NCBI GenBank assembly: GCA_017411405.1
Contig: JAFQQE010000002.1
Location: 1 to 33,674 of the forward strand
Reading direction: 5' to 3'
DNA from: Bacilli bacterium
GTDB taxonomy: Bacteria; Bacillota_I; Bacilli_A; RF39; UBA660
DNA: 33,674 nt
The position numbers and the translations under genes are program-made. The notes under the pieces are model-generated. The model was not told the DNA's origin. It ran no database searches and saw only the letters and a list, made by a program, of their open reading frames with translations. The first letter of the stretch is position 1. Every line of letters starts with the position of its first letter. Of the stretch, positions 1 through 33,674 are shown piece by piece.

Positions 1-39
1 AATAAAAGGCAAGAAAAAACAAAAGAGAAAAACTTACAC

Positions 40-79
40 AAAAAGAGAAAAGTAGAATTTTTACTTTTCTCTTTTTAAT
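40..79. terminator. Strong bidirectional intrinsic terminator
   Basis: A 15-bp perfect stem (40-54 with 62-76) has a 7-nt loop. It is A-rich on the left and T-rich on the right, so it can work in either direction. It closes whatever gene lies to the left of the window or a leftward transcript entering from the right. Confidence 0.7.
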
Positions 80-365
80 ATACTACTTTTTTATTTGATG
101 TCTACTATTTGGGATTCACATCAATTTTGCTTAATACTTTTTATTGAAGTTTTGAAAATAATATTGCAATAATAAAACATAATTTTTTTTGACTTTGCTA
201 ATAACATAGTATTATTACTATTTATAGTTTTTGATGTGAAAAGAAAAACACCTAACTCAGCATTGGATTAGGTGAAACCAAATTAATGGTAACACTCAAC
301 TCAGCAATATTGAATTCCTTTTTTATTATATGAGGTTTCCCTCATCTACATACACTATAACATAA
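77..365. other. Intergenic stretch with several inverted repeats, no gene seen
   Basis: No supported ORF lies here. Visible structures are a 10-bp inverted repeat TTCACATCAA (115-124) with TTGATGTGAA (231-240); the nonamer AACTCAGCA occurring twice (254-262, 297-305); and a 6-bp hairpin ATGAGG/CCTCAT (330-345). A possible TTGACT -35 lies near 189. A small RNA is possible but not demonstrated. Confidence 0.4.
243..274 (-). terminator. Intrinsic terminator, leftward
   Basis: On the minus strand CACCTAA (from 274) pairs with TTAGGTG (to 249) around a 12-nt loop and runs into TTTTTCTTTT. It ends a leftward transcript. It lies downstream of the Nudix gene's own terminator, so it may serve a second short transcript. 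Confidence 0.6.
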
Positions 366-385
366 AAACGACTTATTTTAAGTCG
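364..385 (-). terminator. Terminator of the Nudix gene
   Basis: Read leftward, CGACTTA pairs with TAAGTCG (stem 369-375/379-385, 3-nt loop) and is followed by TTTTTATG. It lies about 110 nt past the Nudix stop codon. Confidence 0.7.
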
Positions 386-495
386 CTTTATATTTAATCT
401 CGAAAAATTAAATTCTACTGCAAATTTTGAAACAAGTAAACGTTTTTTTATAAATTTCTGCATTTTAATTAACTTTTTTATAACTTTCAAATAAC

Positions 496-1014
496 TTATT
501 TTTTTAAAATATGATTTACTACAACTTGATTTTCATCATAAAATAATTGCCAATTCATAGCATCTCTATGTTCTTCTAGTAACATTTTAAATAAAGTATC
601 TCTATCAACAAAAGATATTTTGAAGTTTTCTTTTATTTCTCCTTCGGTAAGATTCATATTATCTTTGTTAATTGTTTGATCAGTTTTAACATAATAAAAC
701 GTAGTAATTGTATGTCTTGGCCTAACTATATTAGTTCTATAATCAACAGCGTTATCATACATAGTTTCTAATTCTAAAACTTCATGAAATTCATCAGCTG
801 AGAAAACCATACCAGTTTCTTCTTTTATTTCTCTTTGAATAGCTACTAAGTTTTCTTCGTTTTTATCACATTTACCCCCAGGGAATATATATTTACCAGC
901 TTCACTACTTATAGCAAAACAACCATCTTTATTTTCTATAACAGCTCTAACTTTTCTAAATGTTTGCCATGAATCATCTGGTACTAAGTTTTTAGGATTT
1001 ATCAATATTTTCAT
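496..1014 (-). CDS. Nudix hydrolase family protein
   Basis: 172-aa cytosolic protein with a perfect Nudix box (G-x5-E-x7-R-E-U-x-E-E-x-G-U): G47, E53, R61, E62, E65, E66 and G68. The E residues ligate Mg2+ or Mn2+, and the family hydrolyses nucleoside diphosphates linked to another moiety. The short upstream strand containing PGGK is also typical. The substrate cannot be read from sequence; candidates include damaged nucleotides, ADP-ribose and capped RNA. The start is supported by GGAGG seven bases upstream and an extended -10 promoter. The gene forms a single transcription unit between its own promoter and the terminator at 364-385. Nothing about the composition is unusual. Confidence 0.9.
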   Translation of the reverse strand: MKILINPKNLVPDDSWQTFRKVRAVIENKDGCFAISSEAGKYIFPGGKCDKNEENLVAIQREIKEETGMVFSADEFHEVLELETMYDNAVDYRTNIVRPRHTITTFYYVKTDQTINKDNMNLTEGEIKENFKISFVDRDTLFKMLLEEHRDAMNWQLFYDENQVVVNHILKK

Positions 1015-1036
1015 TTAATAGTCCTCCATATTTTCT

Positions 1037-1045
1037 ATTATAACA
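1037..1045 (-). promoter_or_regulatory. Extended -10 promoter of the Nudix gene
   Basis: Leftward TGTTATAAT lies 23 nt before the start codon, between the tRNA terminator and the RBS. No good -35 is present, as is common for extended -10 promoters. Confidence 0.55.
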
Positions 1046-1053
1046 TAATTATA

Positions 1054-1081
1054 TAAAAAAACGAACCTTTGTGTGGTTCGT
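1054..1081 (-). terminator. Terminator of tRNA-Ala
   Basis: Leftward ACGAACC/GGTTCGT stem (1075-1081 with 1061-1067), 7-nt loop, followed by seven T. It lies just past the tRNA 3' end. Confidence 0.8.
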
Positions 1082-1093
1082 ATCAAATCACTA

Positions 1094-1170
1094 TGGTGGA
1101 GAATAAGGGACTCGAACCCTTGACCCTCTGCGTGCAAGGCAGATGCTCTAGCCAACTGAGCCAATTCCCC
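1094..1170 (-). tRNA. tRNA-Ala (anticodon TGC)
   Basis: The 77-nt cloverleaf with encoded CCA was folded by hand. Acceptor GGGGAAT pairs with ATTCTCC and contains the G3:U70 pair that identifies tRNA-Ala. The D arm is GCTC/GAGC. The anticodon stem TCTGC/GCAGA encloses CTTGCAC (anticodon TGC). The T arm AAGGG/CCCTT encloses TTCGAGT. It has its own TTGACA promoter and an intrinsic terminator, so it is a single-tRNA unit. Confidence 0.97.
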
Positions 1171-1185
1171 ACAAACGATAAATTA

Positions 1186-1214
1186 ATTTTACTATATTAA
1201 TTCATCATTGTCAA
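1186..1214 (-). promoter_or_regulatory. Consensus promoter for tRNA-Ala
   Basis: Leftward TTGACA (1209-1214), 17-bp spacer, TAAAAT (1186-1191), ending 15 bp before the tRNA 5' end. The perfect -35 fits a stable-RNA promoter. Confidence 0.75.
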
Positions 1215-1232
1215 CTACTTTTTTAAAAGTTT

Positions 1233-1553
1233 TTAATATATTTTTAAAATTTGATTAAAAAATATATATGAATTATTGAAAGTTATACATTTTTTATTTA
1301 TATTTATATTATTTATAAAACCATTTAAATTAATTATATTTTGATTTTTATATATAGTTATGTTTACTTTGTAATGATTAGTATAAGCATCGAATATTTT
1401 TTCATTTAGTAATTCTATTTGATCATCTGATAATATTGGTTTATCTACTTTTTTATTTTTTTCATTTATTTCGTTTATTATTTTTTTATCATTTATTAAT
1501 GAATTGAATGGTGCCCATTTAATATATGTTCTATCATGATAATTATTTTGCAT
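1233..1553 (-). CDS. YolD-like protein
   Basis: 106-aa protein whose N-terminus carries the YolD family signature DRTYIKWAPFNSL (residues 7-19), close to the family's D-R-G-x-I-K-W-x-P-F. YolD proteins occur next to UvrX-type Y-family polymerases and are believed to act as small partners of the polymerase in the DNA damage response, analogous to UmuD. The start overlaps the end of the polymerase gene by 11 bp, so the two are co-translated. The rest of the protein is rich in Asn, Ile and Lys and has a predicted beta-rich C-terminal half (YolD proteins often have this). The exact role in this organism is inferred from context. Confidence 0.85.
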   Translation of the reverse strand: MQNNYHDRTYIKWAPFNSLINDKKIINEINEKNKKVDKPILSDDQIELLNEKIFDAYTNHYKVNITIYKNQNIINLNGFINNININKKCITFNNSYIFFNQILKIY

Positions 1554-2808
1554 TATGTCCTCCTATTTTAGAATTTCTTGATTTTATAGTTGATGTAGAA
1601 AGTAGGCTAGTAGCTTTTAATATAGAATTATTTCCAAATTTATCGTTTATTTTATCTATAGTTTTGTATATATTTTTATTTTCTTCTATTTCTTTTATGC
1701 TATTGAATAAATTTAATTGAATATTGTTATTTTTTTCTAGTTTAGATAAACTGATACCAACTTTTCTAATAGGGGTATTTTCTTCATAATTACAATTAAA
1801 TATATTAATTAATATTTTGTATATTTTATCTTCATTATCTGTTGAACTATCTAATTTTTTTGAAACGGAGAATCCTCCTGTTATATCTTTAGAATATCCA
1901 ATGTGTAAAGAAACTCTACCTGTTTTTAAATTTTCTTTTCTTAATCTTTTAGTAACTATGCTTGTTGTTTCTTTTATAATTAAATTTATTTCGTTATTAT
2001 AGTAATCTTTAAATAATACTTGACTATTAGATATACTTTTTTCTTTAGCTTCTCTTTTAAAATCACTAATTTTACTTAAATCTATACCATTTGCATGATA
2101 CCATAGTTCTTCTCCTATAACTCCAAATTTTTCTTTTAATTTTAGTTTGTCATAGGTTGCTAAATCTCCAATGGTTTTTATATTTAAGTTATTTAGATTT
2201 TTTTCCATACGTTTTCCTATACCCCACATATTAGAAAGTGGAGTAATAGTCCATAATTTCTCTTTTATATCATTATATGTCCATTCTGCTATAAAATCTT
2301 TATTATGTTTGGCTTCTATATCCATACTAACTTTAGCGAGTAATAAATTTGGACCTATTCCTGCAGTTGCATATAGCCCAGTATTTTTATAGACTGATTT
2401 TAATATATCTTTAGCAAGTTCTTTAGTTGTTTTATTATATAATTTTAGATAGTTTGTAACATCTAGAAAGCATTCATCTATAGAGTATATATGTAGATCG
2501 TCAATTGATATATATTCTAAATAAGTGTTTATAACTTCTTTACTTTTATTTATATATAAACTCATTCGTGGACGAGCGGTAATATAATTTATGTGTTTTG
2601 GTATTTCATAAATTCTACCTCTAGATTTAACTCCCAAACTTTTTAAATATGGTGTAACTGCTAATGTTATTGCTCCTTGTCTATTTGGTTCTGCTACTAC
2701 TAATGGTGTTTTAAATGGATCTAGATTTCTCTCTATGCATTCACATGAAGCAAAGAAACTTTTTAAATCTATACATATAATATTTCTATTGATTTTTAAT
2801 TCATCCAT
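1543..2808 (-). CDS. Y-family (UvrX/ImpB-type) translesion DNA polymerase
   Basis: 421-aa error-prone polymerase that copies past damaged bases. Catalytic residues are visible: D14 in IDLKSFFASCE and D111-E112 in YSIDECFLDVT. F19 lies at the position of the ribose-excluding steric gate. A helix-hairpin-helix region follows (about 190-225, with MWGIGKR) and then the little-finger domain. QLNLF at 364-368 matches the beta-clamp binding motif. The C-terminal IGGHNAK is typical of the UvrX/YqjW branch rather than DinB. YolD follows with an 11-bp overlap. The promoter at 2826-2854 has an inverted repeat in its spacer that could bind a repressor, which would fit damage-induced expression. That regulation is an inference. 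Confidence 0.92.
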   Translation of the reverse strand: MDELKINRNIICIDLKSFFASCECIERNLDPFKTPLVVAEPNRQGAITLAVTPYLKSLGVKSRGRIYEIPKHINYITARPRMSLYINKSKEVINTYLEYISIDDLHIYSIDECFLDVTNYLKLYNKTTKELAKDILKSVYKNTGLYATAGIGPNLLLAKVSMDIEAKHNKDFIAEWTYNDIKEKLWTITPLSNMWGIGKRMEKNLNNLNIKTIGDLATYDKLKLKEKFGVIGEELWYHANGIDLSKISDFKREAKEKSISNSQVLFKDYYNNEINLIIKETTSIVTKRLRKENLKTGRVSLHIGYSKDITGGFSVSKKLDSSTDNEDKIYKILINIFNCNYEENTPIRKVGISLSKLEKNNNIQLNLFNSIKEIEENKNIYKTIDKINDKFGNNSILKATSLLSTSTIKSRNSKIGGHNAK

Positions 2809-2825
2809 TTATATCACCTAATATA

Positions 2826-2854
2826 ATTATAAATACATTTGTTTGTATAGTCAA
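2826..2854 (-). promoter_or_regulatory. Promoter of polymerase-yolD operon with operator-like repeat
   Basis: Leftward TTGACT (2849-2854), 17-bp spacer, TATAAT (2826-2831). The spacer contains ATACA-6 nt-TGTAT (2833-2848), an inverted repeat covering the polymerase binding site. It is not the B. subtilis LexA box (CGAAC-N4-GTTCG) but could be a lineage-specific operator. Confidence 0.6.
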
Positions 2855-2907
2855 TTGGCATTTATTGGCTAAGTTTTTATTTTTTGTTAAAATAGAATAG
2901 TGTAAAT

Positions 2908-3017
2908 TTGATTTGTTAGTAAAAATATGCTATAATATTTTTACCAATGGGGGTTGGGACTAATAGATTTAAAATTAAACAACCAACATTTGGTTGTATT
3001 TTTTATAAAAAAAGGAG
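2908..3017 (+). promoter_or_regulatory. Promoter and attenuator-like leader
   Basis: The -35 TTGATT (2908) and the extended -10 TGCTATAAT (2929-2936) are followed by a leader of about 80 nt. The leader contains CAACCAA-CAT-TTGGTTG plus ATTTTTT (about 2980-3003), an intrinsic terminator just before the AAAGGAGG of the next gene. GGTTG in the early leader (about 2954) could pair with CAACC and open the terminator. Confidence 0.5.
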
Positions 3018-3025
3018 GAAGTTTT

Positions 3026-3280
3026 ATGTCAACAATTTACGATTTAAAAAAAGAATGTGTTAAAAGAATGTTATCATATAGTATTTTAGAAAGAGAGTAT
3101 AATAGATATAATTTAACAGAATTTTTAAAAACTCGTTCAATGGAAGAATTAGAAGAGTATGTTAGTTTAATTGTACGTGATGATATAATAGGAATTAGAG
3201 CTAATATTTATGATGCAATATTGTTAGAAATTGAATATAGAAACAATTCAAAAATTATTGAAAAGAAAAAAACATTATAA
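3026..3280 (+). CDS. Small protein of unknown function
   Basis: 84-aa protein, not recognised. It is predicted mostly helical, with many charged residues (ECVKRM, EREYNRY, MEELEEY) and no membrane segment or signal peptide. The start is fixed by AAAGGAGG eight bases before ATG 3026. An upstream TTG in the same frame lacks an RBS and lies inside the leader. The gene is monocistronic, preceded by a terminator-like leader hairpin, so expression may be controlled by attenuation. It ends 65 nt before the next promoter. Confidence 0.65.
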   Translation: MSTIYDLKKECVKRMLSYSILEREYNRYNLTEFLKTRSMEELEEYVSLIVRDDIIGIRANIYDAILLEIEYRNNSKIIEKKKTL

Positions 3281-3304
3281 ATATTAATAAAATATAGAAA
3301 AGGT

Positions 3305-3340
3305 ACGCTAACGAAATAATTGCTGTATTGGTGTTAGTGT
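3305..3340. other. Hairpin between two genes
   Basis: ACGCTAAC (3305-3312) pairs with GTTAGTGT (3333-3340), including one G:U pair, around a 20-nt loop. No T-run follows on either strand, so it is a weak terminator candidate at best. It lies just upstream of the TTGACA at 3346. Confidence 0.35.
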
Positions 3341-3345
3341 AAAAT

Positions 3346-3374
3346 TTGACAAATGTTCGCTTTTTTGATATAAT
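3346..3374 (+). promoter_or_regulatory. Consensus promoter
   Basis: TTGACA (3346-3351), 17-bp spacer, TATAAT (3369-3374), 24 nt before the start of the 3398 gene. Both hexamers match consensus exactly, so strong constitutive expression is likely. Confidence 0.8.
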
Positions 3375-3397
3375 TTATGTATCAATAGGGGGTATAT

Positions 3398-4327
3398 ATG
3401 AGTAAGTATAAGTATAGATTGTGTTATAAAACAATAGATGGTGTTGAATTTGTCGATATAAATGGTTTAAAAAATATAAATGAAAATATTAATAACGCCT
3501 TAGCAAATTTCGATAGTTTTGATTTAAAGTCTATAGCTATTTTAACTAGTATGTTTGATAACGAGTATAGTTTACTAACTTTTTTAAAACAAAACAAAAA
3601 AATTCCAACTTATGTTAATAATTTGTTTGTAACAATGGATGAAAAAAAGAAAACTGGTAAAATAGAATATAAACCAATAAAAAACGGAGATTCATTATTA
3701 TATAGTAAAGATACAAAATTTTTATTCGTTAAAGAAATATATGGTTATTTAGAAAAAAATAAAACTAATGGGCATTTAATGGAAAAATTATTTGAAGATT
3801 TATATTTAAAATATAATGAGATTTTAAATCAATTAAAGCAAAAAAATGAATATAATACAAAGACTTATAATGTATTAAAATCTAATAAAAATTTAGATTC
3901 TAAAAAATTAAATGAATTAGAAAAGTTAATTGAATCAACTAAAAAGTCTATAACTTCTTTTGAAAGAGTAGTAAATTTATATAGTTGTTTAATTGGTGAT
4001 GCAAGAGATATTAAAAAAATTGGATATGATACTTTAAGTAATAGTGCTAAAGTTGAATATGAAAAAAGAATTAAAGAACTTATCATAGTAGAGTTTTATA
4101 ATTATACGTATAATGGAAGTTTGTATGCTTTTGAAAGAAAAGATTGCAAACAAAGTTCATTTAGAAAAGTTTATGATTTTGCTGTTTATATGAAATTAAA
4201 TAAAGATAAATTAGAAACTAAAGAAATGAAAGAAGAAAATAAAACGGTTACTAAAAAGTTATCTGGAGAAGAAGAATTTATAGATTGGAAAGAAGATTAT
4301 AAAAGATTAAGTAAAAAGAAAGCTTAA
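3398..4327 (+). CDS. Hypothetical protein, helical with coiled coil
   Basis: 309-aa lysine-rich cytosolic protein that I do not recognise. An N-terminal alpha/beta segment (about 1-120) is followed by a long helical, probably coiled-coil part (about 125-185, many Lys, Asn and Leu) and a second globular part that ends in a charged tail. There is no signal peptide or transmembrane segment. The start has AGGGGGT seven bases upstream and a perfect consensus promoter, so the product may be abundant. Its last codons form the left arm of its own terminator. Codon use resembles the neighbours. No function is proposed. Confidence 0.75.
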   Translation: MSKYKYRLCYKTIDGVEFVDINGLKNINENINNALANFDSFDLKSIAILTSMFDNEYSLLTFLKQNKKIPTYVNNLFVTMDEKKKTGKIEYKPIKNGDSLLYSKDTKFLFVKEIYGYLEKNKTNGHLMEKLFEDLYLKYNEILNQLKQKNEYNTKTYNVLKSNKNLDSKKLNELEKLIESTKKSITSFERVVNLYSCLIGDARDIKKIGYDTLSNSAKVEYEKRIKELIIVEFYNYTYNGSLYAFERKDCKQSSFRKVYDFAVYMKLNKDKLETKEMKEENKTVTKKLSGEEEFIDWKEDYKRLSKKKA

Positions 4328-4335
4328 TCTTTTTT
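4301..4335 (+). terminator. Terminator overlapping the end of the 3398 gene
   Basis: AAAAGATTAAG (4301-4311) and CTTAATCTTTT (4323-4333) form an 11-bp perfect stem followed by TT. The left arm lies within the last codons, so translation to the stop codon would compete with folding. Confidence 0.65.
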
Positions 4336-4381
4336 ATTTGAATAAAAGTAATTTATGTTTTATAATAAAAAGGGTGTAATA

Positions 4382-4897
4382 ATGAAAAAGATATATATAG
4401 TACTAAGTCATAGTGGTTCTATACCTTCTAGGATAATAAAAATGTTTACTCATTATAAATATAGTCATGTTGCTATATCTTTTGATAAAGATTTAGAAAC
4501 TATGTATAGTTTTGGTAGAAAAAAGGTAAATAGACCATTTGATGGAGGATTTATTATAGAACATAAATTAAGTGATTTTTATCAGAAATTTAATAAAACT
4601 AATATAATTGTTTTGGAAATAAGTGTTAGTAATTTGAATTATATAAAATTATTAAATAAAATAAAAAAATATAAAATACATAAAGAATTATATAAGTATG
4701 ATATATTAGGTTTGATACCAAGATTTTTTAATATAAAGATAGAAAGAAAGTATCATAATAATTGTAGTGAGTTTGTTGGAAGAGTATTAGAAGAAAGTAA
4801 CATTTATAAATTTAATAAAAGTGTAATTAAACCTAAAGATTTTATGAAGATACCTAATAAAAAGATTATATATAAAGGGCTTTTATTTAATTATTAG
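4382..4897 (+). CDS. Permuted NlpC/P60-type (YiiX-like) hydrolase
   Basis: 171-aa protein resembling circularly permuted papain-like enzymes of the NlpC/P60/LRAT superfamily. The motif YSHVAI places the catalytic His at H29, and NNCSEFV near the end places the catalytic Cys at C128. MYSFGRK (41-47) and GGFIIE (55-60) are characteristic of the Firmicute members. These enzymes cleave amide or thioester bonds; permuted forms have been linked to lipids as well as peptides, so the substrate is open. No signal peptide is visible, so it is likely cytosolic. ATG 4382 is chosen because AGGGTG precedes it; an upstream in-frame start at 4355 has no RBS. xerC starts 7 nt after the stop, suggesting co-transcription. 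Confidence 0.75.
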   Translation: MKKIYIVLSHSGSIPSRIIKMFTHYKYSHVAISFDKDLETMYSFGRKKVNRPFDGGFIIEHKLSDFYQKFNKTNIIVLEISVSNLNYIKLLNKIKKYKIHKELYKYDILGLIPRFFNIKIERKYHNNCSEFVGRVLEESNIYKFNKSVIKPKDFMKIPNKKIIYKGLLFNY

Positions 4898-4904
4898 AGG
4901 TTTT

Positions 4905-5780
4905 ATGAAATATAAAGATGAATATTTGATTTATTTAGAAAATATAAAAAAATATAGTAATAATACTGTTATTAATTATGAGTTGGATCTTAATTTGTTT
5001 GAAGAATATTTAAGGTTGAAACATAAAGATGTTATTTCTATAGAGTATAAAAATATATTAGATTTTATAGCATATTTAAAGGATGAACATAAGAGTAGTA
5101 GTATAAATAGATGTTTAAGTAGTATAAGAAGTTATTATAATTATTTAATTAAAAATAATGTTATTTCAACTAACCCTTTTAATTTGGTAAGTTCTATGAA
5201 GAAAGAAAAAAAATTACCTGAATATTTTAAATATAATGAATATGAAGAAATAATTAATAGTATAGATGTTAGTACGGATTTAGGTGTTAGAAATAAGTGT
5301 ATTTTTGAAGTTTTATTATCTACTGGATGTAGAGTTAATGAACTTGTAAATATTAAATTAAATGATGTAGATTTAAAATTATGTGAAATTAAAGTATTAG
5401 GTAAAGGTAATAAAGAAAGAATAGTATATTTAGGTAGTTATGCTATTAAAGCTATAGAAGATTATTTAAGTGTGAGAAGTAATTTATTGAATAAAAAAAG
5501 TTCAGAGTTTTTATTTTTAAATCATTTAGGTAATAAAATAACTACGAGAGGTATAAGAGATATAATTGATAAAATTTTATTAAAGTCATGTACTAATTTG
5601 AAAATTACTCCTCATACTTTTAGACATTCTTTTGCAACTATGTTATTAAATGAGGGTTGTGATTTAAAGAGCGTACAAGAATTATTGGGACATGTTTCTT
5701 TATCAACTACTAGTATTTATACTCATGTATCTAATGAAGAATTAAAAAGGGTTTATTTACATAGTAATCCTAGACAATAA
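4905..5780 (+). CDS. xerC: Tyrosine recombinase XerC-like
   Basis: 291-aa site-specific recombinase. The N-terminal SAM-like core-binding domain (about 1-95) is followed by the catalytic domain with the full set R143, K167, H237, R240, H263 and nucleophile Y272. XerC and XerD act together at dif to resolve chromosome dimers. The segment TTRGIRDI and the PR-containing tail favour XerC/CodV over XerD, whose likely partner is at 30674-31540, but an integrase of similar size cannot be excluded. It lies 7 nt behind the hydrolase gene and is closed by a terminator. It sits directly upstream of ppdK, whose 3' end shows signs of site-specific insertions. Confidence 0.85.
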   Translation: MKYKDEYLIYLENIKKYSNNTVINYELDLNLFEEYLRLKHKDVISIEYKNILDFIAYLKDEHKSSSINRCLSSIRSYYNYLIKNNVISTNPFNLVSSMKKEKKLPEYFKYNEYEEIINSIDVSTDLGVRNKCIFEVLLSTGCRVNELVNIKLNDVDLKLCEIKVLGKGNKERIVYLGSYAIKAIEDYLSVRSNLLNKKSSEFLFLNHLGNKITTRGIRDIIDKILLKSCTNLKITPHTFRHSFATMLLNEGCDLKSVQELLGHVSLSTTSIYTHVSNEELKRVYLHSNPRQ

Positions 5781-5786
5781 ATAATT

Positions 5787-5835
5787 AAAATATTGTAAAA
5801 TTGGAGCAATTCTATTGTTTACAATATTTTTTTTT
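5787..5835 (+). terminator. Terminator of xerC
   Basis: AAAATATTGTAAA (5787-5799) pairs perfectly with TTTACAATATTTT (5818-5830), followed by more T. The right arm and T-run overlap the spacer of the ppdK promoter. Confidence 0.75.
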
Positions 5836-5843
5836 GTTATACT
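5815..5843 (+). promoter_or_regulatory. ppdK promoter
   Basis: TTGTTT (5815-5820), 17-bp spacer, TATACT (5838-5843), 28 nt before the ppdK start. The xerC terminator occupies the same bases, so incoming transcription is stopped as the new one starts. Confidence 0.55.
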
Positions 5844-5871
5844 AAAGAAGTCAAGAAAATGGAGGATGATT

Positions 5872-8511
5872 ATGACAAAATTTGTATACTCTTTTAAAGA
5901 GGGAAATGCAGACATGAGAAACCTTCTAGGTGGTAAGGGTGCTAACTTAGCAGAAATGACTAATTTAGGTTTACCTATTCCTCAAGGTTTTACAGTAACA
6001 ACTGAAGCATGTACTGATTACTATAATAATGAAAAGAAAATTAGTGAAGAAATTCAATCACAAATTTTCGAAGCAATGAAAGAATTGGAAAAGATTCAAG
6101 GGAAAACTTTTGGAGATGTTAATGATCCGTTATTAGTTTCTGTAAGAAGTGGTGCTAGAGCAAGTATGCCTGGTATGATGGATACTATTTTAAACTTAGG
6201 TTTAAATGATGAAGCTGTAGAAGGATTTGCAGCAAAAACTGGTAATGCTAGATTTGCTTATGACTCATATAGAAGATTTATTCAAATGTATTCTGATGTA
6301 GTTATGGAAGTTAATAAAAGTTTCTTTGAAAAAATTATTGATGAATTAAAAGAAGAAAAAGGTATTAAATATGATACTGAAATGACTGTTGAAGATTTAA
6401 AAGAATTAGTTTCTAAATTTAAAGCAGTATATAGTGAACATATGGATGGTGCTGAATTCCCACAAGATCCACGTGAACAATTAATGGGAGCTGTTAAAGC
6501 TGTATTTAGATCTTGGGATAACCCTAGAGCTATCGTTTATAGAAGAATGAATGATATTCCAGGAGACTGGGGAACTGCTGTAAACGTTCAAGCAATGGTA
6601 TTTGGTAATATGGGTGAAACTAGTGGAACTGGTGTTGCATTTACTCGTAATCCATCTACTGGTGAAAAAGGAATTTATGGAGAATATTTAATAAATGCAC
6701 AAGGTGAAGACGTTGTTGCTGGTGTTAGAACTCCACAACCAATTAAAAAACTTGAAGAAGATATGCCAGAAGTTTATAAAGAATTTATGGATATTGCAAC
6801 TCGTTTAGAAAATCACTATAGAGATATGCAAGATATGGAATTTACTATTCAAGAAGGAAAGTTATATTTCTTACAAACTCGTAATGGTAAAAGAACTGCC
6901 CCTGCAGCTATTCAAATTGCATGTGATTTAGTTGATGAAGGAATGATTACAAAAGAAGAGGCAATTTTAAGAATAGAAGCTAAGAGTTTAGATCAATTAT
7001 TGCATCCAACATTTGATGCTGCTGCATTAAAAGCTGGAGAAGTAATTGGTACTGCTTTACCTGCATCTCCTGGAGCTGCTGCTGGTAAAATTGTATTTAC
7101 TGCAGAAGATGCTAAAAGAGAAGGTAAAGGTGGAAAAGGCGAAAGAGTAATCTTAGTTCGTTTAGAAACTACACCAGAAGACATTGAAGGTATGGTTGCT
7201 GCTCAAGGTATATTAACAGTTCGTGGTGGAATGACTAGCCATGCTGCAGTTGTAGCACGTGGTATGGGAACTTGTTGTGTATCTGGATGCGGTGATATTA
7301 AAATAGATGAAGAAAAGAAAGAATTTACTTTAGGTGGATATACATTTAAAGAAGGAGATTATATTTCTTTAGATGGTACAACTGGTAAAATTTATAATGG
7401 AGATATCAAAACTGTAGAAGCATCAGTATCAGGAAATTTTGGAAGAATTATGGGATGGGCTGATGACGTTAGAACATTAAAAGTTAGAACTAATGCAGAT
7501 AATCCTAGAGATACTAAACAAGCTGTAGAATTAGGAGCAGAAGGTATCGGATTATGTAGAACAGAACACATGTTTTTTGATGAAGTTAGAATTCCAAAAA
7601 TTAGAAAGATGATTTTATCTGAAACAGTAGAAGCTAGAGAAGAAGCTTTAAATGAATTAATTCCATTCCAAAAAGCTGATTTCAAGGCTATGTATAAAGA
7701 ATTAAAAGGATTACCAATGACAGTTCGTTATTTAGATCCTCCTCTACATGAGTTCTTACCAACATTAGAAGAAGATATTAAGGCTTTAGCTAGTGAAATG
7801 GGTGTAACTGTAGAACATTTAAAGAACAAATGTGCTGAATTACATGAATTTAACCCAATGATGGGACATAGAGGATGTCGTTTAGCTGTTACTTATCCAG
7901 AAATAGCTAAAATGCAAACTCGTGCTTTAATGGAAGCTGCTATTGAAGTAAAAGAAGAAGACGGATATGATATTGTTCCAGAAATTATGATTCCATTAGT
8001 AGGGGAAAAGAAAGAATTAAAATTTGTTAAAGATATAGTTATTGAAACTGCTGAAAAAGTTAAGGCTGAAAAGAATTCTGATATTGAATATCATATAGGT
8101 ACAATGATCGAAATTCCTAGAGCTGCACTTTTAGCAGATGAAATTGCTACTGAAGCTGAATTCTTCTCATTTGGAACAAACGATTTAACTCAAATGACAT
8201 TTGGTTTCTCTAGAGATGACGCTGGAAAATTCTTAGATGCTTATTATCAAAATAAGATTTATGAATCTGATCCATTTGCAAAATTAGATCAAAATGGTGT
8301 TGGAAAACTTGTTGAAATGGCTGCTAAAAAAGGTCGTGAAACAAGAAAAGATATTAAACTTGGTATATGTGGTGAACATGGTGGAGAACCTGCAAGTGTT
8401 GAATTCTGTCATAAAGTAGGTCTTTCATATGTATCTTGTAGTCCATTTAGAGTTCCAATTGCAAGATTGGCTGCTGCTCAAGCTGCCCTACGCGATAAGG
8501 AGAACAAATAG
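5872..8511 (+). CDS. ppdK: Pyruvate, phosphate dikinase
   Basis: 879-aa cytosolic enzyme interconverting pyruvate + ATP + Pi and phosphoenolpyruvate + AMP + PPi. In organisms of this type it usually serves PPi-linked glycolysis or gluconeogenesis. Domain order is canonical: an N-terminal ATP-grasp domain (LLGGKGANLAEM; SVRSGARASMPGMMDT), the central phosphohistidine domain with GGMTSHAAVVARGMG (His457 is the phosphate carrier), and the C-terminal PEP/pyruvate TIM barrel, with Cys in GICGEHGGEP as general acid. The length equals that of characterised bacterial PPDKs (about 875 aa). ATG 5872 is supported by GGAGG six bases upstream. More G/C-rich codons than the neighbours suggest high expression. 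The last 33 bases plus the terminator are duplicated at 10503-10730. Confidence 0.98.
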   Translation: MTKFVYSFKEGNADMRNLLGGKGANLAEMTNLGLPIPQGFTVTTEACTDYYNNEKKISEEIQSQIFEAMKELEKIQGKTFGDVNDPLLVSVRSGARASMPGMMDTILNLGLNDEAVEGFAAKTGNARFAYDSYRRFIQMYSDVVMEVNKSFFEKIIDELKEEKGIKYDTEMTVEDLKELVSKFKAVYSEHMDGAEFPQDPREQLMGAVKAVFRSWDNPRAIVYRRMNDIPGDWGTAVNVQAMVFGNMGETSGTGVAFTRNPSTGEKGIYGEYLINAQGEDVVAGVRTPQPIKKLEEDMPEVYKEFMDIATRLENHYRDMQDMEFTIQEGKLYFLQTRNGKRTAPAAIQIACDLVDEGMITKEEAILRIEAKSLDQLLHPTFDAAALKAGEVIGTALPASPGAAAGKIVFTAEDAKREGKGGKGERVILVRLETTPEDIEGMVAAQGILTVRGGMTSHAAVVARGMGTCCVSGCGDIKIDEEKKEFTLGGYTFKEGDYISLDGTTGKIYNGDIKTVEASVSGNFGRIMGWADDVRTLKVRTNADNPRDTKQAVELGAEGIGLCRTEHMFFDEVRIPKIRKMILSETVEAREEALNELIPFQKADFKAMYKELKGLPMTVRYLDPPLHEFLPTLEEDIKALASEMGVTVEHLKNKCAELHEFNPMMGHRGCRLAVTYPEIAKMQTRALMEAAIEVKEEDGYDIVPEIMIPLVGEKKELKFVKDIVIETAEKVKAEKNSDIEYHIGTMIEIPRAALLADEIATEAEFFSFGTNDLTQMTFGFSRDDAGKFLDAYYQNKIYESDPFAKLDQNGVGKLVEMAAKKGRETRKDIKLGICGEHGGEPASVEFCHKVGLSYVSCSPFRVPIARLAAAQAALRDKENK

Positions 8512-8706
8512 TCCGCATTAGCGTACCTATTTAACCCTTATAAATAAAGGGATTGAGTAAAACTCATTAAATTAAAATAAAAGTAATAATAATCTATAAA
8601 AATAGATAAAATTACATTAATTAGACCAAGATTTTAAAAATCTTGGTCTTTTTTTGATAAAAATGGCATTTTTTGCGACAAAATTTGAGCGTTAAAAAAA
8701 TGCGAT
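8479..8706 (+). repeat. ppdK tail repeat, copy 1 (native)
   Basis: 228-bp segment starting in the ppdK codons for Gln-Ala-Ala-Leu and covering stop, terminator and flank. It matches 10503-10730 base for base with no gap and five mismatches by my count (about 98%). Confidence 0.95.
8623..8655 (+). terminator. ppdK terminator
   Basis: AGACCAAGAT pairs with ATCTTGGTCT (8623-8649), followed by T7. It lies 112 nt after the stop. The intervening stretch has only small hairpins (CCCTT/AAAGGG, GAGT/ACTC) and no gene. Confidence 0.85.
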
Positions 8707-8729
8707 ATTTTGATATAGTGGTTAAAGTA

Positions 8730-8758
8730 TTGTATTTTTTATATAAGTAGTGTATAAT
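8730..8758 (+). promoter_or_regulatory. Promoter of the macro-domain-like gene
   Basis: TTGTAT (8730-8735), 17-bp spacer, TATAAT (8753-8758). It begins 24 bp outside the ppdK tail repeat, so it belongs to the cargo gene. Confidence 0.6.
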
Positions 8759-8786
8759 AACCTATCAAACAAGGGAGGTTGTATGT

Positions 8787-9263
8787 ATGGTAGTTAAAAC
8801 AGTACAAGATGATATATTTAACTCTGAAGCAAAACATATTGCTTTTGCAGTTAATACAGAAGGATATAATGATGCAGGGTTTGCAGGACAAGTATCAAGT
8901 AAATATTGGAATGAGTTAGCAAATTGTGGTTTACATGAAATAGGTACAGTTTTATCAAAGAAAGTGGGAGATAAAACTTTTCATGCTTTGGTTTGTCATT
9001 CATTAGAAAATGGTTGGGGAGAAAATCAAGCAGAGGTTATAAAAGAATGCTTTGACAAAATACCTGCAAATGGAGAACCTGTTGCAACAATCGCTATTGG
9101 TACAGGTTTTGTAGGAATGATGAGTGGAGCAAATTTTAGACAAATAGTTTGTGGAATGCATGATTCAGAGCAACAAATTTTGTTACATGCTGGTTATACT
9201 TTAGAGGCTGTTATTAATTGTTATAATGAAGAAAAAGGAAAAACTAAAACTAAAAAAAGATAA
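8787..9263 (+). CDS. Macro-domain-like protein
   Basis: 158-aa cytosolic protein. The segment AFAVNTEGYNDAGFAGQVSS (residues 20-39) resembles the macro-domain ADP-ribose loop (V-N-T-x-G-x-M-G-x-G-x-A-x-x), and VATIAIGTGFVGMM (about 99-112) resembles the later glycine-rich loop. Macro domains bind or remove ADP-ribose; the small DarG/TARG1 type reverses DNA or protein ADP-ribosylation. Asp replaces the usual Met-Gly, so the assignment is tentative and activity is uncertain. A Lys/Thr-rich tail follows. ATG 8787 is used because the ATG at 8783 stops after four codons and GGGAGG is correctly spaced for 8787. It has its own promoter and terminator, as an independent cargo gene behind ppdK. Confidence 0.5.
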   Translation: MVVKTVQDDIFNSEAKHIAFAVNTEGYNDAGFAGQVSSKYWNELANCGLHEIGTVLSKKVGDKTFHALVCHSLENGWGENQAEVIKECFDKIPANGEPVATIAIGTGFVGMMSGANFRQIVCGMHDSEQQILLHAGYTLEAVINCYNEEKGKTKTKKR

Positions 9264-9332
9264 ATTATTTTTAATATTACAAAAATGAAAATTTAACTTA
9301 AATAAATTAATGAAACAAAATAGTTTAAAATA

Positions 9333-9359
9333 GAACTAAGGCTAAGTCTTAGTTCTTTT
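9333..9359 (+). terminator. Terminator after macro-domain-like gene
   Basis: GAACTAAG/CTTAGTTC stem with 7-nt loop and TTTT. Sequence and flank (TTTAAAATAGAA) resemble the terminator at 12311-12340, suggesting common origin. Confidence 0.7.
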
Positions 9360-9389
9360 GTTATTTATAAAAAGAAAGGAAGTGAATTT

Positions 9390-9467
9390 ATGCAATATAT
9401 TTATTTAAAACCACAATTAAAAAATTTATGCTATAATATTAATGCGAAGTGGGGGAATTTTGTATGA
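9390..9467 (+). CDS. 25-codon mini-ORF, probably a gene remnant
   Basis: ATG 9390 has a good RBS (AAAGGAAGTGA) and reads 25 codons to a TGA that overlaps the next start as ATGA. The second half is the promoter DNA of the next gene read as codons, so it is more likely the 5' end of a lost gene joined to the next cassette than a designed leader peptide. Confidence 0.3.
   Translation: MQYIYLKPQLKNLCYNINAKWGNFV
9426..9444 (+). promoter_or_regulatory. Extended -10 promoter block, copy 1
   Basis: TTATGCTATAATATTAATG contains TGCTATAAT. An almost identical block (one change) precedes the 11306 gene. Confidence 0.65.
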
Positions 9468-10435
9468 ATAAATTTGAATTAGATAAAACAATGGAAAGTT
9501 TTGGCTTTGATAAGAAAGAGTGTTATGAGATTTATGGTTGTAAATATTATCATGATGGTAGATACTTTACTATTGTTAATGGAAAGACTCCAAAAGAATT
9601 AGCAAAATTAATAAAAGTAAAATATGATAATAATAAATATAAAATTAGAGTGGAAGGTAATCATGAAGATTATGAGCCAACTGGTGATGTATATACTTAT
9701 CATATTGATACTATTGAAGGATTAGTAGCATATTTAATTGAAACAAAAAATTATTATTCTAAAATTCAAACCAATCCTGATGAATTAGAAAATATTTTAG
9801 ATTTAATTTATAAAAAAATATTAGAAAATGTTAATCCTCAATTGAATATTTATGATTGGATGTTAGATAGAGATAACAGAAAAGAATATTTCAAGAGAGT
9901 ATTATCAAATAATACTTATTTAGATTTTAAATTAAGAAAACAAATAGAACTTTTTGATAGTATGGTAAATCCTTTTGCTAATAATCATTGTGATATAAAT
10001 AATAGTAAATTTATCGTTCGTGGTTATGGTTATGAAGAAGATGAAAGTTGGTTTACACTTACTGATAAAGAAAGTGGAATAGTATTTTCAACTATAAGAA
10101 GCAAAGATGGTTTTGTTTTGAAATTACATATTCCAACTGAAGTTCCATATGAGATTGATGTATATCATTATTTTGATAAGAACGGAGAAGAAATTGCTTT
10201 TGAAAAATATGATGAATCTGATTTAACAAGGATTGAATATAATTTAAGAGATGAAACTTTTGGTGAACATTATGGTGAAAAACATAAAGCAACAACAAAT
10301 GATAAAAAGTTTGTTATAAATACTTTAGACGAATACATAACATTGGCAAGAAGTATTGTTGCTAAAAATATTTGTACGAAACCTAATAATATGGGAATAG
10401 TTTTGAAAAAAACTAGAAAACCTGAAGCAAAATAA
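9464..10435 (+). CDS. Hypothetical accessory protein
   Basis: 323-aa protein that I do not recognise. It is acidic and aromatic-rich, with repeated Tyr/Asp/Glu clusters and mixed alpha/beta prediction. There is no signal peptide, no membrane segment and no catalytic motif that I can name. The ATG at 9464 is chosen because GGGGGA precedes it by 7-8 bases; an upstream GTG at 9449 in the same frame lies in the RBS itself. The gene has an extended -10 promoter. It is followed 17 nt later by a repeat shared with 12214-12273 and then by the second ppdK tail, so it looks like the last cargo gene of one insertion. Confidence 0.65.
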   Translation: MNKFELDKTMESFGFDKKECYEIYGCKYYHDGRYFTIVNGKTPKELAKLIKVKYDNNKYKIRVEGNHEDYEPTGDVYTYHIDTIEGLVAYLIETKNYYSKIQTNPDELENILDLIYKKILENVNPQLNIYDWMLDRDNRKEYFKRVLSNNTYLDFKLRKQIELFDSMVNPFANNHCDINNSKFIVRGYGYEEDESWFTLTDKESGIVFSTIRSKDGFVLKLHIPTEVPYEIDVYHYFDKNGEEIAFEKYDESDLTRIEYNLRDETFGEHYGEKHKATTNDKKFVINTLDEYITLARSIVAKNICTKPNNMGIVLKKTRKPEAK

Positions 10436-10452
10436 TATAATGTTAATCATAG

Positions 10453-10510
10453 TTAAATTATATTATCTTCAATAAAGTTGCCCCTCTAACTTGATGGTGG
10501 TACAAGCTGC
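10453..10510 (+). repeat. Gene-trailing repeat, copy 1
   Basis: 58-bp unit nearly identical to 12214-12273; the last 33 bp (10478-10510) are identical. It contains TTGCCCCTCTAACTT, whose ends form AAGTT-8 nt-AACTT, and ends in CAAGCTGC, the same octamer as in the ppdK tail. At this octamer the sequence switches into the ppdK tail copy. Confidence 0.9.
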
Positions 10511-10730
10511 TCTACGCGATAAGGAGAACAAATAGTCCGCATTAGCGTACCTATTTAACCCTTATAAATAAAGGGATTGAGTAAAACTCATTAAATTAAA
10601 ATAAAAGTAATAATAATCTATAAAAATAGATAAAATTACATTAATTAGACTAAGATTTTAAAAATCTTGGTCTTTTTTTGATAAAAATGGCGTTTTTTGC
10701 GACAAAATTTTAGTGTTAAAAAAATGCGAT
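10503..10730 (+). repeat. ppdK tail repeat, copy 2
   Basis: Matches 8479-8706 without gaps. Includes the last codons (QAALRDKENK), the stop and the terminator. There is no ppdK coding sequence upstream of CAAGCTGC here, so it is a displaced 3' end. Confidence 0.95.
10647..10679 (+). terminator. Duplicated ppdK terminator
   Basis: Copy of the ppdK terminator. One C-to-T change in the left arm is tolerated as a U:G pair, so it should still function. Confidence 0.75.
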
Positions 10731-10776
10731 TTTATATATTGCAATAAAAGATAAAAATGTTTAATCAAAATGTTAA

Positions 10777-11097
10777 ATAAGTTATTTACTAAAAGGAGTA
10801 GGAGAAGATTTAATTGTTAAAGCTGGAAAAAAAGGTACGGGGTTAAATGATCGGATTTGGATTGGAAAAGCAGTTATAAACGTTTGTGTATTAGCTGGTA
10901 AAGCTGGTAGAAATGGTAATGGAATAATAGGGTTAAGCTCTTTAGTATATAATAACTTTATAGAGAAATTAAAAGAAAAAAAATCAGATGCGTTAAATTG
11001 GTTCACACAAAAATATGATTATGATTTGAACGATACGACATATTATTGTAATGTTATTAATTCTGAATTCGATGAATGGGTTGATAATAATTTATAA
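10777..11097 (+). pseudogene. 5'-truncated class III nucleotidyl cyclase-like remnant
   Basis: An open frame of 106 codons has no ATG, GTG or TTG start. The translation includes GEDLIVKAGKKGTGLND, RIWIGKAVINVCVLAGKAG and GLSSLVYNNFIEKL, which resembles the C-terminal part of class III adenylate/guanylate cyclase domains (G-x-A-V-N-x-A-x-x-L followed by I-x-x-S-x-x-x-Y). The ending Y-Y-C-N-V-I-N-S-E-F-D-E-W resembles, from memory, cyclases of Pycsar-type phage defence. The N-terminal catalytic half is missing; the break lies at the end of the duplicated ppdK tail (10730). GGAG motifs at 10795-10804 could support an ATT start at 10813, but a short active protein is unlikely. Confidence 0.5.
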
Positions 11098-11157
11098 ATA
11101 ATCTTCTATAATAAATTTAGTTATAAATTTAATTAAATAATATAAATATGGAATAAA

Positions 11158-11201
11158 CTTAATAAAATTTGCCCCTCTAACTTTATCGTTATACCTGTTA
11201 C
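11158..11201 (+). repeat. Gene-trailing repeat, diverged copy 2
   Basis: Shares TTGCCCCTCTAACTT (11169-11183) exactly with the other two copies; the following 18 bases match at about ten positions. It starts 72 nt after the cyclase-like stop codon, the same distance as copy 3 from its gene. Confidence 0.7.
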
Positions 11202-11269
11202 TTAAAAAATAAAGAAAAGTACGGCAAAAAATGTGTTTATATTGTATTAAATATAAAAATATTAATAAC

Positions 11270-11288
11270 TTATGTTATAATATTAATG
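11270..11288 (+). promoter_or_regulatory. Extended -10 promoter block, copy 2
   Basis: TTATGTTATAATATTAATG contains TGTTATAAT. It differs from 9426-9444 at one base; both precede accessory genes. Confidence 0.65.
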
Positions 11289-11305
11289 AAATTGGAGGTT
11301 TTGTT

Positions 11306-12169
11306 ATGGCAAAATGGCTTGAAAAATTATTTAAATCGAACAAAAAACAAGAAGAAATAGTAAGTGAGGAATTTATAGTTGAAAACAAACCAGCTAAAAT
11401 TACTAATTTAACTCAATATAGATTAGAGTTAGATGAAGGTACAACTGATTTTGATTTTAGTGAACTAGATGTAACTTACGAAGATATCCAAAATATTAAC
11501 TTAGAAAATTTAAATTTAAACATTAATTTAAGAGAGGTTTTTGTACCATTTAATGGCAGTTGTAAATTTGGGAATAATATTCTATCTTCAGTATTTAATA
11601 CATACCGTGGTGATTATTTTTTAAAACTTCAAAATTCAAGATTAGGTGGAAATAATGTAACAGGAGATTTAACATTATTTGAAGGAGATTCACACACTAG
11701 ACCAGTATATGTATGGTATAGTGAAGAAACTTTTGATGATAACTATAAATCTCAATATCCACAATTCTTTTTATCAAAGGATGCACCTGAAGAATTGCGT
11801 GAAAAATATTATAATCCTAAAATAATTTATGAAGAGGTTGTTGATCCTGTAGCGGTAATTCATGATTTGGAAGAAAAAAACAAAAAAGTTAAAAGTCTTG
11901 TAAGACAAACTTTAACTCTTGATGAATATTTGAAATATTATAAATTTTTAAAAGGAAAATATTTAGGGAATTTTTCTATTAGTAAGCAGGATTTACTACA
12001 AATTGAAATAATTGAAAAGTATGGTATAGAACAAAGAGATGCAATTTTAGAACATATCAATAATATGATGAATAATATAAATCAAACTGCAGATTGTGAA
12101 AATTATACTATAAATGAAGCCGATGACAAAGGTGTAACTTTAACTTTAAAACTTAAATTTAAAAAATAA
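11306..12169 (+). CDS. Hypothetical accessory protein
   Basis: 287-aa protein of unknown function. After a basic N-terminus (MAKWLEKLFKSNKKQ) there is a beta-rich, Leu/Asn-rich central part (about 50-125: NLENLNLNIN, RLGGNNVTGDL) with a pentapeptide-like or beta-solenoid look. Next comes a segment TFDDNYKSQYPQFFLSKDAP that I associate, without proof, with hypothetical proteins of gut Firmicutes. The C-terminal third is helical and charged. ATG 11306 has GGAGG seven bases upstream; longer in-frame starts such as 11231 run through the promoter. It is trailed by repeat copy 3 at 72 nt. Confidence 0.65.
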   Translation: MAKWLEKLFKSNKKQEEIVSEEFIVENKPAKITNLTQYRLELDEGTTDFDFSELDVTYEDIQNINLENLNLNINLREVFVPFNGSCKFGNNILSSVFNTYRGDYFLKLQNSRLGGNNVTGDLTLFEGDSHTRPVYVWYSEETFDDNYKSQYPQFFLSKDAPEELREKYYNPKIIYEEVVDPVAVIHDLEEKNKKVKSLVRQTLTLDEYLKYYKFLKGKYLGNFSISKQDLLQIEIIEKYGIEQRDAILEHINNMMNNINQTADCENYTINEADDKGVTLTLKLKFKK

Positions 12170-12213
12170 GATATAAAATATTTATGTGAAAAAATATTGT
12201 AACTTAATGGAAA

Positions 12214-12273
12214 GTTAAGTTATATTATCTTCATTAAAAGTTGCCCCTCTAACTTGATGGTGGTACAAGCTGC
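12214..12273 (+). repeat. Gene-trailing repeat, copy 3
   Basis: About 60 bp, two substitutions and one indel relative to copy 1 in the left part and 33 bp identical on the right (12241-12273). Ends with the same CAAGCTGC. Confidence 0.9.
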
Positions 12274-12295
12274 ATTAAAGTCTGGTATGCAATAA
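12266..12295 (+). pseudogene. Possible displaced ppdK 3' end
   Basis: From CAAGCTGC the frame reads Q-A-A-L-K-S-G-M-Q-stop. PPDK proteins end in a conserved L-A-A-A-Q-A-A-L followed by a variable tail, so this may be the original or an older ppdK end, pushed away by insertions. Ten codons are too few for certainty. Confidence 0.35.
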
Positions 12296-12310
12296 AAGTA
12301 ATTTAAAATA

Positions 12311-12340
12311 GAATTAAGATTTACTCTTAGTTCTTTTTTT
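12311..12340 (+). terminator. Terminator at the distal end of the accessory region
   Basis: GAATTAAGA/TCTTAGTTC stem with one T:G pair, 5-nt loop and T7. Related in sequence to the terminator at 9333-9359. Confidence 0.75.
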
Positions 12341-12438
12341 ATGATGAATTATATTTGCTTAATAACTATTGATAAAATAATAGTTTGATTAATTATTATA
12401 AAAGTGATAAACTTATATTAGATTATAAGGAGGATAAA

Positions 12439-13443
12439 ATGAGAATATTAGTTACGGGTGGAACTGGTTATATTGGAAGTCATACTGTTGTTGAACTTAT
12501 CAATAATGGATATGATGTAGTGGTGATTGACAATTTTAGTAATTCTAAACCTATTGTTTTAGATAAATTAAAAGAAATTACTGGAAAAGAAATTAAATTT
12601 TATGAAATGGATTTATGTGATAGCGAAAAACTTAGAGAAGTGTTTAAAAAAGAGGATATTGATGCTGTTATTCATTTTGCAGGTTATAAAGCAGTAGGAG
12701 AATCTGTATCAAAACCTTTAATGTATTATAGAAATAATATAGATTCTACTTTGAGTTTGTTAGAAGTTATGAGTGAATTTAATATTAAGAAAATAGTATT
12801 CTCTTCTAGTGCAACAGTATATGGAGATCCTGAAAAGTTACCTATTAAGGAAGATGCCAAATTAAGTACAACAAATCCATATGGTTCTACTAAACTTTAT
12901 ATTGAAGGTATACTTAAAGATTTATATGTTTCTGATAATACATGGAGTATAGCGATACTTAGATATTTTAATCCTGTAGGTGCTCATAAAAGTGGATTAA
13001 TAGGGGAAGATCCAAATGGTATACCTAATAATTTAATGCCTTATATTGTTAAGGTTGCAAATAAAGAGTTACCTTCTTTAAATATATTTGGTAATGATTA
13101 TGATACTTCTGATGGAACAGGGGTTAGAGATTATATACATATTACTGATTTAGCTAATGGTCATATTAAAGCAATAGATTATGTTATTAATAATGTCGGT
13201 ATTGATTGTTATAATTTAGGTACTGGAACTGGTTATAGTGTTTTAGAAATGGTTAATGCTTTTAAGAAAACTAATAAAGTGGAAGTGCCATATAATATTG
13301 TTGGTAGAAGAGATGGAGATATTGCAGCATGTTATGCTGATCCAAATTATGCTTATGAAAAATTAGGTTTTAAAGCTGAATATGGTTTAGATGAAATGGT
13401 AGAGAGTGCTTTTAATTATGCAATAAAAAATTCAAAAAAATAA
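12439..13443 (+). CDS. galE: UDP-glucose 4-epimerase
   Basis: 334-aa NAD-dependent enzyme of the extended SDR family that interconverts UDP-glucose and UDP-galactose for the Leloir pathway and for cell-surface polysaccharides. GGTGYIG (7-13) binds NAD; the catalytic triad is S124, Y148, K152 (in NPYGSTK), the same spacing as the E. coli enzyme. NLGTGTGYSVLEMV and the D-Y-I-H segment are typical GalE signatures. ATG 12439 is chosen because AAGGAGG lies six bases upstream; an in-frame ATG at 12385 has no RBS. The gene stands alone between the accessory region and its own terminator. No gal operon partners are nearby. Confidence 0.95.
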   Translation: MRILVTGGTGYIGSHTVVELINNGYDVVVIDNFSNSKPIVLDKLKEITGKEIKFYEMDLCDSEKLREVFKKEDIDAVIHFAGYKAVGESVSKPLMYYRNNIDSTLSLLEVMSEFNIKKIVFSSSATVYGDPEKLPIKEDAKLSTTNPYGSTKLYIEGILKDLYVSDNTWSIAILRYFNPVGAHKSGLIGEDPNGIPNNLMPYIVKVANKELPSLNIFGNDYDTSDGTGVRDYIHITDLANGHIKAIDYVINNVGIDCYNLGTGTGYSVLEMVNAFKKTNKVEVPYNIVGRRDGDIAACYADPNYAYEKLGFKAEYGLDEMVESAFNYAIKNSKK

Positions 13444-13450
13444 ATAATTT

Positions 13451-13484
13451 AAAAGACTAATATTAAAAATAATTAGTCTTTTTT
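13451..13484 (+). terminator. galE terminator
   Basis: AAAAGACTAAT (13451-13461) pairs with ATTAGTCTTTT (13472-13482), with a T-run. Confidence 0.85.
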
Positions 13485-13501
13485 GTGTGATTTTAAGTTA
13501 T

Positions 13502-13530
13502 TTAACACTTATGTTATTATATGTTATAAT
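13502..13530 (+). promoter_or_regulatory. Promoter of the membrane protein gene
   Basis: TTAACA (13502-13507), 17-bp spacer, TATAAT (13525-13530) with upstream TG (TGTTATAAT). A strong promoter by sequence. Confidence 0.7.
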
Positions 13531-13568
13531 AAATATGTCTAAAAATGTTGGCGTTTGGAGGGCTAGTT

Positions 13569-14285
13569 ATGTCTATAACAAGAAAACGATATTTTATACG
13601 TTTAATTGGGCGTATTCTTATTTTTATTGGGTGTTTTATCATGTCGTTTAAACCTAACTTCTATGATATATTATATGGTATGAATTTTTTTAAAGGGTTT
13701 CATGTATTACATCTTTTATGGATAATTTGGATATTTGATATGATTTTACAAATTGTTCCTGTAAAAAATAAGTTGGCGTTGGGTTCACAAAAATTATTTA
13801 TTAATCATTTTAAACCAATAGCAGATAAAATAAATTATGAGGCTATTAAAAATTATATAAAAAAAACTACTGTTTCAGCATACAAGGTGTTTATTATTTG
13901 GTTTTTATTGATTGGTGTTATAGCTACATTATATTATTTAAATATTATAAATAAAGTATGGTTATTCATGATTTCAGTATGTTTTTATGTTTGTGATTTA
14001 ATATGTGTTTTAATTTGGTGCCCATTTCGTTTAATTATGAAAAATAAGTGTTGTACTACTTGCCGTATTTTTAATTGGGATCATCTTATGATGTTTTCAC
14101 CACTTATTTTTTGTGGAGGATTTTTTGCTATTTCTCTTGTTACTATGGCATTTATAGCATGGTTAGTTTGGGAATTATGTGTGTTAATTTATCCAGAACG
14201 TTTTTCTGAAATTTCGAATGTTTCTTTAAGATGTAGTAGTTGTACTGATAAACTTTGTACACAATATTGTAAAAAACTTAGATAA
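13569..14285 (+). CDS. Cysteine-rich integral membrane protein
   Basis: 238-aa protein with about five hydrophobic segments (roughly 10-27, 45-62, 106-124, 129-150, 172-203). Cysteines cluster on what should be one face: C151, C161-C162-x2-C165 after the fourth segment, and C222-x2-C225, C230, C234 in the C-terminal tail. Such clusters suggest an iron-sulfur or zinc site at the membrane. I recall similar hypothetical proteins in gut Firmicutes but no named family. ATG 13569 follows GGAGGG by six bases. The DUF4375-like gene follows after 22 nt, so the two are probably co-transcribed, although no functional link is known. Confidence 0.7.
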   Translation: MSITRKRYFIRLIGRILIFIGCFIMSFKPNFYDILYGMNFFKGFHVLHLLWIIWIFDMILQIVPVKNKLALGSQKLFINHFKPIADKINYEAIKNYIKKTTVSAYKVFIIWFLLIGVIATLYYLNIINKVWLFMISVCFYVCDLICVLIWCPFRLIMKNKCCTTCRIFNWDHLMMFSPLIFCGGFFAISLVTMAFIAWLVWELCVLIYPERFSEISNVSLRCSSCTDKLCTQYCKKLR

Positions 14286-14307
14286 TAAAACTAAAGGAGA
14301 GATGTTT

Positions 14308-14724
14308 ATGTTTATTAAATGTTTTAAAAAAAGAAAAGAAGAGAAATTAAAACAAGAGAAAGAAATAGAAAAATGGAATAAAATGTGGGAATTATATGGT
14401 GATGGTAAAATAGAATCACCTTATAAAGAATTAATGTATTATCAAGAGGAAATTTTTAATGGAGGACATGCTCAATACTTTTTTAATTTACAAAATAAAA
14501 ATACAATAAGAAGACATTTAAATCAATTGAAGATAATTTTGCCCAAGTATTTTTATGTTAATTTAGAAAATGCTTATAATATTTGTATCTTGCAAGATGA
14601 AAGTGATGATACAAATGATATAGAAAAGTTAGAAGAATTGCTGATGAAAAGTGATGGATTTTTTTATGATAATGAAGAAGTAATTGAAAATATTTTGAAA
14701 GATTATTCTATGACTATAGAGTAG
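14308..14724 (+). CDS. DUF4375 (DMP19)-like protein
   Basis: 138-aa cytosolic protein. The segment YQEEIFNGGHAQYFFN (about 45-60) matches the N-G-G-x-x-Q-Y-F-x-N signature of DUF4375/DMP19-type proteins, whose biochemical role is unknown. A lysine-rich basic N-terminus precedes it, and acidic C-terminal helices follow. The second ATG (14308) is preferred because AAGGAGA ends only one base before the first ATG (14302) but seven before the second. It lies in an operon with the upstream membrane protein and ends at a terminator. Confidence 0.7.
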   Translation: MFIKCFKKRKEEKLKQEKEIEKWNKMWELYGDGKIESPYKELMYYQEEIFNGGHAQYFFNLQNKNTIRRHLNQLKIILPKYFYVNLENAYNICILQDESDDTNDIEKLEELLMKSDGFFYDNEEVIENILKDYSMTIE

Positions 14725-14735
14725 AGGTATGTTAA

Positions 14736-14772
14736 ATTGATACTTAATTATATAATAAGTATCGATTTTTTT
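14736..14772 (+). terminator. Terminator
   Basis: ATTGATACTTA/TAAGTATCGAT stem with one T:G pair, 9-nt loop, then T7. Confidence 0.75.
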
Positions 14773-14806
14773 CTTTTATAATGATATACTTTTAGTAGGT
14801 GATTAT

Positions 14807-15913
14807 ATGGTAAATAAAAATGATGTAAAAAAATTAATTATTTTATTGATTATAGCTCTTGTAGCGTATTTGTTTATAACTAATTTTAATTTAATTGGTG
14901 TTATAATTGGTAAGTTGTGGAATGCTTTATTTCCTTTCTTATTAGGTATAATATTTGCTTTTATATTAAATATACCAATGACTAAGATTGAGAAGTTTTT
15001 AAATAAAGTATTTGATAAAACTAAAATATCTTTTAGAGGAATATCTATTTTAATTTCTTTAGTTATATTTGTTTTATTTATAACTTTTGTTGCATTAGAA
15101 TTGTTACCAGCTTTAATTAGTAATTTAGAAACTTTAATAAATAATATTCCTACTATATTTAAGAATGTACAAGATTATTTAGTAAATTTATTAGAGGATT
15201 TTCCTGAGATACAATCTAAGATTAATGATATGTTTAATAATAGTACTAATTTTAATGATTTAATAGTTAAATTGCTTAATTATATTGTTAATGGATCTAT
15301 AGGGTTTATAACTAGTTTTATATCTAGTTTAATAACTATTTTTACTGCTATAGTTTTTGCTATATACATGTTAAGTCAAAAAGAATATTTAATTTCTGGG
15401 CTTAGAAAAGTTACTAAAGCATATTTAAAAGATAAATCTAATAAAGTATTTGAAATAGGTAAATTAAGCAATAAAATATTTACTAACTTTGTATCTGGAC
15501 AATGTGTTGAAGCTTTGATTTTGGGATGTATATTTTTTGTTATTCTATCTATCTTTAGATTTCCTTATGCATTATTGATATCTGTTTTAACTACTTTGAC
15601 AGCTTTAGTTCCAATATTTGGTGCTTTAATAGCAATGGTAATAGGTGCTATACTTATTGCTACTATAAGTCCTATAAAAGCACTTGTATTTATAATTATT
15701 TTCTTAGTTATTCAACAAATTGAAGGTAATTTAATTTATCCTAAAGTTGTGGGTAAATCAGTTGGATTATCTCCTATATGGACTTTGCTTGCTGTAACTG
15801 TTGGAGGTAGTGTATTTGGAATATTAGGTATGTTAATTGGACTTCCTTTAGCATCTATACTTTATGCTATTATAAGAAAAGATATTAGTAGTAGATTAAA
15901 AGAATCTATTTAA
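14807..15913 (+). CDS. AI-2E family (PerM/YtvI-type) membrane protein
   Basis: 368-aa polytopic membrane protein. Hydrophobic segments cluster at the N-terminus (about 8-60 and 70-95), a soluble loop of about 50 residues follows (about 105-155, amphipathic), and a dense block of segments fills the second half. The G-x-L-I-G-L-P-L-x-S-I-L-Y-A-I ending and QQIEGNLIYPKVVG motif are characteristic of the AI-2E/UPF0118 family. Members export autoinducer-2 in E. coli (TqsA) or act as Na+/H+ antiporters in other bacteria, so the substrate is open. The start follows AGGTGAT. The dual-HEPN gene begins 11 nt after the stop, so the two are likely in one transcript. Confidence 0.9.
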   Translation: MVNKNDVKKLIILLIIALVAYLFITNFNLIGVIIGKLWNALFPFLLGIIFAFILNIPMTKIEKFLNKVFDKTKISFRGISILISLVIFVLFITFVALELLPALISNLETLINNIPTIFKNVQDYLVNLLEDFPEIQSKINDMFNNSTNFNDLIVKLLNYIVNGSIGFITSFISSLITIFTAIVFAIYMLSQKEYLISGLRKVTKAYLKDKSNKVFEIGKLSNKIFTNFVSGQCVEALILGCIFFVILSIFRFPYALLISVLTTLTALVPIFGALIAMVIGAILIATISPIKALVFIIIFLVIQQIEGNLIYPKVVGKSVGLSPIWTLLAVTVGGSVFGILGMLIGLPLASILYAIIRKDISSRLKESI

Positions 15914-15923
15914 TGAGGAATGT

Positions 15924-17636
15924 ATGAAAAAAATAGAATGTATGGAAGAATACATTGATAGTAGTTTATTTTTACTTTATAATCTTTTTGGTGATGATCA
16001 AAATTATACTAATGACTTTAAATCTAACAAAAGAGATATATTATCTTCTACTGTTAGTTTAATTTCTATTATTATGCTTGCTATAAAAGAAGATATGGTT
16101 GAATTACAAAAAGATATGAGTTTTAAATCCAAGATGTTTGTTAATTCGTTAGAAAATATGGTATCTATTATTTCTGTAAAAAAAGATGATGGCTATTATT
16201 TAGATAATTATAAATTTGATAGTAGTGCTGATTTAGTTGCTAATTTAAGGAATAAGTTAGCACATGGTAATTTTTATATAGATTATAATAAAGAAGAGAT
16301 AGTTTTGTTACATGATGGTGATGAAATAAAACTTGATATTAGCAAACTTAGAAGTTTTGTGATAGTTGCTTTTAAAAATATTCTTCAAGATGTTAAAACA
16401 AATAATTATAAAAGAGATTTTTGTCTTTTTCAAAAAGTTTATCAAAATAGAACTAAACCTATAACAACTAATAGTGAATTAAAAGATATAATAAGAAATA
16501 TTAGATATTATTCTTTTGATTTAACTTGTGATAATGGTTTGATACCTCAACATTGTATTATAGAGTTTAATAAATTTGTTAAATTCTATAGTGATAATAT
16601 GGGGAAGATTAAAGATACTGAATTATTAAAAATGTACGATAAGGTAAAAACTTTTTTTCAAATTTATAACTGTAAAATAACTATGAGTTCTAAAAAGTTT
16701 GTTACTGATAAGATTGAAGAAGAGCTTATTCTATATAGTAAAGGTTTCTTAGTTGATAATCCTTTATTAAATTATGAAGAACAGATTAAATTGTTATTAA
16801 GAGAATCATTAAAACATGCTAATAATGAATACAAGAATTTTGAATCAATATTAAATAATGTTAACTTATTAATTATATTAGATGCAATGTGTAAGGTTAA
16901 ATCAACTGTTGATGAAAATATTTCTCATTATTTAATGAAAAATGGTTTTTCTAATATTGTTATAAATTATGATACTTATGGAACAATATTAATTAATTTA
17001 TTAAATACTTTATTTGTGTATGGATATGATGATGTTTATACTAAATCTGGTGGTTATAGATTAAATAGAAATGGTGAGTTTGATTTTTCTTTACTTAAAT
17101 TAGGAAATATTAATCCTAGTATTTGTGAAATAGATTATACTGCTTTAGAAGAAGCAGAGGCAAATTATAGAAAGACAATTTCTAGAATAAATAAATTGGA
17201 TAAAGTAATATTAGAAAAACAAAATCAATTAAAATTAGTAAAAAAAGAAGAGGGTAAAAATAAAATTAATGATTTATTAAATGATCTAAAAAAAGAAAAA
17301 ACTAGAATAGATCAAACAAAGGATATTGTTGAGAAGTATTATTTAAGTGTTAAAAATGATTTTGATAACAATTATGATTATTTTAAGAATAAAGCCATTA
17401 TAAATGGTATTCGTAATTCTATAGCTCATGGTAATTATAATGTTGTTAGTGGTAATTCTATTTTTAATTCTAAAATTATTTTTGATGATATATATAATGG
17501 AAAAACTACTTTTAATATAGAATTAACTTTTAATGATGTTTTAAGTATTGTTTTAGACAATGTTGATATAATTAGAGTATTTATAAAAGATAAAACTAAA
17601 GAATTAAAAAAAGATACTAAAAAAGGCTTAAAATAA
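15924..17636 (+). CDS. Protein with two HEPN-type RNxxAHG motifs
   Basis: 570-aa, mostly helical cytosolic protein. R109-N-K-L-A-H114-G near the N-terminus and R497-N-S-I-A-H502-G near the C-terminus both fit the R-x4-6-H motif of HEPN domains, which in many families is the RNase active site. Each is followed by a similar stretch (GNFYIDYNKEEIVLLHDGDE and GNYNVVSGNSIFNSKIIFDD), so the ends look like two related domains joined by a middle helical region and a coiled coil (about 402-475). HEPN ribonucleases act in toxin-antitoxin and abortive-infection systems. Whether this one is active is inferred. No CRISPR array or antitoxin partner is visible; it follows the AI-2E gene by 11 nt. The start has a modest RBS (GAGGAA). 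Confidence 0.65.
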   Translation: MKKIECMEEYIDSSLFLLYNLFGDDQNYTNDFKSNKRDILSSTVSLISIIMLAIKEDMVELQKDMSFKSKMFVNSLENMVSIISVKKDDGYYLDNYKFDSSADLVANLRNKLAHGNFYIDYNKEEIVLLHDGDEIKLDISKLRSFVIVAFKNILQDVKTNNYKRDFCLFQKVYQNRTKPITTNSELKDIIRNIRYYSFDLTCDNGLIPQHCIIEFNKFVKFYSDNMGKIKDTELLKMYDKVKTFFQIYNCKITMSSKKFVTDKIEEELILYSKGFLVDNPLLNYEEQIKLLLRESLKHANNEYKNFESILNNVNLLIILDAMCKVKSTVDENISHYLMKNGFSNIVINYDTYGTILINLLNTLFVYGYDDVYTKSGGYRLNRNGEFDFSLLKLGNINPSICEIDYTALEEAEANYRKTISRINKLDKVILEKQNQLKLVKKEEGKNKINDLLNDLKKEKTRIDQTKDIVEKYYLSVKNDFDNNYDYFKNKAIINGIRNSIAHGNYNVVSGNSIFNSKIIFDDIYNGKTTFNIELTFNDVLSIVLDNVDIIRVFIKDKTKELKKDTKKGLK

Positions 17637-17650
17637 TCTACAGATTTAAG

Positions 17651-17673
17651 TATAAATAATTTCTTTATTTATA
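17651..17673 (+). other. A/T-only hairpin between HEPN gene and dacA
   Basis: TATAAATAA/TTATTTATA, nine pairs around a 5-nt loop, without a clear T-run. It may be a weak terminator or part of the dacA promoter region. Confidence 0.35.
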
Positions 17674-17693
17674 TAATTAAATAGAGGTGAATT

Positions 17694-18815
17694 ATGAAGA
17701 AATTTGTAGTAATTATTTTATGCTTTTTATTTTTTAGTTTAAATGTTAGTGCAATTTCAAAAGGTAATATATTAATTGAGTATAATACAGGAGAAGTATT
17801 AATGGATAATAATTCTTTTTTGCATACACCGCCTGCTAGTATGACTAAAATGATGACTCTTTTAATTGCTATGGAGAAAATTGATAGTGGAAAAATTAAA
17901 TTAAGTGATGTTGTTACAGTAAGTGAAAATGCTGCTAATATGGGAGGTAGTCAAGTATATTTACAAGCTGGTGATGAAATAACTTTAGATAATTTGATTA
18001 AAAGTATATGTATTGCTAGTGCTAATGATTCTGCTGTTGCTTTAGCTGAATATATAGCAGGTACTGAAGAAAAGTTTGTTAAAATGATGAATGAAAAAGT
18101 AAAAGAGTTGGGATTATCAAATTCTAATTTTGAAAATGTACATGGATTAGATAGTGAAAATCATTATTCTTGTCCTTATGATATGGCAATGATCGCTAAA
18201 GAATTATTAAAGCATGAAAAGATATTAGAATATTCAAGTATATATGAAGAATATTTAAAGAAACCAGATGGCAGTAGTGTTTGGATGGTTAATACTAATA
18301 AACTTATAAGATATTATAAAGGACTAGATGGTTTAAAAACTGGTTTTACTAATACTGCAGGTTATTGTTTAACAGCAACTGCCAAAAGAAATGATATGAG
18401 ATTAATTAGTGTTGTAATGGGTAGTGAAACTAGTGAAGAAAGAAGTAAAGAAACTATAGAATTATTAGATTATGGATTTAATAATTATAAATTAAAAACT
18501 ATATTTGATAGTAATACTAAAATTGGTAGCATTAAAGTTAAAAATGGAAAAAAAGATTATGTTGATTTAAAGTTAGTTAATGATGTTGTTGATCTAACTA
18601 CTCTTGATAGTGAAGCAAAATATGATCATAAATTAAAAATAAAAGATGTCGAAGCTCCAATAAATGTTGGAGATATAGTTGGAAAATTAGAATTATATAA
18701 GGATGGTAAAAAAATAAAAAGTTATGATATAACTGTTAAAGAAAGTATTAAGAAAGCTAATTTATGGGATTTATATAAAAAGAATTTTAAATATTTAGTA
18801 AGTGGTAATATATAA
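17694..18815 (+). CDS. dacA: D-alanyl-D-alanine carboxypeptidase (penicillin-binding protein)
   Basis: 373-aa exported serine peptidase of family S11 that trims the terminal D-Ala from peptidoglycan stem peptides. A signal peptide occupies residues 1-20 (MKKFVVIILCFLFFSLNVSA). Active-site motifs are S49-M-T-K52, S109-A-N111 and K215-T-G217. A C-terminal beta domain (about 265-355) and a short amphipathic end (LWDLYKKNFKYLVSG) suggest peripheral membrane anchoring, as in DacA/DacF. It shows that the organism builds a cell wall. The RBS AGAGGTGA is well placed. It ends in a terminator shared with the convergent SDR gene. Confidence 0.95.
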   Translation: MKKFVVIILCFLFFSLNVSAISKGNILIEYNTGEVLMDNNSFLHTPPASMTKMMTLLIAMEKIDSGKIKLSDVVTVSENAANMGGSQVYLQAGDEITLDNLIKSICIASANDSAVALAEYIAGTEEKFVKMMNEKVKELGLSNSNFENVHGLDSENHYSCPYDMAMIAKELLKHEKILEYSSIYEEYLKKPDGSSVWMVNTNKLIRYYKGLDGLKTGFTNTAGYCLTATAKRNDMRLISVVMGSETSEERSKETIELLDYGFNNYKLKTIFDSNTKIGSIKVKNGKKDYVDLKLVNDVVDLTTLDSEAKYDHKLKIKDVEAPINVGDIVGKLELYKDGKKIKSYDITVKESIKKANLWDLYKKNFKYLVSGNI

Positions 18816-18843
18816 AAAATATTTCTGTTCGAAATATTTTTTT
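18814..18843. terminator. Bidirectional terminator between dacA and SDR gene
   Basis: AAAAAATATTTC (18814-18825) and GAAATATTTTTT (18831-18842), 5-nt loop. It overlaps both stop codons' ends and serves the two convergent genes. Confidence 0.85.
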
Positions 18844-19762
18844 ATTCCATGACTAAACCTCCGTTTGGATGTATTACTTGTCCTGTCATGTAAGATGAGT
18901 CATCGCTTGCTAAATAGACAAATGTTGGCCCTAATTCATATGGCATAGCGCATCTTGCCATAGCAGCGTCTGCTCCTAATGATGGGATTTTTTCTTTTTC
19001 CCAACAAGCAGGTTGAAGAGGTGTCCAGAAATATCCTGGTGCAATTGCATTAACTCTGATGTTTTTTAAGGCAAGATTTCTTGCTAATGCTCTTGTAAAA
19101 CCAATAATTGCACCTTTAGAAGTTACATAATCTATAAGTTCTGGTTCACCATAAAATGTTGTTACAGACGATATATTTATTATTGAAGATCCGTCTTTTA
19201 AGTATGGTAATACTTCTTTAGTTAAATAAAACATTCCGTAAATATTTACTTTCATGGTTATATCAAATTGTTCATCTGTTATATCTGTTAAATTTTTTTG
19301 TTGGAATTGTACACCTGCATTGTTAACTAATATGTCTATTTTTCCATATTTATTTAGTGTTTCTTTAACAATTTTTTTAGAGAAATTTTTATCTCTTATA
19401 TCTCCTCTTAATAGTAAACATTCTCCTCCTAGAGATTCTAAATATTTTTTTGTATATAATGCATCTTCATCTTCATTTAAATAAGGTATTATAACTTTTG
19501 CACCTTCTTTTACAAAATATACAGCAGCGGTTCGACCTAAACCAGAGTCTCCACCTGTAATTATTGCGACTTTATCTTTGAGTTTGTTGCTCCCTTTATA
19601 ATTTGGATTATCAAATATAGGTAAAGGTGTCATAATATTTTCTATACCAGGTTGCTTTTCTTGTTCTTGCATAGGTGCTATAATTTTATATTTGGTACTT
19701 TTTATACCATAGTCATTGTAATAATTATAAAAATTATTACCAAATTTATAATCATAATTCAT
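18842..19762 (-). CDS. Short-chain dehydrogenase/reductase, YghA/YdaD-like
   Basis: 306-aa NAD(P)-dependent oxidoreductase of the classical SDR type. TGGDSGLG (69-76) binds the cofactor, NNAG is at 147-150, and the catalytic residues are S199, Y212 and K216. The 60-residue N-terminal extension with KQPGIENIMTPLP and the C-terminal SYMTGQVIHPNGG place it in the branch of general-stress SDRs such as B. subtilis YdaD and E. coli YghA. The substrate is unknown, probably an aldehyde or ketone. The start follows AAGGAGG. Monocistronic, divergent from dam. Confidence 0.92.
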   Translation of the reverse strand: MNYDYKFGNNFYNYYNDYGIKSTKYKIIAPMQEQEKQPGIENIMTPLPIFDNPNYKGSNKLKDKVAIITGGDSGLGRTAAVYFVKEGAKVIIPYLNEDEDALYTKKYLESLGGECLLLRGDIRDKNFSKKIVKETLNKYGKIDILVNNAGVQFQQKNLTDITDEQFDITMKVNIYGMFYLTKEVLPYLKDGSSIINISSVTTFYGEPELIDYVTSKGAIIGFTRALARNLALKNIRVNAIAPGYFWTPLQPACWEKEKIPSLGADAAMARCAMPYELGPTFVYLASDDSSYMTGQVIHPNGGLVME

Positions 19763-19820
19763 TTTTTCCTCCTTTATAATATATGTTATTTAGTTATTTA
19801 TGGTTATTTTATTATTTATT

Positions 19821-19829
19821 TGATATAAT
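19821..19829 (+). promoter_or_regulatory. Extended -10 promoter of dam
   Basis: TGATATAAT, 20 nt before the dam start codon. Confidence 0.55.
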
Positions 19830-19848
19830 TTATTTAGGAGATGATAAC

Positions 19849-20679
19849 ATGATAAAAGCGAAACCTTTTGTAAAATGGGCTGGAGGTAAACGTCAAGTAT
19901 TAGATAAACTAAAAAAATATATTCCAGAGGAATTTAATACATATTATGAACCATTTGTAGGTGGAGGTGCTTTGCTATTTGAATTATCTCCAAATAATGC
20001 TGTTATTAATGATTCTAATCAAGAATTGATGAATGTGTTTAATGTATTATGTAATGATAAAAAATATACAAAGATGTGTAAGTATTTAAATAAGTTTGAA
20101 AGAGAACATAGCGAAGAATTTTATTATAAAGTTCGAGATATAGATAGAAATAAAAGAAAGTATAATCGATTAAATGAGTGTAAAAAAGCTGCTAGAACTA
20201 TTTATCTTAATAAAGCTTGTTTTAATGGATTATATAGAGTAAATAGTAAGGGCGAGTTTAATGTTCCTTTTGGCAAAAAAAGTAAAGTAAATACTTATGA
20301 TGGTGAGAATTTATTAAATGTACATAGTTATTTAACTAATAATAATATAACTATATTAAGTGTTGATTTTGAAGAAGCTGTAATGAATGCTAAAGAAGGT
20401 GATTTTGTTTATTTTGATCCTCCGTATGACTCTGATACTAATACATTTAATAGTTATACAGAAACAGGATTTAATAAAGATGAGCAAAGAAGACTTGCTA
20501 AAGTATTTAAATATTTAGATAGTAAAAAAGTCAAAGTAATGCTTTCTAATCACAATACTATTTTAATTAATGAATTATATAAGGATTATAATATTTATAT
20601 AATAGAAGCTAAGAGAAATATTAATTCTAATGGTAAAAAGCGTGGTAATGTAGAAGAAGTAATAATTACTAATTATTAA
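19849..20679 (+). CDS. dam: DNA adenine methylase, Dam/DpnIIA type
   Basis: 276-aa N6-adenine methyltransferase of the D12 (alpha) class. PFVKWAGGKRQ (6-16) and YEPFVGGGALLFEL (33-46) bind S-adenosylmethionine; DPPY (190-193) is catalytic; KACFNGLYRVNSKGEFNVPFG (122-142) is the substrate-recognition region of GATC methylases. GATC specificity is therefore likely but not certain. No restriction enzyme lies beside it, so it is a solitary methylase for regulation, mismatch repair or protection. ATG 19849 has AGGAGATGA upstream; the longer frame from 19783 reads through the promoter. Monocistronic with its own terminator. Confidence 0.93.
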   Translation: MIKAKPFVKWAGGKRQVLDKLKKYIPEEFNTYYEPFVGGGALLFELSPNNAVINDSNQELMNVFNVLCNDKKYTKMCKYLNKFEREHSEEFYYKVRDIDRNKRKYNRLNECKKAARTIYLNKACFNGLYRVNSKGEFNVPFGKKSKVNTYDGENLLNVHSYLTNNNITILSVDFEEAVMNAKEGDFVYFDPPYDSDTNTFNSYTETGFNKDEQRRLAKVFKYLDSKKVKVMLSNHNTILINELYKDYNIYIIEAKRNINSNGKKRGNVEEVIITNY

Positions 20680-20700
20680 AATAGACTTAGTCTATTTTTT
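20678..20700 (+). terminator. dam terminator
   Basis: AAAATAGAC-TTA-GTCTATTTTTT, starting at the dam stop codon. Confidence 0.8.
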
Positions 20701-20718
20701 AGTTAATAGGTGGGGAGT

Positions 20719-21621
20719 ATGTATAAAAGTAATGTTAATTTAAATAATTATAAAATATTTTATGAGGTTGCAATAAGTGGAAGTATAACTCATGCTTCTG
20801 ATAAGTTGTTTTTGACTCAATCTGCTATTAGTAAATCTATAAAGAAATTAGAAAGTGATTTAAATACTAACTTATTTTATAGAAATTCTAAAGGTGTAAA
20901 ATTAACTGAAAAAGGTGAAGAATTATTATATTATGTAGAAAAGGCATTTAATAGTTTGATTACTGCTGAAAGAACTATTGTAGAAAGTGAGAGTTTGGAT
21001 AGAGGAAAAATATCTATAGGAGTTCCTTCTCAAATTGGTTCGTTTTATATATTTCAAAATGTTGCTAAATTTCATATGAAATATCCTAAAATTGAAATTA
21101 CTATAATTAGTAAATCAACTAAGGAATTATTAAATTTATTAGAAAGACATGAGATAGACTTTATAATAGATACTTCTCCTATTCTATCTAATTTAGATAA
21201 TATTGTTATTAAACCTTTAAAGTGTGTTAGGAATTGTTTTGTTGTAAATAGTAATTCTCATATAAAATATAATCGAATACATAGTTTATGTGATATTTCA
21301 AAATATCCTTTAGTATTACCTATAAGTGGTACTAATAATAGAAAAGAGTTAGATATAATATTTAATAAAAATAATATTGTTTTAGATAATGTTATAAATA
21401 TTCATACTAGTGAAATGATTGTTGGTGCTATAAAGAAAGATTTAGGTATAGGTTATATTATATATGATGTTGTTAAAGATAATATTGAGAGTGGAGAATT
21501 TAAAGTAATCGATATTAAAGAAGATTTACCTAAAATAACTATTAATTTAGTATATATAAAGAAATATTTAACTATTGCTCCTAAATTTTTTATTGAAAAT
21601 TATTTAAAAATTCATATTTAG
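20719..21621 (+). CDS. LysR family transcriptional regulator
   Basis: 300-aa regulator. The winged helix-turn-helix spans about residues 5-65 (ITHASDKLFLTQSAISKSIKKLES), followed by the linker helix and a periplasmic-binding-protein-like effector domain (about 92-296). LysR proteins usually control a neighbouring gene in response to a small ligand; the next gene, a radical-SAM-like protein in the same direction, is the obvious target candidate. The ATG at 20719 is used because GTG 20710 lies in the RBS (AGGTGGGGAG). The stop codon lies inside the terminator loop. The ligand is unknown. Confidence 0.92.
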   Translation: MYKSNVNLNNYKIFYEVAISGSITHASDKLFLTQSAISKSIKKLESDLNTNLFYRNSKGVKLTEKGEELLYYVEKAFNSLITAERTIVESESLDRGKISIGVPSQIGSFYIFQNVAKFHMKYPKIEITIISKSTKELLNLLERHEIDFIIDTSPILSNLDNIVIKPLKCVRNCFVVNSNSHIKYNRIHSLCDISKYPLVLPISGTNNRKELDIIFNKNNIVLDNVINIHTSEMIVGAIKKDLGIGYIIYDVVKDNIESGEFKVIDIKEDLPKITINLVYIKKYLTIAPKFFIENYLKIHI

Positions 21622-21636
21622 TGTATGAATTTTTTT
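21607..21636 (+). terminator. Terminator overlapping the LysR stop codon
   Basis: AAAATTCATA (21607-21616) pairs with TATGAATTTT (21624-21633), plus T-run. The stop codon is in the loop. Confidence 0.75.
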
Positions 21637-21681
21637 CATATATTTTATGAAAAATAGAGAATATTTTAATTTTTTATATGA

Positions 21682-21690
21682 TGCTATAAT
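21682..21690 (+). promoter_or_regulatory. Extended -10 promoter of the radical-SAM-like gene
   Basis: TGCTATAAT, 22 nt before ATG 21713. Confidence 0.6.
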
Positions 21691-21712
21691 CATTATTGTA
21701 AGGAGAATAGTT

Positions 21713-22840
21713 ATGGATAAAGTAAAAACAACTGATATAGCATTATTAGCTAAGTCTTTTTATTTATTAGGAGATTCACTTGATTATTGTTATGATTGTA
21801 AATATTGTAGATTAAATGGAGAAGTATGTGATGAAAAACATTATAATATTATTCCTAGTCTTATAAATCCTATTTTTTCTAATATCCCTGTTGCAGTTAA
21901 TTTATTTTATGGGGATCCATTATTGCAAATTGATAATACTTTAAAATATTTAAGATTGTTAGAAAGTAGTAAGCATAAAGGACCGGTAATTATTGTAACC
22001 AAAGGGGATTTTAGTAAATTTCCTGACGTTAAGTTTGATTTAGATTTGCATATTGCATTTTCTACATTTGGTGTTGATTCATATTTAGATGGTAATACTA
22101 TGCAACGTTTTCAAAATAATTTAAGTCAAATTAAAATTAGAAAAAATAATTATAAATATTCTATTGAATATAGGCCAATAATATATAATGTTAATGATAC
22201 TTTAGAAGCTTTTGATAAAGTATTTAGTTTAGCTAAAGAGTATAATTTAGCGGTAGGTTATTCTGGATTACAAGGGAAAGCAGAAAGTGTTAAAATATGG
22301 GAAGAAAATAAAATAGACTTAAAGCCTTATCCAGGATACAAATTTGGACATAAAAAAATAATAGATGATAGAATTGTTAAATTATTTGAATTTGTTGCAA
22401 AAAAATATAAAGTACCAATATTTAGAAAAACTTCTTGTTTGTTTTCTTATGTACATGATTTACCAAGAGATTATAATGCTCATTATTATAGACCTAATGA
22501 AGTAGGATGTAGTGATTGTATTATGAAAGAGAGGTGTTATAAATTTAAGAATAGTTTATCTCTTAATAAAGATTTAACTAATATAATTCCTTTTAATTAT
22601 AAAATTATAAATAAAGTTAATCACGAATGTATATTGAAAAAAAAGGGTATATGTGAATTTCCTACAAGTGATTGTAGTAAAATATCTGGAAATATTATTA
22701 AAATTGATGATAATATTACAACGAGTGATGTGAGGTTAATAAAATGGTTAACTGGATATACTGTTGATGCTAATTTTTATGAATCACAATTAATGAGTGA
22801 AAAATGGATTAAAAATAAATCTTTAGTAAAAAAAATATAA
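21713..22840 (+). CDS. Radical-SAM-like iron-sulfur protein
   Basis: 375-aa protein with the layout of a radical SAM TIM barrel. C26-Y-D-C29-K-Y-C32 near the N-terminus would hold the 4Fe-4S cluster, AVNLFYGDPLLQ (about 63-74) resembles the G-G-E-P SAM-binding strand, and further strands (IIVTKGDF, DLHIAFST, YSIEYRPII, AVGYSGLQG) follow at regular spacing. The spacing CxxCxxC differs from the usual CxxxCxxC, so it is a variant or a relative. A C-terminal cluster CSDCIMKERC and CEFPTSDC could bind an auxiliary cluster. The substrate is unknown. It is preceded by a LysR regulator and has AAGGAGA before ATG 21713. Confidence 0.6.
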   Translation: MDKVKTTDIALLAKSFYLLGDSLDYCYDCKYCRLNGEVCDEKHYNIIPSLINPIFSNIPVAVNLFYGDPLLQIDNTLKYLRLLESSKHKGPVIIVTKGDFSKFPDVKFDLDLHIAFSTFGVDSYLDGNTMQRFQNNLSQIKIRKNNYKYSIEYRPIIYNVNDTLEAFDKVFSLAKEYNLAVGYSGLQGKAESVKIWEENKIDLKPYPGYKFGHKKIIDDRIVKLFEFVAKKYKVPIFRKTSCLFSYVHDLPRDYNAHYYRPNEVGCSDCIMKERCYKFKNSLSLNKDLTNIIPFNYKIINKVNHECILKKKGICEFPTSDCSKISGNIIKIDDNITTSDVRLIKWLTGYTVDANFYESQLMSEKWIKNKSLVKKI

Positions 22841-22925
22841 TAGAAATTTCATGATTACTTCACAGTTAATTCATTTTTATTTCATATTTTTATATTAGAA
22901 TTATAATCAGAAAGGAGGAATAAAA

Positions 22926-23156
22926 ATAGAAATAAAAATAATTGGAAGTAATACACATAATGGTTTAAAATTAATTAAAAATATAAAAAAGATTAATTTA
23001 GATATAAAACTTGATATAAAAGAACTTAATGAAGAACGTTATTATAAGAAATATAATGTAAAAAATTTTCCTGGTATAGTTATAGGTGGGAGATTAGTTT
23101 CAGAAGGGAAAGTTCTTACTGAAAGAGAATTTTGTAAATTACTTACAAGTTATTAA
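22926..23156 (+). CDS. Thioredoxin-fold small protein without CxxC, AUA start or pseudogene
   Basis: A frame of 76 codons has the pattern of the small thioredoxin-like proteins (IKIIGS at the N-terminus, FPGIVIGGRLVSEGKVLTE at about 46-64 with the cis-Pro, then a final helix). The redox CxxC position reads N-T-H-N instead, so it cannot do disulfide chemistry. AAAGGAGG (22911-22918) is well placed for ATA 22926; no ATG, GTG or TTG lies between the upstream stop (22896) and that point. Either an AUA start is used or the gene lost its start. Intact length and conserved ending favour recent decay or real use. It is followed by a terminator. Confidence 0.5.
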   Translation: MEIKIIGSNTHNGLKLIKNIKKINLDIKLDIKELNEERYYKKYNVKNFPGIVIGGRLVSEGKVLTEREFCKLLTSY

Positions 23157-23176
23157 AAGGCTTTTTAGTCTTTTTT
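23155..23176 (+). terminator. Terminator after the thioredoxin-like frame
   Basis: AAAAGGC/GTCTTTT stem (one G:U), 6-nt loop, T-run. Directly at the stop codon. Confidence 0.65.
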
Positions 23177-23221
23177 CTTTTTAAAAGATTATGTATAATA
23201 TAATTATTGGAGTTGAAGTAT

Positions 23222-24451
23222 ATGAATGTTATAACTAAATATATAAAAAATGATAGATTTAATAAAACTTCTATTAATTTTATGTTTCAATTTAAAATAG
23301 ATAAAGAAGATATAATGGGCATTACTATTTTAAGAAACTTAATGTTATATACTAATAAAAAATATAATAGTGAAGAATTATTTGCTCGTGAAAAATTAAA
23401 TAGATTTATTTTAAGTTATGGAGTGTCTTTGCAATTTATAAATGATATAGTTTTTATGAATTTTTCTATTATTTTACCTAATCCTAATATTATTAAAGAT
23501 GATTATATAGAAAATGCAATTAACTTTATATTAGATACTATTTATTTACCTAATATAAATAATAATTTATATGATAATGAATTGTTTGAAAGAGAAAAAA
23601 GAATTTATATTGAAAATTTATTAAATGATTATAAAAATGCAGGTTTTATTGCTGAAAAGAATATGTTAGATTTAGTAGATGAAGAAGGTGTCTTTAGTAA
23701 ACTTAAATATAAAGATTTAGTAAATATAAATTCTTTAAGAAACGAAGATGTAGTGAATATTTATAATAAATATATAAAGAATACTTTACCATTTATATTT
23801 ATTAATGGGTTGATTGAAAAAAAAATTATAGAAGATATAATTATTAGGTATATAGATAAATTAAATTTAAAAAGAAATAAGAAACTAATAGATTATACTA
23901 ATTATTTAGTTAAAAATAATTATATAGAAAAAAAAGATAATAGTCATTTTTATGAAAGTTTTCTTTATTTAATTTATAATATTAAAGATTATAAAGAAAA
24001 TGATGAATATAAATTATTATTAATAAATCTATTATTAAATAGTAATTCTAGTGATATCTTATTTAATAATTTAAGAAAGAAAAGTAATTTAGTTTATACT
24101 TGTGGTTCATCTTGTTTATTAAAAAATAATGTATTAATTGTAAAGGCTATTACAAGTAAGAAAAATATAGATATGTCTATTATGGTTATTAAGGAAGTTA
24201 TGGAATCTTTAAAAGAAATAGATAATTATAAAGAGAATATTTCTAATATATTATATAGAATGAGTTTAAATTTAGAAAGACAAAAAGATAGTTTTTCTTC
24301 TGAGATAGATAAAGTTATAAACAATTATTTTAAGACAGATATTTCTTTAGAAGAAGAGTTAGATATTTTAAGTAATATTGATAAAGATGAATTATTGGAC
24401 GTTATTAATAGATTAAATTTAGTAAGTATGTATATTATGGAGGGTAAATAA
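23222..24451 (+). CDS. ymfF: M16-family peptidase-like protein YmfF (inactive subunit)
   Basis: 409-aa protein with the M16 fold but without the HxxEH zinc motif at the N-terminal position (RNLMLYTNKKYN there). The segment LLNSNSSDILFNNLRKKSNLVYTCGSSC matches the R/Y region of M16 C-terminal domains. M16 enzymes often pair an active and an inactive subunit; here the active partner follows with TAATG overlap, as in B. subtilis ymfF-ymfH. The database name links the pair to EF-P 5-aminopentanol modification. Substrate unknown. ATG 23222 is preferred over TTG 23207, which lies in the RBS (TTGGAG). Confidence 0.85.
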   Translation: MNVITKYIKNDRFNKTSINFMFQFKIDKEDIMGITILRNLMLYTNKKYNSEELFAREKLNRFILSYGVSLQFINDIVFMNFSIILPNPNIIKDDYIENAINFILDTIYLPNINNNLYDNELFEREKRIYIENLLNDYKNAGFIAEKNMLDLVDEEGVFSKLKYKDLVNINSLRNEDVVNIYNKYIKNTLPFIFINGLIEKKIIEDIIIRYIDKLNLKRNKKLIDYTNYLVKNNYIEKKDNSHFYESFLYLIYNIKDYKENDEYKLLLINLLLNSNSSDILFNNLRKKSNLVYTCGSSCLLKNNVLIVKAITSKKNIDMSIMVIKEVMESLKEIDNYKENISNILYRMSLNLERQKDSFSSEIDKVINNYFKTDISLEEELDILSNIDKDELLDVINRLNLVSMYIMEGK

Positions 24452-25692
24452 TGAAATTAGAAAAGATTATTTTGGATAATGGTTTAAAAGTTTTCTTTTT
24501 AAATGATAATGATAAGCATACTACTTATATAAATTTGATTGTTAATTATGGGGGTATAGATAATAAATTTAAAGTTAATAATAAAGTTTATACTATGAAA
24601 GATGGCATGGCTCATTTTATAGAACATTTAGTTTTAGAATCTACTAAGTATGGAGATTTAATGCATAATTTTGGAAAAATAGGTATTAGGTCAAATGGAT
24701 TAACTTATATCAATAGAACTCAATTTTATATAGATACTGTCGATCATATTTATGATAGTACTAAAGTATTAATTAAGGGAATACATAGTCCTATAATAAA
24801 TAAAGAAGTTATTGATAATATTAAAAAACCTATATTAGAAGAGAAAAGAAGAAGTTTAGATAATAAGTATAATGAACTTTATACTAGAAGTTTAAATAAT
24901 ATTTTAGATAATAATAAATATAAAACTATATTGGGAGAATTAAAAGATATAGAAAATATTAAAGAAAGCGATATTAGACTTTGTTTTGAATCTTTTTATA
25001 GGCCTAGTAATGAAGTAATAGTTGTTGCTGGAAGATTTGATAGGGAAGAGATGATTAATACTATTAAAGATGCTTATAATAGTTTGGAATTTAGTAATAG
25101 TATTGTAAATAAAGTTATAGCTAAACATAAAAATAAAGTAAATAAAGAAAAAGATATTATAAAGTCCGATCTTCATATAGATAGGGGAGTAATTACTATT
25201 AAACTTGATACTAAACATTATACTCCTTATGATAAATTACAATTAGATCTTTGTTTAAGTTGCTTTTTAAGAATGAATTTTGGGCTTGTAAGTAAATTTA
25301 ATAAAGAAATGATTGATAAAAAAATTATAAATAATGGAATTGGTTTTTCTAATTATATAATAGAAGGATATAATTATATAAAGATTGATACAGATTCTAA
25401 TAGGATTAATGAATTTGTAAATAATGTTATTGAATATTTAGATAAAAAAGAATTTGTATTTGATGAAGAATTATTTAATTTATACAAAAAAAGTTTTATT
25501 ATCAATTTAATATTAAGAGATGATAATATATATAATGTAGTTGACCCTTTTATAGAAAATTTTATTAATTTTAATTACGAAGATTTAGATAAGATTAGTG
25601 ATTTAGAAAATACATCTTTTAATAATTTTAAGAAATCCATAGAAAAATTAGATTTCAGCAATTATAGTATTACTATATTAAAACAAAAATAA
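24451..25692 (+). CDS. ymfH: M16-family zinc metallopeptidase YmfH
   Basis: 413-aa protein with the inverted zinc motif H55-F-I-E58-H59 and a downstream glutamate in ILEEKRR (E130/E131), the third zinc ligand, at the usual spacing. The N-terminal M16 domain (about 1-200) and the C-terminal domain make up half of the clamshell; YmfF supplies the other half. It overlaps ymfF by one base (TAATG), so expression is translationally coupled. Much of the sequence has drifted to Asn, Ile, Lys and Asp in keeping with the AT content, but the active-site residues are intact. It ends at a strong terminator. Confidence 0.88.
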   Translation: MKLEKIILDNGLKVFFLNDNDKHTTYINLIVNYGGIDNKFKVNNKVYTMKDGMAHFIEHLVLESTKYGDLMHNFGKIGIRSNGLTYINRTQFYIDTVDHIYDSTKVLIKGIHSPIINKEVIDNIKKPILEEKRRSLDNKYNELYTRSLNNILDNNKYKTILGELKDIENIKESDIRLCFESFYRPSNEVIVVAGRFDREEMINTIKDAYNSLEFSNSIVNKVIAKHKNKVNKEKDIIKSDLHIDRGVITIKLDTKHYTPYDKLQLDLCLSCFLRMNFGLVSKFNKEMIDKKIINNGIGFSNYIIEGYNYIKIDTDSNRINEFVNNVIEYLDKKEFVFDEELFNLYKKSFIINLILRDDNIYNVVDPFIENFINFNYEDLDKISDLENTSFNNFKKSIEKLDFSNYSITILKQK

Positions 25693-25720
25693 AAAGAAGC
25701 AATCAACAAAACTTCTTTTT
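25691..25720. terminator. Bidirectional terminator after ymfH
   Basis: AAAAAGAAG (25691-25699) pairs with CTTCTTTTT (25712-25720), 12-nt loop. It also faces the leftward gap region. Confidence 0.8.
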
Positions 25721-25921
25721 ATTTTAATATTTCCCTTAATCTTTTTTATAAATTCCTTATTTTTTATTTCAGTATTCTTTTTACTTGTTTTTTTTTGAAA
25801 TAAAATATTATCATATTCCTTAGTATTGTAATCAATTACAGTATATAAATCTTTTCTAATATTTTTTTCATTATTAAATCACCCGTATAATTATTATATT
25901 AACTGTTAATGATAAAGTATT
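25721..25921. other. Gap with broken leftward frames and a palindrome
   Basis: Read leftward there is a GGGTGAT-like RBS and an ATG giving 11 codons; an overlapping frame continues about 30 codons (DYNTKEYDNILFQKK) with no start. This could be a small gene broken by a frameshift. A 13-bp palindrome ATTAACTGTTAAT lies at 25898-25910, just downstream of the metallopeptidase gene. Confidence 0.35.
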
Positions 25922-26752
25922 TCATTTTTTTCTTTTAATATATTTTTGATTTAAAAGATTAATTTTCATTTCGATATTATCTAAATCGATATACTGTAAA
26001 TTATTTTTACCATTAATTTTTATCATACATAGATCATCTATAAATTTCAATATATTATTTTCTAATCCGATAGCGTCAATTATACCACTTTCTAAATAAA
26101 TAGATAATTTACTAATATAAGTTTCTATTAAAAAATTATTTATATTTTTAATAACACCATCATTTTCTTTTTTATATATTTTATCCATATCGAACACAAA
26201 ACTTTTTATATTTTCATAAGAATTATATTTTAATAATAAATCTATTAATCTATCAAAATCAGCTTCAAAATATAATTTCTCTAAAGTATTTCTTTCTAAT
26301 ATAATTTCTAACATATACATAAAATGAGTTTCAATTTGATAATATTTATAAGACTTTAAAAAATTATTAAAATATCTGTTTGTTAAAAGCATCGTATATC
26401 CTTCATTTATTCTAGCTCCAATTTTAATTTTTCTATTTAAATCCACACACGCAAATCCAATATGAATTATATTATCTTTATTTTTTACAGTAGTTGCCAT
26501 ATGTAATAACTCATGAAAAATATATTTACCTCTAAATATATATATTACATTATTTAAAGCTTCATACGATGCATATATGATATCTTTACCATCTCTTAAA
26601 GGCCTTCTTTTAATTATTTTTAAAGTTTTTAAATTTTCTTTTAAAATATTACTATTACAATGAGATAATTCTTTTTTAAATATTTTTATAAATTCCCTAA
26701 TTTTTTTTAAATACTTATAATCTATATCAACTAAATTATTATATTCATCCAT
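25922..26752 (-). CDS. HExxH zinc-metallopeptidase-like protein
   Basis: 276-aa protein of no family I can name. It has H80-E-L-L-H84 followed 33 residues later by N116-E117-G-Y-T, the arrangement of gluzincin-type zinc peptidases, in which the second Glu is the third ligand. Before it, YIFRGKYIF forms the usual edge strand. The C-terminal half is helical. There is no signal peptide, so an intracellular role is likely; substrate unknown. The start follows GGGAG. It lies 31 nt after gpsA in the same direction and may be read through from it, since only a weak hairpin separates them. Confidence 0.6.
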   Translation of the reverse strand: MDEYNNLVDIDYKYLKKIREFIKIFKKELSHCNSNILKENLKTLKIIKRRPLRDGKDIIYASYEALNNVIYIFRGKYIFHELLHMATTVKNKDNIIHIGFACVDLNRKIKIGARINEGYTMLLTNRYFNNFLKSYKYYQIETHFMYMLEIILERNTLEKLYFEADFDRLIDLLLKYNSYENIKSFVFDMDKIYKKENDGVIKNINNFLIETYISKLSIYLESGIIDAIGLENNILKFIDDLCMIKINGKNNLQYIDLDNIEMKINLLNQKYIKRKK

Positions 26753-26783
26753 AATAAAATAACTCCCTTAGAGAGCTATTATA

Positions 26784-27758
26784 TTATTTTTTTATTAGAA
26801 AATCAACTAGAGTAGAAGGATCCTTTTTATTTATTATTATTTGATATATTAAATTGATAATAGGCATTTTAATTTTCTTTCTTCTAATAAGAGTATAAAT
26901 TGATTTTAAAGTATAATATCCTTCAACAGTATTTTCATTAACATATTTATCAGCACCTTCTAAATCTCCTTTACCAATTAATACACCATAAGAATAATTT
27001 CTTGATTTTGTACTCGTTGCAGTCAAGAGTAAATCACCAACACCAGCAAATGACAAAATTGTTTTTTTATTTCCACCTAAACCATAAATAAGAGCTTTTA
27101 TATCATGTAATGATTCAGTAATTAAAAAACTTCTTGTAGATTCTTGATAACCCATACCTTCAAGTATTCCAGCAGCAATTGCTATAACATTTTTTATACT
27201 TCCACATAATTCAGTACCGATTATATCTGTTGTTTCTCTTAATTTTATTCTATCATTTTCTAATACTTTTTTTATAATTCTTATTGTTTCTTTATTTTTA
27301 CTTGCAATAGATAACCCAATAGGTTGGTTGTTAGCTACATCTATTGCAAAAGATGGCCCGGAAATTACTGATATGTTTTTAGTTTTTATGTTACTTTTAA
27401 ATACGTCTGTTACAAACTTGCAAGTATTTTGTTCTATTCCTTTACTTAATATACAGAAGTGTTTATTTTTTAAGTTGTATTTACTTAATTCTTTAGTTAC
27501 TGGTCCTACAAATTTTGCAGTAACTGCTATAAATACTACATTAGTGTCTTTTATTACATATTCGTAGTCATTTGAAAATTCTATACTGTCTGGTATTTCT
27601 ATGTTTGGTAATATGTTTGAATTCTTTTTGTTTTTATTTAAAAATTCAGCTCTTTCTTCGCTTTCTACCCACATTTTAATATTTTTTACTTTTTTAAGTA
27701 GTGCTATCGCTATACTAAGTCCATATGCACCTGTTCCAATTATTGCTACATTATTCAT
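26784..27758 (-). CDS. gpsA: Glycerol-3-phosphate dehydrogenase [NAD(P)+]
   Basis: 324-aa cytosolic enzyme reducing dihydroxyacetone phosphate to sn-glycerol 3-phosphate, the backbone for membrane phospholipids. G8-x-G10-x-x-G13 binds NAD(P)H; SKGIE (105-109) and GPSFA (134-138) are conserved; K189 in CGSIKN is the catalytic lysine; GVGDLLLTATSTKSRN (239-254) and NTVEG (276-280) complete the signature. The length equals the family's usual 325-340. The start overlaps the end of rarA by 8 bp, so the two are co-translated. Confidence 0.96.
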   Translation of the reverse strand: MNNVAIIGTGAYGLSIAIALLKKVKNIKMWVESEERAEFLNKNKKNSNILPNIEIPDSIEFSNDYEYVIKDTNVVFIAVTAKFVGPVTKELSKYNLKNKHFCILSKGIEQNTCKFVTDVFKSNIKTKNISVISGPSFAIDVANNQPIGLSIASKNKETIRIIKKVLENDRIKLRETTDIIGTELCGSIKNVIAIAAGILEGMGYQESTRSFLITESLHDIKALIYGLGGNKKTILSFAGVGDLLLTATSTKSRNYSYGVLIGKGDLEGADKYVNENTVEGYYTLKSIYTLIRRKKIKMPIINLIYQIIINKKDPSTLVDFLIKK

Positions 27759-28953
27759 TATTATTCCTCATTTCATTATTTATTTTATTTAGGTTATTTT
27801 CATATGTATTATATTTTGGTTTATAGTATTTTCTATCTTTTATATTATCAGGTAAATATTGTTGTTTAACCCAATATTTTTTATAATCATGTGGATATTT
27901 GTATGTTTTACTATTTGTTTTTATATGATCTGGTACATTACCTGTATTATTACGTCTTATATCATTTAGTGCATTATCTAATGCCATATAAGCGCTATTG
28001 CTTTTGGGCGATAAAGCAAGTTCTAGTACTACTACTGAAAGAGGGATTCTAGCTTCAGGTAATCCTACAAGTTCTGATGCGTTTATTGCTGCTTGTACTT
28101 TTGGGCCCATTCCGGGATTAGCAAGTCCTATATCTTCATATGCTATTACGCTCATTCTTCTATATATACTATCTAAATCTCCAATTTCTATTAATCTTGC
28201 TAGATAATAAATGGCTGCATCAGGGTCTGAACCTCTTATGCTTTTTTGAAATGCACTCAACAGATCATAATGTCCATCTTCATCTTTATCTCCAGCTAAT
28301 ATTCTTTTAGAATTAATTGATTTTATAACTTCTTCATTTATTAAATGATCAGTAGTAGAGTAGTATGAAGTTTCTAATAAATTTAATGCTGCTCTAAAAT
28401 CTCCGTTAGATAAATTTGTTATTATATTTAGTGATTTATCATCAATTTTGATATTTTCTAAGTAGTTTGTAGCTCTTTTTAGCCCTTTGATAATATCTTC
28501 ATTAGACAAATCATGAAGTTCAAATATTTGACATCTACTACGTATTGCCGGGTTAATTTTATGATATGGATTTGATGTTGTTAATCCTATAAGAATTATT
28601 AATCCTGATTCTATATATGGTAATAATAAATCTTGTTTATCTTTATTCATTCTGTGAATTTCATCTATTACTAAAATCATTTCACCATTCATTTTAGCTT
28701 CTTCTATTACTATATTAAAGTCTGTTACTTTATTAATAGTTGCATTTAAAAATCTATATTGTATATTTAATTCATTTACAATTACGTTTGCTATAGTAGT
28801 TTTACCTATACCAGGTCTTCCATAAAGTATGCATGAAAACATTTTTTTATTTTTAATTAAATTATTTAATACTTTATTTTCCCCAATTAAATGTTCTTGA
28901 CCTATAACTTCGCAAAGTTTAGTTGGTCTTATTTTATTTGCAAGTAATTCCAT
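27751..28953 (-). CDS. rarA: Replication-associated recombination protein RarA (MgsA)
   Basis: 400-aa AAA+ ATPase that acts at stalled replication forks. Walker A is GRPGIGKT (45-52), Walker B ends in D97-E98 of VIDEIH, sensor 1 is GLTTSNP and the arginine finger lies in RSRC. The C-terminal tetramerisation domain has the expected AYEDIGLANP and the ending KYPHDYKKYWVKQQYLP. ATG 28953 is used since AGGTGATAAC precedes it; the ORF extends to 28968 without RBS. It overlaps gpsA by 8 bp and is the first gene of the leftward group rarA-gpsA-(metallopeptidase). Confidence 0.95.
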   Translation of the reverse strand: MELLANKIRPTKLCEVIGQEHLIGENKVLNNLIKNKKMFSCILYGRPGIGKTTIANVIVNELNIQYRFLNATINKVTDFNIVIEEAKMNGEMILVIDEIHRMNKDKQDLLLPYIESGLIILIGLTTSNPYHKINPAIRSRCQIFELHDLSNEDIIKGLKRATNYLENIKIDDKSLNIITNLSNGDFRAALNLLETSYYSTTDHLINEEVIKSINSKRILAGDKDEDGHYDLLSAFQKSIRGSDPDAAIYYLARLIEIGDLDSIYRRMSVIAYEDIGLANPGMGPKVQAAINASELVGLPEARIPLSVVVLELALSPKSNSAYMALDNALNDIRRNNTGNVPDHIKTNSKTYKYPHDYKKYWVKQQYLPDNIKDRKYYKPKYNTYENNLNKINNEMRNNNE

Positions 28954-29006
28954 GTTATCACCTAACATTAATTATATCATGTATATAATTTTAATAAAAG
29001 AAAACC

Positions 29007-29035
29007 TTGTTAAAAAATTTTTTTTATTATACAAT
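29007..29035 (+). promoter_or_regulatory. Promoter of the 29063 gene
   Basis: TTGTTA (29007-29012), 17-bp spacer of A and T runs, TACAAT (29030-29035). Confidence 0.6.
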
Positions 29036-29062
29036 ATATTTTATAAAAGAAAGGAATATTTT

Positions 29063-29980
29063 ATGGAAAATGGTAATAAAAAAACTGTACAAATTAGTAA
29101 TATTTATGATTTAGTTAATGAATATAGACAATTACCTGATGGTCTATATAATAATGATAATTTAAGAGTTAATATTAAATCAATTGATAAATTTGATAAA
29201 CTAATTAAAATAGAAAACGACAAATATGATATTTTAATAAAATCTACAATTTTTGGTTTTGATATTTTATTCAAAAATAATATGTATAATTTTAATATTA
29301 TTAAACAATTAGGTTTAGCTATCGCTTTAAATATACCTGTTGGGAATAAAAATTATATTATATATGCTAATTTTCCAGTTGTGGATGATAAAAACATGAG
29401 TGCTTCTATAATAGTTGATAAAAAAAGATTAGAAATTAATGGCAATACAATTAAGAAAACTATAAATAACCAATATATTTTAGAATATGATTTTAAAACT
29501 AAAAAAATGTATATATATATAGCTAAAAAAAGTGATGCTAAAGAATTAACGGATTATGTTGAATTTGAATATAATGAGAAATTAATAGAAAGCATAAATA
29601 AGATTAATAAAAATTATAATATTAATTATTTCTTATTACGTGATTTTCTAGTAAATTGCGATGAAAAAGGATTACAAGAATTACTTAGTTATAAAAAAAT
29701 ATGTAATGATTTTTCAAAAGAATTTGAATTATTAAAAGAAGCAACAGAAGTATTTAATGAGTATCATGATAAATTAAATTTTGATCCAGTTATTTTTGAA
29801 GAAATCTCTACATTTGCAACATATTTAAATAATATAAATAATGAAACAAATAATAATTTTTTAAAGAGTTGTATTAAAAATAGTATTACAAAAAAAATCA
29901 ATAATTTAAAAGAACTAAAAAATGAAATTAAACTTATAAAAGATAAAAAAGAAAAAAAGAAGAAATTAAATAATAAATAG
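29063..29980 (+). CDS. Hypothetical protein
   Basis: 305-aa cytosolic protein, not recognised. The first 180 residues are rich in beta strands alternating with Lys/Asp/Asn turns (a possible double-sandwich or PH-like fold). The remainder is helical and ends in a strongly basic tail (LKNEIKLIKDKKEKKKKLNNK). There is no signal peptide or membrane segment. The ATG at 29063 has AAAGGAA upstream; the frame is open further to 28952 but crosses the promoter. It is divergent from rarA, and the next gene follows after 47 nt. Confidence 0.65.
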   Translation: MENGNKKTVQISNIYDLVNEYRQLPDGLYNNDNLRVNIKSIDKFDKLIKIENDKYDILIKSTIFGFDILFKNNMYNFNIIKQLGLAIALNIPVGNKNYIIYANFPVVDDKNMSASIIVDKKRLEINGNTIKKTINNQYILEYDFKTKKMYIYIAKKSDAKELTDYVEFEYNEKLIESINKINKNYNINYFLLRDFLVNCDEKGLQELLSYKKICNDFSKEFELLKEATEVFNEYHDKLNFDPVIFEEISTFATYLNNINNETNNNFLKSCIKNSITKKINNLKELKNEIKLIKDKKEKKKKLNNK

Positions 29981-30027
29981 TTTCTTTTTTATTTTTATGA
30001 TAAAATTTAATTATAGGAAGTGGTTAT

Positions 30028-30681
30028 ATGATTTATACTTGTAGTTATAAAAATTTTAAAACAAATTTATATAAAGGATGTAGTATATCAGGAGATAAGT
30101 GGGGAAGAGCAGGTTGGAAGGGTAATTCTTATTCGTTACTTGCTCCTAAAAAGAAATTTTTGACGATATGGCATAATAATAAAGAAATTATTAGTGAAAA
30201 CGAAAACAACGAATATTATATTGAAGAATATTATAAACAAGTATTGTCTAAACTTGATCCTGAAGAAACATACAGAAAGTTAGATGGTAATTTTTTATTA
30301 TGTTTTGAAGATAATGGAGAATTTTGTCATAGACATATTGTTGCTGCTTGGCTAGAATTGTTCTTAGATAATAAAGTTAATGAAGTTAAAGTAGATGGTT
30401 TAGCTATAACTTATTTAGATAGTCCTGGTTATATTAAAGAAGTGTTAGAAAAAGTAATTAAGAATAATACAAATATGAGAGGATTTAATAGCCTAAGGGC
30501 TTTATATTTGTTCGAGATGAGCGAAAAATTTGAAAACGAAGCCGATATAATGGAAGAAAAATTTGAAAAAAGTTATGGCCATTTAAGACAAGCTGCTGCT
30601 TATTTAAGAAGTGAAGCTGATATGATTGAAGATGATTATAGGGTAAAAAAATTGGTTAAAAGAAGTGGAAATAATGAATGA
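30028..30681 (+). CDS. DUF488 family protein
   Basis: 217-aa protein. The first 130 residues match DUF488: MIYTCSYKNFK, SISGDKWG, then LLCFEDNGEFCHRHIVAAWL (about 90-109) with the characteristic C92 and C100-H-R. DUF488 proteins have no settled function; the conserved Cys/His/Arg group suggests nucleic-acid or metal binding. The extra C-terminal 80 residues are helical and charged. The stop codon overlaps the xerD start by 8 bp, so xerD is translated from the same transcript. The RBS is AGGAAGTGG. Confidence 0.8.
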   Translation: MIYTCSYKNFKTNLYKGCSISGDKWGRAGWKGNSYSLLAPKKKFLTIWHNNKEIISENENNEYYIEEYYKQVLSKLDPEETYRKLDGNFLLCFEDNGEFCHRHIVAAWLELFLDNKVNEVKVDGLAITYLDSPGYIKEVLEKVIKNNTNMRGFNSLRALYLFEMSEKFENEADIMEEKFEKSYGHLRQAAAYLRSEADMIEDDYRVKKLVKRSGNNE

Positions 30682-31540
30682 TATTTATATTAGTGAATTT
30701 TTAGTTTATTTAGAAATGGATTTAAATTATTCTAAGAATACTATTTCAACTTATGAAAATAGTTTGAATCAATTATCAAAATATGTAAAAAAAGACTTAT
30801 TAAAATTAAACAGTAAAGATATAGAAAAATTTTTAAGTGATTTAGAATTAGAAGCGAGTAGTATAAGTAATTATTTAAGTGCTTATAAAACGTTTTATAA
30901 TTATAATATAAAGAATGGTAATATAAAAGATAATCCAACTGACTTAATAGATACTCCTAAATTGTCTAGACATTTACCTACATATTTAACTGTAGAAGAA
31001 ATTGATAAACTATTAGATATTGATGTAATAGATGCATTTAGTGCTAGAAATAAGTCTTTATTAGAACTTTTATATTCAAGTGGTTTAAGAATTAGTGAAC
31101 TTATTGGTTTAGAGTTTAAAAATATTGATTTAAATGATTGCATAATTAGAGTAATGGGGAAGGGGAGTAAAGAAAGAATTGTTCCAATTAGTGATATTGC
31201 TATTAAGTATTTGAAAATATATGTAAAAGACTATAGACATTTACTAGTTAAAAATGAACAAAATAATTTTATTTATTTAAATAATCATGGCAAAAAGATG
31301 ACTAGACAAGGTGTATTTAAAATGTTAAAAAAATTATCGTTATTAAAAGGTATAAAAAAAGATGTATCTCCTCATACATTGAGACACTCTATCGCTACTC
31401 ATATGTTAGAAAATGGTGCTGATTTAAGGATTATTCAAGAATTTTTAGGACATACAGATATTGGAACTACTCAAATATATACTCATTTAACTAATGAAAA
31501 ATTAAAAAATGATTTTATGGAATATTTTCCTAGAAACTAA
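30674..31540 (+). CDS. xerD: Tyrosine recombinase XerD
   Basis: 288-aa site-specific recombinase with an N-terminal core-binding domain (about 1-95) and all catalytic residues: R139, K163, H234, R237, H260, nucleophile Y269. GLRISELIGLEF and the RVMGKGSKERIVPI segment are close to XerD. With XerC (4905-5780) it should resolve chromosome dimers at dif. The start at 30674 overlaps the DUF488 gene by 8 bp; a GTG at 30665 in frame lies within the RBS region. A convergent terminator follows. Confidence 0.88.
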   Translation: MNDIYISEFLVYLEMDLNYSKNTISTYENSLNQLSKYVKKDLLKLNSKDIEKFLSDLELEASSISNYLSAYKTFYNYNIKNGNIKDNPTDLIDTPKLSRHLPTYLTVEEIDKLLDIDVIDAFSARNKSLLELLYSSGLRISELIGLEFKNIDLNDCIIRVMGKGSKERIVPISDIAIKYLKIYVKDYRHLLVKNEQNNFIYLNNHGKKMTRQGVFKMLKKLSLLKGIKKDVSPHTLRHSIATHMLENGADLRIIQEFLGHTDIGTTQIYTHLTNEKLKNDFMEYFPRN

Positions 31541-31570
31541 AAGAGAATCAAACAATGATTCTCTTCTTTT
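31541..31570. terminator. Terminator between xerD and the small Asn-rich gene
   Basis: AAGAGAATCA/TGATTCTCTT, 5-nt loop (31541-31565), T-rich tail on the plus strand; it can also serve the leftward gene. Confidence 0.75.
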
Positions 31571-31576
31571 AATAAA

Positions 31577-31732
31577 CTATTTATTGTTAGCTCTAGCGCT
31601 ATTTTTAGCAGAATTACTATTGCTGCTATTATTTCTAGCACTTTGTGAGTTACGGCTTGAACAATTACTATTATTGTTTCTAGCCTTAGCATTGTTTTTT
31701 GCACTATTTCTAGCATTATTTTGATTACTCAT
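31577..31732 (-). CDS. Small basic Asn/Ser/Ala-rich protein
   Basis: 51-aa protein; 18 Asn, 12 Ser, 8 Ala, 5 Arg, 4 Lys, one Cys and no acidic residue, so the net charge is about +9. The sequence is made of short irregular repeats such as NARNSAK, NNAKARNN and SARNNSS. A perfect RBS (GGGAGGT) lies eight bases before the ATG and a terminator follows, so it is a real gene. Its function is unknown; composition suggests nucleic-acid binding or a disordered coat protein. The codons (GCTAGA, AATAAT) differ from random AT-rich DNA. Confidence 0.7.
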   Translation of the reverse strand: MSNQNNARNSAKNNAKARNNNSNCSSRNSQSARNNSSNSNSAKNSARANNK

Positions 31733-31789
31733 ATTATTTACCTCCCACTATTATTATGATACTAATATTTAAAATTATTATGGTAAATA

Positions 31790-31818
31790 TTGGTTTTTTT
31801 ATAAAAGTGTGATAGACT
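31790..31818 (+). promoter_or_regulatory. Promoter of the 31838 gene
   Basis: TTGGTT (31790-31795), 17-bp spacer, TAGACT (31813-31818). Confidence 0.45.
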
Positions 31819-31837
31819 AAATTTTATGGGTGGTTTT

Positions 31838-32611
31838 ATGAAAATAATTAATAGTGATTTTTATTTTTCTTCTTTTCATGAGCTTTATAGCAAATATCCT
31901 AAACTTAAGGATACTTTAAAAAACTTAAAACTTGAAAAAGAACTATCTTTTAATTTTAATCGAATTAATGATAATTGCCTTGGATTTATTTATAAAAATG
32001 CTTTAGATTCTGAGGAATATAAAAAATTTAATTTATTAAAAAATACAGATTTAGAATGTTTTAAAAAACCTAATAATTTTATTTTTATAGATAATAAACT
32101 TTATGGTTATACTATAAATTCTTATGAATGTTCAAATTTATATAATTTGTCATATCATTATAGTATAAAATCTATTATTAAAAATTTGGATGAAATAGAT
32201 ATAGATATAGAGAATTTATCCGATAATAATATTTTACTATTATTCATAAATCCTGAACATATTTTATATAATTCCTATACAAAAAATATTGAATTTTTAC
32301 ATATACAAGAATTTGAAATAAGAGAAGATTTAAAAAAAGACGATATTTTATTAATGAATTATTTACTAGTACATACTGTTTTGTTATATTCATTATTTGG
32401 TAGAAATATTATGGATAATTTAAATAATAAAAAAGATATTATATATTATTTTAGAAATAAGATTTTAAATGAAGAATTAGAAGGTGAATATTCTACTAAG
32501 TATTTTTTTGATAAAGTTCATGCTACTTTTGAAGAAGTTATAAATGATGAAGTTAATACTTTAGGAGAATTTAGATCTTTGGCTAAAACTTTAAAAATAA
32601 AAGATGAATGA
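31838..32611 (+). CDS. Hypothetical protein
   Basis: 257-aa cytosolic protein, not recognised. It mixes beta strands in the first 130 residues (NCLGFIYKNA, NFIFIDNKLYGYTIN) with helices in the rest (LLMNYLLVHTVLLYSLFG is the most hydrophobic stretch, about 177-194, but probably a buried helix). The N-terminal part with INDNCLGFIYK, FKKPNNFIFIDNKLYGY and a later ILLLFINPEHILYN is faintly reminiscent of kinase-like lobes, which I cannot confirm. ATG 31838 is preferred because GGGTGG lies before it; ATG 31826 has no RBS. The ZIP transporter follows after 25 nt. Confidence 0.6.
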   Translation: MKIINSDFYFSSFHELYSKYPKLKDTLKNLKLEKELSFNFNRINDNCLGFIYKNALDSEEYKKFNLLKNTDLECFKKPNNFIFIDNKLYGYTINSYECSNLYNLSYHYSIKSIIKNLDEIDIDIENLSDNNILLLFINPEHILYNSYTKNIEFLHIQEFEIREDLKKDDILLMNYLLVHTVLLYSLFGRNIMDNLNNKKDIIYYFRNKILNEELEGEYSTKYFFDKVHATFEEVINDEVNTLGEFRSLAKTLKIKDE

Positions 32612-32636
32612 TTAGCATATAATTAATTGTGATATT

Positions 32637-33389
32637 ATGGATAATTTTTTATATGCTTTTTTAATTAGTACAATAGCTGGATTATCGACTATGTTAGGAT
32701 GCCTATTTATATTTATTAAAGTGAAAAATATAAATAGATTTTTAAGTGTTGCATTAAGTTTTAGTGCGAGTGTAATGTTACTTATAAGTATATTTGATTT
32801 AATTCCTCATTCTTTCTTTTCATTAGTATTAAGTTATAAAACAACAGGAATATTAATAGCTGTAATAAGTTTTATTGTTGGAGTTTTATTGATTAATATT
32901 TCAAATAAATATATTAAAATGCAAGAAGAGAAGGGGAGTAGTTTATATAAACTAGGTATTATAAGTGCAATAGTGTTAATATTGCATAATTTACCTGAAG
33001 GTATTATTACTTTTTTAACTAGTGGTAATGATTTGAGTTTAGGTATAAAAATAGCGTTAGCAATAACATTACATAATATACCAGAAGGTATTTGTATTGC
33101 TGTTCCTATATACTACTCTACTGGAAAGATAGGGAAGGCTATTAAGACAACTTTGATAAGTGGATTATCAGAACCATTAGGAGCAATATTAGCATATTTA
33201 TTTTTATATAAATATATAACTACGGATATATTAAATATAATATTTATTTGTGTAGCTGGAATTATGATAAGTTTATCAATAAATGAAATTTTAAAAGAAT
33301 CTTTCAAATATTGTGAAAAAAACAATAAATATATTTATATAGGATTTTTAATTGGAATATTATTTTTTCTTCTAACAATTTTTATCTAA
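32637..33389 (+). CDS. ZIP family divalent metal transporter
   Basis: 250-aa membrane protein with eight predicted hydrophobic segments. H117-N-L-P-E-G122 and H146-N-I-P-E-G151 are the paired metal-binding motifs in segments IV and V of ZIP/ZupT proteins, which import zinc and sometimes iron or manganese. A hydrophilic loop with KMQEEKG (about 92-105) lies between segments III and IV, as usual. No good RBS precedes the start, and a TATAAT-like hexamer lies about 15 nt upstream, so the message may be nearly leaderless or translated by read-through from the 31838 gene. Confidence 0.92.
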   Translation: MDNFLYAFLISTIAGLSTMLGCLFIFIKVKNINRFLSVALSFSASVMLLISIFDLIPHSFFSLVLSYKTTGILIAVISFIVGVLLINISNKYIKMQEEKGSSLYKLGIISAIVLILHNLPEGIITFLTSGNDLSLGIKIALAITLHNIPEGICIAVPIYYSTGKIGKAIKTTLISGLSEPLGAILAYLFLYKYITTDILNIIFICVAGIMISLSINEILKESFKYCEKNNKYIYIGFLIGILFFLLTIFI

Positions 33390-33511
33390 ATTTATTTGTA
33401 TTAATGGGTAAAAGACAGTATGATTATCAAGTGTAATAAAAGAGTAACTTATTAATTATAATGTTTATTTAATTTATATATAATTAGATTATCAACTTAT
33501 CATCTTTTATT
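33390..33511. other. Intergenic between convergent genes
   Basis: AT-rich with no gene seen. GATTATC and GATGAT-type half-repeats near 33487-33506 may form a weak terminator for the leftward gene. Confidence 0.3.
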
Positions 33512-33673
33512 CTAAATATAGAAGTTAACATAATATATATTATAGGAAGTACGTAGTTTTACATAAATAGATGAATAATTCTCTTTATCAACCCTATCTT
33601 TTGTTATTATTTTATCACTATCTATATAAAAATTCAAACCATCTTCAGTAAGTTGTGCATATTCAATTTTTGG
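33512..33673 (-). CDS. C-terminal end of an unknown protein, cut by the window edge
   Basis: A leftward frame of 53 codons enters from the right edge and ends at TAG (33512-33514). The visible part (EYAQLTEDGLNFYIDSDK, then RVDKENYSSIYVKLRT) looks like a beta-rich domain. No family is recognised. Confidence 0.5.
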   Translation of the reverse strand, partial: PKIEYAQLTEDGLNFYIDSDKIITKDRVDKENYSSIYVKLRTSYNIYYVNFYI

Positions 33674-33674
33674 T

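Follow-up and report, generated by a model that had tools for sequence, protein, structure and literature searches.

The 3′ end of ppdK, the gene for pyruvate phosphate dikinase, is, with a probability of about 80%, the attachment site of a cassette-chromosome-like large serine recombinase (LSR) system in which each insert rebuilds the target and the array grows. The window analysed here (33,674 nt of contig JAFQQE010000002.1, from an uncultured Bacilli bacterium) contains three copies of a repeat that, judged from the sequence, appears to mark gene-cassette junctions formed by successive insertions into the ppdK tail. The cassettes most likely entered through a serine recombinase akin to the one that mobilizes SCCmec, and a family of uncultured bacteria thus uses the ppdK end to collect foreign genes.

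Cassette junctions behind ppdK

The repeat TTGCCCCTCTAACTT occurs as exact matches on the forward strand at 10478, 11169 and 12241, as listed in the initial annotation, and follows the stop codons at 10435, 11097 and 12169 at the distances given there (43, 72 and 72 nt). A search of the 1.04-Mb assembly returned these three exact copies, all at the ppdK locus, plus two 2-mismatch matches on other contigs that are apparently due to chance; the repeat is thus not a genome-wide sequence that trails ordinary genes. Two copies had been described as nearly identical over about 60 bp and the middle one as diverged. Indeed, copies 1 and 3 share 37 identical nucleotides (10474–10510 and 12237–12273) and are near-identical over about 70, and copy 2 is 76% identical to them across the 37 nt.

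Each copy is a junction with a 25-nt end of an element, TTGCCCCTCTAACTTGATGGTGGTA, which in copies 1 and 3 leads into a copy of the ppdK 3′ end, running from CAAGCTGC to a stop codon, to which the bases after GGTA belong; they lie outside the repeat proper. Copy 1 (10478–10535) consists of the left half-site TTGCCCCTCTAACTTGATGGTGGTA (10478–10502) and CAAGCTGCTCTACGCGATAAGGAGAACAAATAG (10503–10535), which translates as QAALRDKENK and a stop and is identical to the tail on ppdK itself (8479–8511); the duplication continues for about 200 bp beyond the tail (8500–8709 against 10524–10733, 98%). In copy 3 (12241–12295), the half-site (12241–12265) precedes a different ppdK-type tail (12266–12295; QAALKSGMQ and a stop), which is followed by a terminator-like inverted repeat and T run (12300–12342), as also seen behind the tails of relatives. 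We read this distal tail and terminator as the oldest ppdK end, the insertion target. Copy 2 (11169–11201) comprises TTGCCCCTCTAACTTTATCGTTATA and then CCTGTTAC (11194–11201), which occupies the place of the ppdK tail and, in the ppdK frame, reads PVT...stop, an ending absent from all ppdK genes fetched. The same replacement of CAAGCTGC by CCTGTTAC, at 11194 in the window, recurs in two other genera, at +3830 (L025) and +431 (L026) from the ppdK stop in oriented loci, and across these three genera it is confined to junctions behind the GCCCCTCTAACTT half-site type. The proposal of one conserved site behind each gene, as in a cassette array, holds for the array; the site itself pairs a half-site with a replacement ppdK tail and is not a single conserved unit.

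All target and cassette features lie on the forward strand. The ppdK gene (5815–8511; Pfam PEP-utilizers_C, PPDK_N and PEP-utilizers) ends in an attL-like left junction (8479–8511), at which the tail, CAAGCTGCCCTACGCGATAAGGAGAACAAATAG, would come from the first cassette: the tail and about 250 bp are 95–97% identical to another genus, compared with 80% for ppdK itself. Cassette A (8479–10502; 2,024 bp) extends from the ppdK tail to the left half-site of copy 1, limits that agree with a 210-nt direct repeat spaced 2,024 bp apart. It carries open reading frames of 158 aa (8787–9263) and 328 aa (9449–10435) and, in between, the decayed start of a helix-turn-helix (HTH) 'leader' gene (9258–9430; MQYIYLKPQL...), recognized by gapped alignment with the leader region of another genome (G140), to which it is near-identical over its first ~85 nt; in other genera this leader stands behind ppdK. 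Cassette B (10503–11193; 691 bp) runs from the ppdK tail to copy 2 and has an open reading frame of about 93 aa (10816–11097), and cassette C (11194–12265; 1,072 bp), between copies 2 and 3, encodes a 312-aa protein (11231–12169). The 158-, 328- and 312-aa proteins had no match in Pfam, NCBIfam or PADLOC, and Rfam detected a tRNA and nothing else in the window. The three cassettes contain cargo genes only, with no recombinase gene among them. On this anatomy, the repeats of the window would be products of serial insertion into the ppdK 3′ end.

Arrays and cassette exchange across the family

We surveyed ppdK and the ~12 kb behind it in about 60 genomes of the family (63 loci). In nearly all loci, the ppdK product terminates in AAAQA and a variable tail, and tail copies or junctions lie downstream in 20 of the 63. 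Scanning ~540 kb downstream of ppdK with a tail matrix gave 43 matches on the ppdK strand versus 6 on the opposite strand; some matches of score 12–17 inside coding genes were discarded by eye. Between sites there are one to four genes, all in ppdK orientation, most of which end 50–150 nt ahead of the site; the 25–45 nt that precede CAAGC differ between sites and group into recurring types. The richest array, in G039, has seven sites and cassettes that include a deaminase, a GNAT acetyltransferase, a PP-loop ATPase, an HTH/KilA-N pair and others. Across 18 array genomes, a tail-core pattern matched mainly on ppdK contigs, with a few matches elsewhere. In 13 of 62 loci, the gene immediately after ppdK is a conserved HTH leader, often followed by a ParB-domain gene. 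A literature search, incomplete in its coverage, found no paper that describes ppdK as an insertion site.

Several elements of relatives deserve mention in their own right. In G107 (L278, 17909–17965), a 55-bp unit of ppdK tail and short half-site stands in tandem and free of genes, as a minimal empty cassette. An HTH/KilA-N cassette (L147, 6346–7442, reverse strand) encodes a KilA-N protein that matches the PADLOC candidate defence family PDC-S22 (4.5e-114). In G119 (L148, 8039–10545, reverse strand), three adjacent tyrosine recombinase genes resemble a RIT element.

The half-site of the window also occurs in three other metagenome-assembled genomes (MAGs) of the genome collection, from three other genera, where it again precedes either a ppdK-type tail or CCTGTTAC. 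Two of these have it on the ppdK contig, downstream of the gene, and in the third a ppdK-type tail comes after it. Among GTDB genome contigs, a scan hit these three MAGs alone (labelled Bacilli or Tenericutes), and neither the half-site nor the LSR described below was found in the viral_contigs set. Recurrence in other genera, together with the ppdK survey, shows that the repeat is not part of one long segmental duplication. It also bears out the suggestion that the repeat is a recombination site of a non-integron system, since such sites recur at ppdK behind unrelated genes in several genera. For several genus pairs, sequence from CAAGC onward is 87–97% identical and ppdK only 72–80%; examples are G140 and the window (97% over 256 bp; ppdK 80%) and G122 and G114 (96% over 345 bp; ppdK 77%). 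These alignments show lateral exchange of cassettes between lineages, with the breakpoint at CAAGC.

Serine recombinases beside junctions of the same kind

Most inserts at ppdK encode no recombinase, and LSRs of this Pfam family are absent from the assemblies of seven array-bearing genomes. For that reason we initially set aside a role for an LSR, and many arrays may indeed be relics. The leader behind ppdK, however, hinted at larger elements, of which two bear conjugation genes, and the role was reinstated because the leader elements of G002 and G039 carry an LSR, which in G002 lies 84 bp ahead of the distal junction. Three LSRs inside ppdK-linked elements form one subfamily (65–79% identical, compared with at most 42% for the other LSRs compared), and a search of 386 genomes identified 27 carriers. 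When LSR loci were fetched with more flank (a set that leaves out truncated matches and more distant relatives of 35–43% identity, except one in G249), a ppdK-tail site followed the LSR in 20 of 20, in the same orientation and at 23 to ~2,100 bp. At the level of the family, a protein with Resolvase (PF00239) and Recombinase (PF07508) domains therefore adjoins the junction, as in LSR elements generally. Seven of these loci have ppdK, the HTH leader, cargo, the LSR and the site on one contig. In the original flanks, 12 of 22 subfamily LSRs had a ppdK-tail site versus 0 of the 19 LSRs from outside the subfamily, which had shorter flanks (Fisher p = 9e-5).

The nearest NCBIfam model is CcrB (E = 6e-45; 153.9 bits against a cut-off of 900), followed by CcrC (120.5 bits; cut-off 900) and CcrA (59.4 bits; cut-off 700), all well below threshold, and the best match among solved structures is 3g13, a putative conjugative-transposon recombinase. 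The conjugation genes behind ppdK, in G120 (L112 and L186) and G107 (L100 and L185), include a VirD4-type coupling protein, a MobL relaxase and a VirB4-like ATPase; these elements are ICE-like and share the same target.

About ten LSR-less cassettes of relatives match an LSR-adjacent left half-site (scores ~27–34 versus a shuffled mean of ~13). The window half-site gave no convincing match (15.3 versus 13.3 ± 1.5 when shuffled), and the window's own genome, which is 78% complete, contains no LSR of the subfamily. Because its half-site was not seen beside an LSR and the assembled genome has none of the subfamily, the mechanism is extended to the window's cassettes by analogy, and their half-site type would belong to the same LSR system.

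In the mechanism that we propose, an LSR related to but distinct from Ccr enzymes would recombine a circular element, at its end (left half-site P, here TTGCCCCTCTAACTTGATGGTGGTA), with ppdK at or beside CAAGC, where the codons for ...AAA meet those for QA.... The attP-like junction would pair the element's half-site with a ppdK-tail mimic, and attB would be the ppdK end. By bringing the mimic, with its stop codon and a terminator, the element would repair ppdK and regenerate the target. Owing to the likeness between mimic and ppdK tail, the junction left by an insertion would again be attB-like, making repeated insertion and the recruitment of LSR-less units possible. Newer elements would land beside ppdK and push older ones away, yielding a one-directional array. 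In some elements the LSR lies beside the right end; the rest, among them all three cassettes in the window, carry only cargo and would be moved in trans. Catalysis by the LSR and present-day activity are plausible on this evidence, as is mobility of the cassettes themselves; no circular form and no pair of empty and filled strains was seen. The window's three cassettes may currently be immobile; the leader gene in cassette A is truncated.

Known systems and alternative explanations

In SCC/SCCmec and ECC elements, a Ccr-type LSR inserts into the 3′ end of rlmH, which stays intact, and the region behind the target is split by direct repeats of the gene end, with ccr-less units known as psiSCC (PMC6222049, PMC4723332). 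The ppdK system likewise combines a Ccr-type LSR, the 3′ end of a conserved gene as target and recombinase-less units, and at ppdK direct repeats of the target end bound each unit while the gene remains intact, with copy 2 as the exception. It differs from SCC in its target, ppdK rather than rlmH; in an LSR far below the NCBIfam Ccr cut-offs, for which no CcrA-like partner was identified; in cassettes that can be single genes of <1 kb; and in highly varied left half-sites. In Dehalococcoides, tandem islands behind ssrA are bounded by repeats of its 3′ end, with a motif upstream of each; their integrase, DsiB, is a CcrB-homologous LSR of ~540 aa, the module includes a ParB-domain gene, and about half of the islands lack the module (PMC3146451). 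A CcrB-like LSR, tandem units, a ParB-domain gene and recombinase-less units are common to both systems. Unlike those islands, the ppdK elements use a protein-coding target in another phylum and have the LSR at the right (distal) end, and no second small recombinase was identified in them. As in CIMEs and ICE/IME accretion, integrase-less units with att sites are stacked beside autonomous elements; many ppdK units are, however, much smaller, down to a single gene. About ten cassettes of relatives share their sites with a recombinase-bearing element, and for the window half-site type no such match was convincing. We conclude that the ppdK system follows the same logic as SCC and the ssrA islands of Dehalococcoides, with a new target gene, and is neither SCC nor an integron.

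A broader proposal is that the system is a family-wide gene-capture platform with integron architecture, in which several LSR types, each recognizing a different left half-site, act in trans on one shared target and cassettes are still exchanged across genera; its units would be the small recombinase-less cassettes, each with a replacement ppdK tail. We regard this as a serious prospect at somewhat less than even odds. Alternatively, the arrays could be fossils of old LSR or conjugative-element insertions that now only decay and undergo homologous recombination between tails. Many array genomes without an LSR, the truncated leader gene in cassette A and tails plus terminators perhaps long enough for homologous recombination fit this account, and for the window's own cassettes it is possible. 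As a general explanation it is improbable, given cross-genus cassettes up to 97% alike and complete LSR elements in seven genomes.

It is more doubtful still that host XerC/XerD move the cassettes, with XerC acting on the ppdK end as an integron integrase acts on attI. In about 29 of 63 loci, a XerC-like gene stands a short distance ahead of ppdK (directly upstream in the window, 4905–5780), and in four array-bearing genomes the two Xers are the sole tyrosine recombinases. Yet both occur in nearly every genome searched, with or without arrays, as expected of a housekeeping pair; arrays are found in about 4 of 29 loci with xerC adjacency against 14 of 34 without it; and LSR genes, not Xer genes, adjoin the junctions. 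We thus rejected XerC as the array integrase. The chromosomal dif, ACTTCCTATAATATATATTATGTTAACT (33523–33550, reverse strand), single in the genome and ~2 kb from a XerD-like gene (30665–31540), is by inspection unlike the junctions.

A further rival, a novel integron run by a tyrosine integrase on sites that fold like attC, is scarcely credible. Integrons share with the ppdK arrays few-gene, one-directional cassettes with a site behind each gene and, presumably, entry at a fixed point. Near the arrays, however, no dedicated tyrosine integrase was found: no tyrosine recombinase lies within 12 kb downstream of the surveyed ppdK loci, and in place of an IntI the only tyrosine recombinase nearby is the XerC-like protein, present regardless of arrays. 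Xer-like integrases of 300–340 aa on other contigs lack neighbouring ppdK-tail sites; the exception is G039, where one lies ~5 kb past the array end. Folding of the sites is weak (mean z about −0.4 to −0.65), and the conserved hairpin envisaged in the initial annotation did not emerge. Half-sites are shared between LSR-less cassettes and LSR-bearing elements, ppdK cassettes start with a replacement tail and terminator, and some elements carry the recombinase, which is of the serine, not the tyrosine, class.

The ppdK end is a concrete, testable hot spot of gene acquisition for a large group of uncultured Bacilli represented here only by MAGs, and the repeated ppdK tails are a marker for automatic cassette finding in these bacteria. 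The LSRs are new serine recombinases for which candidate attachment sites are defined. The arrays suggest that serine recombinases can yield integron-like arrays when an insert regenerates its own target, a property that would link SCC, the Dehalococcoides islands and the ppdK system.
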